Shown: positions 1 through 64,000 of the stretch, piece by piece
Numbering within the stretch: position 1 is the first letter of the stretch
How the letters are laid out: each line of letters starts with the position of its first letter
DNA from: a bacterium
GTDB lineage: Bacteria; Myxococcota; UBA727; JAUIJE01
Assembly: GCA_030431455.1 (NCBI GenBank)
Contig: JAUIJE010000008.1
Coordinates: 186,001-250,000 of the forward strand
Length of the DNA: 64,000 nucleotides
Direction: 5' to 3'
The notes under the pieces: generated by a model
What the model was told of the DNA's origin: nothing
Seen by the model: only the letters and a program-made list of their open reading frames with translations
Databases searched by the model: none
Position numbers and translations under genes: made by a program

Positions 1-737
1 CCGTACTCGGCATCGTAGGCCGACACCAACACCTCGTTGGGGGTCTTGGCGATGGCCGCGTACCGCCCGAACCGGGTGGGCACGATGGGGGGCAGCGCCT
101 TGCATTGGCATAGGGCCGGGCAACACATCTCGCCGCTCATGCCGTCGGGGTCTTGCAGCACCAACAACCCGTCGCAGGTGCCGGTGCAGCCTTGGGCGCC
201 GGGCCCGACCGGGGCGCAGGTGCCGGTGATGACGTCGCACACTTCACCGTCGGCGCAGCCTCCGCCGCAGGGCGCGTCCTTCACGCACACGCTCGAAAAG
301 CAGGTCCGGCCCTCGCCGCAGTCCGCGTCGCCGTCGCAGCGCTCGTACGAGCAGGTGAGCACGGGATCGCGATCGCCGATCACGGTCTCGAGGCAACGCT
401 GGGCGGGATCGTCGCAGTCGTCGTCGGTGTCGCAATCGTTGTCGAACTGTTTGGGCCAGCAGATGCCGAAGTCCTCGCGGCACCGGTGCCCCGGGCAGCA
501 GTCCCCGTCGGTCTCGCAGCTGTCCTCGACGCACTCGCCGAACCGGCGGACCGTGCCCGCGCCGCACGGCTCGGTGGCGGAACACACCGGCGGGGGCTCG
601 GGGATGGGATTGAGGACCTCGCCGCAATCACATGCCTGTTGGGCGCTGAGGCCGAAGAAGGCAAAGGTGATCACCAACGCGCCGCGGGTCAGCGCAAAGG
701 CCATGGCCCCGCGCGGTTCATCAACATGACCAGTCAT
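1..737 (-). CDS. Cys-rich secreted protein, C-terminus cut by window edge
   Basis: This reading frame enters from the left edge, so its C-terminus is missing; at least 245 residues are visible. I place the start at the ATG at 737; an in-frame ATG at 704 is an alternative. A hydrophobic stretch (ALVITFAFFGL) precedes the first cysteines (QACDCGE), as in a signal peptide. The next ~150 residues carry more than twenty Cys in short spacings with Asp, Gly and Pro, suggesting disulfide-rich knots outside the cytoplasm. No catalytic motif is visible. Similar Cys-rich secreted proteins are common in myxobacteria. The frame is judged coding from its composition; function is unknown. Confidence 0.6.
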   Translation of the reverse strand, partial: MTGHVDEPRGAMAFALTRGALVITFAFFGLSAQQACDCGEVLNPIPEPPPVCSATEPCGAGTVRRFGECVEDSCETDGDCCPGHRCREDFGICWPKQFDNDCDTDDDCDDPAQRCLETVIGDRDPVLTCSYERCDGDADCGEGRTCFSSVCVKDAPCGGGCADGEVCDVITGTCAPVGPGAQGCTGTCDGLLVLQDPDGMSGEMCCPALCQCKALPPIVPTRFGRYAAIAKTPNEVLVSAYDAEY

Positions 738-857
738 GCAGCAAGTCTAGCGCGTGCGCGGGCAATTGCCTGGTCCGTCGTGCCCCCGCGGCCGGCCCGG
801 GGCCGAGGCGGTCCGGACCCGTCAAAATTCCGTAATATTTTTAAGCACTTAGACCAC

Positions 858-2231
858 CTAAGGGCGCGGCCCGAACGCGCTCTGCAGCGCCGCGGGTTCG
901 ATGGGCTGGCCCTCGAGCTCCTCGAGCGCGGCCAACACCCAGCTGTCGCGCATCGCGGCCCGGCCGTCGAGCACCGTCGAGCCGCGGGGGGGCGGCAAAA
1001 ACCGGTGCGGGGACAACCCGTCTTTGGGCAGCGGCTCGCCGTCGGCGCCCAAGTACCGGGCGGTGGTCACGAACAACACGCCTTTGTCGGGCAACGGGAT
1101 CTGCCGCTGCACGGTGCCCTTGCCCGTGGTTTGGCCCCCGAGCACGATGGCGCGGCCCCGGTCCTTGAGCACCAACGACACGAGCTCGGCCGCGCTGGCG
1201 GTGCCGCTGTCGACGAGCACGACCAGCGGGGTCTTGACGTCGCTGCCTTGGTAGCGGGCCTTGTATTCTTCCTGCGGGCGGCCGGGGCGGCCTTTGACCC
1301 CGCCGATGGCCCCGTCGGACAAGAACAGGTCGAGCAGCGCGATGCCCTCTTCGATGCGCCCGCCCCCGTTGTGGCGCAGGTCGAGGATGGTGCCGCGGGT
1401 GCCGGGGTATTCGCGCACCGCGAGCTCGGCTTCGCGGGCGCAGCCTTGTTCGAACCGGGCCACGCGCAAGTAAAGAACATTGCCCGGCAACCGCTCGGCC
1501 GCGATGCGCGACTCGGGCAACAAGGTGCGCACCGCGATGACCATGCGCGGGGTGTCCTCGCCGGTCTGGACCTTGAGCCGCACGGGGGTGCCGGCGGGTC
1601 CGATCAGCCGCAGCGTGCTCTCTTGGTAGGTCAGGCTCTCGGTGGGGATGCCGTCGATGGACAGGATGTGATCGCCGGGCTGCACGCCCCGGCGCTCGGC
1701 GTCGGACCCGTGCCGCACACTTTTGACCTCGGAGGGCTCGTAGGGCTGCAGGGAGATGCCGGGGTTGGCCACGCGCGCTTTCATGTTGGTCGACAACCGC
1801 GCGACCTCGGCCGGGGGCACGTAGTTGGTGTAGGGATCGTCGAGGCTGATGGCGAGCGCGCGGGCCACGCTCTCGACGGTGGCGGCGGGCACGCGGTCGC
1901 CTTTGTGGGTGACGCTCAAGGCTTGGATCAACACGTCGGCCACGTCGCGCCCCCGGCGCGGCGGATACACATCGATCTCGACGCTGCGGCGGCCACAACG
2001 CAACGACATGGTGCTGCCCCGGGTGGACCACTCCAAACAGTCCTGGCGGTCTTTCACCGCCCGCAGACCGGACATGGTCAGCGACATGGGGTCCGGGGGG
2101 TTCACCGCGCTGGAGGTCAGGGACAACACCAGCTCGGACATGGTCTTTTTCCACACCGGGCCCGACGATCGCGCGGTGGCCGCGCCGGAGGCCACGACGA
2201 ATCCGACGAGTACCCAGGTCAGTCTGGCCAT
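858..2231 (-). CDS. S41 family C-terminal processing protease
   Basis: A 457-residue PDZ-containing serine protease of the CtpA/Tsp family, which cleaves exported proteins near their C-termini. The start MARLTWVLVGFV opens a signal peptide; an upstream in-frame start at 2321 lies before a plausible promoter and is rejected. A PDZ domain (GVQPGDHILSIDG) is followed by the S41 fold with LDLRHNGGG. The catalytic Ser is in SGTASAAEL (about residue 346) and the Lys in TTGKG (about 371), a 25-residue spacing typical of the family. The ABC exporter gene lies upstream on the same strand with a 166-base gap. No metal link is apparent; it belongs to the chromosomal flank. Confidence 0.88.
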   Translation of the reverse strand: MARLTWVLVGFVVASGAATARSSGPVWKKTMSELVLSLTSSAVNPPDPMSLTMSGLRAVKDRQDCLEWSTRGSTMSLRCGRRSVEIDVYPPRRGRDVADVLIQALSVTHKGDRVPAATVESVARALAISLDDPYTNYVPPAEVARLSTNMKARVANPGISLQPYEPSEVKSVRHGSDAERRGVQPGDHILSIDGIPTESLTYQESTLRLIGPAGTPVRLKVQTGEDTPRMVIAVRTLLPESRIAAERLPGNVLYLRVARFEQGCAREAELAVREYPGTRGTILDLRHNGGGRIEEGIALLDLFLSDGAIGGVKGRPGRPQEEYKARYQGSDVKTPLVVLVDSGTASAAELVSLVLKDRGRAIVLGGQTTGKGTVQRQIPLPDKGVLFVTTARYLGADGEPLPKDGLSPHRFLPPPRGSTVLDGRAAMRDSWVLAALEELEGQPIEPAALQSAFGPRP

Positions 2232-2277
2232 GGCTCCCACGTGGTGTGGGACGAGGATCGTCCCGACGACATTCGGG

Positions 2278-2307
2278 ACACTACGCTGGCGCTCGGCGTG
2301 GACACAA
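2278..2307 (-). promoter_or_regulatory. Candidate sigma-70-type promoter for the S41 protease
   Basis: On the minus strand TTGTGT (2307-2302) and TAGTGT (2283-2278) are separated by 18 bases. Transcription would begin near 2271, about 40 bases before the ATG at 2231, which supports that start over the longer frame. Found by eye in a GC-rich background, so modest confidence. Confidence 0.35.
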
Positions 2308-2397
2308 GCCGACCACGGCATGTCTCGAACCCCCCGGCCCTGTCCGGTGCAGGCCGGGGCCGGCTGTCTCGACCCGAGACCGGCGCCGCGGCGGGAC

Positions 2398-4200
2398 CTA
2401 CTGCACCAGCTGCGGCTCGTCGTGGACGAGCTGGTGCTCGACGAGACGGAAGTACGCGCCTTCGCGCGCCATCAACGTCTCGTGCGAACCGATCTCGACG
2501 ATGCGGCCTTTGTCGAGCACCACAATGCGATCGGCGTCACGCACGGTGGATAGCCGGTGGGCCACCACCAGCGTCGTGCGCCCGCGCATCAACCGGGCGA
2601 GCGCCTCTTGCACCAAGGCCTCGCTCTCGGCGTCGAGGTTGGACGTGGCCTCGTCCAGGATCAACACCCGGGGGTCTTTGACCAACGCCCGGGCGATGGC
2701 CACCCGCTGCCGTTGGCCCCCGCTCAACTTCACCCCGCGTTCGCCCACCATGGTGTCGTACCCCTCGGGGAACTCCCGGATGAACGCATCGGCGTGCGCG
2801 TCTTTCGCCGCGGCCACGACCTCGTCGAAGGTGGCGTCGAGCCGACCGTAGGCGATGTTGTCGCGGATGGTGCCGCTCATCAGCACCGGGTCCTGGGCCA
2901 CGATCGCCATGTGGCCGCGCAGGTCGGACAACCGCAGGGCGCGCACGTCGACGCCCTCGAAGCGGATCGACCCGCGGTCGACGTCGTAAAACCGCAACAG
3001 CAAGGACGTGAGGGTCGACTTGCCCGCGCCCGAGCTGCCCACCAACGCGACGACCTCGCCGGGGGCCACGTCGAGGTCGATCTCGTCGAGCACGCCGTGG
3101 TTGGGCCGGCCCGGGTAGGTGAAGGACACGCGGTCGAAGGTGACCGCCCCGCGGCCGGCGGGGAGCGGGGTGGGCGAGGCCGGATCTTGGATGTCGGGCA
3201 CGGTGTCGATGATGTCGAACAACCGCTCGGTGGCGCCGGCCGCGCGCTGCAACGACCCCCACAGGCTGGCCAAGCTCCCCAGGGAGACGGCGACCATCAA
3301 CGTGTAGAGCAGAAACGCGGCCAGGTCCCCGCCTTCGATCTCGCCGCTGACCACCGCGCGGCCCCCCGTCCACAGGATGACCCCCACCGCCACCAGCCCG
3401 GCCAACGACGTGGTGGCCATAAACGTCGCCCGCCAACGCGCCAGCGACAACGCCTGGTCGAAGGCGGACTCGACCCCCACCCTGTACCGCTCGCCTTCGG
3501 TCTTTTCCCGGACAAACGCCCGCACGGTGTCGATGGCGGAGATGCTCTCGTCGACCTGGGCCGACGCCTCGGCGAGACGATCCTGCACCGCCTTCGACAT
3601 CTTGCGGATCTTGCGACCGAACACCACCACCCCGACGGACAACGGGGGCACGATCAGCAACATCATCGCGGTGAGCTTGGCGTTGGTGATGATCAACAGG
3701 ACGATGCCCCCCGCGAGCTGCACCATGTGGCGCAGGGCGATCGACAGCTCGCTGCCGACGATGCCCTCGACCACGGTCACGTCCGACGACAACCGGCCCA
3801 CCAGCTCGCCGGTGCGGCGCTCGTGAAACCAGCCGACGGACAACATCAACATCCGGTCGAACACCATGTGCCGCAGGTCGGCCACCACCCGCTCCCCGAG
3901 CCAGCTCATCAAGTAGTGGCGCACCCACGTGAAGCCGGACTGCAACACCAACAGCGCGGCGAACGCCAATGCCACTTGGTTGAGAAAACCGAGGTCGCCC
4001 TCGGCGAGCCCGTCGTTGATCGCGTAGCGCGCGGCTTGCGGGTAGATGAGCTGAATGCCGGCGCCGAACAGCAACGCCAAGGTCGCGAGGTAGAACCGGC
4101 CGCGGTGGGGCCGGAGCAGGCCGAGCAGGCGCGGCAGGTACGCGAGCTTCTTTTTGGGGGGCGTGGCGGCGGGCGCGGCGGCGGAGTCTTCGGTGGCCAT
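2398..4200 (-). CDS. ABC exporter, fused membrane and ATPase domains (MsbA/multidrug type)
   Basis: A 600-residue half-transporter that should dimerise in the inner membrane and export lipids, drugs or peptides. The N-terminal half has six predicted helices of the type 1 exporter fold. The C-terminal half has Walker A (GSSGAGKST), the signature LSGGQRQR, Walker B (VLILDEATSNLD) and the switch His (VVAHRLST). Length is normal for the MsbA/BmrA group. It starts with ATG at 4200, 92 bases from the divergent gene at 4293, so the gap probably holds both promoters. Nothing in the sequence identifies a substrate. Confidence 0.9.
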   Translation of the reverse strand: MATEDSAAAPAATPPKKKLAYLPRLLGLLRPHRGRFYLATLALLFGAGIQLIYPQAARYAINDGLAEGDLGFLNQVALAFAALLVLQSGFTWVRHYLMSWLGERVVADLRHMVFDRMLMLSVGWFHERRTGELVGRLSSDVTVVEGIVGSELSIALRHMVQLAGGIVLLIITNAKLTAMMLLIVPPLSVGVVVFGRKIRKMSKAVQDRLAEASAQVDESISAIDTVRAFVREKTEGERYRVGVESAFDQALSLARWRATFMATTSLAGLVAVGVILWTGGRAVVSGEIEGGDLAAFLLYTLMVAVSLGSLASLWGSLQRAAGATERLFDIIDTVPDIQDPASPTPLPAGRGAVTFDRVSFTYPGRPNHGVLDEIDLDVAPGEVVALVGSSGAGKSTLTSLLLRFYDVDRGSIRFEGVDVRALRLSDLRGHMAIVAQDPVLMSGTIRDNIAYGRLDATFDEVVAAAKDAHADAFIREFPEGYDTMVGERGVKLSGGQRQRVAIARALVKDPRVLILDEATSNLDAESEALVQEALARLMRGRTTLVVAHRLSTVRDADRIVVLDKGRIVEIGSHETLMAREGAYFRLVEHQLVHDEPQLVQ

Positions 4201-4292
4201 GGCGCGCTTGTGCGGCGTCGCGGGCCCGGGCGCAACCGGGTGGCCGGCGGCGCAAACTGGCGACCCACCGGCCGGGTTCTGTAGGCTGCCGT

Positions 4293-4808
4293 ATGTTCAT
4301 CCTCCATTTCGGCCAGTGGCCGCTGGTCTACTTCGCGGTCGAGGGCAAGCCGAACCTGGAGGACATCCACGCCATGCACGACGGGTTCGGCCGGATGCAC
4401 GATCGGGCGGAACAACACGCCCAGCCGTTGGTGCTGTTGCAGGACGTGCGGCGGGCGAAGGTGCCGCCGCCCGACCTGCGCCAGGAGCTGGCCAAGCTCT
4501 CGGGCGCGTTCGACGGGCGGTCCGAGCGCAACATCGCCCAAGACGTGATGGTCGTGGACAACAAGCTCGTCATGGGCGGCCTGACCGTCATCCGCTGGCT
4601 GGTGCCGCGCGTGGCCAAGACCCCGGTGGCCAAGACCGCGCAGGATGGGCTGGCGGTGCTTGTCAAAGGCGCCCCCCAGGTGACGTTGCCGTCGACCGTG
4701 GAAGGCTTTGTCCGCGACGTGGACGCCATCCGCCACACCGACGAGTCGTGGGCGAAGTTTGACGACCGGGAAAGTTCGTTGTCAGCCGGACCACGCTGGG
4801 GTAGGTGA
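4293..4808 (+). CDS. Hypothetical protein, 171 residues
   Basis: A soluble protein without signal peptide or membrane segment. Its opening (MFILHFGQWPLVYFAVEGKP) followed by an amphipathic helical region and a conserved-looking KTPVAKTAQDGLAVL tract resembles small alpha/beta proteins seen in myxobacterial genomes, but I recognise no named family. It is divergent from the ABC exporter and sits just before the tRNA. A TAGGCT at 4282-4287 lies where a -10 element would give a leaderless or nearly leaderless mRNA. The stop is eight bases before the tRNA. Confidence 0.6.
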   Translation: MFILHFGQWPLVYFAVEGKPNLEDIHAMHDGFGRMHDRAEQHAQPLVLLQDVRRAKVPPPDLRQELAKLSGAFDGRSERNIAQDVMVVDNKLVMGGLTVIRWLVPRVAKTPVAKTAQDGLAVLVKGAPQVTLPSTVEGFVRDVDAIRHTDESWAKFDDRESSLSAGPRWGR

Positions 4809-4816
4809 GGGGCGAC

Positions 4817-4894
4817 GCACCCGTAGCTCAGTTGGATTAGAGTACCGGATTCCGATTCCGGGGGTCGCAGGTTCGAGTCCTGCCGGGTGCGCCA
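4817..4894 (+). tRNA. tRNA-Arg, anticodon CCG
   Basis: Complete cloverleaf: acceptor arms GCACCCG (4817) and CGGGTGC (4884-4890), D arm with AGTTGG, anticodon stem CCGGA/TCCGG around loop TTCCGAT (anticodon CCG, reads CGG), T arm GCAGG-TTCGAGT-CCTGC and an encoded CCA at 4892-4894. It is the likely integration target of the element that follows, because a tyrosine integrase gene ends about 80 bases downstream and points at it. Confidence 0.95.
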
Positions 4895-4898
4895 CTAA

Positions 4899-4923
4899 GG
4901 TCCTGCTTTTGCAGGGCCTTTTT
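4899..4923 (+). terminator. Rho-independent terminator after tRNA-Arg
   Basis: GGTCCTGC, loop TTTT, GCAGGGCC, then a T run. The stem begins four bases after the tRNA 3' end and is well placed to end its transcript. Confidence 0.7.
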
Positions 4924-4926
4924 CTT

Positions 4927-4970
4927 GGTCCCACCCACGGTCCCCATGGTCGGTGTGGGACCAGTCCCAC
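4927..4970. repeat. GTCCCAC repeats between tRNA and integrase (possible recombinase arm sites)
   Basis: GGTCCCAC at 4927-4934 is matched by inverted GTGGGACC at 4955-4962, and GTCCCAC recurs in direct orientation at 4964-4970. The last two form a compact hairpin next to the integrase stop and could terminate int, or the set could be arm-type sites of the integrase. The two readings cannot be separated here. Confidence 0.4.
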
Positions 4971-4975
4971 TCAAA

Positions 4976-6145
4976 TCAGCCATCGGTGCCGCCCTCCAAT
5001 GCACGCCGGACGACTCCGCGGCGCTCTTCGACATCGACGTCGCTGTAGGTGAAAGTCATCTCCTTGGTCGTGTGACCAGTCACCGCTCGGGCCGCGACCT
5101 CGCCGGCCACTTGGCGCACGGCGTTGTTCATGGTCCGACGGATCACATGGCTGGTGACGTGCTTCGCGATCCCCGCCTTCGCAGCGGCCGCCTTGAGCCG
5201 CTTGTTGTAGGTGCTGACGCTGCGGTGGTAGCCGCCGGCCCTCGTCGGGAAGACGATGACGCCCGTGCCCTCAGCCTTGATCTCGGTCAGCAGCTCGCAC
5301 GCGCGCTCGCTCAGCACAAACAGGCGACGGCTCTTGTCGGTCTTCGGGGGCCCCAAAACCCCGCGGTCGTTGCTGCGGCGGATCCTGCCGGTGCCGGCCT
5401 CGACTTCGAGGTCATCCCAGTGGAGGCCCGACAGCTCGCTGAAGCGCATAGCACCAGTCAGCTGGACGAGGACCATGGCCTGTGTCCGCCTATCCGCGAC
5501 GTCGACCAAAGCAATCGCTTCGGCGGGCGTCAACGTATCCTTGGCCACGACATCCTCAGCCGGGATGTCGAATCGGACGCGGCCCATCGGGTGGCGGTGG
5601 AAATCCTCGGCGTCAGCAACCCAGTCGAGGAAAGTCTTGGCGGTCCCCCACGCGTACTCGAGGGACCGTCGTTTGTAGGGCGTGGGCTCCTGCGCATAGC
5701 TCGACCCGTTGCGGCCCGCGCGCGTCGCTGGCCGCCGCTGCTCTGACAGCCAGACCAGCCAGTCCGAGAACATCGACGGCTTGAGTTCGTCGATCTCCAT
5801 CCCGCCGAAGTAGGGCAGGAAGTGCGTCTCCATCTTTCGGAGGTACTCCTCAGCCGTGCTCATCGCGATCGCCCCCCTCGTCACTCGCTGTCCCAAGACC
5901 TTGAACCAGCGCCGCGCGAAGACCGTGACGGTCCTCTCCGCTTCGCCGCGGGAACGCCGCTCGGCCTCGTCGACCACCTCTGCCCTGAGTCGGGCGAGTT
6001 CCGCCATTGCCTCCTCCAGCGTCGTGCCGGGGAGGTTTCTCGCTCGTTCGATTGTCAGAGAGCCGCGTTTGACCTTCACCCGAAGGGCGTGGCCCGCCGG
6101 CGTCTCCCAGAGACCCGGCGTCCTCGTTTTGGTGCCCATCTTCAT
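4976..6145 (-). CDS. Tyrosine recombinase / phage-type integrase
   Basis: A 389-residue site-specific recombinase. The N-terminal region resembles an arm-binding plus SAM-like core-binding domain; the catalytic domain carries Arg in GAMRFSEL (about 234), Lys in PPKTDKS (268), HVIRR (His 333, Arg 336), His in TGHTTKEMT (358) and the nucleophile Tyr in FTYSD (367), so all key residues are present. I chose ATG at 6145 because GGGGGA sits seven bases upstream; the frame itself opens at 6187. The gene ends 82 bases from the tRNA and reads toward it, the usual layout for integration into a tRNA 3' end. Confidence 0.9.
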   Translation of the reverse strand: MKMGTKTRTPGLWETPAGHALRVKVKRGSLTIERARNLPGTTLEEAMAELARLRAEVVDEAERRSRGEAERTVTVFARRWFKVLGQRVTRGAIAMSTAEEYLRKMETHFLPYFGGMEIDELKPSMFSDWLVWLSEQRRPATRAGRNGSSYAQEPTPYKRRSLEYAWGTAKTFLDWVADAEDFHRHPMGRVRFDIPAEDVVAKDTLTPAEAIALVDVADRRTQAMVLVQLTGAMRFSELSGLHWDDLEVEAGTGRIRRSNDRGVLGPPKTDKSRRLFVLSERACELLTEIKAEGTGVIVFPTRAGGYHRSVSTYNKRLKAAAAKAGIAKHVTSHVIRRTMNNAVRQVAGEVAARAVTGHTTKEMTFTYSDVDVEERRGVVRRALEGGTDG

Positions 6146-6353
6146 CAGGGATTCCCCCATTGAAAGTGGACGCCACAGAGCGCCCACGATCGTAGCCGAG
6201 TTGGCGGTCGACGTCGTCTGGGTGAAAGAGGGGGTGGCCGCAGTGGAAGGCTGTCGGTGTCAGTTGGCCGCGCGACACCTGCATGCGTAGTGCCTCCACC
6301 GTCCACTCGCCGCCGAGGTACTCGGCGAGCCGCTTGTACCCAAGCCACACCAT
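5850..6353 (-). CDS. Excisionase-like winged-helix protein
   Basis: The first ~55 residues (GYKRLAEYLGG, then VEALRMQVSRGQL and HPLFHPDDVDRQL) resemble the small HTH domain of phage excisionases, which bend DNA and steer an integrase toward excision. Its ATG overlaps the stop of the upstream gene as TGATG, so the two are translationally coupled. No stop occurs in this frame until 5850, so the last ~95 residues overlap the integrase coding region out of frame and look like low-information sequence. Either the protein has a long unstructured tail or the family boundary is near 6180. The HTH part is more certain than the tail. Confidence 0.5.
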   Translation of the reverse strand: MVWLGYKRLAEYLGGEWTVEALRMQVSRGQLTPTAFHCGHPLFHPDDVDRQLGYDRGRSVASTFNGGIPDEDGHQNEDAGSLGDAGGPRPSGEGQTRLSDNRTSEKPPRHDAGGGNGGTRPTQGRGGRRGRAAFPRRSGEDRHGLRAALVQGLGTASDEGGDRDEHG

Positions 6354-6760
6354 CAGCCTGGCTCACCGCCCTGGAGCTGGACGCCGCGGGCTTCGATCAA
6401 CTCGCTGTCGCGGATATGCGCCGCCGCGTCGTCGCGCTCGCCAACAACCTCGTCGAGCTTCTGCGGATCGGCGTCGGCCGCGATCGGTGTGAGCGACTTC
6501 TTGCCTGCTTGGTGGATCAGGGCGCTGGCTCGGACCCGCGACATCACGCAACGCTGCGGATCTTTGGTTTCCCCGATGGCGACCGAGCACCAGGCGTAGT
6601 CAGTAGGCGAGCCCTCTGCCAACGAACTGCACTTCGGTCTCGCCCCCGACACATGCTCGCGGAAGGTCGCCACCTCCCGCGCCGCGATCGGCAGGCACGT
6701 CGGGGCGCCGAAGGGGCTCGGCTTCGTCAGCCGCCGTGAAAAAGTGGTGGTGCTTCGCAA
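6353..6760 (-). CDS. Hypothetical protein, first gene of the integrase operon
   Basis: 135 residues from a TTG at 6760, chosen because AGGAG lies seven bases upstream. The protein is soluble and mixed alpha/beta by appearance, with a Cys-containing centre (YAWCSVAIGETKDPQRC) and an acidic helical C-terminus. It is not a shadow of any frame on the other strand. It is coupled to the excisionase-like gene and lies across from a tandem TGACAAGTCA repeat shared with the divergent ORF. No family recognised; a regulatory role at the integration module is a guess from position. Confidence 0.5.
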   Translation of the reverse strand: MRSTTTFSRRLTKPSPFGAPTCLPIAAREVATFREHVSGARPKCSSLAEGSPTDYAWCSVAIGETKDPQRCVMSRVRASALIHQAGKKSLTPIAADADPQKLDEVVGERDDAAAHIRDSELIEARGVQLQGGEPG

Positions 6761-6771
6761 GGAACTGCTCC

Positions 6772-6793
6772 TGACAAGTCATTTGACAAGTCA
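6772..6793. promoter_or_regulatory. Tandem TGACAAGTCA operator-like repeat
   Basis: Two identical ten-base copies (6772-6781 and 6784-6793) are separated by TT, giving a 12-base period. Each copy is itself a near-palindrome (TGAC-AA-GTCA). They lie between the divergent integration operon (start 6760) and the ORF starting at 6818, and so fit a binding site for a shared regulator. Confidence 0.55.
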
Positions 6794-6817
6794 GTCGGCA
6801 GACGTCAAGGTGTGCCT

Positions 6818-7441
6818 ATGTTTCGACTCAGACGCGACCGGTTCGACATCACTGAGCTTCCGCCTCTCTTCTTCGGGCGGTCCCGCTCCTGGTTCGAGCG
6901 CGCACGGCGTGAGCGTGAGATCGCGACGCCGGCGGACGCGCGCGGGGGGCCTGGGCACAAAGCGACTTGGTTGCGGGAGGCCCTTCAGCCGCTGTTTGCT
7001 GAGATCGCTGCAGAAGAGTGGGAGAAGCGGATCAACTCGCTGTTGATCGACATCCCGAACCCGATCAACCGGCACGCGGCCGAGCTCGCCATCCGCGAAC
7101 GACCTTTCTATGCGGGCGGCGTGCGCGCCGTCGACGCCAGCGTCCACGGCCTCGACAAGGTCCTGGGGCCGGCGCTCCTGTGGGCCGTGCTGTCGGACAT
7201 CCACCGCCGGCTTCATGCGCCCGAGCTCGTGTGCGAGGTCGCCGCCCGGTGGGACATCGGCGAGATGCTCGATGAGGTGCGCCGCATGAAGGGCAGGCCT
7301 CAGCTGGTCGTCTCGTTGGAGCGCGAAGTTATCGTCCGCGGCAGTGAGTCCTTGACTCACCTGACCAACGCCGGCGCCGTGGTCGCCGTGGACCTCAGCG
7401 TCGCCCTCGACGCCGCCCAGCACGTGGTTGACAAGCTGTAG
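6818..7441 (+). CDS. Hypothetical protein of the integration-proximal region
   Basis: 207 residues from ATG at 6818, with AAGG eight bases upstream (GTG at 6812 is an alternative). It is soluble, starts with basic MFRLRRDRFDIT and an aromatic patch (FFGRSRSWFERARRERE), then alternates helices and strands (LLWAVLSDIHRR; QLVVSLEREVIV). No motif I can name. The opposite-strand frame of similar length is low-complexity and is a shadow. It is the first of four closely packed genes between the integrase and the metal cargo, which is where accessory or immunity genes often sit. Confidence 0.6.
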   Translation: MFRLRRDRFDITELPPLFFGRSRSWFERARREREIATPADARGGPGHKATWLREALQPLFAEIAAEEWEKRINSLLIDIPNPINRHAAELAIRERPFYAGGVRAVDASVHGLDKVLGPALLWAVLSDIHRRLHAPELVCEVAARWDIGEMLDEVRRMKGRPQLVVSLEREVIVRGSESLTHLTNAGAVVAVDLSVALDAAQHVVDKL

Positions 7442-7459
7442 CGATCAAGGAGCCCGACG

Positions 7460-7993
7460 ATGGGTATCTCACTTTCCGGCTCTGACGGACGCAGTATCGT
7501 CCTCCCGCGCTCGACGTGGACGTCGCTTCTCATCAGCGCTCACGGTCACGGTTGGCGGCCCGCAGGGACGGAGTACGACGGCCCGCCGGAGTCGTGGGGC
7601 ACGCACGAGACAGCGATCGTGGCCGTGACGACGCCGTCCGCTGCGGAGGCAGCGGGCTTCCGCAGCGCGGACGTACACCTCCCCGGCCTCGAGGACGAGC
7701 ACGAGCCTGGCAAGGACGACGACCTGCTCGACGCCGCCGGTGACGTGCCGTCGCCGGCGCCAGGCTCGCCCGAGCGCCATCTGGTCGAGGTCGACGTGAG
7801 CGGGAGTGTTGACGCCGGCGAGCTCCAGCATGGGTGGAACCCCATGAACTACTTCAGCAACGACGGACAGTTCGTGACCGCCGAGGACGCTGATGCCATC
7901 GCCGCCGCCCTGCGCCGTGCGTACCCGGAGCACGGAGCGGCGCTGGCGGACCTCCTGGATCTTCTCAGCTGCGGCGGGTTTCGGATTTGCTGA
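7460..7993 (+). CDS. Hypothetical protein, 177 residues
   Basis: ATG at 7460 with AAGGAG eight bases upstream, a strong ribosome site. The N-terminal third contains aromatic and Gly-rich strand-like sequence (GHGWRPAGTEYDGPPESWG), the middle is acidic (PGLEDEHEPGKDDD) and the C-terminus has NPMNYFSNDGQFV followed by an Ala-rich helix. Small proteins that open with MGISLSG and carry such a layout occur beside other unknown ORFs, but I cannot assign a family. It overlaps the next gene by seven bases, so the group is probably co-translated. Confidence 0.6.
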   Translation: MGISLSGSDGRSIVLPRSTWTSLLISAHGHGWRPAGTEYDGPPESWGTHETAIVAVTTPSAAEAAGFRSADVHLPGLEDEHEPGKDDDLLDAAGDVPSPAPGSPERHLVEVDVSGSVDAGELQHGWNPMNYFSNDGQFVTAEDADAIAAALRRAYPEHGAALADLLDLLSCGGFRIC

Positions 7994-8415
7994 GGTCCTC
8001 GACAACGCTTGAGGGGTTCTTGCATTCCGCTGCGTCTCTCCCCGAGAGACCGTCAGCCGACGTCGAGCGGTTGCGCTTTGCGCTGCGCCGTCTGAGCGAG
8101 AAGGACGCCTCGCGGCTCCTCTTCGAGCTGACCGGCGAGCGCCACAAGTTCGGGGCCGTGGAGGCGATCGAAGCCCTCACCGACCACCTCGGCCTGGTCG
8201 TCTCCGACATCAGGACCGCTGCGGATGAGGTCGATCGCCACCGCGATGTCGACAACGCGCTCGAGAAGATCGAGCATATTGAGTGGTGGCTGGTGGTGGC
8301 GAAGGTCATCCTCGCGCTGAGGCTTGGTCCGTTGTCGCCGTTGGAGGTGATGGCCAGCGCGACCTGCGCCGAGACAGAGTGCCAAGGGAGCGGGGAGCGA
8401 GACCGTGGGACGTGA
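7987..8415 (+). CDS. Hypothetical helical protein, 142 residues
   Basis: The frame opens with TTG at 7987 inside the end of the previous gene; a second TTG at 8020 behind GAGGGG is a possible alternative. The sequence is Leu/Ala/Glu-rich and predicted mainly helical (VERLRFALRRLSEKDASRLL; NALEKIEHIEWWLVVAKVIL), so it may be a small bundle or have one weak membrane-associated helix near IEWWLVVAKVILAL. Its TGA overlaps the next GTG as GTGA. No family recognised. Confidence 0.5.
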   Translation: MLRSSTTLEGFLHSAASLPERPSADVERLRFALRRLSEKDASRLLFELTGERHKFGAVEAIEALTDHLGLVVSDIRTAADEVDRHRDVDNALEKIEHIEWWLVVAKVILALRLGPLSPLEVMASATCAETECQGSGERDRGT

Positions 8416-8666
8416 GAGCCCCCGTCGTCGGTGGTATCGACATGCTGGCGGATGCCGTTGGCAAGGACGGCGTCGTGCTGGGCCAAGCACGGAACTGGGT
8501 GATCCTCAGCATGATGCCCAAGAGCCACGACTGGGGATGGGACCTCGGCTACATGCCATGCCTGTGCGCCGACCTGTTCCCCGAGCGGCTGGCCTCCGTT
8601 TTTCGTCAACTCGAAGAGCATGATGACTACGGTCGCGTAGGCATCAACATGAACACGCTGTTCTAA
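8412..8666 (+). CDS. Small hypothetical protein, 84 residues
   Basis: I start it at GTG 8412, which overlaps the stop of the preceding gene (GTGA), rather than at 8283, because the upstream part of the frame is off-frame sequence of that gene. The product has Trp/Tyr/Cys-rich character (ARNWVILSMMPKSHDWGWDL, YMPCLCADLFPERL) and ends with GRVGINMNTLF. It looks coding but is unlike any family I can name. It is followed by broken coding sequence, so the cluster may be incomplete. Confidence 0.5.
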   Translation: MRAPVVGGIDMLADAVGKDGVVLGQARNWVILSMMPKSHDWGWDLGYMPCLCADLFPERLASVFRQLEEHDDYGRVGINMNTLF

Positions 8667-8852
8667 TCGCGCTTCACAGAGTGCGTGCTTGCTGCGGCGG
8701 CCCGCCGATCGTTCCCTGGACGAGGACGAGATCGTGTGGGTCGCGCTCGACACACCGTCATCGAGGAGGCGAAGAAGGCGGCGCTTGAGGGAAACGCTTG
8801 GTTCCACGAGCGCTGGCGCGATGGCCGGATGGAGGAGGACCGGGACCTCGCT
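8667..8852 (+). pseudogene. Frameshifted remnant of a small gene
   Basis: Two frames each give protein-like sequence that would join if one base were restored near 8760: the first reads DRSLDEDEIVWVALDTP, the second HTVIEEAKKAAL then GNAWFHERWRDGRMEED and stops at 8852. Neither frame alone has a convincing start. I read it as a decayed gene at the right edge of the unknown cluster. A sequencing error is the alternative. Confidence 0.35.
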
Positions 8853-8866
8853 CGAGGCTAGGCGGG

Positions 8867-8896
8867 CAATCGCTGTCGGATAGCCAACAGGCGTTG
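8867..8896 (+). promoter_or_regulatory. Dyad upstream of the copper operon, candidate activator site
   Basis: CAATCGCTGT, ten bases, ACAGGCGTTG: an imperfect inverted repeat (CAA-N3-CTGT and ACAG-N3-TTG match). Its centre is about 108 bases before the start site predicted from the sigma-54-like element at 8964, the usual distance for an NtrC-type activator. The activator encoded at 17131 is the obvious candidate ligand. Confidence 0.4.
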
Positions 8897-8963
8897 TCGC
8901 GTGCGCTACAGACGGATTCGCAGCCCCCACCACAAAGGCTTTGAAATCAGACTCTTATGCTCA

Positions 8964-8979
8964 GGCACGGATGGTGCTT
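8964..8979 (+). promoter_or_regulatory. Sigma-54-type promoter for the copper efflux operon
   Basis: AGGCACG-GATG-GTGCT keeps the GG and GC at the -24/-12 spacing of TGGCACG-N4-TTGCW with two mismatches. The start site would be near 8990, leaving a short leader with GGAGG at 8995-8999 and the GTG at 9008. A sigma-54-dependent activator gene lies in the same operon. Confidence 0.5.
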
Positions 8980-9007
8980 GGCCTCGTTGTGCTGGAGGAC
9001 CAACAAC

Positions 9008-10309
9008 GTGGAGCCCATCCTACTCTTGCTCGCGCTTGCTGCCGCGCCGCCCTCTGTCCCGCCTCCGGAGGCTGGCCCAGAGGTCTCGCCGACAGACGTC
9101 AATGCGCTGATCGAGGGCGCCATCGCTGGTCACCCGGATGTTGAGGCCGCGAACCAGCGCATCGAAGCCCTCGGGCATGCCATTCCCCAGGCCTGGGTCT
9201 GGCCGGATGCGATGGTCGCGACAGAGTACAGCAACATGCCGGTGCTCGCGCCGTGGCCCGGGAACCACCCGATGAGCGGCATCCAGCTCAAGGTCAGCCA
9301 GACCGTTCCCTTTCCGTACAAGTTCTGGGCGCGCGCAGGTGCCGCAGAAGCAGTGCGGGACGCGGCCGTCCCCATGAAGGACGAGGCCGCCAATCAGATC
9401 GCCGGCCGCGTTCACATGCTCGTCGTGCAATGGCGACTCTCTCGTGCCCTCCGCGGCGTCACCGAGCGTCACCTGGAAGCGGCAGAGCAGCTACTCGATG
9501 CAGTACGCGTCAAGTACGAGCTCGGCCGCGTCGAGCAGCACGACCTCATCCGGCTCGAGGTCTTGCGCGACAAGCTCGCCGACGACCTCGTCGAGCTCGA
9601 TCGACGACGCGACGCCATCGCCGCGGCGCTTAATGCTGCAGCGCAGCGCGAACCCGGTGCGCCGCTCCAGCTCGGTTCAGAGATACCGATCCCCGACGCG
9701 GCAGAACTCGACGTTGTCCGGCTCGTCGAGGTGGCCCGGCAGAACCGTCCGGTGCTGGCCGCCCTTCGAGGTTCGGCCACGGCCGAACGCGCTCAGGCCT
9801 CAGCGATGCGCTCGGAGAAGTGGCCCGACGTCACGGCCTGGGCGGGTTACCGGGTTCGGCTGCCCGCCGGAGCCGATCCCGGCAACAACTTCCTGACCGC
9901 TGGCGTCTCGGTGCCGATCCCGTGGGCATCTGCGCTTTGGAAGTGGGAAGAGAAGGCGCAGGCGCACGAGGCGCGCGCGCGCTCCGAGGACGCCCGCCGC
10001 CAGGGCGTGGAGCTGAACCTGCGCGGCGAGCTCGACGCTGCGGTCGTCAGGTACCAGCGCGCGATCGAAAAGAGCGAGGTCTACGGCGCGAAGCTGATCC
10101 CCGGCGCGCAGAAGACCCTCGAGGCTGCGTTCGGGTCGTACCAGGTCGACCGCGCTGGGTTCGCCGAGCTCTTTTCTGCGGAGCTCACCGTCCTCGAGTA
10201 CGAACGCGCCGAGCTGAACGCGCGAGCTGAGGCTGCCACGGCCGCCATCGCCATCGACATGCTCACCGGACGCTTCGCCCCATCCGGCGAGAAGGACACG
10301 CAGCCATGA
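9008..10309 (+). CDS. TolC-family outer membrane efflux protein (Cus-type)
   Basis: A 433-residue outer membrane channel subunit of a tripartite metal pump. A signal peptide (VEPILLLLALAAAPP) follows the GTG at 9008, which has GGAGG nine bases upstream; the longer frame from 8957 would place the predicted promoter inside the gene. The body contains the two long coiled-coil repeats of the family, with Ala/Glu/Arg heptads and KYELGRVEQHDLIRLE, a typical helix-turn segment. It overlaps the adaptor gene (ATGA), so the channel, adaptor and pump are made together. Copper/silver specificity is inferred from the neighbours. Confidence 0.88.
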   Translation: MEPILLLLALAAAPPSVPPPEAGPEVSPTDVNALIEGAIAGHPDVEAANQRIEALGHAIPQAWVWPDAMVATEYSNMPVLAPWPGNHPMSGIQLKVSQTVPFPYKFWARAGAAEAVRDAAVPMKDEAANQIAGRVHMLVVQWRLSRALRGVTERHLEAAEQLLDAVRVKYELGRVEQHDLIRLEVLRDKLADDLVELDRRRDAIAAALNAAAQREPGAPLQLGSEIPIPDAAELDVVRLVEVARQNRPVLAALRGSATAERAQASAMRSEKWPDVTAWAGYRVRLPAGADPGNNFLTAGVSVPIPWASALWKWEEKAQAHEARARSEDARRQGVELNLRGELDAAVVRYQRAIEKSEVYGAKLIPGAQKTLEAAFGSYQVDRAGFAELFSAELTVLEYERAELNARAEAATAAIAIDMLTGRFAPSGEKDTQP

Positions 10310-12261
10310 AGATCCGGACCCGACTCTCCGTCGCGCTCGCCGCGGCCCTGCTCGTGGGCGTTTCTGCCATCACGCTGACCTGGGCCCCGAGCCCGTCGCA
10401 CGCTCAGGAGCACGAGCATGGCGACGTGCTCTACCAATGCCCGATGCACCCCCAGATCATAAGCGACGGCGAAGGCCGCTGCCCCCTCTGCAAGATGTTC
10501 TTGAAGCAACGCCCGGCTGGGGAGGCGATGAAGAAGCTCAAGTCCTGGGAGGAGAAGACCGGGAAGAAGGCCCCGCCCATGCTCAGCGGCCGAGCGCCGG
10601 CTCCTGCGTCCCAACCCAACGCGAAGGCGGTGCCTGCACCCAAATCGAAGGCAAAGTCCGGCCAGACAAAGGCCTCGACAGCACCATCGACGTCCACGGG
10701 TACATCGACCAAGCCGCGGGTCGCGAAAAGAGTCGGCGCTGGCGACTACACCTGTCCCATGCACACGCACATCGCCAAGACGAAGGCGGGCCAAGACGAG
10801 GAGCTGCGCTGTCCCGTCTGCGGCATGCACCTCGTTCCGCGCGACCAGCTGCAGGAGCATGAAGGCCACGCGCACGATCACGACACGTACGTCTGTCCGA
10901 TGCACCCCCAGGTTGTGACCGACGAGCCGGGCCGCTGCCCGATCTGCGGCATGGACCTCGAAGAGAAGGACACGGGCGCGGCCTCGAACGCCCCTGCGAA
11001 GAAGACGCGCACGGTGAAGCACTGGGTCGCGCCGATGGACCCCACGTTCATCTCCGACAAACCCGGCAAGTCGCCGATGGGGATGGACCTCGTGCCTGTG
11101 TACGAAGACGACGGTGCCAATGGTCCCGTGGTGAAGATCGACCCGGTCGTCGTCCAGAACATGGGTGTCCGCATCGCCAAGGCCACCCGCGAGCCGCTCT
11201 TCCGCCACATTCGTGCGCTCGGCACCGTCGACGTGGCCGAAGACGAGATCGCCGTGGTGAACCTCCGCTTCTCGGGATGGATCGAACAGCTCTACGTCGA
11301 CGAGACGGGCGTGAAGGTGAAGCCGGGGCAATGGCTGGCCGAGGTCTACTCGCCCGAGCTGGTCAGCGCCCAGGAGGAGTACCTCCTCGCCCTGCGGACG
11401 GGTGGCACCGGCAGCCCGCTGGCCAAGAGCGCGCGACGCCGGCTCGAGTTCTTCGGGATGTCGCCGTCGGACATCGACCGCGTCGACGCCACAAAGCAGA
11501 CGCTGCGCACCATTCGCGTGCGGGCACCTCGTGAGGGCTATGTGCTGCACAAGAACGTGGTGCAGGGCGCTCGAGTCATGGCCGGCATGGACATCTTCCG
11601 TATCGGCAACCTACAGAAGATCTGGATCAACGCTGAGGTCTATGAGTTCGACGCCCCCTGGGTCGAGCTCGGGGCGCCCGCGACGATGGAGCTCACCTAC
11701 CAACAGGGCAAGACCTACTCCGGCAAGGTCGCTTACATCTACCCGACCCTCAATGAGAAGAGCCGCACCCTCTCCGTTCGGCTGGAGTTCGACAATCCCG
11801 GCCTTGCCTTGAAGCCGGGCATGTTTGCAACGGTGCGCATTGAGGCGCGGCGTCGCAACGGAGCCCTGGCTATTCCGACGGAGGCCATCCTCCACTCCGG
11901 CGAGCGGCAGCTGGTCTTCGTTGCCCTCGGTGGTGGCAGGTATGAAAAGCGCGAGCTCGTCACCGGGCTCGTCGCCGATCGACATCTGACCGAAGTTCAA
12001 AGCGGCGTCCGCGAGGGCGAGCGCGTTGTGGTTTCCGGGCAGTTCCTGCTCGACAGCGAGAGCCAACTGCAGGAGGCGGTTCAGAAGCTCCTCGATGCCC
12101 GCCTCGAAGCGAAGAGCCCGGGGTTTGCGCAAGCCACGTCGGACGAAGGGAGCTCAGAGGCCGACACCTATTGGACGTGCGGGATGCACCCCCAGATCGT
12201 GCAGAGCGGGCCCGGCAGCTGCCCGATCTGCGGCATGGACCTCGTCGAGAAGAGGCGGTGA
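10306..12261 (+). CDS. CusB-type RND adaptor with five metal-binding modules
   Basis: A 651-residue periplasmic adaptor that links the CusA pump to the TolC channel and hands over metal. After a signal peptide it carries CPMHP-type heavy-metal-binding modules at about residues 43, 148 and 195, and a fourth at 239 (HWVAPMDPTF) that has lost its cysteines but keeps GMDLVPVYE as in CusB. A fifth complete module (GMHPQIVQSGPGSCPICGMD) closes the protein at 622-651. Between them lie the barrel-sandwich, beta-barrel and hairpin regions (GWIEQLYVDETGVKVKPGQ; IRVRAPREGYVLHKNVVQG). A linker of Lys/Pro/Ala separates modules one and two. The usual family has at most one such module, so metal capacity here is unusually high. 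Confidence 0.88.
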   Translation: MKIRTRLSVALAAALLVGVSAITLTWAPSPSHAQEHEHGDVLYQCPMHPQIISDGEGRCPLCKMFLKQRPAGEAMKKLKSWEEKTGKKAPPMLSGRAPAPASQPNAKAVPAPKSKAKSGQTKASTAPSTSTGTSTKPRVAKRVGAGDYTCPMHTHIAKTKAGQDEELRCPVCGMHLVPRDQLQEHEGHAHDHDTYVCPMHPQVVTDEPGRCPICGMDLEEKDTGAASNAPAKKTRTVKHWVAPMDPTFISDKPGKSPMGMDLVPVYEDDGANGPVVKIDPVVVQNMGVRIAKATREPLFRHIRALGTVDVAEDEIAVVNLRFSGWIEQLYVDETGVKVKPGQWLAEVYSPELVSAQEEYLLALRTGGTGSPLAKSARRRLEFFGMSPSDIDRVDATKQTLRTIRVRAPREGYVLHKNVVQGARVMAGMDIFRIGNLQKIWINAEVYEFDAPWVELGAPATMELTYQQGKTYSGKVAYIYPTLNEKSRTLSVRLEFDNPGLALKPGMFATVRIEARRRNGALAIPTEAILHSGERQLVFVALGGGRYEKRELVTGLVADRHLTEVQSGVREGERVVVSGQFLLDSESQLQEAVQKLLDARLEAKSPGFAQATSDEGSSEADTYWTCGMHPQIVQSGPGSCPICGMDLVEKRR

Positions 12262-12264
12262 GCC

Positions 12265-15200
12265 ATGTCCAGTTCTGACCTCAAAGACGCCGAACGCCCA
12301 CCCTCCCTTCTCGACCGGGTCATCGATGGGTCGGTGAGGAACCGAGGCCTTGTGCTCATCCTCACCGCGGTCGTCGTCGCCGGTGGCGTCTGGGCACTCC
12401 TGACTACGCCCATCGACGCCATCCCCGACCTCAGCGACGTCCAGGTCATCGTCTACACAGAGTACCCGGGCCAGGCACCGCAGGTCGTCGAGGACCAGGT
12501 CACCTATCCGCTCACGACCGCCATGCTGAGCGTCCCCTACGCCAAGACGGTGCGCGGCTACTCCTTCTTCGGCTTCTCGATGGTCTACGTGATCTTCGAG
12601 GACGGCACCGACCTGTATTGGGCGCGGTCCAGGGTGCTCGAATACCTGAACTTCGCGCGCAGCCGTCTCCCTGAAGGTGTGACACCCCAGCTGGGCCCTG
12701 ACGCTACCGGTGTCGGCTGGGTGTACATGTACACGCTGAGCGATTTCCTTCCACGGGCCGAGCACCTTCGCAACCTTTACGACGCTGACGGCAACGGTGA
12801 AATCACCCGAGACGAGCTCCCGGAAGGGGACGGCCCCTCGAGCGACGCCTGGCTGACATCCCTCTTTCGAGGCGACGCTGAGCCCCCTACCGACGGCGAG
12901 CACGCACAACACGCTCGACGGTTTCTCGAGGACTCTGTCCGGTACATCAAACAAGCCTTCGACCGCGACGGCGAAGCAGGGCTGTCATGGGAGGAGGTCC
13001 TGGCGGCGGCGAACTTCTCAGGCATCGATCTGAGCACGCTGCGGAGCAAGCAGGACTGGTACCTCCGCTACGAGCTGATGGCCCTCCCCGGCGTTTCGGA
13101 AGTCGCGACCGTTGGGGGCTACGTTCGCCAATACCAGGTAGAGGTCGACCCCGAGAAGCTGCGTGCCTACGGCGTTCCTCTCGCCAAGGTGAAGGCAGCT
13201 ATCAAGCGAAGCAACACCGACGTCGGTGGTCGCCTTATCGAGATGGGCGAGACCGAGTTCATGATCCGCGGCAAAGGCTACATCCGATCGCTCGATGACC
13301 TGATGAGCATTCCTGTCGGCCTGGACGCATCGACCCACACACCGGTCTTGCTCAGCCAGGTAGCGCGCGTTCAACGCGGCCCTGAGATCCGGCGCGGGGT
13401 CGCGGAGATGAACGGCGAAGGAGAGGTCGTCACGGGGGTCGTCATCATGCGTTTCGGAGAAAACGCGCTCGAGGTGATCGATGGGGTCAAGGAACGCCTG
13501 GCCGAGTTGAACGCCGGGTTGCCGGCGGGCGTCGAGGTCCACACCTCCTACGATCGCTCGCTGCTCATTGAGCGTGCCATCGACACGCTCCGAAACAAGC
13601 TCCTTGAAGAGATGCTCGTGGTCGCGCTCATCTGCATCATCTTCCTGCTGCACTTCCGGTCGGCCCTCGTCGCGATCTTCACCATCCCCGTCGGCATCCT
13701 GATCTCGTTCATCGTGATGAAGTTGATGGGGCTCAACGCCAACATCATGAGTCTCGGCGGTATCGCCATCGCCATCGGCGTCATGGTCGATGCCAGCGTG
13801 GTGATGGTTGAAAACCTCCACAAGCACAAGGAGCGTGACGTCGGGCTCTCCCACGAGGAGGTCGTCCTCAGGGCGGCCAAGGAGGTTGGGCCGGCGCTCT
13901 TCTTCTCGCTGCTCATCATCACGGTGAGCTTCCTTCCAGTCTTCACTCTCGAACAACAGGAGGGACGGCTCTTCACGCCCCTGGCGTACACCAAGACTTT
14001 CGCGATGGCCGCGTCGTCGCTCCTCGCGGTGACGATCGTCCCTGTGCTCATGTTCTTCTTCGTCCGGGGCAAAGTGCGAACCGAGAAGGACAACCCGATC
14101 AGCCGCGTGCTCATCGCCCTGTACCGGCCGCTGCTCAGCCGAGCGCTTCGGCACCCGGTCCTCGTCCTGTTCGGAGCGCTGCTCATCGCGGCGGGATCAC
14201 TTTGGCCGTACACAAAGCTCGGCAGCGAGTTCATGCCGCCGCTCAACGAGGGCGATCTCCTCTACATGCCGACGACGCCGCCGGGCATCTCCATCACCAA
14301 GGCCAAGGAGCTTCTGCAACAGACCGACAAGCTCATCGCCGGCCATCCACAGGTCGAGCACGTGCTCGGCAAGGTGGGGCGGGCCGAGACAGCGACCGAT
14401 CCGGCCCCTCTGTCGATGATGGAGAGCACGATCATCCTCGCGCCGGAGGAGACGTGGCCCGAGGGGAAGACGATCGAGGACATCATCCGCGAGCTCGATG
14501 AGCGCGTGAGGTTCCCGGGCCTGACCAACGCCTGGACGATGCCCATCAAGACGCGCATCGACATGCTCGCGACCGGCATCAAGACGCCGGTCGGCATCAA
14601 GCTCATGGGGTCCGACCTCGAAGAGCTCAACCAGGTTGGGCAACGGATCGAGGCCGTGGTCCGAGGCATGGGTGACGTGCTGAGCGTCTACTCGGAGCGC
14701 GTCACCGGCGGGAACTTCGTCGACATCGACATTCGCCGAGATGCCGCGGGGCGCTTTGGACTCACCGTCGGCGACGTACAGGACGTCATCAAGACCGCGA
14801 TGGGTGGCATGAACGTCTCGTGGACCGTGGAGGGACTGGAGCGCTACCCCATCAACGTGCGGTACCCGCGTGAGCTTCGCAACGACATCGAAGCGCTCCG
14901 GCGCGTCGCCGTCACCACCCCGCTGGGACACACCATCCCGCTCGGCGCCATCGCGGACATCAAGACCGTGAAGGGCCCGCCGGCGATCAAGAGCGAGAAC
15001 GCTCGGCAGACCGCATGGATCTTCGTCGACCTCAAGACCTCGGATGTTGGCGGGTTCGTCAAGGCTGCGCAGAAGGTTGTCGACGCGGAGGTGTCGCTGC
15101 CTGAAGGCGTGTCTATCCTCTGGTCCGGGCAGTTCGAGTACATGGAGCGAGCGAACAAGCGGCTCGCCCTTGTTGTGCCGCTCACGCTCGTCATCATCCT

Positions 15201-15993
15201 GCTGCTCTTGTTCCTGCACTTCCGCAACCTCGCCGAGACGTTGATCGTCATGGGGACGCTGCCCTTCGCGCTCGTCGGTGGCGTATGGCTCTTGTACTTC
15301 AGCGGCTACAACCTCTCGGTCGCCGTCGGGGTCGGCTTCATCGCGCTCGCGGGGCTCGCCGCCGAAACAGGGGTGGTGATGCTCGTCTACCTCGACGAGA
15401 CGTTCGATCGCTGGCGCGCAGAGGGCCGCCTTCGCTCGTTGTCCGACCTCGTCGAGATCGTGATCGAGGGCGCTGTCGACCGGGTGAGACCCAAGGTCAT
15501 GACCGTCGCGACGACCGTCATTGGTTTGCTGCCCGTGATGTTCGGGACCGAGACCGGCACGCGCGTGATGAAGCGGATCGCTGCGCCGATGGTTGGCGGC
15601 CTGCTCTCCTCGACCGTGCTGACGCTGCTGCTCATCCCCGCGGTCTATCTGCTCTGGCGCAGGGCAATGTTGGGCCCCGAGCTCGCCCCAGCGGGTGGTA
15701 GCGGCGCTGCTGACGGGCTGGTCCACATCTCAGCTGAAGCACCGCAGGTTGCCTCGGAAGGCGCGCAAGTCGAGGGCGGCACCGTCGAGCCCTCACCCAA
15801 CGAGACTGAGGATGGGCAACACCCGCCGGTCGAAGGTGAGGCAGAAGCGGAGTTGAGCGACCCGGCCGAAGACGCTGATGCTCAGGCCGCCAGGAAGGGG
15901 ACGCGCGGACGCGACGCGACGTCTGCAGAAGAAGACGATGCGGATGAGGCCGTGGAAGACGCGCCGCCGGCCGAAGGCAAGGGCGATGGGTGA
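12265..15993 (+). CDS. CusA-type RND heavy-metal pump with inserted EF-hand pair
   Basis: A 1242-residue proton-driven efflux pump; the family norm is about 1040. GVMVDASVVMVEN (Asp 509) in the fourth membrane helix matches the CusA (Cu/Ag) group. The N-terminal membrane helix and IDAIPDLSDVQVIV are typical. In the first periplasmic loop, between YTLSDF and LRSKQDWYLRYEL, about 90 extra residues carry two EF-hand loops: DADGNGEITRDE (173-184) and DRDGEAGLSWEE (233-244). A second addition is an acidic, Pro/Ala-rich tail of about 100 residues. It follows the adaptor by three bases and ends inside the kinase gene. Calcium control of the pump is an inference from the EF-hands. Confidence 0.9.
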   Translation: MSSSDLKDAERPPSLLDRVIDGSVRNRGLVLILTAVVVAGGVWALLTTPIDAIPDLSDVQVIVYTEYPGQAPQVVEDQVTYPLTTAMLSVPYAKTVRGYSFFGFSMVYVIFEDGTDLYWARSRVLEYLNFARSRLPEGVTPQLGPDATGVGWVYMYTLSDFLPRAEHLRNLYDADGNGEITRDELPEGDGPSSDAWLTSLFRGDAEPPTDGEHAQHARRFLEDSVRYIKQAFDRDGEAGLSWEEVLAAANFSGIDLSTLRSKQDWYLRYELMALPGVSEVATVGGYVRQYQVEVDPEKLRAYGVPLAKVKAAIKRSNTDVGGRLIEMGETEFMIRGKGYIRSLDDLMSIPVGLDASTHTPVLLSQVARVQRGPEIRRGVAEMNGEGEVVTGVVIMRFGENALEVIDGVKERLAELNAGLPAGVEVHTSYDRSLLIERAIDTLRNKLLEEMLVVALICIIFLLHFRSALVAIFTIPVGILISFIVMKLMGLNANIMSLGGIAIAIGVMVDASVVMVENLHKHKERDVGLSHEEVVLRAAKEVGPALFFSLLIITVSFLPVFTLEQQEGRLFTPLAYTKTFAMAASSLLAVTIVPVLMFFFVRGKVRTEKDNPISRVLIALYRPLLSRALRHPVLVLFGALLIAAGSLWPYTKLGSEFMPPLNEGDLLYMPTTPPGISITKAKELLQQTDKLIAGHPQVEHVLGKVGRAETATDPAPLSMMESTIILAPEETWPEGKTIEDIIRELDERVRFPGLTNAWTMPIKTRIDMLATGIKTPVGIKLMGSDLEELNQVGQRIEAVVRGMGDVLSVYSERVTGGNFVDIDIRRDAAGRFGLTVGDVQDVIKTAMGGMNVSWTVEGLERYPINVRYPRELRNDIEALRRVAVTTPLGHTIPLGAIADIKTVKGPPAIKSENARQTAWIFVDLKTSDVGGFVKAAQKVVDAEVSLPEGVSILWSGQFEYMERANKRLALVVPLTLVIILLLLFLHFRNLAETLIVMGTLPFALVGGVWLLYFSGYNLSVAVGVGFIALAGLAAETGVVMLVYLDETFDRWRAEGRLRSLSDLVEIVIEGAVDRVRPKVMTVATTVIGLLPVMFGTETGTRVMKRIAAPMVGGLLSSTVLTLLLIPAVYLLWRRAMLGPELAPAGGSGAADGLVHISAEAPQVASEGAQVEGGTVEPSPNETEDGQHPPVEGEAEAELSDPAEDADAQAARKGTRGRDATSAEEDDADEAVEDAPPAEGKGDG

Positions 15994-17134
15994 TTTGGGG
16001 CCATCAACCGGCGGCCGCTTCGCCCCTGGGACGCGCGCCTGGAAGCTCTGGAACGGTGGAGCAGTGGCAGCGCTCTGCACCATCACCGTCTTCCACTACA
16101 CGACCCACGGCGATCTCGGGAACCTGGATAGCCACACACTATTTCGCCGTCTCTACTATCTGCCCATCGTCATGCTTGCGGTCACCCATGGCTTGCGCGG
16201 TGGCGGGGTCGCCGCGGCGGTCGTTATCGCCGTCTACTCGCCGCACGCGTTCCTCGAGAGCCCAACGGACATCCTCGGGGTCCATCTCCACGGTGATCCT
16301 GCTCCCACGCTCGAAAAGATGTCGGAGATCGTGCTTTACCTGGCCTTGGGACTCGCGGTCGGCTGGGCGGTTGACCGGGCGAAGAGCACGCAGGCTCATC
16401 TCGACCGCACGCGTGACGAGCTCGATCGAGCAGCGCGACTGTCCGCGCTTGGTGAGCTGGTCGCGGGGGTCGCTCACGAAATCCGAAACCCGCTCGCGTC
16501 TCTCCTCGGCACGGCCGAGATCTTCCTCGACGACTACCCGTCTGGCCACGAGAGGCACCGAATGGCCGAGCTCAACCTCGAGGAAGTCAAGCGCCTCGAG
16601 GGCATCGTCGACCGGTTTCTCGCGTTTGCTAAGCCGCCGAGGCCGCAACCCATTGCTGCGGACGCGAACGAGCTCATCGAGCGACTGTCCTCTCTCGCGG
16701 AGAGCACGGCGCGCAAGAAGGGGGTCCGCCTCGTCTTCAATCGACCTGACCAACCAAACATCTTGGTAGACGCTGACCAGATCCTCCAGATGCTTCTCAA
16801 CCTCGTCCTCAACGCAATAGAAGCGAGTCCGGAGGGAGCCGCGGTTTGCATCGGATCCGTCTGCTCGGATGACGGCTGCGAGTGGACGGTCGACGACGCG
16901 GGACCTGGCGTTCCAGCAGAAGACCGCGAGCGAATCTTCGACCCCTTCTACACGTCGCGACCAGAGGGCAGCGGCCTCGGCCTGAGCATCGCGACCCGGA
17001 TCGTCGAGGGGCATGGCGGGACGATCCAATATGAGGAGTCGGCTGCCGGTGGCGCTCGATTCGTTGTTCGTCTCCCCCCGAGCGTGAGCGTGGGACCGCA
17101 CCATGAGGGAACGCACGGAGGGGGCAAGCCATGA
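15986..17134 (+). CDS. Membrane sensor histidine kinase (ZraS/HydH-like)
   Basis: 382 residues from ATG at 15986, overlapping the pump stop by eight bases. Several N-terminal hydrophobic segments (LYYLPIVMLAVTHGL; VLYLALGLAVGWAV) form a DUF4118-like membrane region without a large periplasmic sensor loop. The kinase core has the H-box HEIRNPLASLLG, the N-box NLVLNAIEAS, and G boxes DDAGPGVP and GSGLGLSIA. It pairs with the activator that overlaps it by four bases. It probably senses metal load or envelope stress; the ligand cannot be read from the sequence. Confidence 0.88.
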   Translation: MGDLGPSTGGRFAPGTRAWKLWNGGAVAALCTITVFHYTTHGDLGNLDSHTLFRRLYYLPIVMLAVTHGLRGGGVAAAVVIAVYSPHAFLESPTDILGVHLHGDPAPTLEKMSEIVLYLALGLAVGWAVDRAKSTQAHLDRTRDELDRAARLSALGELVAGVAHEIRNPLASLLGTAEIFLDDYPSGHERHRMAELNLEEVKRLEGIVDRFLAFAKPPRPQPIAADANELIERLSSLAESTARKKGVRLVFNRPDQPNILVDADQILQMLLNLVLNAIEASPEGAAVCIGSVCSDDGCEWTVDDAGPGVPAEDRERIFDPFYTSRPEGSGLGLSIATRIVEGHGGTIQYEESAAGGARFVVRLPPSVSVGPHHEGTHGGGKP

Positions 17135-18588
17135 AGAAGCAGCGCGTACTCCTGGTCGATGACGACGAGCGGCTGGCCGAGGTGCTCTCGTATGCGATGG
17201 AGCAACAGGGGCGCGACGTCACCGTCCGGCACTCTGTCGACGATGCGCTCGGGCTGATGACCGAGGTGCAGACCTTCGACGCCATCATCACAGATCTGCG
17301 TATGCCTGGCCGCGACGGAATGGAGCTGGTGCGAGAGGTTTGCTCGCAGGACGCCCATCCACCCATCATCGTGCTGACGGCGCATGGTTCGGTAGATGCG
17401 GCGGTCGAGGCCATGAAGGCCGGCGCGGCCGACTTCCTATCGAAGCCGGTCAGCCGAGACGTGCTCAAGATGACGCTCGATCGCGTCGTCAGAAGTGTCG
17501 ACCTCGAACGCGAGAACCTAGAGCTTCGACAGCGTCTCGAGGAGCTCTCCAGGGGCGGCGGCCTGATTGCGCAGTCCCGTGTGATGCGCGACGCGCTCGA
17601 TCTTGTTGATCGGGTAGCGCCGACCGACGCCACGGTCCTGATCCGAGGCGAGAGCGGCACCGGCAAGGAGCTGATCGCCAAACGAATCCATGAGGGCTCG
17701 GCGCGCGCCGAGCGGCCCTTCGTGGCGCTGAACTGCGCGGCCCTACCGAAGGATCTCCTTGAGTCGGAGCTGTTCGGCCATGCGAAGGGAGCGTTCACCG
17801 GTGCCAGCGCGTCGCGCAAGGGCCGGTTCGTGGAGGCCGACGGCGGGACCCTCTTCCTCGACGAGATCGGAGACCTCGATCTTGAGCTCCAGGCCAAGCT
17901 GCTGCGTGTGCTCCAAGACGGGGTCGTCGACGTCGTTGGCGGCGGGCAGCAGAAGGTCAATGTCCGTATCGTCGCGGCGACGCACCAGGATCTCGAGGCG
18001 ATGGCTCGAAGGGGCGAGTTCCGAGAGGACCTGTATTTTCGCATTCGCGTCGTCCCGCTCGAACTCCCGCCGCTTCGCAAGCGCGGCACCGACGTCGGCC
18101 TCCTCTTCGCGGCGTTTGTCACACGGGCGGCCGCGGTCGCGGGCCGCGAGGCGCCTGCGATCAGCGCCGAGCTCTTGCAGGAGCTCGACGCGCGCGCCTG
18201 GCCGGGGAACGTCCGGGAGTTGGAGAACGTCGCAACCCGAATGTCGGTGACCGTGGCACCGGGGGCGGCGCTCTCACCCGAGCTGCTCCTCCCCCAAGAC
18301 GGCCGCCTCGACCTTGGGGCGACGAGGCGGCACATCGGATCCTCACTTATCTCCGAACATGAGGTCGCCATCCCTGACGGCGGGCTCCACCTTGAGGAGG
18401 TCGAGCGCGCCCTCATCGTGGCCGCGCTCTCAAAGGCGGGGGGGAACCGTTCGCAGGCAGCGCGCCTCCTCGGCGTCCCAAGGCACTTTCTCCTCTATCG
18501 CCTGGAAAAGTTCCACATTCGCGACGATGAGGTCGATGCGCTCGCTGGCGCGGGGACCGCCCCCATCGTCCCCGTCCCGGGAACGTAG
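17131..18588 (+). CDS. NtrC-family sigma-54 response regulator
   Basis: A 485-residue activator: receiver domain with phosphoacceptor Asp 55 (ITDLRMPG), AAA+ domain with Walker A GESGTGKE (about 172) and the sigma-54 contact loop GAFTGA (about 219), Walker B (TLFLDEIGD), and a C-terminal Fis-type helix-turn-helix (GNRSQAARLLGVPR). It should be phosphorylated by the preceding kinase and open sigma-54 promoters. A sigma-54-like promoter with an upstream dyad precedes the first gene of its own operon, so positive autoregulation is likely. Confidence 0.93.
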   Translation: MKKQRVLLVDDDERLAEVLSYAMEQQGRDVTVRHSVDDALGLMTEVQTFDAIITDLRMPGRDGMELVREVCSQDAHPPIIVLTAHGSVDAAVEAMKAGAADFLSKPVSRDVLKMTLDRVVRSVDLERENLELRQRLEELSRGGGLIAQSRVMRDALDLVDRVAPTDATVLIRGESGTGKELIAKRIHEGSARAERPFVALNCAALPKDLLESELFGHAKGAFTGASASRKGRFVEADGGTLFLDEIGDLDLELQAKLLRVLQDGVVDVVGGGQQKVNVRIVAATHQDLEAMARRGEFREDLYFRIRVVPLELPPLRKRGTDVGLLFAAFVTRAAAVAGREAPAISAELLQELDARAWPGNVRELENVATRMSVTVAPGAALSPELLLPQDGRLDLGATRRHIGSSLISEHEVAIPDGGLHLEEVERALIVAALSKAGGNRSQAARLLGVPRHFLLYRLEKFHIRDDEVDALAGAGTAPIVPVPGT

Positions 18589-18602
18589 CGAGCCCCACGA
18601 GC

Positions 18603-19775
18603 GTGACCTTCCATGTCCTTCTCCCCGTGGTGCTTCTCACGGCATTGGGCTTGGGCGCCGTGGCGACGCGCCTTCGGCTCCCGCGAGTGCTGGGCGAGAT
18701 CGGCGCGGGGTTGGCCCTTGGAGCCGCTGGGCTGGGTCTGCTGACGGGATCTACGCCGGAGATGCAAACCTTCGAGGAGCTCGCGCAGATTGGCCTGTGC
18801 GTACTGCTGTTCCGCACAGGCCTCGAGACTGACCTACGTGACATTCGCCGCGAAGCGCGAGGTGCGATCCTTCTTGGTGGCGCCGGGATGCTCCTGCCGC
18901 TCGTCGGAGGGGTCCTCGTGGCATCCGCATTTGGCGCGGACGGGATGTCAGCGCTCTTCGTGGGAGCTGCCATCTCGGCGACAAGCGTGGCTGTCTCCGC
19001 ATCGGTACTTGGTGAGGCCAAGCTGAATCGGACTTCATCGGCGACCGTGATTCTCGGGGCGGCGGTGGTCGACGACGTGCTCGGCCTCGTGCTTCTTGCC
19101 GCGCTCGTCGGCACGTTGGGAGGTGAGACGTCGCTCGCCGAAGCGGGCGGGTTGGCAGCAGCCAAGGCCGGCGCGTTCCTCGTTGTCGCTCCTCTGGCGG
19201 GTTCGCTTCTCGAGCGGGGGTTGCAGGGTTGGTGGGGACCAGACCGAGGCCGCGGAACGCTCTTCGTCATCGTCGTCAGCTTCTTGTTGCTGACCGCCGC
19301 GGCCGCACACGCCGCGGGGCTTGAGATGATCATCGGCGCGTACGCCCTCGGCCTAGGCATGGGTCGCGCCCTTGACCGAGAGCGGCTGCTCGGCGAGCTG
19401 GACCCACTCCTGCGTCTGTTCACCCCCCTCTTCTTCGTCAGCATCGGCCTTTCGCTCACCCCGGACTCCGTGGGCGGCGGTGACCCTGCGGCGACCTTGG
19501 TCTTCGTCAGCCTTCTTCTCGCCATCGCATGCGCAGGCAAAGTCGGCGTCGCTTGGCTCTTGCCCGAGCTCGATCTTCCCCGCTCTGCGATCGGCTGGGC
19601 GATGGTCCCTCGCGGGGAGGTGGGGTTCATCTTCGCCAAGATCGGGCTCGCTTCGCATGCGCTCAACCAGCGGCAGTTCGGCGAACTGGCGATGGTCATT
19701 GCTTTGAGCACCGTGGTCGGCCCCGTCGCACTGCGGCGACAGCTCAACCATCGATCGAACGAGGCCAGCAAGTGA
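18603..19775 (+). CDS. CPA2-family cation:proton antiporter
   Basis: 390 residues with about twelve hydrophobic helices and no C-terminal TrkA domain. GTG start at 18603. Family hallmarks include LRLPRVLGEIGAGLALG, the LLFRTGLETDLRDI segment and the VVDDVLGLV helix with the Asp pair used for ion exchange. It would swap Na+ or K+ for protons across the inner membrane. It follows the response regulator by 14 bases and overlaps the hydrolase gene (GTGA), so it is part of the copper operon. A role in restoring proton or ion balance during RND pumping is inference. Confidence 0.85.
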   Translation: MTFHVLLPVVLLTALGLGAVATRLRLPRVLGEIGAGLALGAAGLGLLTGSTPEMQTFEELAQIGLCVLLFRTGLETDLRDIRREARGAILLGGAGMLLPLVGGVLVASAFGADGMSALFVGAAISATSVAVSASVLGEAKLNRTSSATVILGAAVVDDVLGLVLLAALVGTLGGETSLAEAGGLAAAKAGAFLVVAPLAGSLLERGLQGWWGPDRGRGTLFVIVVSFLLLTAAAAHAAGLEMIIGAYALGLGMGRALDRERLLGELDPLLRLFTPLFFVSIGLSLTPDSVGGGDPAATLVFVSLLLAIACAGKVGVAWLLPELDLPRSAIGWAMVPRGEVGFIFAKIGLASHALNQRQFGELAMVIALSTVVGPVALRRQLNHRSNEASK

Positions 19776-20641
19776 AACGAGCTCCTCACGTCCTGCACGT
19801 CCACACGAGCGGCGAGGGCGGTCCGTCCGTCATCCTACTGCACGGCTTGGCCGGCTCGTGGCGCTACTGGGCACCGGCCCTCGGCACCATCACCCAGCAC
19901 CGCCGCGCTGTGTGCCCGGACCTTCTCGGTTTCGGTCGGTCAGCGTGGCCAGCAAGGTGCGGCTACACAGTCGACGACCACCTCTTTGCGCTCGAGCACT
20001 CACTCCGGCCGTACTTGAGCGAGCCGGTCGACATTGTCGGGCACTCACTTGGTGCCTTGCTCGCGCTCGAGCTCGCCGCCCGACTCGGTGATCGAGTGCG
20101 TTCGTTGTCGCTCCTCGCCTTCCCCTATTACGACGACGACGAACAAGCTCGCTCGTACGTCCGGCACGCCTTCTGGGGCAGATCGCTCATCGATCATCCA
20201 CGGCAGGCGCGCCTGGCGTGCTCCTTGATTTGCCAGCGACGCCGGGTCTGGAAGCACTTGCTTCCGCCGCTGCTACCAGACGTCCCACGCGAGGTCGTCG
20301 AAGACGGCATGCTCCACAGCTTCGCGTCTGTCTCCCGCACCCTGCATCGGTGCATCATCGAGCACAGGGTGGATGCCTCGGCGACGCGGCTTCAAGAAAG
20401 GGGCGTACGCATGCGCATCGTCGTCGGCGAGGACGACCCAGTGGCGCCGCCTGAACGCGCGAGGGCTTTTGCGTCCCGCTACAGCCTGGCCGAGGTGGAA
20501 GTCATCCGAGGTGCCGAGCACGCCTTCCCCCTCACCCACTACAGCTGGAATCGCCGGATCCTCTCGTGCGGCTGTGGCCCTGAGTGTTCGATGTTCTCCA
20601 TGCCGATGTCCCAGTCGGTCGATGTAGAGCCGGCTGATTGA
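19772..20641 (+). CDS. Alpha/beta-hydrolase
   Basis: 289 residues from GTG at 19772, overlapping the antiporter stop. The catalytic triad is visible: nucleophile Ser in GHSLGALL, Asp in VVGEDDPVAPPE and His in GAEHAFPLTH. The oxyanion region is ILLHGLAGSWRYWAPAL. There is no signal peptide, so it acts in the cytoplasm. The C-terminus carries an extra Cys-rich bit (RRILSCGCGPECSMFSM) that may bind metal. Substrate unknown; the family includes esterases, haloperoxidases and C-C hydrolases. Confidence 0.82.
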   Translation: MKRAPHVLHVHTSGEGGPSVILLHGLAGSWRYWAPALGTITQHRRAVCPDLLGFGRSAWPARCGYTVDDHLFALEHSLRPYLSEPVDIVGHSLGALLALELAARLGDRVRSLSLLAFPYYDDDEQARSYVRHAFWGRSLIDHPRQARLACSLICQRRRVWKHLLPPLLPDVPREVVEDGMLHSFASVSRTLHRCIIEHRVDASATRLQERGVRMRIVVGEDDPVAPPERARAFASRYSLAEVEVIRGAEHAFPLTHYSWNRRILSCGCGPECSMFSMPMSQSVDVEPAD

Positions 20642-20667
20642 CTGATAGCCTACGGATGAAGGGGACC

Positions 20668-23055
20668 ATGATGCTCTGCGATAGCTACCGCCCGCCTGCT
20701 TGCAAACTTGGAACAACCGCACGTCTGGCGGCGCTGATGCTGGTGCTAGGGCTCGGTGCATGCGACGGCTGCGAGGCGCCGGCGGACGGAGGGCCGCCCC
20801 CCTCGAGCGATGGAGGTGGCGATGGCGATGGCGATGGCGATGGCGATGGCGATGGCGATGGCGATGGCGATGGCGATGGCGATGGCGATGGCGATGGCGA
20901 TGTTGATGGTGATGGCGGAGTCACCGCTGGCCCCTCCCTTTGCGACCTCTCTGAGGCGCTTTTCGAGCGCCGGTGCGTGGCCTGCCATTTCGCCGGCGGC
21001 ACCGCGCCCGATCTGACCTACCCGGCCGTCCAGAGCTTGTCGGGCGCCGCCAGCTCGACCTACCCCGACGCGACCCTCGTCGTCGCCGGCAACCCCGACG
21101 CGAGCCTTCTGTATCGCAAGGTGATGGACGTCCAGGACGACGACGAGGGGGAAGCCATGCCGCTGCCGCCCTCACCCGCGGCGACCGCCGAGGAGCGGGG
21201 GCTGCTCCGAGCATGGATCGAGTCGGGCGCTGACAGTTCCTGCACCCCGCCGATCGTCGATGCCGGCATGGCAGACGGTGGCGCGACGGACCCGATACAG
21301 GACGCTGGTCCTCCGCCAGAACCCTTCGATGCAGGGCCCCCTCCGGACGTTTCCGGGCTGCTGCTTCACTGGAGCTTCGACGACGATCCCGCGCAAGAGG
21401 TGCTGGACGAGTCTGGCAACGGGCGGTGGGCGAGGATGGGAATGAGCCCAGCCGCCGACGGCAGCGACCCCATGCGCGTGCGAGGCGTCATCGGTGACGC
21501 CCTCCGCTTCGACGGGTCCGATGACCTCGCCGAAGCGATGGACTTCCCTTCGCCAAGCAGCCTCACCGTGATGGCCTGGATCCGCTTCGCGGACGTCGCG
21601 ACGACCGCCCCCGACTTCATCATCTTGAACAAGCACAACCAGGAGTACGACTTCCGCCTCACCGGCAACGGTGAACTCAGTGGCGGGGTCAACGGCGGCG
21701 GCATCACCGACCCAAGCTACGCGTTCAACGCGCCTTCCAACCGCGGCACCTGGCATCACGTTGCATGGACGTTCGACAGCAACTCCGGCGAGCACGCGCT
21801 CTACCGCGATGGCTTGGTCACACAGACAAACGCGAGCGGCGGCAGCGTCGACGACCAGCCGACCGCCCTCCGGCTCGGGCGCCACAGCCAGTTCGATTTC
21901 GGCACGTTCCTCGGCGACATCGACGAGGTGCGGATGTTCGACCGCGCGCTCCTCGGCAGCGAGGTTCAGGACATCCACGACTACGAACGAATGCTGCTCG
22001 AATACGAGCCCCCCGTCGACTGCAGCGCCGAGGTCGGCCTGGGCATCTATGAGCAGCGGATCGAGCCGCTCGTGACGGGTGGACAACCGACCACCTGCAA
22101 CCAATGTCACCTCAGTGGCGTGTCGCTGGCGGCTTTCGTGCAGCCGACGCCGTGCGCTTCGATGGCTTGCCTTGCTGAACAAGGCTTGGTGGATCTGGAC
22201 GACCCCGGCAGCAGTTCGATCCTCAATCAGATCCTCCTCGCCGAGCCAGACAGCGCGTTGATCACGCCGTCGGTCATCCAGGCCGAGCACGACGGCTTTC
22301 TCGAGTGGATCTCCTGGAGCGCCGCCTGTCAGGACGATGTCTGTGGCCAGCTCGTGAACGCCTGCGCCGGAGGAGCGGACGCCGGCCCGCTTCCTGACGA
22401 TGTTCTGACCCCCATTGGCGCCTGCAGCGAGGCGCAGCTTGGCGCCAGCTTCGAGCTGCTCGTGTACGGGAGCCGGGGCCGGTGCGCCGGTTGTCACGAC
22501 CCGGACGGTCCGCAGTTCCAACCCACTGCGCCGCTGTACATCAACGGGACCGGCGACACGGCCGCGGCGCTGGCGACGATGTACAACCTGATCGGCCTGG
22601 GTGCCGTCGACGCTGACGCCCCACAGGACAGCTTGCTCTTGCTGAAACCTCTCGACCCAGCGGTGGGCGGCGTCGAGCACGCCGGTGGGCCGAAGTTCGC
22701 CGACGTGAACGATCCTTCCTACGTCTCGTTCCTCAGTTGGCTTGAGCTGTACGCACAGTGCTACGCCGACGGCACGCTTCCCGATCTGCCTGAGGCGCCG
22801 ACGGTGGGCATCTTTGTGCCTCAATCCGGTCAGACCGTTGCCGGCGCAGTCACGCTGCGCGGCGAGGCCATCGACCCGCAGGACGGCCTGCTGACCGGTG
22901 CCGCCCTCGTGTGGACCGACAGCGTCGTTGGCTCCCTCGGGACCGGCGACGTGCTCGACGTCAATCTTGCCAGCGGCCCGCACACGGTCACGCTGACGGC
23001 GACGGACAGTGACGACAACATGGTGGAGGCCTCGGTGACCTTCAGCGTCCAGTAG
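20668..23055 (+). CDS. Lipoprotein with LamG domain and cytochrome-type CxxCH motifs
   Basis: About 795 residues. The lipobox LGAC follows a hydrophobic segment, so the mature protein is lipid-anchored; starts at 20656, 20668 or 20671 are all possible. A linker of repeated Asp-Gly is encoded by a hexanucleotide repeat. CxxCH heme motifs lie near residues 103 (CVACH), 477 (CNQCH) and 606 (CAGCH). A LamG/concanavalin-like domain spans about 230-430 (LLHWSFDDDPAQEVLDESGN; DEVRMFDRALL). A C-terminal Ig-like domain (GAVTLRGEAIDPQDG) ends it. The mix of heme and carbohydrate-binding fold is typical of planctomycete and myxobacterial surface cytochromes. It probably passes electrons outside the cytoplasm; the partner is likely the next gene. 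Confidence 0.75.
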   Translation: MMLCDSYRPPACKLGTTARLAALMLVLGLGACDGCEAPADGGPPPSSDGGGDGDGDGDGDGDGDGDGDGDGDGDGDGDVDGDGGVTAGPSLCDLSEALFERRCVACHFAGGTAPDLTYPAVQSLSGAASSTYPDATLVVAGNPDASLLYRKVMDVQDDDEGEAMPLPPSPAATAEERGLLRAWIESGADSSCTPPIVDAGMADGGATDPIQDAGPPPEPFDAGPPPDVSGLLLHWSFDDDPAQEVLDESGNGRWARMGMSPAADGSDPMRVRGVIGDALRFDGSDDLAEAMDFPSPSSLTVMAWIRFADVATTAPDFIILNKHNQEYDFRLTGNGELSGGVNGGGITDPSYAFNAPSNRGTWHHVAWTFDSNSGEHALYRDGLVTQTNASGGSVDDQPTALRLGRHSQFDFGTFLGDIDEVRMFDRALLGSEVQDIHDYERMLLEYEPPVDCSAEVGLGIYEQRIEPLVTGGQPTTCNQCHLSGVSLAAFVQPTPCASMACLAEQGLVDLDDPGSSSILNQILLAEPDSALITPSVIQAEHDGFLEWISWSAACQDDVCGQLVNACAGGADAGPLPDDVLTPIGACSEAQLGASFELLVYGSRGRCAGCHDPDGPQFQPTAPLYINGTGDTAAALATMYNLIGLGAVDADAPQDSLLLLKPLDPAVGGVEHAGGPKFADVNDPSYVSFLSWLELYAQCYADGTLPDLPEAPTVGIFVPQSGQTVAGAVTLRGEAIDPQDGLLTGAALVWTDSVVGSLGTGDVLDVNLASGPHTVTLTATDSDDNMVEASVTFSVQ
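20821..20898 (+). repeat. GATGGC hexanucleotide repeat, 13 perfect copies
   Basis: Thirteen units encode a run of Asp-Gly; imperfect copies flank it on both sides. The unit is a multiple of three, so copy-number change would alter linker length without shifting the frame. The linker sits between the lipid anchor and the first heme domain. Confidence 0.95.
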
Positions 23056-23057
23056 CC

Positions 23058-25214
23058 ATGGGTCCCTTGCCACCAGACCAGGGCACGAATCGCGGCGGTA
23101 GCCGCAGACCGCCAAACGTGCTTCCCCTAATCGCCGTCATCGCGGTGGCAGGCGGCATGGCCTGCCAAGGACGCCCTGATCCTGGCCCTCTACCGCCGAC
23201 GTCGTCCCCACCCATCCCCGCCGACGGGGGCGTCGTTCATGACGGTCCCTGGCTCGTCGACGTCGTTGTCACGGTGGACGGCCTGCCCACACCAAACCTA
23301 CCGGTCCGGCAAGGCGGAGCCTTGACCGTCCACACCACCGACGAACAAGGACGAGTGGTGGTGCCCCTCGACCTCAGCGTGGAGGGCGAGCTGTGGCTGA
23401 TGAGCGCGCACCCTGAGGCCCGCTCAGAAGGCGTTGAACTCAGCCGTAGTGCGCTCGCCACCGAAGTCGAGATCGAGCTGGTGCGTTTCGTCGACGTGGA
23501 CAACACCGACTACCCCTTTCGCGACCCAGGCGAGCCCAAGCGCAATGGAACCGCCGCGCTGTGCGCGCACTGTCACCTCCGCATTAACGAGGGTTGGTTC
23601 GACTCCGAGCATCGCTCGAGCGCAATCAACCCAAAGCTACACGACCTCTACCTCGGCACTGCTTCCTCGCTCGATGAGGCGGCGTGCGCCGCTGCGGGTG
23701 GGGTGTTCAACGCAGGCGGCGTCACAGGCGCGGGGTGTGCCTTCGACGACGGTGTGCTGCACCAGCTCAACGACGATTGCGCGCCAGGCGATCCTTGCGA
23801 CGAGCCCCAAGCCGTCGGGCACTGCGCCGACTGCCATGCGCCGGGGATGGACGGCGACCTCGGCGGCCGCGACCTCCGCGACGCCACGGGCTTCGGGCGC
23901 GACTACGGTGTGCACTGTGAAGCCTGCCACCTCGTGGAGTCGGTGAGCCTCGATGCGTCGCGCCCCGGCGTCGGCGGGAAGCTGCGGATCGTCCGGCCAA
24001 GCGAACCAGGGTTGACGCCCGTGCTCGGCGACTACCGACCGCTCTCCTTTGGCCCCTTTGACGACGTGCCCATTCGCGTCATGGGGGGCGTGAAGCGGGA
24101 GCACTTCACCAACGGCGAGCTGTGCGCCGGCTGCCATCAATACGACCAGCCCGCGCTGAGCGACGCGCTGACGCCCGACGCTGCGCGCTGGCCGTCTGGA
24201 GCACTGCCGGTGCACAGCACCTTCGAGGAGTGGCGCGCCAGCCCCTACGCTGACGTGGCGCCCTGCCAGAGCTGCCACATGCCGCCGCTGACCGACGTTC
24301 TGAACTCAGCCGACCTGCAGATCGACTCGGCAGCCGCTGGCTCAATCGCGGCCGCATGGCCTCGCCCTCCAGGCGCGGTTCGATCTCACGCGTTCCTCGG
24401 CCCGCGCACCGACGACGGCCCCCTACTTGGACTGGCGTTGTTCGCCAGTGTGGCCACCGTGCAGACGGGCGACAATCTTCACGTCGAGGTCACGGTGACC
24501 AACGTCGGCGCAGGCCACGCCGTGCCCACCGGAGAGCCAGGCCGCGCGGTCTTCGTTGCTGTCGATGCACGATGCGCCGAGGCACGGCTCCTGCCTGTCG
24601 GTGGCGACGCCATCGATGACCTGGGAGGCGCGCTCGATCGGCAGGACAGCGGCAGCGATTGGGACGTTTGGCCCGGCGCTGAGGTCGGTGACGTCATCCG
24701 TGTGGTCGCGTTCACCGGTAGCTTCGTCGACTACGACGGCCCGGGGCCGTTCGCGCGCGAGGGCGGGCGCTTCAGCCCTGCAGAGCGCGGTGTCGCGGAG
24801 GTGCATGTGGTGGGCGAAGCCGCCATCACGGCGATCGGTGCAGCGGACGAGCCGGTGAGCTTCGATGCCGAACTCCCTGTTGGCGACCGGGCGTATCGCG
24901 TCCGGCCCTCATCGCTGCCTTCGTCGGACGGCGCACCCATCGCCTGGGCGGGGGCACCTGGCGTTGCCTTCGGGCGGGTGATGGCGGGCAGCGATGGCAC
25001 CCGAGGTGTTCCCCATCATCTCGCCGTCGACGTGGCGAGCGATCGTCGCCTGTTGCCGTTCGCGCCGGTCACAACGTCGCATGAGTTCCTGAGCACGTGT
25101 GCCGACCCCGTGGTGTCGGTGGTCGCTCTGCACCGCGCCTTCCCCTTTGCGCTCCAACAGCAGCGAGGCTGGTCTGACGCCGACCGCCTGATGCTTCGAC
25201 TGGAGATGCCGTGA
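23058..25214 (+). CDS. Pentaheme cytochrome c family lipoprotein
   Basis: 718 residues with an N-terminal hydrophobic segment ending in GGMAC, a weak lipobox. Five CxxCH sites lie at about residues 169 (CAHCH), 256 (CADCH), 287 (CEACH), 356 (CAGCH) and 403 (CQSCH), resembling multiheme cytochromes of the nitrite/tetrathionate reductase-related group. The C-terminal ~300 residues carry no heme and look like beta-rich domains. It starts two bases after the previous gene and overlaps the oxidase gene (ATGA), so three redox proteins are co-translated. It probably relays electrons between the oxidase and another periplasmic or surface carrier; that role is inferred from context. Confidence 0.78.
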   Translation: MGPLPPDQGTNRGGSRRPPNVLPLIAVIAVAGGMACQGRPDPGPLPPTSSPPIPADGGVVHDGPWLVDVVVTVDGLPTPNLPVRQGGALTVHTTDEQGRVVVPLDLSVEGELWLMSAHPEARSEGVELSRSALATEVEIELVRFVDVDNTDYPFRDPGEPKRNGTAALCAHCHLRINEGWFDSEHRSSAINPKLHDLYLGTASSLDEAACAAAGGVFNAGGVTGAGCAFDDGVLHQLNDDCAPGDPCDEPQAVGHCADCHAPGMDGDLGGRDLRDATGFGRDYGVHCEACHLVESVSLDASRPGVGGKLRIVRPSEPGLTPVLGDYRPLSFGPFDDVPIRVMGGVKREHFTNGELCAGCHQYDQPALSDALTPDAARWPSGALPVHSTFEEWRASPYADVAPCQSCHMPPLTDVLNSADLQIDSAAAGSIAAAWPRPPGAVRSHAFLGPRTDDGPLLGLALFASVATVQTGDNLHVEVTVTNVGAGHAVPTGEPGRAVFVAVDARCAEARLLPVGGDAIDDLGGALDRQDSGSDWDVWPGAEVGDVIRVVAFTGSFVDYDGPGPFAREGGRFSPAERGVAEVHVVGEAAITAIGAADEPVSFDAELPVGDRAYRVRPSSLPSSDGAPIAWAGAPGVAFGRVMAGSDGTRGVPHHLAVDVASDRRLLPFAPVTTSHEFLSTCADPVVSVVALHRAFPFALQQQRGWSDADRLMLRLEMP

Positions 25215-26605
25215 GGTACCTCCTCGCCCTCAGCGTCATAGGCCGTGCGTTCGCCGTGCTGGCCATGGCGACTGGCTGCCCTTCGCCGGAGGTCTTCCCC
25301 GACGGTGGCGAGCAGGCATCTCGCGCTGACGCCGGAACCGATGCCGGCGTCAGCGCGGAGCCGCCACCTCCGCCGCTTGTCTCGCCACCCGAGGCGGAAG
25401 ACCTCGACCCAGCCGACGACACGCTCCACGTTCGCCTGGAGGCGGCGCCGCACGTGTGGTCTGCCGGCGGCATCGAAGTGGACGGCTACGCGTACAACGG
25501 GCAGGTGCCCGGCCCCACGCTCCGGCTCAACGTCGGCGACACGCTGGTCGTCGACCTCGACAACCAGCTCGAGACCCCCACGACCATTCACTGGCACGGT
25601 GTCGAGGTCCCGTGGGAGATGGACGGGGCCCTCTGGATGCAGGCGCCGGTCGAGCCGGGCGCGTCCTTTCAGTACCGGTTCACGGTCAACCGTCCCGGCA
25701 CATTCTGGTACCACCCGCACTTCGACACCCATCGGCAAGTAGACGCTGGTCTTTACGGGGCCCTCATCGTCGAGGATCCGAATGAGCCCTCCGTCGACGA
25801 GGAGCTTGTGCTGCTCGTGGACGACATCGGCGAGACCGACGTCAACGGCGAGCCGCTCCCTCGTGTGCGGCCGCGTTGGATAGTGAACGGCCTCCTCTCG
25901 CCACGGCTTGAACGCGCGCTGCCTTCGACGGTGCGGGCGCGGCTCATCAACGTGAGCAACCGTGGCTACCTGAGCCTGTCGGGCGACCTGCGTCAGATCG
26001 CCGGCGACCAGGGGCTGATAGGGACGCTCTCTACGGTCGACAACCTGCTGCTCGCGCCCGGCGATCGCGCGGAGCTCGAGATCCTCGTCGGTGGGGAACC
26101 ACAGACCTTCGAGGCGGTGGCCTTCAGCGCCGCTGGCCCAGGCGTCGACCGCTCCCAAGTCTTGTTCGACGTCGTCGGCCCGGCGTCCGTGCCGATGGAG
26201 GCGGGCTTCGGCGGCGGCGGTATGCCACCGACGTCGGCGACCATCAGTGAGTTCCTCTACGTCTTCAGCGGCGATGAGAGCACGGGTGAGTGGCGCATCA
26301 ACGGCGAGGCGTTTCCCGACATCACGCCCTACGAGATCGACGTGGGGACACCGGTTGAGGTGACGGTCCGGAACAGCTCGACTCGGCGCCACCCTTTTCA
26401 TGCGCATGGCATGCGCTTCGAGGTGCTCGAGGTTGGTGGCGTTCCGCCCGACATCCAGATGGTGGAGGACACCATCGACGTCCCGGTTCAGACTGACGTC
26501 AGGCTACGACTCCTGCCCGAGCACCCTGGCGAGTGGATGGTTCACTGTCACCTGCTCGAGCACGCGGAGGGCGGCATGATGACCGTGCTCCGCGTACGCC
26601 CGTGA
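25211..26605 (+). CDS. Multicopper oxidase, lipoprotein (first copy)
   Basis: 464 residues; MATGC gives a probable lipid anchor. All four copper-ligand motifs are present: HWHG (127), HPHFDTH, HPFHAHG and HCHLLEH near 445 with a downstream Met, so T1 and T2/T3 sites look intact. It belongs to the cupredoxin group that oxidises Cu(I) or phenolics (CueO/CopA/laccase). It is the last gene of a long same-strand run starting at 9008 and is followed by a convergent gene. Substrate not determinable, but copper detoxification fits the operon. Confidence 0.88.
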   Translation: MRYLLALSVIGRAFAVLAMATGCPSPEVFPDGGEQASRADAGTDAGVSAEPPPPPLVSPPEAEDLDPADDTLHVRLEAAPHVWSAGGIEVDGYAYNGQVPGPTLRLNVGDTLVVDLDNQLETPTTIHWHGVEVPWEMDGALWMQAPVEPGASFQYRFTVNRPGTFWYHPHFDTHRQVDAGLYGALIVEDPNEPSVDEELVLLVDDIGETDVNGEPLPRVRPRWIVNGLLSPRLERALPSTVRARLINVSNRGYLSLSGDLRQIAGDQGLIGTLSTVDNLLLAPGDRAELEILVGGEPQTFEAVAFSAAGPGVDRSQVLFDVVGPASVPMEAGFGGGGMPPTSATISEFLYVFSGDESTGEWRINGEAFPDITPYEIDVGTPVEVTVRNSSTRRHPFHAHGMRFEVLEVGGVPPDIQMVEDTIDVPVQTDVRLRLLPEHPGEWMVHCHLLEHAEGGMMTVLRVRP

Positions 26606-26610
26606 TGATC

Positions 26611-26626
26611 GGCGCGGTCGCGCGCC
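26611..26626. terminator. Hairpin between convergent operons
   Basis: GGCGCG-GTCG-CGCGCC forms a perfect six-base stem four bases after the end of the plus operon and before the end of the minus operon. No T run follows, so it may only aid Rho-dependent ending. Weak. Confidence 0.3.
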
Positions 26627-26654
26627 ACGCGCTCGGCCCCGTCTCAACGCAGGC

Positions 26655-27035
26655 TCAGTGACCGTGCGCCAAAGACTCGTCGAACGCGCCGAACCGATCG
26701 CGCAGGTAGGCGAGGACGTCTGCGGCACCCTGAGCCGTCAGCTCTTGCGGCGGCATCTGGCCGATTCCCTGCAGTTGGGCAGCAACGATCTGTTCGTCCG
26801 AATGCGAAGGCGTCATGTCGCCGAGGTACAGGTCCCTGAGGTGGCATTGAATACACACGGCTTCGTAGTGTTCTGCGCCCGCCGACGCTGAGCCTTCGAT
26901 AGCCAGCGCCTCCTCGATTTCAGGGCTCGGCGTTCCACAGGCCACTACCCCCAACAACGCCGACAGCGCAGCGACGTTGAGAGGCGTCCGGATGCCTGAA
27001 GCGGGAGGCTCCACGCGGCGTTCGTTTTCACTCAT
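26655..27035 (-). CDS. Small c-type cytochrome lipoprotein
   Basis: 126 residues from ATG at 27035, with a purine-rich GGGCGGGA before it. The segment NVAALSALLGVVAC is a lipoprotein signal with a good lipobox. One heme motif (CIQCH) and a distal Met in GQMPPQELT show a class I cytochrome c with normal length. It is the last gene of the minus operon, 65 bases from the oxidase gene upstream. As a lipid-anchored single-heme carrier it could accept or supply electrons for the multicopper oxidase next door; this is inference. Confidence 0.85.
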   Translation of the reverse strand: MSENERRVEPPASGIRTPLNVAALSALLGVVACGTPSPEIEEALAIEGSASAGAEHYEAVCIQCHLRDLYLGDMTPSHSDEQIVAAQLQGIGQMPPQELTAQGAADVLAYLRDRFGAFDESLAHGH

Positions 27036-27100
27036 GTCCCGCCCTGCGACGGCACGGTGTAGCCCCGAAAAGGGCCCATGGGACACCGGTGCCGGCCAGA

Positions 27101-28600
27101 CTACTCGGCCTCGCTCGGCGCAACCTCCACGACCGCCATCATGCCTGCATCTGCGTGCTCAAGGATGTGGCAGTGGTACATCCACGTTCCGGGGTTGTCG
27201 AACCACGAGGCGATTGTCACCGAGCGACCGTTGCCCGCAGGCAGCATGACCGTGTCACGCCAGCCTGGCTCATCGGCTGGCTGCCCGTCGCGCTCGACGA
27301 CCTTGAAGAACTGGCCGTGCAGGTGGAAAGGGTGACCGCTCATCGGCATGCGATTGATGATCTTCATCACCTTGAACTCGCCCTGGTTCACCTTCCACGG
27401 CGTGCTGTCTTCGTAGGCCACGTCGTTGATCATCGTGACGACCTGTCCACCGATGTTGAACGCCTGCAGCTCGAACTCTTCATCGACATCGAGGCGGGCG
27501 GTCAGCGGCTCAACCGGAAGCTCAGCCGTGTGCCCGAGTCGCGCGGTCTCGACCACGGCGTCGCCCACGGCCACAGAGACCATTGTGAACGGCGAAAGGA
27601 CGAGCTGACCCTGGGGATTCTGCGTGATCACCATGCTGTCGAGCGCGGCGCTTGAAACCCCGGGCGCGAGACGGACCTCGAGCTCAGCGCGCGCGCCTAC
27701 GGCGAGGGGGACCTCGTCGACGAACCGGGTCTCGGATTGGGGCCACAGCCCCGCGTCAGCACCGATTTCGCGAACTTCGAGGCCAGAGAATCTGAACAGC
27801 ATCTCGCGAGCGTTGGCCGTGTTGACCAGGCGCCAACGCTCCACCTGCCCCGGCGACAGGGTGAGCGTAACGGGATCGGCGTCGCCGTTGACGAGCAGCA
27901 CGTTGCCACTTCGTCCGTGCACCACATCCATGCCATTGGTGGCGAACGGCGCGATAGACCCGTCGTCGTTCAGCCGGATGTCGTCGAACACGAACGCGCG
28001 ATCCGCGTCGACATCGGGCCGCACGTCCTCGTCCTCGTGGACGATCAGCATGCCGTAGAGGCCGCGCTCGACCTGCACCGTCGTGCGCATATGAGGGTGG
28101 TACCAAAAGGTCCCCGCCTCCGGCGGCGTGAACTCGTAAACGAAGGTCTCGCCGGGCGCGATCATGGGGAGGTCGCCGTGCACGACGCCGTCCATGCGGT
28201 AGTCGATGCGTAGCCCGTGCCAGTGGATGGTCGTCGGCTCGGAGAGATTGTTGGTCGCGACGATGCGCACCGTCTCGCCCACGCGAGCCTGAAGGAGCGG
28301 ACCGGGGAGCATGCCGTTGTATGCGAACACCTCCGTCGGTGATGTGCCGGGCAGCAGACGCGCCGAGTGCGTGCCGATATCGATCGTGTATTCGACGACG
28401 CCGACCTCGGGGCTCTCATCCTCGAGCGCAACCAGACCCTCCACAGCGGGCATGGGCGGCTCGGTGTTCACATTGGTGTCCGGCTCCGGAACGGTCTCGG
28501 GCTCGGGATCGCCGTCCGGCGTCGTGGTCATCGGGGTGCACGCGACCGCGATCGACAACGGTACGCTGAGCAGCGCGTAGTAGGAGGGGTGGCGCATCAT
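27101..28600 (-). CDS. Multicopper oxidase, lipoprotein (second copy)
   Basis: 499 residues; IAVAC after a hydrophobic stretch suggests a lipid anchor, then a Pro/Glu/Thr linker. Motifs HWHG, HPHMRT, HPFHLHGQFF and HCHILEHADAGMM supply the T1, T2 and T3 copper ligands. It is only distantly similar to the first copy: the linkers and the region before the last motif differ, so it is an independent paralogue. The ATG overlaps the stop of the preceding MYXO-CTERM protein (ATGA). Likely cuproxidase or laccase in the periplasm or on the outer membrane. Confidence 0.88.
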   Translation of the reverse strand: MMRHPSYYALLSVPLSIAVACTPMTTTPDGDPEPETVPEPDTNVNTEPPMPAVEGLVALEDESPEVGVVEYTIDIGTHSARLLPGTSPTEVFAYNGMLPGPLLQARVGETVRIVATNNLSEPTTIHWHGLRIDYRMDGVVHGDLPMIAPGETFVYEFTPPEAGTFWYHPHMRTTVQVERGLYGMLIVHEDEDVRPDVDADRAFVFDDIRLNDDGSIAPFATNGMDVVHGRSGNVLLVNGDADPVTLTLSPGQVERWRLVNTANAREMLFRFSGLEVREIGADAGLWPQSETRFVDEVPLAVGARAELEVRLAPGVSSAALDSMVITQNPQGQLVLSPFTMVSVAVGDAVVETARLGHTAELPVEPLTARLDVDEEFELQAFNIGGQVVTMINDVAYEDSTPWKVNQGEFKVMKIINRMPMSGHPFHLHGQFFKVVERDGQPADEPGWRDTVMLPAGNGRSVTIASWFDNPGTWMYHCHILEHADAGMMAVVEVAPSEAE

Positions 28601-29841
28601 TTTCTCCGATGGGTCAGGTCAAGGTCGGCTCGGCGCGACCGGCGACGACCGATGAAGGTGAGGAGGCAGCAAGCGAGAGCGCCTGCGAGAGGGGTCGTGG
28701 CGTCGTGCGCGCCCATACTCGAGCAGGCGGGCATCACGGCGGGGTCGCCGCCGTCGGCGGGCGGCTGCCCACCGTCAGCGTCGGGTTCGGAGCCTGCGTC
28801 GACCAGCGATTCGAGCTCGATGCAGCGGCCGTGATCGCTTGGATCAACGTTCTCCGGACCGCGGCACTCGTCGAACGCGCAGTCGGTGAGGGGGTTGAGC
28901 GCCTGGCCCGGACACGCCGGATCGAGCGCGCCGCACCCGCAGTCGCACACGTCATCGAGCACGTGGAGAGGGTTGCAGGTCCAACCCTCCGGCACCTCAA
29001 TGCTGCAGGAGCTGTCGCAGAGGTCTCCGTCGGCGGTATTGCCGTCGTCGCACTCTTCGCCGCCGACCACCCAGGTGTCACCGCAGGTATTGGCGACGCA
29101 TTGTGTGTTGTCCGCGGCAGAGGGGACCTCGGTGAGCAGCTCGAACTCGACCTCACCATCCTCGTTCACAGCCGTCTCGGTGATACAGCCGAGCGGAAGG
29201 CCGTCGCACGCCGCCGTCACGTCGGCACAGTCCGGGTCGAGCACGCCGCAGCCGCAATCGCAGAGCTCGCCGTCGGCGTAGCGGGCGTCCAGACAATACG
29301 GGCCGGCGCTCCCTACCCAGCCCTGCGGAACGGGAACGCACGACGTGGGATCGGCAGAGCAGCTCCAACCTGCCTCGGGTCGGCACCCGGGGCTGCATCC
29401 GTCGTACGCGACGTCGTTGCCGTCGTCGCATCCCTCGAGGCCGGGGTTGAAGGCGCCGTCGCCACAGCCCGGGATCTCGCAATAGCCGTCCATCGAGCAG
29501 CCGTTCGCTTCGGAAGGACAGCCGTACAAGGCTTGGTTGGCGAGCCCACAGTCGGGATCGGGGATACCGCACTCGCAGTCGCAACCGTCGGCGGCGTCGT
29601 AATAGCTGGGATCACAGGTCCACACGGGGTCGGGCGGCGGCGGGGGCGACACTCCGGCGTCCTCGCCGCCGTCGACGGTCGGTGTCCCCGCATCCTGGGA
29701 GCTCGTCCCTGCATCCAACTCGCCGGCATCGACGGTTGGACCGGCGTCTGTGCCACCGTCCGCCGCGCGCGCTATCGTCGAGCTGGCGCAGAGGACGACC
29801 AGCGCCAGGAAGAATGAGGAGAAGGGTCTGCCAAAGGTCAT
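28597..29841 (-). CDS. Cys-rich repeat protein with MYXO-CTERM-like tail
   Basis: 414 residues from ATG at 29841, where a signal peptide (FSSFFLALVVLCASSTIARA) begins; the frame is open further upstream but that part is off-frame. An Asp/Ala/Gly linker precedes two DUF4215-type repeats (CGDGAFNPGLEGCDDGNDVA and CGDTWVVGGEECDDGN). Three CDCECG/CDCGCG...DPDC modules are interleaved. It closes with PACSSMGAH, a hydrophobic helix and RRRSRR, a MYXO-CTERM-like sorting tail. It should sit on the cell surface. The dense cysteines could bind metal or simply form disulfides. Confidence 0.78.
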   Translation of the reverse strand: MTFGRPFSSFFLALVVLCASSTIARAADGGTDAGPTVDAGELDAGTSSQDAGTPTVDGGEDAGVSPPPPPDPVWTCDPSYYDAADGCDCECGIPDPDCGLANQALYGCPSEANGCSMDGYCEIPGCGDGAFNPGLEGCDDGNDVAYDGCSPGCRPEAGWSCSADPTSCVPVPQGWVGSAGPYCLDARYADGELCDCGCGVLDPDCADVTAACDGLPLGCITETAVNEDGEVEFELLTEVPSAADNTQCVANTCGDTWVVGGEECDDGNTADGDLCDSSCSIEVPEGWTCNPLHVLDDVCDCGCGALDPACPGQALNPLTDCAFDECRGPENVDPSDHGRCIELESLVDAGSEPDADGGQPPADGGDPAVMPACSSMGAHDATTPLAGALACCLLTFIGRRRSRRADLDLTHRRK

Positions 29842-29968
29842 CGTAGTGCGATCGCCTTCCAGGTAGGACCCAGGTAGGGAAAGGTCCCACCCCCTGAGTA
29901 GCAGGCGGAGTCTGATCCGCAAATCCGATCTCTCCGCGTTGCCCCCGCCACAGCGCGTGGCCTGCACC

Positions 29969-30736
29969 TCACCGCACGGGCAGGGAGGCTGCGCGGTTGG
30001 CTCCTCTTCGCCGACGCCAACCCAGCACAAAAACCCCACCGAGCACCACCAGAAGGGCGGGACGGCTGGCGGTCCCTGCGGCCACCGTATGCGAGCACCC
30101 TGCGCCGTCGCCGAGACCGCCATCGGCTTGCGCTTCACCGGCGTCGGGCGGTGCGCCCGCGTCCTCGTCACTCCCCAAGAGCACGATATCGGCGCACTGG
30201 TAGTACGAGGATCGTCCCGTGGGGTCGGGTACCGGGTCGGCGGTGTTGCCGTCCATCATTTGAACGAGCTGCAACGTGCAGTTGTCGCATGGGGTGTTCG
30301 GCAGGGTCACCTCGAGGTTCCACATCGAGCCCCCCGCGTTGCCCGCTCCGCCGGCGGGGTCCACCACGTCGAGGAGGATGTTGGCGTTGAAGTCCGCGGT
30401 CTCGGCACCGTCGGGGTCAAAGGCCACGCGCCAGCGGCCGGCATGGCCGATGTACTCGTCGAAGACGAGCGTGATCGTCTCGCCGGCCTGGAACGTCGTG
30501 ACGCGACTCTCGTCGCGGTTGTTGTCGACCTGCTGTGCAACGGGGATGTCACAGGTCCGGTTGGTGCCGCCGACCCCGCAAGGGCAAGCCTTGTTCTCGT
30601 CGCCGAGAGCGATAGGGTACCGCGCGGTAGGGAAGCTCATATCCATATGGGCCGCGGCCGATCCCGACACTCCCAGCACAAGGACCGTGGTCGCCCAGGC
30701 GAGCTGATTCGGCATCGTTCGTCGCTGATTCAGCAT
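29969..30736 (-). CDS. SCE4755-type polysaccharide monooxygenase-like protein
   Basis: 255 residues from ATG at 30736 (AAGGAG eight bases upstream). The signal peptide ends in SGSAAA, leaving HMDMSFPTARYP, so the mature protein would begin with His, the residue that forms the copper histidine brace in lytic polysaccharide monooxygenases and related copper-binding proteins. Cys pairs (ACPCGVGG; CDNC) and YYQCADIVLL match the family. The C-terminus has GAGCSHT, a helix and WRRRRG, a MYXO-CTERM-like tail. It is coupled to the DUF3347 gene (TGATG). Either a copper-dependent oxidase or a surface copper carrier. Confidence 0.72.
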   Translation of the reverse strand: MLNQRRTMPNQLAWATTVLVLGVSGSAAAHMDMSFPTARYPIALGDENKACPCGVGGTNRTCDIPVAQQVDNNRDESRVTTFQAGETITLVFDEYIGHAGRWRVAFDPDGAETADFNANILLDVVDPAGGAGNAGGSMWNLEVTLPNTPCDNCTLQLVQMMDGNTADPVPDPTGRSSYYQCADIVLLGSDEDAGAPPDAGEAQADGGLGDGAGCSHTVAAGTASRPALLVVLGGVFVLGWRRRRGANRAASLPVR

Positions 30737-31401
30737 CAGATCTGCTCCTTCGTCTCGCCACACATCAGCATGGCCTCTCCGAAGTAGGGGTTCTTGATCT
30801 CCTTGGCGCTGCTCAGCCAGATCGCGCCCGCGTTGTCGTTCGCCATCGGGCAGAACTGGACGAAGCTGCCCTTCAGGTCAAACGACCGCGCCGCGGCGTA
30901 GACCGCTTCCGACAACCGAGCAAACCGAAACCGCTGGGCGACCAAGTCCGCCTCGGCGTTGCTCATCACCTTGAGGGCGTCACGCATGGCGGTCGACTGT
31001 TGCGTCCACGCGGCGGCGGCATCGGGGGGCAGGCCAGCGGCGGGCACACCGTCGATCAGGGTCTGGGCGCTCGCTGCCGCCTCCCGGGTGGCTTTCACGT
31101 TTGACGCCACGAGCGCTTCTCCGATGGTCATGTAGCCAGCGACGAGCGCCTGCAGCTTGCTGCGAGCCGGAGCCTCGAGTGAGATCGCAGGCGACAAGGG
31201 CGCAAGCCCGGTCAGCTTGAGGGCCACGCGCTGCGCAGGGGCGGATGCCGGCCCGGAGGCCTTGGGCGTCGTGGGCTTCGACGTTGGCGCCACCTCGCTG
31301 GTCTTCGACGCGCCGCTCGCTGCGGTCTGGTTCTGCGTGCAGGATGTCCCAACGAGCGCCACGCTGAGCGCGACCGCCGTGAGGTGGATTCGTTGAAGCA
31401 T
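30736..31401 (-). CDS. DUF3347 copper-binding lipoprotein
   Basis: 221 residues with lipobox GTSC, a Ser/Thr/Pro/Lys linker and a helical DUF3347 domain from about residue 65. The family signature FCPMANDNAGAIWLS followed by IKNPYFGEAMLMCGE is complete and supplies Cys and Met for metal. Such domains occur in copper-efflux and cytochrome-related proteins and are thought to bind copper in the periplasm. It lies one base after the upstream fusion gene's stop and is coupled to the downstream one. Its likely job is to hold or deliver copper among the oxidases. Confidence 0.82.
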   Translation of the reverse strand: MLQRIHLTAVALSVALVGTSCTQNQTAASGASKTSEVAPTSKPTTPKASGPASAPAQRVALKLTGLAPLSPAISLEAPARSKLQALVAGYMTIGEALVASNVKATREAAASAQTLIDGVPAAGLPPDAAAAWTQQSTAMRDALKVMSNAEADLVAQRFRFARLSEAVYAAARSFDLKGSFVQFCPMANDNAGAIWLSSAKEIKNPYFGEAMLMCGETKEQI

Positions 31402-31402
31402 G

Positions 31403-33022
31403 TCAGGGTCCTTTCGACTTCCATGGAGGTGAATCGGAGAGAGGGATCGTCAGGAGCTGTGCCGCGTCGAACGCGCCCGAGACTTGGAGGCGGAGCTCGC
31501 CATCCGCGTCGAAGAGATAGGTGGCGGGAACGACACGAGCGCCCAGCGCCTTTTCCGCGAGGGGCTTGGCCTCGACGAAGAACAGCTCAGGGGCCCCCCA
31601 TTCCTTGGCGAGCTCTGCGACGCGAGCGCGCTGGTCAGGCCCATCGACCGAGAGCAGTACGATGTCGACGCCTCGCGCTCGAAGCTGACCGGCCGCCTTC
31701 ACGACGTCAGACATCTCCTTCAGACAGGGAGCGCACCACGTCGCCCACAGGTGCAACAGCATCGGTCGGGTGCCATCAGGCCCCGCCACTCGTCCGTCTG
31801 TCGTGAGCAGCTGGAGCCGGGGACGCGTGATCGACGCGGACGCTGGCTCTTGAGGCGCGTCGACAGGTCGCGTCGCGGGCGCGGGAATGTCCTTGAGCGG
31901 CATCCGCTTCTTCATCAATCGCGTGGGGGACGAGCGCGCGTCCGTCCAGACGACGATGAGCTCCTCACCGAAGATCTCGGCCTGGGGGAACCCAGACGCT
32001 CGCGCTGACGATGTCTTTCCGACGATGACGACATCTCCCATCGCGCCGCTCGCATCAAAGCGGCGGACCACGACGGTGGCCTCGTCTCCGCTCGCCTCAA
32101 GCGAGGTCGCGATGGCCGACGTGGCGTCCATCACCAAGTCGACACGCCCCAACGTCGACGTCGACCACAAGCTCGTTGGGGAGGATACTTGCCCCCCCTC
32201 GCTGAGGTAGCCGCCCCGCACCTCCGCGCGCCCGCCGCCTGCCGTGAACCACGCCGCGGCGGTCTTCTGACCGTCCGTGGCCACCGAAGGGCCGTTCACG
32301 GGGCACCCGGGCATCTGCCAGCGATCGGGAGAGAGCACCGTGGGCTGAGCTGCAGGAGCGGGGGGCGCATCGATGAGCACCGACGCCATGTCGCGGATCT
32401 CTTCTTCGCCACGGTCGCGATACACCACCCTCACGCCGTCACGCGTAGCGGCGGCTGCGGTGCCGCAGCAATCGCAGACACGAGGATCGAGCAACCGCTC
32501 GTCGCGCTTGTGGCCATTCACGAAGTGCGCGGTGCGCAGCGTCATGGGGAGGCCCTGAGGCGTCTCGCGCCCGTCCAGCCAGACGACCTGAAGGCCCGCA
32601 GCTGTCGGCGCAGCGCTGACGAAGCCGTGTTCGGCGGCGCGACCGTCGTCGTGAAGGGGCCCCAACGACTGCCAGCCGTCGTCGCTGCGGCGGCCGACCC
32701 GCACGTCGTAGGCGTACTTGCCCCCCTTCCGCTTGTGTAGCCAGAAAGCGTAGACCTGACCGTCCCCGCCCTCGAACACGCCCGGCACGTCCGCCCAGTT
32801 CACGAACAGGTCCGGGTCAGCCACGACAACCGCAGGTTTGGTCCACCGGCGCCCGTCAAAAGAGGAGGCGAGGACCCGCGCCGGCTTGCTTCCGCTGGGC
32901 TGGTCGATCCAGCTCAACCAGAGGTGGCCGGCGGCCTTGGTCAACCGCGGCGCCAGCTCGCCGCTCGAATGAGCGGGACCGTGGGCCGCGAGCGCAGCAA
33001 GGAGACAGAGGGAGGGAAGCAT
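31403..33022 (-). CDS. Beta-propeller (sialidase-like) and TlpA thioredoxin fusion
   Basis: 539 residues from ATG at 33022 (ATGs at 33052 and 33064 are in frame but lie within or ahead of the predicted promoter). A signal peptide (MLPSLCLLAALAAHG) leads into about 370 residues of BNR/sialidase-like repeats with Trp-Asp and Asp-x-Ser turns, a CDCCGTAAAAT motif near 195 and no full set of sialidase catalytic residues. The last ~140 residues are a TlpA/ResA-type thioredoxin with active site WCAPC (429-433). The fusion should act in the periplasm as a thiol reductase with a binding platform. It is the first gene of the minus-strand redox operon. Confidence 0.78.
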   Translation of the reverse strand: MLPSLCLLAALAAHGPAHSSGELAPRLTKAAGHLWLSWIDQPSGSKPARVLASSFDGRRWTKPAVVVADPDLFVNWADVPGVFEGGDGQVYAFWLHKRKGGKYAYDVRVGRRSDDGWQSLGPLHDDGRAAEHGFVSAAPTAAGLQVVWLDGRETPQGLPMTLRTAHFVNGHKRDERLLDPRVCDCCGTAAAATRDGVRVVYRDRGEEEIRDMASVLIDAPPAPAAQPTVLSPDRWQMPGCPVNGPSVATDGQKTAAAWFTAGGGRAEVRGGYLSEGGQVSSPTSLWSTSTLGRVDLVMDATSAIATSLEASGDEATVVVRRFDASGAMGDVVIVGKTSSARASGFPQAEIFGEELIVVWTDARSSPTRLMKKRMPLKDIPAPATRPVDAPQEPASASITRPRLQLLTTDGRVAGPDGTRPMLLHLWATWCAPCLKEMSDVVKAAGQLRARGVDIVLLSVDGPDQRARVAELAKEWGAPELFFVEAKPLAEKALGARVVPATYLFDADGELRLQVSGAFDAAQLLTIPLSDSPPWKSKGP

Positions 33023-33047
33023 GGCTGAAGAGTAGGCGATGCGAGGT

Positions 33048-33063
33048 TGCATCCTTCGCGCCA
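33048..33063 (-). promoter_or_regulatory. Sigma-54-like promoter for the minus redox operon
   Basis: On the minus strand TGGCGCG-AAGG-ATGCA matches TGGCACG-N4-TTGCW with two mismatches and correct GG/GC spacing. The start site would be near 33037, 15 bases before the ATG at 33022. No strong ribosome site follows, so this is less certain than the element at 8964. Confidence 0.33.
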
Positions 33064-33115
33064 TCTGTGCGGCGTCGCCCGGCACGACTTTGGGCAGAGA
33101 TGCCATGTCGGGTGA

Positions 33116-33145
33116 CGACTATTCGCCAACGGCCGTCGACTATTC
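33116..33145. repeat. CGACTATTC direct repeat, 21-base period
   Basis: Two perfect nine-base copies at 33116-33124 and 33137-33145, spaced by 12 bases, so both face the same side of the helix. They lie 80-110 bases upstream of the sigma-54-like start at 33037, a normal place for an activator site, within the divergent gap. Confidence 0.45.
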
Positions 33146-33203
33146 ACTGCTCCTCACGGTGGCGAAGCTCTGCCTCGGCGCGCTTGCCCCGTGGGCCGCT
33201 TCA

Positions 33204-33233
33204 TTGCCGACGTGAAGGTCGGATCGCTATAAT
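33204..33233 (+). promoter_or_regulatory. Sigma-70-type promoter for the methyltransferase gene
   Basis: TTGCCG (33204-33209), 18 bases, then a perfect TATAAT (33228-33233). The start site falls on or next to the ATG at 33240, so the mRNA would be leaderless; no ribosome site precedes the gene. Confidence 0.6.
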
Positions 33234-33239
33234 CCTTGG

Positions 33240-33854
33240 ATGGGTAACGCGTCGCACTGGGATGACGTCTATCGGCGCAAAGCGGACCAACAGACGAGTT
33301 GGTTCTCGCCCCACCTGTCGACGTCGATCTCGCTCATCAAGCGAGCGGGGATCATGGCCGACGTTCCCGCCATCGATGTGGGTGGTGGCAGCTCCACTCT
33401 GGTTGATGACCTCCTCGACCTCGGCTTCGAGGACGTCACCGTCCTTGATCTTGCAGAGCCCGCTCTGGAGCGCTCAAAGGCTCGCCTGGGGGCCCGAGCC
33501 CGGGGCGTGCATTGGGTGGTCGGCGACATCACCAGCGTACAGCTTGAGCCTGCTCACTACGGGCTCTGGCACGATCGCGCCGTGTTTCACTTCCTCACCG
33601 ATCCGGAGGCTCGCCAGCGCTACGTGGAGCAGGCCTGGTCGGCGCTGCGGCCCGGTGGGCACATCATCGTGGCCACCTTTGGCCATGGTGGTCCGGAACA
33701 GTGCAGTGGCCTGGACGTCGTTCGCTACGACGACGACGAGCTGCACGAAGCGTTCGGCGCTCGCTTCGAGAAAGTCGGCGCCGAACAAGAGCGCCACCGC
33801 ACGCCATGGGGCGCGGAGCAGGAGTTCACGTACTGCTACTGCCGGCGTTCGTGA
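33240..33854 (+). CDS. Class I SAM-dependent methyltransferase
   Basis: 204 residues with a Rossmann fold: motif I AIDVGGGSSTLVDDL, the acidic loop DLAEPALERSK, motif III-like HWVVGDITSV and WHDRAVFHFLTDPEAR. The N-terminus (WDDVYRRKADQQTSWFSP) is typical of small-molecule methyltransferases of unknown substrate. It is soluble. It faces the redox operon from its own promoter and ends 15 bases from the convergent third oxidase gene. Metalloid or thiol methylation would fit the setting but is a guess. Confidence 0.82.
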   Translation: MGNASHWDDVYRRKADQQTSWFSPHLSTSISLIKRAGIMADVPAIDVGGGSSTLVDDLLDLGFEDVTVLDLAEPALERSKARLGARARGVHWVVGDITSVQLEPAHYGLWHDRAVFHFLTDPEARQRYVEQAWSALRPGGHIIVATFGHGGPEQCSGLDVVRYDDDELHEAFGARFEKVGAEQERHRTPWGAEQEFTYCYCRRS

Positions 33855-33869
33855 ACGACCTGCGCGCGT

Positions 33870-35309
33870 CTACTCGACGACGCGCAGCAAGCCCATCATC
33901 CCGCCCTCCTCATGTTCGAGGACGTGGCAGTGGTAGAGCCACTCGCCCGGGTTGTCGGCGCGGAGGGCCACCCGCACGGTCTCCCCGGGAAACACCTCCA
34001 CGGTGTCCTGCAGGGCGACGCGATCGATGTCCGTCAGCCGCTCGCCGCTTGGCGTGCCACCGCCATGCATGCCTCCCATGCCCCCCATCCCCATGCTCAT
34101 CGCGGCACCCAATCGCAGCGGCACGACCGGCGCTTGTTCCGACGCCGGCTCGAGCGCCAGCCTCGCCGGTTGAGCCGCAGGCGCGGCTTCGTTGAAGGCC
34201 ACGGTCGCGAGCGTCACGCCCCCCTCCACCGAGGGGACGCTACTCGCCCCCGATGACGTTCGCCCCAGGACGCGGAAGAAGTGGCCGTGGATGTGCAATG
34301 GATGCGAGAGCATGGTCTCGTTGCTGACGTCGAGCACAAGCAGCTCCCCCGTGGGGACCTCGAGCGGAGGCACGTCCGGCCATTGGGCACCGTTGACGGT
34401 CCAACCTCGTGCGCCGCCGCCCCCCATCATGGTTCCGCGCGAGAGCGGGCTGACGATCAACTCGGCTTCAGGGACGTCGCCGTCCACCGGCAGCAGCTCG
34501 ACTTCGAAGCGCTCCCCGGGTGCGATCCTCAGCCGCTCGAGCACGACCGGATCATCGACCGCCGGGCCATCCTTCGCGACGACGCGAAACGAGTGGCCGC
34601 TCAGCCCTACCGCGAAGGGTGTCGCGTTGCTCCCGTTGAGCAGGTGCAGGCGCGGCGATGACTCGCCGACAGCCAGCGCGGCCTGCGGCCGGCTGTTGAT
34701 CGTGAGCAAGTTGCCGGTGCGACCCTCTACGTCCTCGCGCGCGGTGGGCGGGACGAGCTGGTTGTCGTCATCAAGAGACCAGTCGTCGATCAACGCGATG
34801 GGCACATCCGCCGCGCCCGCCGGCTCGACGAGGAACGCCCCGTACAGGCCGCGGTCCACTTGATGGTGCGTGTTGACGTGCGGGTGGTACCAGAAGAGCC
34901 CGGCATCGGGCACGTCGAGGTCGTAGACGAAGGTCTCGCCCGGCGCCACCGGCCGCATCACCGCGGGGGTGCCGTCCATCGCATTGCTGACCCGTAGCCC
35001 ATGCCAGTGAAGCGTCGTCGCCTCGGGCAGCTCATTGGTGAAACGGACACGGATCCTCGTCCCTGGCTCCGCGTGGATCGTCGGCCCGGGGACGCGCCCG
35101 TTGAAGGCCCACACCTCCGTAGGCGGACCGTCATCACGGAGCTGCAGGAGCGCGGGCGCGGCGACGAGCTCCACTTCGCTCGCAGGAGGCTCCTCGATCG
35201 AGGCCGGCGCGACCGGCAGGTCGACGTCCACACGAACATCGCCGGTCTCGCAAGCGCCGGTGGCCAGCACGAGAACGATCGCCGATGCGGTGAGGGTGTG
35301 CTGGCTCAT
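33870..35309 (-). CDS. Multicopper oxidase, lipoprotein (third copy)
   Basis: 479 residues; LATGAC supports a lipid anchor. Motifs HWHG, HPHVNTHH, HPLHIHGHFFR and HCHVLEHEEGGMM are present, so the copper sites look complete. A Met-rich stretch (MSMGMGGMGGMHGG), about 50 residues before the final motif, recalls the Met-rich copper-binding segment of CueO. The gene overlaps the ABC-YHS gene (ATGA) and is the last of a four-gene operon with two permeases. That pairing suggests the transporter serves this oxidase, either by moving metal or a lipoprotein. Confidence 0.88.
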   Translation of the reverse strand: MSQHTLTASAIVLVLATGACETGDVRVDVDLPVAPASIEEPPASEVELVAAPALLQLRDDGPPTEVWAFNGRVPGPTIHAEPGTRIRVRFTNELPEATTLHWHGLRVSNAMDGTPAVMRPVAPGETFVYDLDVPDAGLFWYHPHVNTHHQVDRGLYGAFLVEPAGAADVPIALIDDWSLDDDNQLVPPTAREDVEGRTGNLLTINSRPQAALAVGESSPRLHLLNGSNATPFAVGLSGHSFRVVAKDGPAVDDPVVLERLRIAPGERFEVELLPVDGDVPEAELIVSPLSRGTMMGGGGARGWTVNGAQWPDVPPLEVPTGELLVLDVSNETMLSHPLHIHGHFFRVLGRTSSGASSVPSVEGGVTLATVAFNEAAPAAQPARLALEPASEQAPVVPLRLGAAMSMGMGGMGGMHGGGTPSGERLTDIDRVALQDTVEVFPGETVRVALRADNPGEWLYHCHVLEHEEGGMMGLLRVVE

Positions 35310-36229
35310 GACGAGGCTCCTTCTGCGCGAGGACGTCCCTCGTCTGCGTCTGATGGATCTAGCGACCCGGGTGCAGCGGACCCAGGGTAGGCACCCGGCT
35401 CCATCTCAAAGCGCTCCCGGCAGCGGCTCGAGCAGAAGACCACCCGAGCATCATCGACGTCCATGGTGATGGTGGCCGTCCACGCGTCGACCCGCATGCC
35501 GCACACGGGGTCGCGCACCCAGTCATGACGCTCGGCCTTGCGGTCGCGCAGCCGCCCGTCCTCCAGCCACAGAATCCTGTCGGCGATCTCCTCGATACGC
35601 GGGTCATGGGTGACGATCAGCGCCGCTCTCCCCTCGTCGCGGACGATGTCGTGCAGCACCATCATCACCTCCTGCCCGCTGTGCGAGTCGAGGTTGCCCG
35701 TGGGCTCGTCGGCGAGGATCAACGGAGGGTCGTTGATGAGCGCGCGCGCGATGGCCACGCGCTGCTTCTCACCACCCGAGAGCGCCCGCGGGCGATGAAG
35801 CAGCCGGTGGCCGAGGCCGAGGCGCTCAAGCAGCTCGGCGGCCTCGGGGAGCGCGGCCCGCAAGCTGCCCCCCGGGACCAGACTCGCCGCGAACGCGACG
35901 TTCTCCACAGCCGACAAGGCTTCGAGCAGGTTGAAGGCCTGAAAGATGAAGCCGATCTTCTGCGCGCGAATCCGGGGCAGCTCGCCTGCGGGCGCGCCGG
36001 CGGCATCGACGCCCCCGACGATGACCTCGCCGGAGGTCGGGCGCAGCAGCGCGCCGAGCATCGACAGCAGCGTCGTCTTTCCCGATCCTGAGGGTCCCGT
36101 GACGAGGACGAGCTCGCCCGGCGCAATACGGACGCTAATGCCGTCGACGGCGCGCGTCGCGGCGTGACCTTCGCCATAGACCTTGACCAGGTCCCTGGCC
36201 TCGAGCAGCGCATCGGCGGTGGACGTCAT
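35306..36229 (-). CDS. MacB/LolD-type ABC ATPase fused to a YHS metal domain
   Basis: 307 residues. The first ~225 are a normal ABC ATPase: Walker A GPSGSGKTT, Q-loop, signature LSGGEKQRVA, Walker B LILADEPTGNLD. The C-terminal ~50 residues are a YHS domain (DPVCGMRVDAWT; FCSSRCRERFEMEPGAYPG) with its Cys pair, a fold found in copper-handling proteins. LolD-type ATPases usually end after the ATPase. It energises the two FtsX-type permeases encoded just upstream. The YHS part may sense or bind cytoplasmic copper and gate the ATPase; this is inference. Confidence 0.85.
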   Translation of the reverse strand: MTSTADALLEARDLVKVYGEGHAATRAVDGISVRIAPGELVLVTGPSGSGKTTLLSMLGALLRPTSGEVIVGGVDAAGAPAGELPRIRAQKIGFIFQAFNLLEALSAVENVAFAASLVPGGSLRAALPEAAELLERLGLGHRLLHRPRALSGGEKQRVAIARALINDPPLILADEPTGNLDSHSGQEVMMVLHDIVRDEGRAALIVTHDPRIEEIADRILWLEDGRLRDRKAERHDWVRDPVCGMRVDAWTATITMDVDDARVVFCSSRCRERFEMEPGAYPGSAAPGSLDPSDADEGRPRAEGASS

Positions 36230-36237
36230 GGAGCCTC

Positions 36238-37356
36238 CTACGATCCAGAGAACGCGGCCGCGGGGTCGGTGCGAGCGACGCGCTGGGCGATGACCACAGA
36301 CGCGACGATCCCGACGACCAACGAGACGAGGAGCAGCCAGCCGGCGGTGGTCGGCACGTAAGTGACGGCGACCTCCGGCACCGCCGTCTCGATGATCGGC
36401 TCGACGATCAGCGCCAGCACCACCGACGCTGCGAAGCCCGCGCTCGCGATGAACAGGGACTGGACCAGCAACGCGCCGTAGAGCGACCGCGACGTCGCGC
36501 CGAGGGCCTTGGCGATCGCCAGCTCACGCGACCGTCGCGCCGCGTGCGTGAACAGGGTGAACGCGATGATGAGGAGCGCGACACCACCGCCGACGCCGCT
36601 CATGAGACGCACCACGTTGACGCCCATCTGCAGGGCGACCTCGCGATCGTTCTCGATGAACACGGTCGACGTCACGGCGTTCACGCCGGGGACCGCGGTG
36701 CGGATCGCCTCGGCCAGTGCCTCCGCGTCGACACCGGGCCGGGCCCGAACCAACACGTAGCTGGCCGCGCCGCTGGCCTCCCGCATCGACTCAAGGTCGG
36801 CATAGGCGACGAAGGCGATGGAGTTGGCCATGGAGAACGTTCCGCGGGACAGGCCGCTCACCCGGAGCTCCCTGCCCAGCACCCGCACCTCGTCACCGAC
36901 GCGCACGCCGGCCTTCTTCGCGAGGCCCTCCGGCAGCACCGCCTCGCCGGCACGGGGCACGGGCGCACCCGCCGCCATCTCCCACGGCCCGCTGTTCGTG
37001 GCCGCAAGCGTGATGCCGACGATGTAGGCGAACCAGAGCGCTCCCCCTTCTGTCTCTATGAAGCTGTTTACATAGAGGATGGGCTCGACCGACTCGACGC
37101 CGGGGACGTCAGCGGTCTGGCCGACGAGGTCGCCGTCGATCAGCGAGCTCGCCATGTGCATGTTGGCGACGCCCTTCTGCATCACCCAAACGTCCGCGTT
37201 CGCCGCTTGCGGGTAGGCGACGATGGTGTCGGAGGCTCCGGCGAACACGCCTTCGAGCAGCAGCACCAGGAGGAGCGCCACGCCAACCCCCGCCGCGGCG
37301 CCGATCAGGGCGCCGCGGTCGACGATCATGCTCTTGATGGCCCACCGAAGCATCAC
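36238..37356 (-). CDS. FtsX/MacB-type ABC permease (second subunit)
   Basis: 372 residues: one N-terminal membrane helix (GALIGAAAGVGVALLLVLL), a MacB-like periplasmic core of about 230 residues (GVEVDAL-type strands such as FAYVDLESM) and three C-terminal helices. This is the topology of mechanotransmission ABC systems, which act on periplasmic substrates rather than pump through a channel. It lies eight bases before the ATPase gene and one base after its partner permease. Confidence 0.85.
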   Translation of the reverse strand: MMLRWAIKSMIVDRGALIGAAAGVGVALLLVLLLEGVFAGASDTIVAYPQAANADVWVMQKGVANMHMASSLIDGDLVGQTADVPGVESVEPILYVNSFIETEGGALWFAYIVGITLAATNSGPWEMAAGAPVPRAGEAVLPEGLAKKAGVRVGDEVRVLGRELRVSGLSRGTFSMANSIAFVAYADLESMREASGAASYVLVRARPGVDAEALAEAIRTAVPGVNAVTSTVFIENDREVALQMGVNVVRLMSGVGGGVALLIIAFTLFTHAARRSRELAIAKALGATSRSLYGALLVQSLFIASAGFAASVVLALIVEPIIETAVPEVAVTYVPTTAGWLLLVSLVVGIVASVVIAQRVARTDPAAAFSGS

Positions 37357-37357
37357 C

Positions 37358-38497
37358 TCACCTCGCGAAGACCTCGGCCGGGTCCAGTTGGCCGATGCGA
37401 TGAGCGGGCATGGCCGCGCCGACCCAGGAGATGAGCAGCGCGCCCGCCGCCGTCCGCAGGAGCGCGCCGGGTACCCACGGCGTCACCAGGTACATCGGCG
37501 ACGCCGCCTCGATGCCGGCCGCGACGGCGGCCGCTGCCGCCGCGCCGACGACGAACGCTACGCTCATGAGCAGGGAGGCTTCGAGACCAAGCGACACGAT
37601 CAGCCGCGGCGTGCTCGCGCCCACCGCCTTCAACGTGCCGAGCTCGCGGGCCCTCGCCAGCACCGACGACGACAAGACGATGACCACCACGAGCAGCGCG
37701 ATGACGTAGGCGACGACCACCAGCAGCTGCATGACGCCGCCCATCATCCGGCGGCCCATCTGCACGTCGTTCGCCGCGATCTCGGCCGGCGCCAGGACGT
37801 CCACGGCGGGGAGCCGTCGCTCAATGCTTGCCCCCACGTCCTCTAGCTGGGCCGCCGGGGCCAGATCGACGAGGTAGAAGCCCACCCCGAGGTTGGCTGG
37901 CGCATCGCCGGTCTCCATCGCCCGTGTGATGGCGATGTCGATCAGGTCTTCAATCCGCACGAACACATAGGGCGTGAACAGCGCCGCCGCCCCCGTGGTG
38001 ATCCCGGCGACGACGAAGCGCTCGCCGGCCAGCTCCACCTCGTCGCCTACGCCGAGTTCATACTTGTCGGCGAGCCCGGCGTCGATGACGACGCGGCGCC
38101 CCGGTTCCGGGGGGCCCCCTTCGACCACCACCGGCGGGCCACCCTTGTCCTCGAACGCGACCACATAGATGGGTGTGCGCTGTCCGTTCGCCTCGTAGAT
38201 GAGAGGGAGGCCGCCGAGCGGATGGACACGCTCCACCCCGGGCGTGGCCTCCAGCTCGGCTCTCGTGCTCTGCGGGAGTGCCGAGGTAGCGGCGGCCAGG
38301 TTGCGGACGCCGGCGCGAAGTACGACCAGATCGGCGCCGACTCGCTCGGGGTAGGCCCGCAGCTGCGCGTACAGCCCCTCCGAAAAGCCCTCGAACACGA
38401 GCACCAACATCACCGCGGCGGCGAGACCGAGGATGCTCAGCAGCGTCCGAGCCGGGTCATCGAGCAGGTTGCGGAGGAGCAGGCGCCACACGGCCAA
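37358..38497 (-). CDS. FtsX/MacB-type ABC permease (first subunit)
   Basis: 379 residues with the same one-plus-three membrane helix layout (TLLSILGLAAAVMLVLVFEG near the N-terminus). The periplasmic core contains LADKYELGVGDEVELAGE, the typical MacB/FtsX strand with Gly-Asp. It heads the four-gene operon ending with the third multicopper oxidase and pairs with the next gene as a heterodimer. Starts at 38497 in a divergent gap with the CopA gene. Confidence 0.85.
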   Translation of the reverse strand: MAVWRLLLRNLLDDPARTLLSILGLAAAVMLVLVFEGFSEGLYAQLRAYPERVGADLVVLRAGVRNLAAATSALPQSTRAELEATPGVERVHPLGGLPLIYEANGQRTPIYVVAFEDKGGPPVVVEGGPPEPGRRVVIDAGLADKYELGVGDEVELAGERFVVAGITTGAAALFTPYVFVRIEDLIDIAITRAMETGDAPANLGVGFYLVDLAPAAQLEDVGASIERRLPAVDVLAPAEIAANDVQMGRRMMGGVMQLLVVVAYVIALLVVVIVLSSSVLARARELGTLKAVGASTPRLIVSLGLEASLLMSVAFVVGAAAAAAVAAGIEAASPMYLVTPWVPGALLRTAAGALLISWVGAAMPAHRIGQLDPAEVFAR

Positions 38498-38775
38498 GCC
38501 TTACGCAATGACCGGGCCATCGGCTCGGGGGCGGGCGCCTCGGCACAGTCCGCACGCCAACCGTGCGAGAACCTACGGGTCATCGGGCACAAATGGGCCA
38601 AAGTGCCCGAGCACCCGGGCGATGCCCCACACCGGCTCGCGCTGCTACGTGTCGGCTATTCCCCAGTCGTCGGCGGCTGCCCGACACCCACCACTTCGGC
38701 AAGAACCGAAAGGCGTGCTGGAACGACCCCAAGTACCGCCAGCCGCTGGGCACGAAGCTTGCGGTGGATGGGGGC
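38498..38775. other. Divergent gap between permease and CopA operons
   Basis: 278 bases with no convincing gene. An open frame continuous with CopA passes through it but its composition is not protein-like upstream of about 38700. It must hold both promoters; I see no clear boxes or dyads. Confidence 0.4.
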
Positions 38776-41085
38776 ATGCTGCACACGGATCACGACCACA
38801 CCGACTGCCACCATGAGGCGCCTCCAGCCGGCCCAAACCAACCGGCGGCATCGAGCGGCCCGTGGACCTGCCCCATGCACCCTGAGGTGCGCCAGGCGGA
38901 CCCGGGGTCCTGCCCCAAGTGCGGCATGGCGCTCGAGCGGGCCACCCCCGCGGTCGCCGCGACGGAGTGGGTGTGCCCGATGCACCCCGAAATCGTCCAG
39001 TCGGAGCCGGGCTCCTGCCCCAAGTGCGGCATGGCGCTTGAGCCTCGAACGCCCGTCGGTGACGAGGAGGAGAACCCCGAGCTCAAGGACTTCACGAGGC
39101 GATTCGTCTTCGCGGCAGTGCTGACCGTCCCGCTCGTCGCCATCGTCATGGGCGACATGCTCCCCGGCCAGCCGGTCTCCTCCGCTCTCCCTCATGGCTG
39201 GCGCAGCTGGATCGAGCTCGTGCTCGCGTTGCCCATCGCGCTGTGGTCAGCGTGGCCGTTCTACGTACGGGCCGTCCAGTCTCTCAAGGGATTCAACCTG
39301 AACATGTTCACGCTGATCGGGCTCGGTGTGTTCGTCGCCTTCACCTACAGCGTCATCGCCACGCTGCTGCCCGGCATCTTCCCCGCGTCGTTCAGGAACG
39401 AAGCCGGCGAGGTCGCCGTCTACTTCGAGGCGGCCGGCACCATCGTGACCCTCATCCTGCTCGGCCAGGTGCTGGAGCTGAAGGCGCGGTCGCAGACGAG
39501 CGCGGCGATCAAGAAGCTCCTGGGCATGCAGGCCAAGACCGCGCGACGCGTGGCCGACGACGGGACGGAAAGCGATGTGCCTCTGGAGGCCGTCGTCGCC
39601 GGTGACCGCCTACGCGTCCGTCCCGGAGAGAAGGTGCCGGTGGACGGCGTCGTGCTCGAGGGCTCCTCGAGCGTCGACGAGTCCATGGTCACAGGCGAGC
39701 CCATCCCCGTGAAGAAGGCCGAAGGCGACGCGGTCGTGGGGTCAACCGTCAACCAGACGGGCGGCTTTGTCATGCGAGCGGAGAAGGTCGGCGCCGACAC
39801 CCTGCTCTCGCGCATCGTGACCATGGTGGCCGAAGCCCAGCGCAGCCGTGCTCCCATCCAGAAGCTGGCCGACGTGGTGTCCGGATACTTCGTCCCCGTC
39901 GTCGTCGCCGTCGCCGTGATCACGTTTGTGGTCTGGGCGGTGTGGGGCCCCGACCCCGCGATGGCGTACGGGCTCATCAACGCGGTCGCTGTGCTCATCA
40001 TCGCTTGTCCCTGCGCGCTCGGGCTCGCTACGCCGATGTCGATCATGGTCGCGACGGGCAAGGGTGCGCAGCTCGGCGTGCTGTTCAAGAACGCCGAGTC
40101 CATCGAGGTGATGCGCAAGGTCGACACCCTCGTCGTCGACAAGACGGGGACCCTCACGGAGGGCCACCCCGAGCTGGTCACCGTAGAGGTGGCCGATGGC
40201 GCCGACGAGGCAGAGCTGCTGGCCGCCGCGGCCGCCATCGAGCGGTCGTCCGAGCACCCACTGGCCGCGGCGATCGTGCGCGGTGCGGAGCAGCGCGGCG
40301 GCCCGACCGGCTCCCTCGACGTCGACGGCTTTCAATCGGTCACCGGCAAGGGCGTGACGGGCGTCGTCAGTGGCAAGCGCATCGGCCTCGGCAACCGCGC
40401 GCTGCTCACCGAGCTCGGGGTGGAGCCTGGGAACCTCGTCGAGCGCGCAGAGGCCCTGCGCGCAGAGGGCCAGACAGTGATGTTCGTCGTGATCGGTGGC
40501 GTCGCCAGCGGGCTGCTCGGCGTGGCTGACCCCATCAAGGCAACAACCCCCGACGCCATCAAGGCGCTTCACGAAGAGGGGCTGCGGGTCGTCATGCTCA
40601 CTGGCGACAGCCGCACGACGGCGGAGGCGGTCGCGAAGAAGCTTGGCATCGACCGGGTCGTCGCCGAGGTCCTGCCCGAACAGAAGAAGGCTGAGGTCGA
40701 GCGACTCCAGGGCGAAGGCGCCATCGTCGCCATGGCGGGCGATGGCGTGAACGACGCGCCCGCCCTCGCGCAGGCACAGGTCGGCATCGCCATGGGCACC
40801 GGCACCGACGTCGCCATGGAGAGCGCCAGCGTTACCCTCGTGAAGGGCGACCTTGGCGGCATCGTGCGAGCGCGCCGGCTGAGTCGCGCCACCATGCGCA
40901 ACATCAAGCAAAACCTCTTCTGGGCGTTCGCCTACAACGCCGCGGGCGTCCCCGTCGCGGCCGGGTTGCTCTATCCGTTCTTCGGCCTGCTGCTGAGCCC
41001 GATGATCGCGGCCGCGGCGATGAGCTTCAGCTCCCTCTCCGTCGTCGGGAACGCGCTCCGCTTGAAGCGCGCGAGGTTGTCATGA
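38776..41085 (+). CDS. copA: Copper-type P1B ATPase with two CPMHP modules
   Basis: 769 residues from ATG at 38776; earlier in-frame starts (such as GTG 38764) cannot be excluded. After a His-rich start ([12 protein letters not shown]) come two heavy-metal-binding modules (CPMHPEV near 30, CPMHPEI near 65) in place of HMA domains. The pump core has eight membrane helices, the CPC ion site (411-413, [10 protein letters not shown]), phosphatase TGE, phosphorylated Asp 455 in DKTGTLT, and [11 protein letters not shown]. It exports Cu(I) or Ag(I) from the cytoplasm. It overlaps the next lipoprotein gene (ATGA) and heads an eight-gene operon. Confidence 0.92.
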
Positions 41086-41561
41086 TGGTCAGAAGCGCCC
41101 TGCTGTTCACCGTTGCCGTCGTGGCCGCGCTGGCGTTGACCGCCGGGTGCGAGGACCCCGTGGCCAAGCCCGCGGAGCAGGCCACCGCCACCGGACGGCC
41201 GCACATGATGAAGATGCCGTCAGGGAACGACGACATCTGTCCCATGTACGTGATGAACGCGACAGTTTCTCACGCGGAGGTAAAGGGCGGCGCGGCGATG
41301 ACGTTCACCGCGCCTATCAACATGCTCGACGACCTTCGGCGGCGAGTCTCGGCGATGGCCGACCACTACCGGGCTCACGCGATGAAGGGGCCCGCCCACA
41401 TGGCGGAGATGCCGGAGACCGATGTCATCGTCGAGGAGACGCCCGACGGTGCGCGGATCGTGTTCAAGGCCAAGCGGCCGGAGTCGGTCTCGTCTCTTCG
41501 GACGCATGTGCAGTGGCACGCCGATCGACTGGACAAGGGGACGTGTCAGATGGGCCGTTGA
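41082..41561 (+). CDS. Small lipoprotein of the copper operon, unknown family
   Basis: 159 residues with lipobox TAGC. The mature protein is rich in Met and His ([20 protein letters not shown]), contains one central Cys (ICPMYVM) and one near its end (GTCQM), and a repeated alternation of strand and helix. This looks like a periplasmic metal-binding protein. ATG overlaps the CopA stop. It is probably the acceptor for metal leaving CopA, by position only. Confidence 0.65.
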
Positions 41562-41578
41562 TCAACGGGAGGAACGTC

Positions 41579-41707
41579 ATGGAGATGCACGGTTGGTTCG
41601 ACTCGATGTGGCACGGCTGGTGGTGGGGCGGAGCGCTCCTCGTTCTCGCGGTGGTCATCCCGGTAGCAGTGAGAAGCATGCGGACGAGAAGGGACGGTGA
41701 CCGATGA
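41579..41707 (+). CDS. 42-residue Trp-rich membrane protein
   Basis: ATG at 41579 is preceded by GGAGG at six bases, and the gene overlaps the next one (ATGA). The product has HGWFDSMWHGWWWGG followed by one hydrophobic helix (LLVLAVVIPVAV) and a basic end, so it is a single-pass membrane peptide with Met, His and Trp at the outer edge. Many heavy-metal operons carry short membrane proteins of this shape. Not in standard ORF size range, but context is strong. Confidence 0.6.
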   Translation: MEMHGWFDSMWHGWWWGGALLVLAVVIPVAVRSMRTRRDGDR

Positions 41708-41991
41708 CCGCGACTGCCGGCCTCGCGCGCGCGGCGCACTCGAAGAGCACCTACGTCCTCGGCCTTTGCGTGCTCATCGCTGCGGCGCTCTTTCTGCTCT
41801 GGGAGGAGCATGAGGCGCACATCCTCGGAGCGCTCCCCTACGCCATCCTCTTGCTCTGTCCGTTGATGCATCTGTTCATGCACGGGGGACACCACCATGG
41901 GCACGGGCACCACGAGGAGGGTCAGAATGGTGACACCCACACCAGCGACGGCCCCCGCCGCCACGGCGAGCGCGAGGAGGGAGGACGATGA
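41704..41991 (+). CDS. DUF2933-like small membrane protein with His-rich tail
   Basis: 95 residues with two hydrophobic helices (YVLGLCVLIAAALFLLWEE; LGALPYAILLLCPLMHLFMH) and a tail GGHHHGHGHHEEG. CPLMHLFMHGGH is the usual signature of DUF2933 proteins, which are common in copper and silver resistance operons. Overlaps both neighbours. Probably binds metal at the membrane. Confidence 0.75.
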   Translation: MTATAGLARAAHSKSTYVLGLCVLIAAALFLLWEEHEAHILGALPYAILLLCPLMHLFMHGGHHHGHGHHEEGQNGDTHTSDGPRRHGEREEGGR

Positions 41992-42647
41992 GCCACGACA
42001 CCTCCTCCTACGGCCTCTGGGGCTTGGTCATCCTCAACTCGGCCCTGTTCATCTTCTTTGCGTTCACCTTCTTCAAGCCGCAGACGAAGCGTGACTGGCG
42101 GACGCTCGGGACGTTCTCCGCCTTCGTCCTCGCGCTCTTCGTCGAGATGTACGGCTTTCCGCTGACGATCTATGTCCTCGCAGGCTGGCTCCAGAGCATG
42201 TTCCCCGAAACGGACTTCTTCGCCCACGAGAATGGCCATCTGTGGGCGACCTTCCTCGGGGTGCAGGGCGACGCCCACTTCCACCCGATCCACATCGCCA
42301 GCAACGTGTTCATCGTCGCAGGCTTCATCCTGCTGAGCGCGTCCTGGCGCGTGCTCTACCTCGCCCAGAAGAAGGGCACGCTGGCGACATCGGGTCCCTA
42401 CAGCTGGGTCCGCCACCCGCAGTACATCGCCTTCGTCCTGGTGATGTTCGGGTTCCTGCTGCAGTGGCCCACGCTGCTGACCCTCGCGATGTTCCCCGTG
42501 CTGGTGTTCATGTACGCGCGCCTCTCCCGACGTGAAGAGGCGGACATGGAGGCGCAGTTCGGCGACCAATGGCGCGCCTACGTCGCCAGCACCCCAGCGT
42601 TCATCCCCAAGGTGAGTCGATTCGGTGGGCAACAGGCCCACGCATGA
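41988..42647 (+). CDS. ICMT-like membrane methyltransferase (first copy)
   Basis: 219 residues with about five hydrophobic helices. The C-terminal half has GPYSWVRHPQYIAFVLVMFG and RREEADMEAQFGDQWRAY, the signature of isoprenylcysteine carboxyl methyltransferase and PEMT-like enzymes that methylate lipids or lipidated thiols in the membrane. It overlaps the DUF2933 gene. Two more paralogues occur near the czc genes in this window. Confidence 0.82.
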   Translation: MSHDTSSYGLWGLVILNSALFIFFAFTFFKPQTKRDWRTLGTFSAFVLALFVEMYGFPLTIYVLAGWLQSMFPETDFFAHENGHLWATFLGVQGDAHFHPIHIASNVFIVAGFILLSASWRVLYLAQKKGTLATSGPYSWVRHPQYIAFVLVMFGFLLQWPTLLTLAMFPVLVFMYARLSRREEADMEAQFGDQWRAYVASTPAFIPKVSRFGGQQAHA

Positions 42648-42677
42648 GCGCCGATCCCCAGCGGTAGGAGCAGATAT

Positions 42678-43145
42678 ATGGCCAAGACCGACGTCCTGAT
42701 CCCGATTGCGACCGATGACGACGAAGGTGTCGCGCTCGGTGCGGTTGCCGCCCGCGCAGCGCGACGCCTCGGCGGTCCCGACGCGACGCTCCTCCTGCTC
42801 GCCATCCTCCCGCCCGCACTCCGAGGCGCCGGATGCCATGAGGATGGGTCGACAGCCCGCAACGACGCCTCGATGCAGGGAGCGAAGCATCGGCTCGATG
42901 AGGTTGCCGGCGCACTTCAGGGCGACGGACCGGTGACCACGCACGTGTCGCGCGCAACCGACGCCGCCGACGAGATTCTGCGCGCTGCTGCAGACGTCGA
43001 GGTTGTCGTCATGCCCTCTCACGCGCGCCGAGGCGTCGACCGGTTGCTGCATGGCAGCGTCGCGCAGCGCGTAGCGCGCGAGGCCGATGTTCCTGTGCAC
43101 GTGGTCTACGGCGCAGACAGGGGGCAGCGTGAGCAAACGTCCTGA
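42678..43145 (+). CDS. Universal stress protein
   Basis: 155 residues with the UspA alpha/beta fold: starts TDVLIPIATDDDEG, and carries VVMPSHARRGVDRLLHGSVAQ, close to the ATP-binding GxxGxxxxxxGS motif, then VARE-ADVPVHVV. It ends 17 bases inside the start of the beta-CASP gene. Usp proteins bind ATP or AMP under stress; presence in metal operons is known. Confidence 0.85.
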   Translation: MAKTDVLIPIATDDDEGVALGAVAARAARRLGGPDATLLLLAILPPALRGAGCHEDGSTARNDASMQGAKHRLDEVAGALQGDGPVTTHVSRATDAADEILRAAADVEVVVMPSHARRGVDRLLHGSVAQRVAREADVPVHVVYGADRGQREQTS

Positions 43146-44499
43146 CCTCACGTTCTGCGGCGCGGCCGAGACGGTTTCCGGGTCGCGCTACCTCGTGCGC
43201 GCAGGCGACCAGACCGTCCTCGTCGACTGCGGCCTCTTCCAGGGCTTCAAGCGACTGCGCGAGCGAAACTGGTCTTCACCACCGTTCTCGCCGAAGGACG
43301 TCGATGCCGTCGTGCTGACGCATGCGCACATCGACCACTCCGGCTACCTACCGAGGCTGTGTCGGGACGGCTTCGTTGGCCCCATCTACTGCACGAAGGG
43401 CACAGGTGATCTGCTTCAGATCCTGCTCCGCGACTCCGCACACCTCATGGAGGAGGACGCCAAGCGAGCGCGGCGCGGTGGCTACAGCCGCCATGCCTCG
43501 CCAGAGCCGCTCTACGGCGTTGACGACGCTGAGAAGGCATTGGATCGGCTCTCGTGTCACCCGTTCGATGTGCCCGTGCCCGTGGCGAACGGAATCGAGG
43601 CACGGTTCAGCCGTGCCGGGCACATCATCGGCTCCAGCGCCGTGCGGCTCGGATGGGGCAGTGGCTCGCTCGTGTTCAGCGGCGACGTGGGCCGGCCGCA
43701 CGACCCCATCATGAAGCCGCCTGAGTCGCTGCCGTCGGCTGACACGCTCGTCATCGAGTCCACGTACGGCGATCGGCGGCATCCAAGCGAGGAGGTCAGC
43801 GACGTCCTCGCGGAGGTGATCACCTCGACAGCCGAGCGCGAAGGCACGGTGGTCGTTCCTGCGTTCGCCGTGGGTCGCGCCCAGCACCTGCTGCACCTCA
43901 TCGCCGACCTGAAACAGCGGGGTCGGATCCCCGACCTGCCCGTCAGCCTCGACAGCCCGATGGCCATCAACGCCAGCCGGCTCTTCTGCGACAACACCGT
44001 CGACCACGTCCTCAGCGACGACGACTGCCACGCCATGTGCAACGTCGCTGACTATGCCAGCACACCGGAGGCGTCCAAGGCGCTCGACCGCTCCGACGGG
44101 CCCCGCGTGATCATTTCCGCCAGCGGCATGCTCACAGGGGGGCGCGTGCTTCATCACCTCCGGCGCTTCCTCCCGTTCGAGCGGAACACGCTCCTCATGG
44201 TCGGCTACCAGGCCGGCGGCACGCGCGGGCGGAGCCTCGTCGACGGCACCGACGATCTCAAGATCCACGGCCAGTATGTGCCGGTGAAGGCGCGCGTCGT
44301 CCAGGTCGGCGGCCTCTCGGCGCACGCGGACTACAGCGAGATGATCGACTGGCTCGCACGCTCGGACGTCCGGCCGAAGAAGGTGTTCGTCACCCACGGC
44401 GAGGCGAGCGCGGCGGACGCCTTTCGGCGCCGGCTGCGGGATCGCTTCGGCTGGGACGTGGTCGTGCCTACGGATGGCTCGACCTGGGAGCTCCATTGA
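43129..44499 (+). CDS. Beta-CASP metallo-beta-lactamase RNA-processing enzyme
   Basis: 456 residues from GTG at 43129 (GGGGGC before it). Motif 1 Asp (LVDCGLFQG), motif 2 HAHIDHSG, the beta-CASP and C-terminal GEASAADAF plus SAHADYSE regions match the Ysh1/CPSF73-like exonuclease family (TTHA0252 group). It uses two Zn ions to cut RNA. Gene overlaps the universal stress gene start-to-stop, and its stop overlaps the next TTG. In similar genomes this family often travels with stress and metal genes; the role here is unclear. Confidence 0.88.
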   Translation: MSKRPDLTFCGAAETVSGSRYLVRAGDQTVLVDCGLFQGFKRLRERNWSSPPFSPKDVDAVVLTHAHIDHSGYLPRLCRDGFVGPIYCTKGTGDLLQILLRDSAHLMEEDAKRARRGGYSRHASPEPLYGVDDAEKALDRLSCHPFDVPVPVANGIEARFSRAGHIIGSSAVRLGWGSGSLVFSGDVGRPHDPIMKPPESLPSADTLVIESTYGDRRHPSEEVSDVLAEVITSTAEREGTVVVPAFAVGRAQHLLHLIADLKQRGRIPDLPVSLDSPMAINASRLFCDNTVDHVLSDDDCHAMCNVADYASTPEASKALDRSDGPRVIISASGMLTGGRVLHHLRRFLPFERNTLLMVGYQAGGTRGRSLVDGTDDLKIHGQYVPVKARVVQVGGLSAHADYSEMIDWLARSDVRPKKVFVTHGEASAADAFRRRLRDRFGWDVVVPTDGSTWELH

Positions 44500-45125
44500 G
44501 TTGCCGCTGCGACCTCGAGCGTCACGCGTGCCGGCTGGTCGCGCTCACGGGCGGACCGAGCGCCGGCAAGACGGCGGTCCTCGAGGTCGTACGTCGGCAC
44601 TTCTGTCAGCACGTCGCGGTGCTGCCCGAAGCCGCCTCCATCATTTTCGGCGGCGGCTTCCCCCGCGGCGACGATCCTGTGAGCCTGCGCGCGGCGCAGC
44701 GCGCCATCTACGCTGTGCAGCGGGAGCTCGAGCGGCGCGCGGTCGAGTCGGGCGAGGTGGCTGTCGCGCTCTGCGACCGCGGGACCCTCGACGGCCTCGC
44801 CTACTGGCCGGGCGGCGCGAGCGAGTTCTTCTCAGAGATCGGCTCGACGGAGGCCGAAGAGCTCGCGCGCTATGACGCCGTCATCCATCTGCACACGCCG
44901 GGCGCGGCTGGCTACAGCAACGACAACCCGCTGCGCATCGAGTCTGCCTCCGACGCGCTCGTGCTGGACCGGAAGGTCGCCGATGTGTGGTCGCGCCATC
45001 CGCACCGGGTTGAGATCGAGAGCGCGGCGTCGTTCCTCGACAAGCTCCGGCTGGCCATCGCGGCGGTCCGCGATGTGGTCCCCGCCTGCTGCCGCGAACA
45101 CGCCGTGCCCGAGCTCGACGGTTAG
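44496..45125 (+). CDS. AAA_28-type P-loop ATPase/kinase
   Basis: 209 residues from TTG at 44496, overlapping the previous stop (TTGA). P-loop LTGGPSAGKTAVLE, then EAASIIFGGGFPRGDD and CDRGTLDGLAYW, the conserved core of AAA_28 proteins related to NadR-like kinases. N-terminus has SCRCDLERHAC, possibly metal-binding. It probably phosphorylates a small molecule. Last gene of the CopA operon. Confidence 0.75.
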   Translation: MSCRCDLERHACRLVALTGGPSAGKTAVLEVVRRHFCQHVAVLPEAASIIFGGGFPRGDDPVSLRAAQRAIYAVQRELERRAVESGEVAVALCDRGTLDGLAYWPGGASEFFSEIGSTEAEELARYDAVIHLHTPGAAGYSNDNPLRIESASDALVLDRKVADVWSRHPHRVEIESAASFLDKLRLAIAAVRDVVPACCREHAVPELDG

Positions 45126-45229
45126 TCGCCGGGGCCAAGTCCCGCCCCGACGTCGGAGGCGGTGCGCGCGGCGGCGCAGTCGGGTGTGCTCGTCACGCCG
45201 ACTGCGCCCGCTGGTCAAGGTGGTTCCCG

Positions 45230-45895
45230 CTACTGGGATACGCCAGCGTGCGCGTGGGCCCGCTTGCGGAGCTCTTTTAGCTGCGCGTCGTCTTCGATGA
45301 GCAGGTCGATGGCGCCGTCTCCCTTTTTCACGCGCAGGCCCTTCAGATACAGGGGGCAGCCGTCCATTCCCTTGTAGCCCTGCGCCCGGGCGAACGCGAA
45401 GTGGCAGCGAACGTGCGCAGCCACCGGCGCTACATCGAAGCCCTCACTGAAGCGGAGCCGAACGCCTCCCTCGATGTCGTCCACGGTAGCGACGGACCCG
45501 AGGAGCGGGCATGAGGGCCGCGTTGAGGCTGGGAAAGCCTTGCACTCTGCCTCTTCGAACGATTCAAGTGTCACGGCGGCAGCATCGTGGGCCTTGGCCA
45601 GATCCCTGTGTGCCTCTGCCACGTTCTTATGCACCTTGGTCGGGTTGTAGACATCGCCGCTCCAGTAGACGTCAGTGACCCCATAGATGACGTCCTCTGC
45701 TTGGGACGGATCTCGATGGCTCACGGCTGACGGGTCGTATTGCTCCTCATGCTGCTCCGCCTCAACCCTCTCGCGCTCCGCGGCGGCGCGGTGCTCCGAG
45801 GCGCCCATGTCATCCGGCTTGGTCCCATCGGACGCGCAGCCGGACAAGAACAGAAGTGACGATGTGGTCGCGACGATCATGCCGATGGCCTTCAT
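45230..45895 (-). CDS. Lipoprotein, 221 residues, unknown family
   Basis: ATG at 45895 with AAGGAG eight bases upstream; a perfect lipobox (FLSGC). The mature protein has a charged helical N-terminus (EHRAAAERERVEAEQHEEQY), then a conserved-looking region with Cys pairs (EECKAF/RPSCPLLG; VRCHFAFARAQGY; DGCPLYLKG). I cannot name the family. It reads toward the CopA operon and starts in a 454-base divergent gap facing the BlaI-type gene. A role as an envelope metal or stress protein is guesswork. Confidence 0.7.
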   Translation of the reverse strand: MKAIGMIVATTSSLLFLSGCASDGTKPDDMGASEHRAAAERERVEAEQHEEQYDPSAVSHRDPSQAEDVIYGVTDVYWSGDVYNPTKVHKNVAEAHRDLAKAHDAAAVTLESFEEAECKAFPASTRPSCPLLGSVATVDDIEGGVRLRFSEGFDVAPVAAHVRCHFAFARAQGYKGMDGCPLYLKGLRVKKGDGAIDLLIEDDAQLKELRKRAHAHAGVSQ

Positions 45896-46349
45896 GGCTT
45901 GGCTCCTTGGTTTGGTTGGCAATCTCCGATCATGCAGAGGGCGGGCCATCCCACAGCTGCGTCCGCAGTAGGTTTGGCGACACACACGCTCCAGGTGTCC
46001 GCATCTCGACAACAGCTGTCGGCTATTTACCGGGCGAGCGGCGGTCGCCTGCGGTAGTCGGGGCCGGGCTACGCGCTCTTCAGCAAGCTGTGAGTGCCGG
46101 CCCGCTCTCGGCTCCCCGCGAGAGTCGCTCTCGCGAGGTCCACGACGGCTCGGGGGGTTTTCCCTGCGACGAACCGGTTTGAATCAGTTCAGGCGCCGAC
46201 GTGGCCGCCCACGATTGGCTCGATCGGATGGGGGCCGCCCTCCGGGTTGTGGGGAATCGTCGGCCCTAACGCGCTGCACGGCTGATCCGTGAAAGGGCTG
46301 CCCCGCTAAAAACCGATAGCCGGCCGGTTTTCCTGCTAGGTTGCCCGGC
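45896..46349. other. 454-base divergent regulatory gap
   Basis: No gene is visible. It holds a strong hairpin (CGCGAGAG-TCG-CTCTCGCG, 46117-46135), an AACCGGTT palindrome near 46172 and, at the right end, the dyad operator before the BlaI-type gene. No att-like copy of the tRNA end was seen here. Confidence 0.55.
46309..46331. promoter_or_regulatory. Operator dyad before the BlaI-type gene
   Basis: AAAACCG, nine bases, CGGTTTT: perfect seven-base arms. It overlaps the likely promoter region of the repressor gene (TAGGTT at 46337-46342 is a possible -10). The same arms and spacing recur at 47835, so this is a strong candidate for the repressor binding site. Confidence 0.65.
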
Positions 46350-46745
46350 ATGCCACCGCCGATCACCCTGGGAGACCTCGAACGCGCCGTGATGGACCAC
46401 CTCTGGGAGGTTTCCGACGTCGACGTGAAGGCCGTCTGGAAGGTAGTCGGCCGCCGGCGCAAGGTCAGCCACAACACCATCCAGTCGACCATGGACCGCC
46501 TGTTCAAGAAGGGGCTGCTCGACCGCGACAAGGTCAGCCACGCCTTCGTCTACCGCCCGAGCCTCAGCCGTGCGGAGTTCAGAGCACGCGTCATCCGTGA
46601 TGTCGCCGAGTCCGTCAGCGACGCGGAGACCGAGATCCTCGCCGCCTTCGTCGACGTCGCAGCTGACGCGGGGACCGACACGCTCGAAAAGCTGGAGGCG
46701 ATGATCGCCGAACGGCGTGCAAGAGAAACCCAGGAGACCGAGTGA
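46350..46745 (+). CDS. BlaI/MecI/CopY-family repressor
   Basis: 131 residues from ATG at 46350. The winged helix with ERAVMDHLWEVSDVDVKAVW, HNTIQSTMDRLFKKGLL and FVYRPSLSRAEF is the family fold; the C-terminal helices form the dimer. In BlaI relatives a partner M56 protease cleaves the repressor, and such a gene follows at once (stop and start overlap). CopY relatives sense copper directly, but no CxC pair is visible here, so protease control is more likely. It should repress the RND operon downstream. Confidence 0.88.
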   Translation: MPPPITLGDLERAVMDHLWEVSDVDVKAVWKVVGRRRKVSHNTIQSTMDRLFKKGLLDRDKVSHAFVYRPSLSRAEFRARVIRDVAESVSDAETEILAAFVDVAADAGTDTLEKLEAMIAERRARETQETE

Positions 46746-47791
46746 TGCACGCGCACGGCGGCCTCCTTGTGGTGCTTCTCTCGCTCGCTCTTGGCGCGCT
46801 CGTGGGCAACTTCCTCGTGGCTGCCGGCGCTGCGGGTTGGGGGCGCAGCCGGCTCGCGCGCCTCCCCGTGGCGCAGCTCCATCGCATGACATGGGCGGGT
46901 CTGCTCCTCCCGGGTGGCTTCAGCCTGCTGTTCACCGGAGCCGTCGTGGCCGTGCCGGCAGTCGCGCTCTTCGCTCCGACGTTGGATCACTGCGCAGCCT
47001 ACCCGGCGGCGCCTCACCTCTGCTTCACCCATGGCACGCTGGCGTTCAGCTCCGGGTGGGAGGCGGCGGTCGCCGTTGCGATCGGCGCGCTGGCGTTGGC
47101 CGCACTCTCGAACGAGTTGCGGCGGTTCCTTCACGCACGTCGGAGCGTTGTGGCCCTCTTCGGCGGTGGGGCGCGCGGCGCGTACGTACAGACCGACGAC
47201 GACATGCCCTACGCCTTCAGCCTCGGTATCGTCGCCCCGCGGATCGTGATCTCACGCGGCCTGAAAACCATTCTCTCGAAGGCTCAACTTCGTGCCGCGG
47301 TCGCCCACGAGGTGGCCCATGTGCGCGGGCGCGACGCGATGTGGCGTGTCGTAGCCCGACTCGCGTCGTTCCTGCTGTGGCCCTCGCTCCGTCGGCAACT
47401 GGTATCGCTCCTCGTCCTTGCCCAAGAAAAGCGCGCCGACCGGCGCGCGGCGATCACGGTCGGGAGCGCGGCGCTCGTCGCTGAGACCCTTCTTGTTCTC
47501 GGTCGACAGCACCCCGGTAAAGCCGCTCCGAACCTCGCCCCTGCATTTTCGAGCGGCTGGCTGGAGGCCCGTGTCGAGGCGCTCTGCTTGCCCCAACATG
47601 GCGACCGGCTCGTCTATCGCTCGGTGCTCACCGCCGCCGTGCTCTCCCTCCCGGTCCTACTTGCGCCCGTACAGCTGCACAGCGTCGTCGAGTCGTTGGC
47701 CGGTGTGATGGTGGCGTCGCCCGTACACGGCCACCACGCCGCCGGCCACGTCGACCTCGGCGAGCTCCGACAACCGCACCCAGAGGACTGA
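46745..47791 (+). CDS. M56-type membrane metallopeptidase (BlaR1-like, no penicillin domain)
   Basis: 348 residues with several membrane helices, zinc motif AVAHEVAHVRGRD (HExxH) and a third acidic ligand near LAQEKRADRRA. BlaR1 and MecR1 carry an additional extracellular beta-lactam-binding domain; here the protein ends in a short His-rich segment (SPVHGHHAAGHVD). It should cleave the BlaI-type repressor when its own sensor, probably metal, is occupied. GTG 46742 is an alternative start. Stops two bases before the TolC gene. Confidence 0.82.
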   Translation: MHAHGGLLVVLLSLALGALVGNFLVAAGAAGWGRSRLARLPVAQLHRMTWAGLLLPGGFSLLFTGAVVAVPAVALFAPTLDHCAAYPAAPHLCFTHGTLAFSSGWEAAVAVAIGALALAALSNELRRFLHARRSVVALFGGGARGAYVQTDDDMPYAFSLGIVAPRIVISRGLKTILSKAQLRAAVAHEVAHVRGRDAMWRVVARLASFLLWPSLRRQLVSLLVLAQEKRADRRAAITVGSAALVAETLLVLGRQHPGKAAPNLAPAFSSGWLEARVEALCLPQHGDRLVYRSVLTAAVLSLPVLLAPVQLHSVVESLAGVMVASPVHGHHAAGHVDLGELRQPHPED

Positions 47792-47793
47792 TC

Positions 47794-49125
47794 GTGACGG
47801 CCCCTCAAAGGCACAACCGCTGGCGCTCGAACCGAAAACCGATTCTTGGTCGGTTTCTCGCCGTCCTCGTGACGGCTGCGACGCCCGCTGTGCACGCAAA
47901 GACATGGACGCTCGATGCCGCGCACGAGCACCTGATGAAAGATGGACGCCTCGACGCCCTCACCGAGGCCGAGCGCGATCGTGTTCGTGCCGAGGCTCGT
48001 GCGGCGCTCCCGCGAGAGAACCCCTTTGTGGGTCTTCAGCGCGAGCAGTCGTTCGGGGCGACGGCTCAAGGTGGAGGTCTGACCTATTCGGGCAGCGCCG
48101 ATAGCTACGTCTGGCTCGGCCAGACGATCGACTTTTCGTTCCGGCGTGGCCTCCTCGACGACGCGGGCGCTCGGCGCGCGAACGCCGAGGGGCTGGTGGG
48201 CGAGGCCCGAAAGGTGGAGCGGCTGCTTGCCTTCGACACGCTCTTCTTTCGCGTCGTCGCCGACACCCAACGCTTGCGGGCACACAACTCGTGGCTGGCG
48301 CGCCTCGACGAGCTCGCTGCACGCATCGAGGCGCGCGAGGCGAAGGGGGATGCCTCTCGCTACGAAGTCCTCCGCATCGAGCGCGAGCGGAGGAGAGCGG
48401 AGCAGGCCAGACTGAAGACCGAGCTCGCCCGAGACGCCGACCTCGCCGAGATGCGCGCGTGGCTCAACGATCCCGACGCGGAGCTCGCAGACGACGTCAC
48501 GCTCGTTCCGCTGCGCGCGCCGGCCGCGGGGACGCCGCCGCGCCCGCTCCTCGCGAGGGCTTGGGACGAGCGCAAGAAGGCGCTCACGATCGAAGAGGAA
48601 GCCGCTGGCCGGTGGTATCTCCCCCCGGTCACCGTCTCCCTCGGGGGAAAGACGAACGAGGGCTATCTCGGAGGCGGTCTCCCCGGCTCGCTTGAGGCCG
48701 GCTACTACGCGACCCTCCAGGTGCCGCTCCCCGTCTTTGAGCGCGGCGACGACAAACGCGAAGCCCTCGCCTCGGCTCGACGGTCGGCGGAGCTGAGCGC
48801 CGAGCTGGAGACGGACCACGTGGCGCGCAAGGCCGAGGCTGCGCGCGCCTTGTCCTCGAAGGCCCTGGACGCGCTCGCGGCTCATCGCGCCGCCGCAAGC
48901 GAACGCGGCGAGGCGCTGGTGAAGACCGCGAGAGCCGCCTGGGCCGGCGGCGAGCTCCCACTGCTCGCGCTCCTGGAGGCAGAGCGCTCGGTCCTCGACG
49001 ACGAGCTCGTCGCCATCGATCTGACCTCCACCGCCCGACAAGCCGACCTCGTCCGTCGCGCGCTGCGATTCCAGGCCGCCCCGCGAGTTTCTGGCGGCCT
49101 GGGCGACCGAAAGAGCGACCCATGA
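47794..49125 (+). CDS. TolC-family outer membrane protein (second efflux system)
   Basis: 443 residues from GTG at 47794 with GAGGA eight bases upstream. Signal segment FLAVLVTAATPAVHA follows a basic start, then the coiled-coil repeats (HDRxxxAR-type heptads: LARLDELAARIEAREAKG). It forms the outer channel of the second RND pump and overlaps the adaptor gene (ATGA). A second operator dyad lies within its first codons, so binding of the repressor there could act as a roadblock. Confidence 0.85.
   Translation: MTAPQRHNRWRSNRKPILGRFLAVLVTAATPAVHAKTWTLDAAHEHLMKDGRLDALTEAERDRVRAEARAALPRENPFVGLQREQSFGATAQGGGLTYSGSADSYVWLGQTIDFSFRRGLLDDAGARRANAEGLVGEARKVERLLAFDTLFFRVVADTQRLRAHNSWLARLDELAARIEAREAKGDASRYEVLRIERERRRAEQARLKTELARDADLAEMRAWLNDPDAELADDVTLVPLRAPAAGTPPRPLLARAWDERKKALTIEEEAAGRWYLPPVTVSLGGKTNEGYLGGGLPGSLEAGYYATLQVPLPVFERGDDKREALASARRSAELSAELETDHVARKAEAARALSSKALDALAAHRAAASERGEALVKTARAAWAGGELPLLALLEAERSVLDDELVAIDLTSTARQADLVRRALRFQAAPRVSGGLGDRKSDP
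47835..47857. promoter_or_regulatory. Second operator dyad, inside the start of the TolC gene
   Basis: AAAACCG, nine bases, CGGTTTC: same arms (one base changed) and the same nine-base spacer length as at 46309. It lies about 40 bases into the coding sequence. Presence of both in a GC-rich region by chance is unlikely. Confidence 0.55.
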
Positions 49126-50837
49126 CTGGCCACAACAGCCCGAAGCTCCTCACCTTCCCCTTGCTCGTGCTCGCTGTGGGCTGTGGCCTGGGTCTCGCTG
49201 TTCTTTCTGGCTGCGAGAGCGACCACGACCGCGGCGGCCACAGTCACGGCGGGCACGACGACCACGCTGGGCATGACGACCACGGTGGGCACGACGACCA
49301 CGGTGGGCACGAGCAGGCGGGCGCCCCTGGGCACGGGCATGGCCACGGCGTTGAGGGCGGGCTCCCTGGCACGACCATCACCGACTTTTCGCGCTCCCCG
49401 GCCGACGGCAGTGAGACGGAGCTCTTCGTCGAGTTCGGCCCCCTCATCGTCGGCGAGGAGACGCCCTTCGCCGCCCACTTCACCGACTGTGGCGAGCTGT
49501 GGACGGCCGTCGGCGAAGGGGCACTGGTCGTCGAGCTGTCTACTGCGTCAGGGGCGGCAGAGACCTTTGAGGTCCGCGGGCCTTCCGTGCCCGGCATCTT
49601 CCGGCCGGTCGCCAAGCCGACCACCGCTGGACTGCGAAGGCTGCGATTCCACCTCGCCCGCGGGGCGCGCGTACACGTTCACGACGTCGGAGAGGTCACG
49701 GTCTATCCCACCCGCGCCGCGGCGGAGAAGGCGCTCGGCGGGGGAGAGGAAGAGGGTGACGACGGCAGCATCTCGTTCCTCAAGGAGCAGGCCTGGAGGC
49801 TCGATTTCGCACTTGCAGAAGTGAAGAAGCAAGCCGTGAGCCCCACAGTCCGGGTCTTCGGAGAGCTCGTCCCTCGCAGCGACGGTCGTGCGCGCGTCAC
49901 CGCCTCCGCGTCAGGTCGTTTGGTGGCGGCCAGCGGCGGACTCCCGCAGGTGGGCGCGGTCATCGGGCGCGGCACCGTCCTCGGGACCCTCGTCCCATCG
50001 ATGAGCGGGGGCGGGAACCTCGCGGCCATCCTTTTGCAGAAAGAGAAGGCGTCCATCGCGGCGAGCACTGCCCAGCGTGAGGTCGACCGCCTGACCTCCC
50101 TCGTCGAGCAGGGCGCGGTCCCCGCGCGGCGGCTTCAAGAAGCCGAGGCCGGGGTGGCTCGCGCAAAGGCGGACAGCGCCAGCGCGGATCGCTTGCTCGC
50201 CCAATACCAGGGCGCCGTCTCCGGTGGGCGCGCGCCGGGAGGCATCCAGATCGTCGCACCCATCGGCGGCGTCCTGACCGACGTCCCGGTCGTTGCGGGG
50301 TCGTACGTCGAAGAGGGCGAGAAGATGTTCGAGATCGTCGACACTTCCGTCCTCTGGCTCGTCGCGCGGGTACCCGAGATCAAACATGCCGAAGCACGCA
50401 AGGTTTTCGGCGGGGCATTCCGGCTGCCTGGCGGCGAGTGGCGCGACATCGTCGTCGGCGAGGGCGGCGTCTCGCCGTCGACCGTGCTCGACGAGGCAGA
50501 CCGCACGTTCCCGCTGCGCGTCGCGATCGAGAACGCGGACGGCGCGCTCCCGGCGGGCGCGAAGGTGGTCGTGGATCTCGCGGTCGCCGCCCCGAGGGTG
50601 CGGCTCGCGATGCCAGCGAGCGCGGTGGTCTACGAGCAGGGCGCACCCGTCGCCTACGTGATGGTCGAGGGAGAGTCGTTCGCGCGCCGGCCGTTGACGC
50701 TCGCCGGTGAAGTTGGCGGACGCGTGCTCATCGAGGAAGGCGTGCAGGCCGGCGAGCGCGTGGTCTCTACGGGGGCAATGTACGTGAAGCTCGCGACCGC
50801 CTCAGGCGCGGCGATCGGACACGGCCATGCGCACTAG
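49122..50837 (+). CDS. RND adaptor lipoprotein with His/Asp-rich N-terminus
   Basis: 571 residues with lipobox VLSGC, then repeats of HDDHxGHDDH-type sequence rich in His and Asp (about residues 30-75), which can bind metal. The rest is the usual adaptor: barrel-sandwich (SGRLVAASGGLPQVG), hairpin and membrane-proximal domain (AIPTEAVL-like VRLAMPASAVVYEQ). An extra N-terminal domain of ~130 residues (PADGSETELFVEFGPLIVG) precedes it, as in CzcB/NccB-type adaptors. Divalent ions (Zn, Co, Cd, Ni) are more likely than copper. Gene follows TolC by overlap and precedes the pump by 36 bases. Confidence 0.85.
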   Translation: MTGHNSPKLLTFPLLVLAVGCGLGLAVLSGCESDHDRGGHSHGGHDDHAGHDDHGGHDDHGGHEQAGAPGHGHGHGVEGGLPGTTITDFSRSPADGSETELFVEFGPLIVGEETPFAAHFTDCGELWTAVGEGALVVELSTASGAAETFEVRGPSVPGIFRPVAKPTTAGLRRLRFHLARGARVHVHDVGEVTVYPTRAAAEKALGGGEEEGDDGSISFLKEQAWRLDFALAEVKKQAVSPTVRVFGELVPRSDGRARVTASASGRLVAASGGLPQVGAVIGRGTVLGTLVPSMSGGGNLAAILLQKEKASIAASTAQREVDRLTSLVEQGAVPARRLQEAEAGVARAKADSASADRLLAQYQGAVSGGRAPGGIQIVAPIGGVLTDVPVVAGSYVEEGEKMFEIVDTSVLWLVARVPEIKHAEARKVFGGAFRLPGGEWRDIVVGEGGVSPSTVLDEADRTFPLRVAIENADGALPAGAKVVVDLAVAAPRVRLAMPASAVVYEQGAPVAYVMVEGESFARRPLTLAGEVGGRVLIEEGVQAGERVVSTGAMYVKLATASGAAIGHGHAH

Positions 50838-50873
50838 GGCCACGGCAAGGGACCTGTCGCCACGGTCGAGACC

Positions 50874-53800
50874 ATGATCGACGGCCTCATCGCCTGGTCC
50901 CTCAAGAACCGCGTCATCGTGCTGCTGGTTGCCGCCGGTCTGCTTGGCATCGGTGCCTGGCGCGCGAGCCAGATGCCCGTCGACGTGTTCCCAGACCTGA
51001 CCGCCCCAACGGTAACGGTGCTGACGGAGGCCCACGGCATGGCGCCCGAGGAAGTCGAGCGCTACGTCACGCTCCCCATCGAGACCGCGCTGAACGGGGC
51101 TGCGGGGCTCCGCCGGGTGCGCTCCTCGTCAGGTGTTGGCATCAGCGTGGTCTGGGCAGAGTTCGAGTGGGGCACCGACATCTTCCGTGCCCGCCAGGTC
51201 GTGAGCGAGCGCCTACAGACCGCGCGAGGTCAAATACCTGCCGATCTGGAGCCGCCCATGCTCGCGCCGGTGACGTCGATCATGGGCGAGATTCTCTTCA
51301 TCGCCATGACCAGCGACGCGCAGTCGCCCATGGAGATCCGAACGGAGGCCGACTGGACGGTGCGGCGTCGCCTCTTGTCGGTGCCCGGCGTCGCCCAGGT
51401 CATCCCCATCGGCGGCGAAGTCCGTCAGCTACAGGTCATTCTGTCGCCGGAGCGACTTGCGGCCTTCGACCTCGCCCTCGATGAGGTCAGCGAGGCCCTC
51501 ACCCTGGCCAGTTCCAGCAGCTCGGCGGGCTTCATCCTCGAAGGTGGGGAAGAGCTCCTCGTGCACGGGCTCGGCCGCGTTCACTCCGAGAACGACCTGC
51601 TCACCACTCTCGTCGCGCGCCGCGGAGGTCACCCGGTCCTCGTCCGCGACGTGGGCAAGGTGCTGTGGGGGCCGGCCCTCAAGCGAGGCACCGGCGCGTT
51701 CGGCGGCGAGCCGGCCGTGGTGATGGGCATCCAAAAGCAGCCTGGGGCGAATACCCTGGCGCTGACCGAACGCCTCGACGAGGTCTTCGCAGATCTTCAG
51801 GCGCGCCTGCCCGAGGGGATGAAGATCCACAGCGACATCTTCCGGCAGGCTGACTTCATCGACGTCGCCGTGGACAACGTGAGCTCAGCGCTTCGCGACG
51901 GCGCGATCCTGGTCCTCCTGATCCTGCTCGTCTTCCTCGGGAGCTTCCGGCCCACCGTCATCAGCGCGCTGGCCATCCCCCTCTCGCTCGTGGTCAGCGT
52001 GCTCGTGCTCGACGCGATGGGCGTCACCCTGAACACCATGACCCTCGGCGGCATGGCCATCGCGGTGGGTGCGCTCGTCGATGACGCCATCATCGACGTG
52101 GAGAACGTCGTCCGTCGACTCCGCGAGAACGCAGTCCGACCGGAGGCTGAGCGGCGGTCGGCCTTGTCCGTGGTCTTCGACGCCAGCCGCGAGATCCGCT
52201 CCTCGATCGTCTTCGCGACCCTGATCATCATGTTGGTCTTCCTCCCGCTCTTCTTCCTGAGCGGGGTCGAAGGTCGGCTCCTCGTTCCGCTTGGGCTCTC
52301 TTATCTCGTGTCACTCGGCGCTTCCCTCGTCGTCGCGCTCACGGTGACGCCCGCCCTATGTCTGCTCTTGCTCGCCCGGGGTGGCCACCAGGAGGAAGAG
52401 ACGCGGTTCCTACGCGGACTGAAGGCAGTGTTCGCGCCCCTGCTCGAGGTGGCGCTCAAGAGGTGGTTGGCCGTCGCCGCCGCGTCGCTGGTTCTGCTCC
52501 TCGCCGCTGGGGTCGCGCTGGCGTCGGCGGGGCAGAGCTTTCTCCCGCGCTTCAACGAGGGGACGCTCACCATCTCAGTGGTCACTGTCCCCGGTGTCTC
52601 GCTCAAGCAGTCGGACAGCCTGGCCAGGATGGTCGACGGCATCCTCCTCGCCCAGCCCGAGGTCACGCGGGTGGCCCGCCGCACCGGCCGCGCGGAGCTC
52701 GACGAGCATGCCCAGGGCGTCAATGCGTCCGAGATCGACGTCACGCTCGCGGTGAAGGAGCGGTCAACGGCAGAGTTTCTCGCCGCGCTTCGCTCTGCGT
52801 TCGCGGCGGTCCCCGGCACGAACATAACGATTGGCCAGCCCATCTCCCACCGCATCGACCACATGCTGTCAGGGACGCGCGCCAACCTCGCGGTGAAAGT
52901 CTTCGGCCAGGATCTCACGCTCTTGTACCGCGTAGCCGGCGAGATCCAGCGCGAGATGGAGGGCGTGTCGGGCATCGTCGACCTGTCGCTGGAGCAGCAG
53001 CCGTCGATCCCTTTCGCGCGCGTCGGGCTCGATCGGGCTGCGGTTGCCGCTCATGGGTTGGCTGCTCACGACGTCACCGAGGCGATGGAGATCGCCTATA
53101 CCGGCGCAGAGGTCGCCACGGTGACCGACGGCGACCGTCGCTTTGACCTTGTCGTGAAGCTTCCCGACGAGGAGCGGTCGAGCCTCTCTCGTCTGAAGGC
53201 CCTCCGCGTCTCCATCCCCTCGGGCGGGTCAGTGCCTCTCTCGGCGTTGGCCTCGGTCGTGCGCGACGTAGGGCCGGGGCGCATCGCGAGAGAGAACGTC
53301 GAGCGGAAGGTCGTCGTGCAGGCCAACGTGGCCGGAGAGGACGTGGTCGGCGTCGTAGAGGCCGTACGCGAACGGGTCCGCGAGCGGGTCACGCTTCCGA
53401 CGGGAGTCCACGTCGAATACGGCGGCCAGTTTGAGAGCGCGCAGCAAGCGCAGCAGACGATCTTCTGGCTCTCGCTCCTGGTGCTGCTGGGCGTCTTCGC
53501 GCTGCTCTTGAGCGTGCTCGGTTCGGCGACCGACACGCTGCTGGTGCTCCTCAACCTTCCGCTCGCCCTCATCGGCGGCGTCGTCGGCGTGTTCCTCTCG
53601 GGCGCGGTCATCTCGGTGGCCACACTCATCGGCTTCGTGACCCTGTTCGGCATCGCGACGCGCAACGGGCTGATGTTGGTCACCCACGTCCAGCACCTCG
53701 TGCGGGAGGAAGGGGTCGACGACCCTGCGGTGGCGGTGCGGCGTGGCGCGATGGAGCGCCTCGCGCCCGTCTTGATGACCGCCCTGGCTTCCGCGCTCGC

Positions 53801-54005
53801 GTTGGTGCCACTCGCGCTCGCATCAGGGGAGCCGGGCGCGGAGATCCAATCACCGATGGCCGTGGTCATCCTCTGCGGCCTGGTGACATCGACGGCGTTG
53901 AACATGCTCGTCGTCCCGGCCCTGTATCTTCAGTTCGGGAGCGTGACGCGCCGCCTTCGTGACGGAACCAGCACTGCGCAGGCAGCCAGCAGCCAGGAGC
54001 CATGA
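50874..54005 (+). CDS. HME-type RND pump (second system)
   Basis: 1043 residues, the normal length. NRVIVLLVAAGLLGIGAW and PDLTAPTVTVLTEAHGMAPEE at the N-terminus, and GALVDDAIIDVENVVRRLRE in the fourth helix place it in the metal RND family but outside the classical CusA and CzcA motif classes. The first periplasmic loop has no insertion, unlike the two other pumps in this window. ATG at 50874 follows the adaptor by 36 bases, and the stop overlaps DmeF. Specificity is unknown; DmeF next door suggests Co or Ni. Confidence 0.9.
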   Translation: MIDGLIAWSLKNRVIVLLVAAGLLGIGAWRASQMPVDVFPDLTAPTVTVLTEAHGMAPEEVERYVTLPIETALNGAAGLRRVRSSSGVGISVVWAEFEWGTDIFRARQVVSERLQTARGQIPADLEPPMLAPVTSIMGEILFIAMTSDAQSPMEIRTEADWTVRRRLLSVPGVAQVIPIGGEVRQLQVILSPERLAAFDLALDEVSEALTLASSSSSAGFILEGGEELLVHGLGRVHSENDLLTTLVARRGGHPVLVRDVGKVLWGPALKRGTGAFGGEPAVVMGIQKQPGANTLALTERLDEVFADLQARLPEGMKIHSDIFRQADFIDVAVDNVSSALRDGAILVLLILLVFLGSFRPTVISALAIPLSLVVSVLVLDAMGVTLNTMTLGGMAIAVGALVDDAIIDVENVVRRLRENAVRPEAERRSALSVVFDASREIRSSIVFATLIIMLVFLPLFFLSGVEGRLLVPLGLSYLVSLGASLVVALTVTPALCLLLLARGGHQEEETRFLRGLKAVFAPLLEVALKRWLAVAAASLVLLLAAGVALASAGQSFLPRFNEGTLTISVVTVPGVSLKQSDSLARMVDGILLAQPEVTRVARRTGRAELDEHAQGVNASEIDVTLAVKERSTAEFLAALRSAFAAVPGTNITIGQPISHRIDHMLSGTRANLAVKVFGQDLTLLYRVAGEIQREMEGVSGIVDLSLEQQPSIPFARVGLDRAAVAAHGLAAHDVTEAMEIAYTGAEVATVTDGDRRFDLVVKLPDEERSSLSRLKALRVSIPSGGSVPLSALASVVRDVGPGRIARENVERKVVVQANVAGEDVVGVVEAVRERVRERVTLPTGVHVEYGGQFESAQQAQQTIFWLSLLVLLGVFALLLSVLGSATDTLLVLLNLPLALIGGVVGVFLSGAVISVATLIGFVTLFGIATRNGLMLVTHVQHLVREEGVDDPAVAVRRGAMERLAPVLMTALASALALVPLALASGEPGAEIQSPMAVVILCGLVTSTALNMLVVPALYLQFGSVTRRLRDGTSTAQAASSQEP

Positions 54006-54964
54006 TGCACCACGAGGACCTCTCCCACTGGCAACACGAGCACGATTTCACCGGAGCCAACGAGAGCGGTGAGAGGCGGACACGCTGGGTCATCGCCCTG
54101 ACGTTCACCGCCATGATCGTCGAGATCGCCGCCGGCTACGCCTTCGGCTCCATGGCTCTGCTTGCCGACGGATGGCACATGGCGAGCCACGCAGGTGCGC
54201 TCGGTCTCGCGGCCTTCGCGTACTGGTACGCCCGTCGGCATCGCGATGATCGGCGCTTCGCGTTCGGAACGGGGAAGGTGAACGCCCTTGGCGGATTCTC
54301 CAGCGCGTTGCTGCTGGTCGTGGTCGCGGCGCTGATGGCCGTCGAGTCCATCGATCGTTGGCTCAACCCCGTCGACATCCACTTCACGGAAGCCATCGTT
54401 GTCGCCGTCGCCGGGTTGTTGGTGAACCTGGTGAGCGCGCTCGTCCTCCACGGTGGGCCTGGCCACCACCATCCCCATGAAGACGGGCACCATCACAATC
54501 ACCATCACCATCACCATCACGAACACCACGACCACAACCTTCGAGCGGCCTATCTCCACGTCGTCGCGGACGCGCTCACGTCGGTGCTGGCGGTGGTCGC
54601 GCTGGTTGCGGGCAGGTTCGCCGGCTGGAGCTGGATGGACGCGATGATGGGCATCGTGGGTGCGGTGCTGATCACTCGGTGGGGCGTCGGTCTGCTTCGG
54701 GCAACGAGTCGGATCCTCCTCGACGCGTCGGTCGCGCCCGAGCGGGTCGATGAGCTGAAGCGAGAGCTGGAGGCGATCGCCGATGCCCGGGTTGCCGACC
54801 TCCACGTGTGGCGATTGGGCGACGCAAAGATGGCGGCGGTGGCTGCGGTCGTGACGCACGACGACGTTTCGCCCTCGGTGTTCGCAGAGGTTGCGGGTCG
54901 GCTCGGCATGGCTCACGTCACGGTAGAGGTCCATCGGTGTAGCGACGCCCAGGAGGCTGCCTAG
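54002..54964 (+). CDS. dmeF: DmeF-type Co/Ni CDF exporter
   Basis: 320 residues with six predicted membrane helices and the zinc-type ion motif in ADGWHMASHAGAL (HxxxD and ADxxH), as in DmeF proteins that remove Co2+ and Ni2+. A cytoplasmic loop between helices four and five contains a His run (HHNHHHHHHHEHHDH). The C-terminal cytoplasmic domain (RVADLHVWRLGDAKM) is present. Overlaps the pump stop (ATGA). Supports a divalent-cation role for the operon. Confidence 0.9.
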   Translation: MMHHEDLSHWQHEHDFTGANESGERRTRWVIALTFTAMIVEIAAGYAFGSMALLADGWHMASHAGALGLAAFAYWYARRHRDDRRFAFGTGKVNALGGFSSALLLVVVAALMAVESIDRWLNPVDIHFTEAIVVAVAGLLVNLVSALVLHGGPGHHHPHEDGHHHNHHHHHHHEHHDHNLRAAYLHVVADALTSVLAVVALVAGRFAGWSWMDAMMGIVGAVLITRWGVGLLRATSRILLDASVAPERVDELKRELEAIADARVADLHVWRLGDAKMAAVAAVVTHDDVSPSVFAEVAGRLGMAHVTVEVHRCSDAQEAA

Positions 54965-55244
54965 GTTGCGACTTCTTGAACGGCTCCGCGAGCTAGCCGG
55001 GACCGCAGGGCGCGAGGCCCAGGTCCTCTCGCTCTGCGTCCGTCATCGGGACACACCGCTCGCCGCCAAGCTCATGGCGGGCCTCGTCGTCGCGTATGCG
55101 CTCAGCCCGATCGACCTGATCCCGGACTTCATCCCGGTCCTCGGGTTGCTCGATGACGTGATCATCATCCCGCTCGGCATCTTACTGGTTCGGCGTCTCG
55201 TTGGCCCCGCCGTCATGGCCGAGTGCCGCGAGCAGGTCGCGTCC

Positions 55245-58460
<3,216 letters not shown>

Positions 58461-58465
58461 CCCCC

Positions 58466-59773
58466 TCAGTGCGAGTGTCCGGACTCGCCGAGCGAGCCCT
58501 TTTGTGATTCGGACTTCAGGTAGAAGGTGGCCTTCGTGGCGACCGCCTCCCCCTCCTTGACCCCTGCAAGAACCTCGACGACTTGCGCGCTCCGGCGCCC
58601 GAGCCTCACCTTGCGTCGCTCGAAGGCGCCCGCCGTCGTCTCCACGAAGACGAAGACCGCGCTCCCTTCTTGGACGAGCGCGGCTACGGGGATAGCGAGC
58701 CCTTCGGTTGCATCGCCTTCGCCGCCCGCCGCGTGCGGGTCGGCGACCTGCACCGTCGCGTACATGCCCGGCTTGAGCTTCCGATCGGTGTTCTCGACGT
58801 CGATGCGCGCCCGGACGGCCCGGGTGTCGCGGTCAACTTCGTCTCGGATGTAGCCGATCTTCCCGACGAACACCCGGTCGGGCACAGACGCGGTGGTGAC
58901 CGCCACGTCATCACCGACGTGAACGAGCGGGAGGTCGCGCTCGAACAGGTCGATCCACACCCACACCGACGAAAGGTCGGCGATCGTGAACAGCGCTTTG
59001 TCCGGTGTGACGAGCTCGCCGCGCGTGACGTGCTTGTCGACGATCCGCCCGCCGATGGGGGCGCGAACCGGCACCGCCGACGCTCCCTTCTCTCCGAACT
59101 TCAGCGCAGCGATGCTCGCGTCGCTCAGCCCGTACAGACGCAGGGTCTCAGCAGCGACGTCGAGCGAGCTCCTGGCCGCAAGGTGCCTCCCTCGCGCCTC
59201 CAGGACCTCGCGCTCAGACGTGATTCGGTCCTTCAACAGTCCCTCTTCGCGAGCCAAGGCCAACCGTGCGACCTCTTATGCGGCCTTGGCCTGGAGGTAG
59301 GCGGCCTTGGCCTGCCCGAGCTCGATGGAGTCCAACACCACGAGCCAGTCGCCACGGTCAACATCGTCGCCGAGCGTCTTGAGAACGTCGGCCACGCGGC
59401 CCGGCAATCGAGCCGAGACGTGGGCGAGCGCATCCCGGTCGAAGTCGACCTCGCCGGTGGTGCTGAGCTCCGCGGGGAGGGGCCGACGCTTCACGGTCTC
59501 GGTGGTGAGGCCGATCCTCTTCGCCATCTTCGGGTCGAGAAGGACCCGCCCGGTCTCATCGTGGTCATCGTGTTCGTCGCCGTCGTGTTCGTCGCCGTCG
59601 TGTTTGTCGCCGTCGTGTTTGTCGCCGTCGTGCGTCTTCTTGTCGCTGCGGCTGGCGGACTCTCGATCGTGCTCATGTTTTTCGGTGCCGGTACCCCGGG
59701 AATCGCTGCAGCCGAGCGAACCGCCAACGCCAGTGAGCATCAGGAAGAAGCCGATCTGGTTGAGCGCCTTCAT
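58466..59773 (-). pseudogene. czcB: czcB-type adaptor gene interrupted by an in-frame TAA
   Basis: Reading leftward, a lipoprotein start (lipobox SLGC) and a His/Asp-rich region lead into the barrel-sandwich (VSARLPGRVADVLKTLGDDV), then AYLQAKAA and TAA at 59278-59276. The next codons continue the same frame as EVARLALAREEGLLKDR and give the rest of the adaptor to the stop at 58466 (LFERDLPLVHVGDDV; KLKPGMYATVQV). The joined protein would be about 435 residues, the family length. A single TAC-to-TAA change would explain the break, since Tyr fits the helix. Possibilities: real mutation, readthrough, internal restart at a TTG, or a sequencing error. Confidence 0.75.
59568..59627 (-). repeat. 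Four 15-base tandem repeats in the adaptor N-terminus
   Basis: Four copies of TCGTGTTCGTCGCCG or TCGTGTTTGTCGCCG, encoding a HDGDK/HDGDE-type repeat on the minus strand. The frame is kept whatever the copy number. It codes for the metal-binding His/Asp region of the adaptor. Confidence 0.85.
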
Positions 59774-61086
59774 CGCTCACCTCCTGCGGTTTCGACGCTA
59801 GCCATCCGCGTCGCCGTTCGTTGCGAGAGCGCACCGGACGCAAAGGAGAGGCGCACGCGAGCGATGGCCACGTCGGCGAGCGCGTCGACGTACGCCGCTT
59901 CAGCGTCGAGGACGAATCGCTGCCGAAGCAGAACGTCAGCGACGCCGAGCTTCCCCGCGATGAACGCCTTCTCCAGTAGCTCCAGCGTGGCGCTCTGCTT
60001 TCCCTTTACGCGGGTCTTCAGCGTCTCAGCCGCCTCTTCAAAAGCCGCCAGCTGCGCCCGCGCGACCGCGAGCTCCGCGTCCGCCACGAGCCGAGCCCGC
60101 GCCAGCTCCGTGCGGAGCGCGCCCGTGCTCGCGCGCGCTCGGAGCACGCCGGCCTGGTTGCGGTCAAAGATGGGTAGGGGGACGGTCACGCCTGCGCCAC
60201 CTACGACGTCGCCAGCCGGCCCATTCCGCCACCACGCTCCCTCAGTCTCGGCGCCGGCGTTCAGCGTCACGTCTGGCCACGCCTTCGCCTCCTCGCGGTC
60301 GGTGACCCGCTCGGCCTCCTCGATTCGCTTGGCTCGCGCGGTCAGGTCCGCGCGCTCGGCCGTCTCCGCCACCCACCCTGCGAGCGTGGTCTCGGTGAGC
60401 TCACCGTCGACGGCTGGCGGGTCTGACGGGTCGAGGCCGCACAACAGCGCGAGGCGGGTCCGTGCCGTAGCGTCCATCACCCGAATGCGGGCTCGTTGAG
60501 CCTCGGCCTGGCCGAGCTCGGCCTCCCACAGGTTCACGTCGAGAATCGTTCCGTCGCCAGCGTTCAGCCGCCGGTGCGCCGTGTCGACGAGCTTCTCGAC
60601 CAAAGCGATCCGGCGGTCAGCAACGGCGAGCTGGCCTGCGGCGCGCTGGGCGGCGACGAAGGCCAGCGCCACGGCCCGCGCCAGCCTGGTGCGCTCCGCC
60701 CAGACCTCTGCCTCGGCAGCGGTGACGCCCGCGGCTGCCGCGTCGATGCCAGCACCCCAGCGGCCGAAGAGAGGAAGCGATTGGCTCAGGCCAATGCTGG
60801 CGTCGACGCCCGGGCCGTCGGCAAAGCCGTAGCGACCACCGGCCCCAGCGCTCAGCGACGGGTTCTGTGGGAACACCTCGGCGCCCGAGAGAAGCGCTCG
60901 TTGGACGGCGACGTTCTGCTGAGCGACCGCCACGTCGGGTCCTGCGGTCAGCGCAAGCTGGACCGCCTCTTCGATGTCGAGGCGGCGTGAACCGTCGACG
61001 GCCATGGACGTCGAGGGCATGAGGAGCGCCGCGCAAAGGAGCGCTCCCCGACGCCGGGCGGCGTCGGGCGAGAACGTGACTTTCAT
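59770..61086 (-). CDS. czcC: TolC-family outer membrane protein (Czc system)
   Basis: 438 residues from ATG at 61086, with GGGAGG six bases upstream. A basic N-terminus and hydrophobic signal (GALLCAALLMPSTSMAV) precede LDIEEAVQLALTAGPDV, the usual CzcC start. Two alpha-barrel repeats with long coiled coils follow (QSLPLFGRWG; LPIFDRNQAGVLRARAS). ATGA overlap with the interrupted adaptor gene. It would be the outer membrane channel of the third RND system. Confidence 0.85.
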   Translation of the reverse strand: MKVTFSPDAARRRGALLCAALLMPSTSMAVDGSRRLDIEEAVQLALTAGPDVAVAQQNVAVQRALLSGAEVFPQNPSLSAGAGGRYGFADGPGVDASIGLSQSLPLFGRWGAGIDAAAAGVTAAEAEVWAERTRLARAVALAFVAAQRAAGQLAVADRRIALVEKLVDTAHRRLNAGDGTILDVNLWEAELGQAEAQRARIRVMDATARTRLALLCGLDPSDPPAVDGELTETTLAGWVAETAERADLTARAKRIEEAERVTDREEAKAWPDVTLNAGAETEGAWWRNGPAGDVVGGAGVTVPLPIFDRNQAGVLRARASTGALRTELARARLVADAELAVARAQLAAFEEAAETLKTRVKGKQSATLELLEKAFIAGKLGVADVLLRQRFVLDAEAAYVDALADVAIARVRLSFASGALSQRTATRMASVETAGGER

Positions 61087-61240
61087 TTCTGACCTCCCGA
61101 TGAACGCCGAAGGCGTTTCGGGCCTCGTCTCCGCGCCACGCGCGGGGACAACCAAAGGCAACCGTCGGCAACGCGCAGCACAAAGGCTGCACGGCCGCGC
61201 GATACCGGCTCACGGGGAGCCGATCAGACTCTGGATGAGG

Positions 61241-61573
61241 TCAGGTGATGGGAGGGCGGAGGAGCCCGAGGCGGACGCCGTCGGCGTCCATGTCTTCGTA
61301 GAGGTGCGCTCCCGAGCCTACCGTCGCCGACGTGGGCTCGGGATCAAACCCGGGCTGCAGGTGCAGAACGAACGACGCGGACACGTGGCAGGCGCACAGG
61401 TGAAAGACCGAGTTGCAGCCGTGCTCATCGCCCTCGGGGGCGTGCTCGTCGGCGTGCTCCCCGTCGTGAGCGAGGTGACCCTCGGTGACGAGGTGAGCCG
61501 TGTTCTCGACGGCCTCAGCTGCTCCCGGCGTCAGGGAGAAGACGAGAACCACAGCCAGGGCGCGCCAGCTCAT
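61241..61573 (-). CDS. Small His/Cys-rich secreted protein of the czc operon
   Basis: 110 residues from ATG at 61573. A signal peptide (LAVVLVFSLTPGAAEAVENT) precedes an EHADEHAPEGDEHGC stretch and HLCACHVSASF with four Cys or His ligands, then an acidic C-terminus. Such short periplasmic proteins (CzcI-like or DUF2946-like) head many czc operons and may sequester Zn or Co. The family assignment is by resemblance only. Confidence 0.65.
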   Translation of the reverse strand: MSWRALAVVLVFSLTPGAAEAVENTAHLVTEGHLAHDGEHADEHAPEGDEHGCNSVFHLCACHVSASFVLHLQPGFDPEPTSATVGSGAHLYEDMDADGVRLGLLRPPIT

Positions 61574-61654
61574 GCTCACAGCAGACAGACTACCGCTGGC
61601 GGTCGCCCCGCTCAATGTGCGCCCTCGGCGCCGCGTGGTTCCAGCTGTCGTCAC

Positions 61655-62209
61655 CTAGAAGAACCTCGCCACTTCGCTGCGATAGCGCGTGTACTCCTCG
61701 CCATACTGCTCGACCAACCACGGCTCCTCCGCGATGGGGGTGATGAGGAAGATGAGCGCGGTCAGCATGTGCGTCACCAGCACGAACTCCGAGTTGGCGA
61801 TGATCGAGACGCCGGTGAAGAGAAAAACGTCGCCCAGGTACTGCGGATTCCGGGTGAAGGCGTAGGGGCCGGCGCGGACGAACCCATCTTTGACGCCGCT
61901 GGTGTTGGTGGTGCCCAGGGTGACGATGCCCCAGGTCACGAGCCCGCCTCCAAGGGCGGCGAGCGGGCCCCCGAGGAGAAAGCGGTGCCAGCCCGGCCAA
62001 AGCCCGGTGTTCCAGTCGAGGATCACGAGCGCGAAGTTGCTGGCGAAGGCGAAATAGAAGAGCGCCCACATGACGTACAGCCAGCCCGAGCGCTGGGTCA
62101 TTGGATAGACCCGCCGCTCGGGGACAGCGATGCACCAGACGGCGCCGAGCAACAGGATCAACTGAGCGCCTACGTTCGCCAGGAAGAGCGGGAAGGTGAT
62201 GGCGGTCAT
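61655..62209 (-). CDS. ICMT-like membrane methyltransferase (second copy)
   Basis: 184 residues from ATG at 62209 (GGAGG eight bases upstream). Four or five hydrophobic helices and the motif GPYAFTRNPQYLGDVFLFTG then AEEPWLVEQYGEEYTRY identify an ICMT/PEMT-type enzyme. Likely methylates a lipid or lipid-linked thiol in the inner membrane. First gene of the Czc operon, opposite CsoR, with which it shares operators. Confidence 0.8.
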   Translation of the reverse strand: MTAITFPLFLANVGAQLILLLGAVWCIAVPERRVYPMTQRSGWLYVMWALFYFAFASNFALVILDWNTGLWPGWHRFLLGGPLAALGGGLVTWGIVTLGTTNTSGVKDGFVRAGPYAFTRNPQYLGDVFLFTGVSIIANSEFVLVTHMLTALIFLITPIAEEPWLVEQYGEEYTRYRSEVARFF

Positions 62210-62228
62210 GTTCGCTTCCTCCGGGACC

Positions 62229-62277
62229 TTGTCCACGATACCCTCACGGGTATATGATAACATACCCATGGGGGTAT
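62229..62277. promoter_or_regulatory. CsoR-type operators and promoter in the divergent gap
   Basis: Two inverted repeats, ATACCC-TCAC-GGGTAT (62238-62253) and ATACCC-ATG-GGGTAT (62262-62276), are classic CsoR/RcnR-like boxes. They flank or overlap a plus-strand promoter, TTGTCC (62229) and TATGAT (62253-62258) at an 18-base spacing. Binding would block both csoR and the divergent czc operon and be released by metal. Confidence 0.7.
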
Positions 62278-62280
62278 GCA

Positions 62281-62559
62281 ATGGACGACGAAACCCGACG
62301 CAAACTCAGAAACCGGCTCCGACGTGCCCAGGGGCAGCTCTCGGCTGCTGAACGCGCGCTCGACGAGACGGACGACTGTATTGACCTTCTCAACAGGCTC
62401 GCTGCCGTAGAAGGCGCGCTGACCAAGGCGAGGTCTGTCTTGCTCACCCACCACATCGAGTCCTGCGTGGCGGACGCCCTGAAGTCTGGTGGTGCCGCGT
62501 CGCGAGCCGTCCTCGTAGACGAGCTCATGGACGTTCTTGGGAAACAACTCGGCCGCTAG
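62281..62559 (+). CDS. CsoR/RcnR-family metal-sensing repressor
   Basis: 92 residues from ATG at 62281, placed after the operators; the earlier in-frame start at 62254 lies within the operator and is rejected. The four-helix family fold has DDCIDLLNRLAAV (Cys ligand) and LLTHHIESCV (His and Cys ligands). These Cys-His-Cys positions fit Cu or Ni/Co sensors. It should bind the two dyads upstream without metal. Copper versus nickel/cobalt cannot be told apart by sequence alone. Confidence 0.88.
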   Translation: MDDETRRKLRNRLRRAQGQLSAAERALDETDDCIDLLNRLAAVEGALTKARSVLLTHHIESCVADALKSGGAASRAVLVDELMDVLGKQLGR

Positions 62560-62568
62560 GAGGATTGG

Positions 62569-63180
62569 ATGAGCCGCCCGCTTCTCGCTCTTGCCCTCGC
62601 GCTTGCCTTCTTCACGTTCACGTTCGGTGTGCGCTCCTTCATGATGTGGCGCAGAACCGGGACCACGGGCTTTCGCGGCATCAGCGGCCGCGTGGGGTCA
62701 TTGGAGTGGCTGGGAGGCGTCGGATTTGCCGTCGCCATCGGCCTGGTCTTCGTGGCACCGCTCGCACAGCTCGCCCAGTGGATCGACCCGCTGTTCGCTC
62801 AGTCGCCACCCTGGCTCGACGCGGTCGCCGTCGGCCTCATGGTCACCGGAGCGCTGGGCACCTGGTGGTCACAATCCGCGATGGGTGCGTCGTGGCGCGT
62901 TGGCGTCGATGACGACGAGCCGACGACGCTCGTCAGCAACGGCCCTTTCCGGTGGGTCCGCAACCCGGTGTTCTCGTTCTTGATGGTCAGCTTGCTCGGC
63001 TTCACCATCTTTCTGCCCAGCGCGTTGAGCGGCCTGGCCATGGCCGTCGCCGTGTTCAGCCTGGAAGTGCAGGTCCGCCTGGTGGAGGAGCCGTATCTGC
63101 GGCGCGCGCACGGTGATGCGTACCTTCTCTATGAGCGCCACGTCGGCCGGTTCGTGCCTCTGATGGGGCGAGCGCGATGA
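62569..63180 (+). CDS. ICMT-like membrane methyltransferase (third copy)
   Basis: 203 residues with five hydrophobic helices. GPFRWVRNPVFSFLMVSLLG and RLVEEPYLRRAHGDAYLLYE form the ICMT/PEMT motif. Together with those at 41988 and 61655 it gives three such genes, all in metal operons. Only nine bases behind csoR, so co-transcribed. Confidence 0.8.
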   Translation: MSRPLLALALALAFFTFTFGVRSFMMWRRTGTTGFRGISGRVGSLEWLGGVGFAVAIGLVFVAPLAQLAQWIDPLFAQSPPWLDAVAVGLMVTGALGTWWSQSAMGASWRVGVDDDEPTTLVSNGPFRWVRNPVFSFLMVSLLGFTIFLPSALSGLAMAVAVFSLEVQVRLVEEPYLRRAHGDAYLLYERHVGRFVPLMGRAR

Positions 63181-63232
63181 GCGCCGACAGCAGCCACGTT
63201 CGAGGTCAAGAAGAAGAAGAAGGAGATGAACG

Positions 63233-64000
63233 ATGAGCCACTCGCACGACCACGGACCCGCCTCGGCCTCGAACACCAAGCGGCTCGTCGCTGCATTGCT
63301 GCTGGCAGCGTCGTACATGATGGCCGAGGTTATCGGCGGGCTGTACACAGGCAGCCTCGCTTTGCTCGCGGACGCGGGCCACATGCTCAGCGACGTGGCG
63401 GCGCTGGCGCTCGCCCTGGTGGCGATGTGGCTGGCGCGCCGGCCCGCGCCGGCCAGCCGCACATTTGGCAACCACCGAGCAGAGGTGCTCGCCGCGCTCG
63501 CGAACTCGGTCGCCCTCGCGGTCATCGGCATCTTCGTCATCGTGGAGGCGGTGGAGAGGTGGAGCTCGCCGCCTGAAGTCCTCGCCGGCCCCATGCTGCT
63601 CATCGCGACCGGTGGGTTGGTGGTGAACGTGGTCGCGCTCCTCATCCTCCGGGGAGGTCAGAAGGAGAGTCTGAATGTGCGCGGAGCGTTCCTGCATGTG
63701 ATGGCGGACGCATTGGGCAGCGTCGGCGCGATGACGTCAGGGATCCTGATCCTGCTCTTCGATTGGCGGTGGGCCGACCCGCTCGCCAGCCTGGTCATCG
63801 CCGCGCTGGTTCTCTTTTCGGCGGTGATGCTTCTTCGCCAGACGCTCGCGGTGCTGATGCAGTCGGCGCCGGCTGGGCTCGACTTGGAGGCGGTCAAGCA
63901 AGCGATGGTGAAGGAAGGTGGCCTTTCGGATGTTCACGACCTTCACGCCTGGACGCTCACCAGCGGCAAGGACCTACTGACCGCGCACATCGTGCTCGAC
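63233..64000 (+). CDS. czcD: CzcD-type CDF zinc exporter, C-terminus cut by window edge
   Basis: 256 residues visible; the frame is open at the right edge. AGGAG lies eight bases before ATG 63233. N-terminal MSHSHDHGP, then six membrane helices with LLADAGHMLSDVAALALAL (HxxxD in helix two) and HVMADALGSVGAM (HxxxD in helix five), the zinc site of CzcD/ZitB exporters. The C-terminal cytoplasmic domain has begun (GLSDVHDLHAWTLTSG). Normal length is about 300, so the missing part is short. Confidence 0.9.
   Translation, partial: MSHSHDHGPASASNTKRLVAALLLAASYMMAEVIGGLYTGSLALLADAGHMLSDVAALALALVAMWLARRPAPASRTFGNHRAEVLAALANSVALAVIGIFVIVEAVERWSSPPEVLAGPMLLIATGGLVVNVVALLILRGGQKESLNVRGAFLHVMADALGSVGAMTSGILILLFDWRWADPLASLVIAALVLFSAVMLLRQTLAVLMQSAPAGLDLEAVKQAMVKEGGLSDVHDLHAWTLTSGKDLLTAHIVLD

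Follow-up and report, generated by a model that had tools for sequence, protein, structure and literature searches.

The window analyzed here, a 64,000-nucleotide stretch of a Myxococcota genome, carries a run of plus-strand genes in the order blaI, m56, tolC, adaptor, HME5-type RND, dmeF, and a DUF1232 gene. Their junctions overlap or nearly abut, with the exception of 36 nt 5' of the RND gene. The first-pass annotation had placed TolC, adaptor, RND pump, and DmeF in this order after the M56 protein, and profile matches bear it out. The features are as follows:

46309..46331, no strand: candidate operator 1, with a 17-bp core ACCGA-N7-CCGGT at 46312-46328, upstream of blaI
46337..46342, + strand: possible -10 element TAGGTT with TGC before it, 7 nt 5' of the ATG; a weak assignment by analogy with relatives
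46350..46745, + strand: BlaI-type repressor, 131 aa, without cysteine; recognition helix VSHNTIQSTMD; AAF(100)VD at the point where S. aureus BlaI is cleaved
46742..47791, + strand: BlaR1-like M56 membrane zinc protease, 349 aa, without a penicillin-binding domain
46985..47032, + strand: Cys/His loop DHCAAYPAAPHLCFTH, M56 residues 82-97, which lies between helix 2 and helix 3, where BlaR1 has EL1
47306..47320, + strand: M56 protease motif HEVAH, residues 189-193; E229 and D233 are invariant as well
47678..47692, + strand: M56 outer-side motif H313-S-V-V-E317 past the last membrane helix, conserved, LHHxxxE-type in relatives
47726..47749, + strand: His-rich tail HGHHAAGH of M56, present in the window protein only
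47794..49125, + strand: TolC-like outer membrane efflux protein (PF02321)
47835..47857, no strand: candidate operator 2, with a 17-bp core ACCGA-N7-TCGGT at 47838-47854, within the signal-peptide codons of tolC
49122..50837, + strand: periplasmic adaptor (CusB/CzcB type) with a His-rich N-terminus
50874..54005, + strand: CusA/CzcA-family RND pump, above the TIGR00914 cut-off, TM4 motif of HME5 type
54002..54964, + strand: DmeF-type Co/Ni cation diffusion facilitator (NF033827, 392.8 bits versus a cut-off of 250)
54966..55355, + strand: DUF1232 protein (PF06803), 1 nt 3' of dmeF, possibly the last gene of the operon

The pump belongs to the HME-RND family by its TIGR00914 score (797 bits versus a cut-off of 701) and its charged TM4 motif, AVGALVDDAIIDVEN, which we take to be of the HME5 type. 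DmeF lies within its own family, as its score exceeds the NF033827 cut-off. Tail to tail with the BlaI operon lies another heavy-metal RND set, encoded on the minus strand (55245-61161). It consists of a CzcA-type pump (motif DFGLIVDGSVVMIEN), an adaptor, and an OEP, and its end overlaps the DUF1232 ORF. No copy of the dyad described below was found in this second set.

The repressor and its candidate operators

The repressor had been recognized as BlaI from the outset, an identification that its match to PF03965 (Penicillinase_R) makes firm (E value of 2e-22, 80 bits versus a cut-off of 22.6, residues 7-120). It is the single PF03965 protein of the genome, and the closest solved BlaI by sequence is that of M. 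tuberculosis (Rv1846c, PDB 2g9w).

The dyad AAAACCG-N9-CGGTTT(T/C), reported in the first-pass annotation before the repressor gene and again in the start of tolC, is present at 46309-46331 (AAAACCGATAGCCGGCCGGTTTT) and 47835-47857 (AAAACCGATTCTTGGTCGGTTTC), with coordinates, arms, and spacing as it had given them; the second copy lies 45 nt into the gene. Both sites match exactly, and the chance expectation of about four sites window-wide applies to three mismatches. Across the whole 7.7-Mb genome, the slightly shorter form AAACCG-N9-CGGTTT occurs only at these two sites, before blaI and inside tolC. When the genome was searched with a degenerate version of the dyad, allowing two mismatches at most, the next-best site had one mismatch and the total did not exceed the reversed control. 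Matches elsewhere are thus background, and we do not claim a wider regulon.

An inverted-repeat operator in the repressor's own promoter is a trait of BlaI, MecI, and CopY, and candidate operator 1 shows it, being retained in relatives over the TTGAC -35 element. The TTGAC of the relatives is absent from operator 1 of the window, where a consensus scan recognized no sigma-70 promoter; the -10 assignment at 46337-46342 is therefore weak. The spacing of this element suggests a leaderless blaI transcript. In relatives, too, the distance from the likely -10 element to the blaI start codon is about 7 nt, suggestive of leaderless transcripts across the family.

Related loci were collected by an M56 protein search of 195 genomes of the phylum, followed by larger stretches and one scan of genome contigs (a plasmid search gave one weak M56 match). 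In these relatives, blaI, m56, and an efflux set follow one another, even though their M56 and TolC share only about 30% identity with the window proteins. The loci added come from Myxococcota (Polyangiaceae and Myxococcaceae), Pseudomonadota (Chromatiales and others), Acidobacteriota (Holophagaceae), and Armatimonadota, and the blaI-m56-pump order is retained in at least 30 loci from four phyla. These relatives also point to Myxococcota as the phylum of the window. The first-pass annotation had proposed looking for the same dyad ahead of blaI-m56-RND sets elsewhere. A 17-bp dyad pair (5-N7-5), with one copy before blaI and the other close to the start of whichever gene follows m56, was found, with varying half-sites, in 36 of 40 related BlaI-M56-efflux loci from Myxococcota, Pseudomonadota, Acidobacteriota, and Armatimonadota, which are not all independent, as many of those with TACTA half-sites are closely related. 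The remaining four comprise a locus cut by a contig end (L041) and three from Pseudomonadota (L071, L073, and L076) that have the same metal-type loop and an RND pump and in which no operator pair of the 5-N7-5 form was found.

The outer dyad of the relatives lies upstream of blaI and in most of them has TTGAC (the -35 element) at its center. The inner dyad typically lies 41 to 66 nt past the m56 stop codon, at the start of the next gene. In the two main classes, it has no mismatch in 30 of 34 loci and at most one in 33 of 34; shuffled regions match at rates of 0.04% and 0.4%, respectively. Half-sites of the other class were not found at the inner position in these two classes (at least two mismatches). 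The inner operator is translated in more than one frame (STILGSI, LLPTVVV, and TDRRSVF), and in locus L044 it sits in the adaptor gene rather than in tolC, so it is the DNA, not the protein, that is conserved there. Two variants deserve mention. In a Holophagaceae contig (L062, 2703-3800), dmeF and blaI point away from each other, and the operator 1 that separates them (ACCGATAGCCGGTCGGT) has the same TAGCCGG spacer as in the window. In an Armatimonadota locus (L070, 9440-11200), the half-sites form a third class (TGCGA/TGCTA), the inner operator (TGCTATTGACAATAGCA) is intergenic, and the M56 loop is rich in His but has no Cys.

Half-sites vary among loci, yet they change jointly at both sites and in step with the recognition helix of BlaI: AYTT[IV]MT occurs with TACTA, NT[IV][QG]S with CCGA (the class of the window), and AYNTVQT with the intermediate TCCTA. 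The CCGA class forms one clade of the BlaI tree (support 100/99), whose members in Myxococcota, Pseudomonadota, and Acidobacteriota have kept both sites. As the operator class changes essentially once on this tree, the agreement between helix and operator represents few independent events. We infer that BlaI almost certainly binds both sites. This natural switch from TACTA to ACCGA through a TCCTA intermediate, with few helix changes, should help to decipher how BlaI reads DNA.

The role of operator 2 is less certain. Rather than acting as a second block, it could belong to a promoter inside the operon that serves the pump genes, or loop over 1.5 kb to operator 1 in the manner of lac O1/O2. 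We give this a little less than an even chance. In its favor, the position about 50 nt past the m56 stop codon is constant in most loci, and the intergenic inner operator of L070 contains TTGACA. Against it, the spacers of the other inner operators have no TTGAC, a scan found no promoter-like site near operator 2 of the window, and BlaI is a dimer in known structures. We carry forward the reading in which operator 2 adds a further block before the pump genes.

The BlaR1-like protease and its Cys/His loop

The second protein appears to be a zinc protease of the M48/M56 type, an assignment that is borderline by sequence alone (30.5 for M56 against a Pfam cut-off of 31; 39.4 for M48). Its AlphaFold2 model (mean pLDDT of 82) has the membrane helices and zinc protease arrangement (HExxH...E) of BlaR1 and MecR1. 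When the model was compared by VIA-align, ranks 1 to 5 were S. aureus BlaR1 entries (Z scores of 10.9 to 12.9, model residues 11-275), with the next at 9.1; E values from a Foldseek search by itself were weak. We assign the protein to the BlaR1 kind because structure comparison picks BlaR1 where the Pfam scores are borderline. Residue 275 is followed by one further membrane helix, then by a short helix on the outer side and a tail. The chain stops at residue 349, some 25 aa past the last predicted helix, and has no Pfam match to a penicillin-binding sensor domain; the first-pass annotation had likewise described the protein as lacking this domain.

A Cys-x7-His-x-Cys-x2-His loop lies between predicted helices 43-77 and 105-140. 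Its residues C84, H92, C94, and H97 are invariant in 24 sequences, as are HExxH, E229, and D233, and the alignment columns of H313 and E317 are nearly invariant. Several of the extra histidines of relatives are absent from the window protein, which weighs against the metal reading. Near the C-terminus, relatives share an LH[HS]xxxE motif, which precedes the His-rich tail of the window protein. The tail noted in the first-pass annotation does exist, but it is unique to the window protein and is not the conserved candidate sensor; that is the EL1 loop (residues 82-97), judged by conservation. In BlaR1, EL1 lies directly before helix 3 and relays the signal to it (PMC9834060). The loop, at this position, is probably a metal sensor.

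In S. aureus, cleavage takes place at N101/F102 in BlaI and at S283/F284 in BlaR1 (PMC9834060). An AF pair is retained at the matching regions of BlaI and, for most relatives, of M56. We think it very probable that M56 cleaves BlaI.

The nature of the signal

A link to metal is suggested by gene neighborhoods. Among genome-contig loci with enough downstream sequence, an HME-RND gene is present in 11 of 11 loci with the Cys/His loop and in 1 of 46 other M56 loci (L070), a count uncorrected for kinship and obtained with a query built from loop-bearing proteins. The pumps of the relatives are mostly of the HME5 type, with the DFG type in L051, L056, L059, and L063; thus, one sensor cassette serves different pumps. 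Reviews link HME5, one of the HME classes listed in PMC7060636, to Ni and describe a Cu-related member in Synechocystis (PMC7060636, PMC3637150). DmeF also adjoins the operon in L059 (downstream) and L062 (divergent across operator 1). Together, these Ni-assigned pumps and DmeF neighbors weakly favor Ni or Co, and we put these metals, rather than another, at even odds. That metal of some kind is the signal seems likely. The Cus2 system of M. xanthus responds to Cu and Cd (PMC7010606); we found no tie between it and the BlaI-M56 loci.

The same BlaI/M56 switch could instead answer a signal other than metal, either redox through a disulfide between the two invariant loop cysteines or envelope stress, with the pump as one output. 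Such cysteines could indeed form a disulfide, and two loci with variant loops, L064 and L066, adjoin TonB-dependent receptors rather than pumps. We nevertheless regard this as unlikely, as the conserved histidines around the cysteines and the further His/Glu pair fit metal binding better, the loop tracks with heavy-metal pumps, and the Armatimonadota loop (L070) retains His without Cys. The variant loops belong to gammaproteobacterial BlaI-M56 pairs (EHCHGAVCVPH and EHCHADNCLPH; L064, 7243-10828, and L066, 6022-10500), and AAAACCGATAAGGGGTCTGTTT lies upstream of blaI in L064.

Two further possibilities carry little weight. BlaI might itself bind metal like CopY, with M56 just tuning or removing the repressor. 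It does score on the CopY/TcrY equivalog model, far under the cut-off (45.8 versus 122 bits); however, the window BlaI has no cysteine and relatives have 0 to 2, so the C-terminal Cys metal motif of CopY is absent, and the conserved metal-like site is located in M56. We therefore rejected CopY-type sensing as very improbable. That an ordinary beta-lactam or cell-wall regulator stands by chance before a pump operon is scarcely credible, and we rejected it even though BlaI and M56 are the families of the beta-lactam regulators, as M56 lacks a penicillin-binding domain, the pump linkage is retained across phyla, and an operator lies within the pump operon.

We conclude that the locus is reasonably likely to encode a self-contained, metal-gated switch based on regulated proteolysis, made up of BlaI, the BlaR1-like M56, and the pump operon. 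A BlaI dimer would bind the two 17-bp ACCGA-N7-TCGGT operators, over the blaI promoter and just inside tolC, and would repress its own operon, blocking it once more at operator 2, before the pump genes. In the periplasm, metal would bind to the Cys/His loop of EL1, with the His/Glu pair past the last helix probably taking part. Movement of EL1 would shift helix 3 and activate the cytoplasmic protease, as in BlaR1, and M56 would cut BlaI near A99/F100. Repression at both operators would then end, and the TolC-adaptor-RND pump and DmeF would be made. The proteolysis-driven metal sensor of the first-pass annotation, itself inferred, is thus favored by comparison (paired dyads, a BlaR1-like M56, and a loop that tracks metal pumps).

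Comparison with known systems

A penicillin sensor is missing from many BlaI/M56 pairs, which raises the general question of their signal. For this subfamily, a concrete and testable answer can be given, in which the residues, the two operators, and the genes under control are all named. If correct, it would bring metal homeostasis within the reach of regulated repressor proteolysis. It may be, with about equal chances either way, that there is a cross-phylum group of BlaR-type receptors in which an extracellular-loop Cys/His metal site replaces the penicillin sensor and gates repressor proteolysis, and in which, because of the conserved intragenic second operator, the pump genes are switched on less readily than the sensor genes. 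The system is a variant of the BlaR1/BlaI kind for which we found no earlier description in the open papers searched. Likewise, no report of BlaI/M56 control of an RND metal pump was found in the open literature searched.

With staphylococcal BlaR1/BlaI and MecR1/MecI, the window system shares the repressor family, the pairing in an operon, the zinc protease fold (Z score of 12.9), the EL1-helix 3 layout, the conserved Phe at cleavage-like sites, and operators over the promoter. Unlike BlaR1 and MecR1, its M56 lacks the penicillin-binding sensor and has a Cys/His loop in EL1; unlike BlaI and MecI, its repressor has a metal pump as output, a second operator inside the downstream gene, and an ACCGA rather than a TACTA-type half-site. 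The M. tuberculosis BlaI has an AYTTVM helix that matches the TACTA class, whereas the window BlaI has SHNTIQ and an ACCGA operator. The CopY/TcrY copper repressors likewise place a BlaI-family repressor over metal efflux; in the window, by contrast, the repressor has no Cys metal site, sensing has apparently moved to the protease, and the output is an RND pump rather than a P-type ATPase. With the HME-RND operons (czc, cnr, cus, and nrs), the locus has in common the TolC-adaptor-RND set, the HME5 motif, and a CDF transporter. For known operons of this type, the regulators are two-component systems, ECF sigma factors, or proteins of the MerR/ArsR types.
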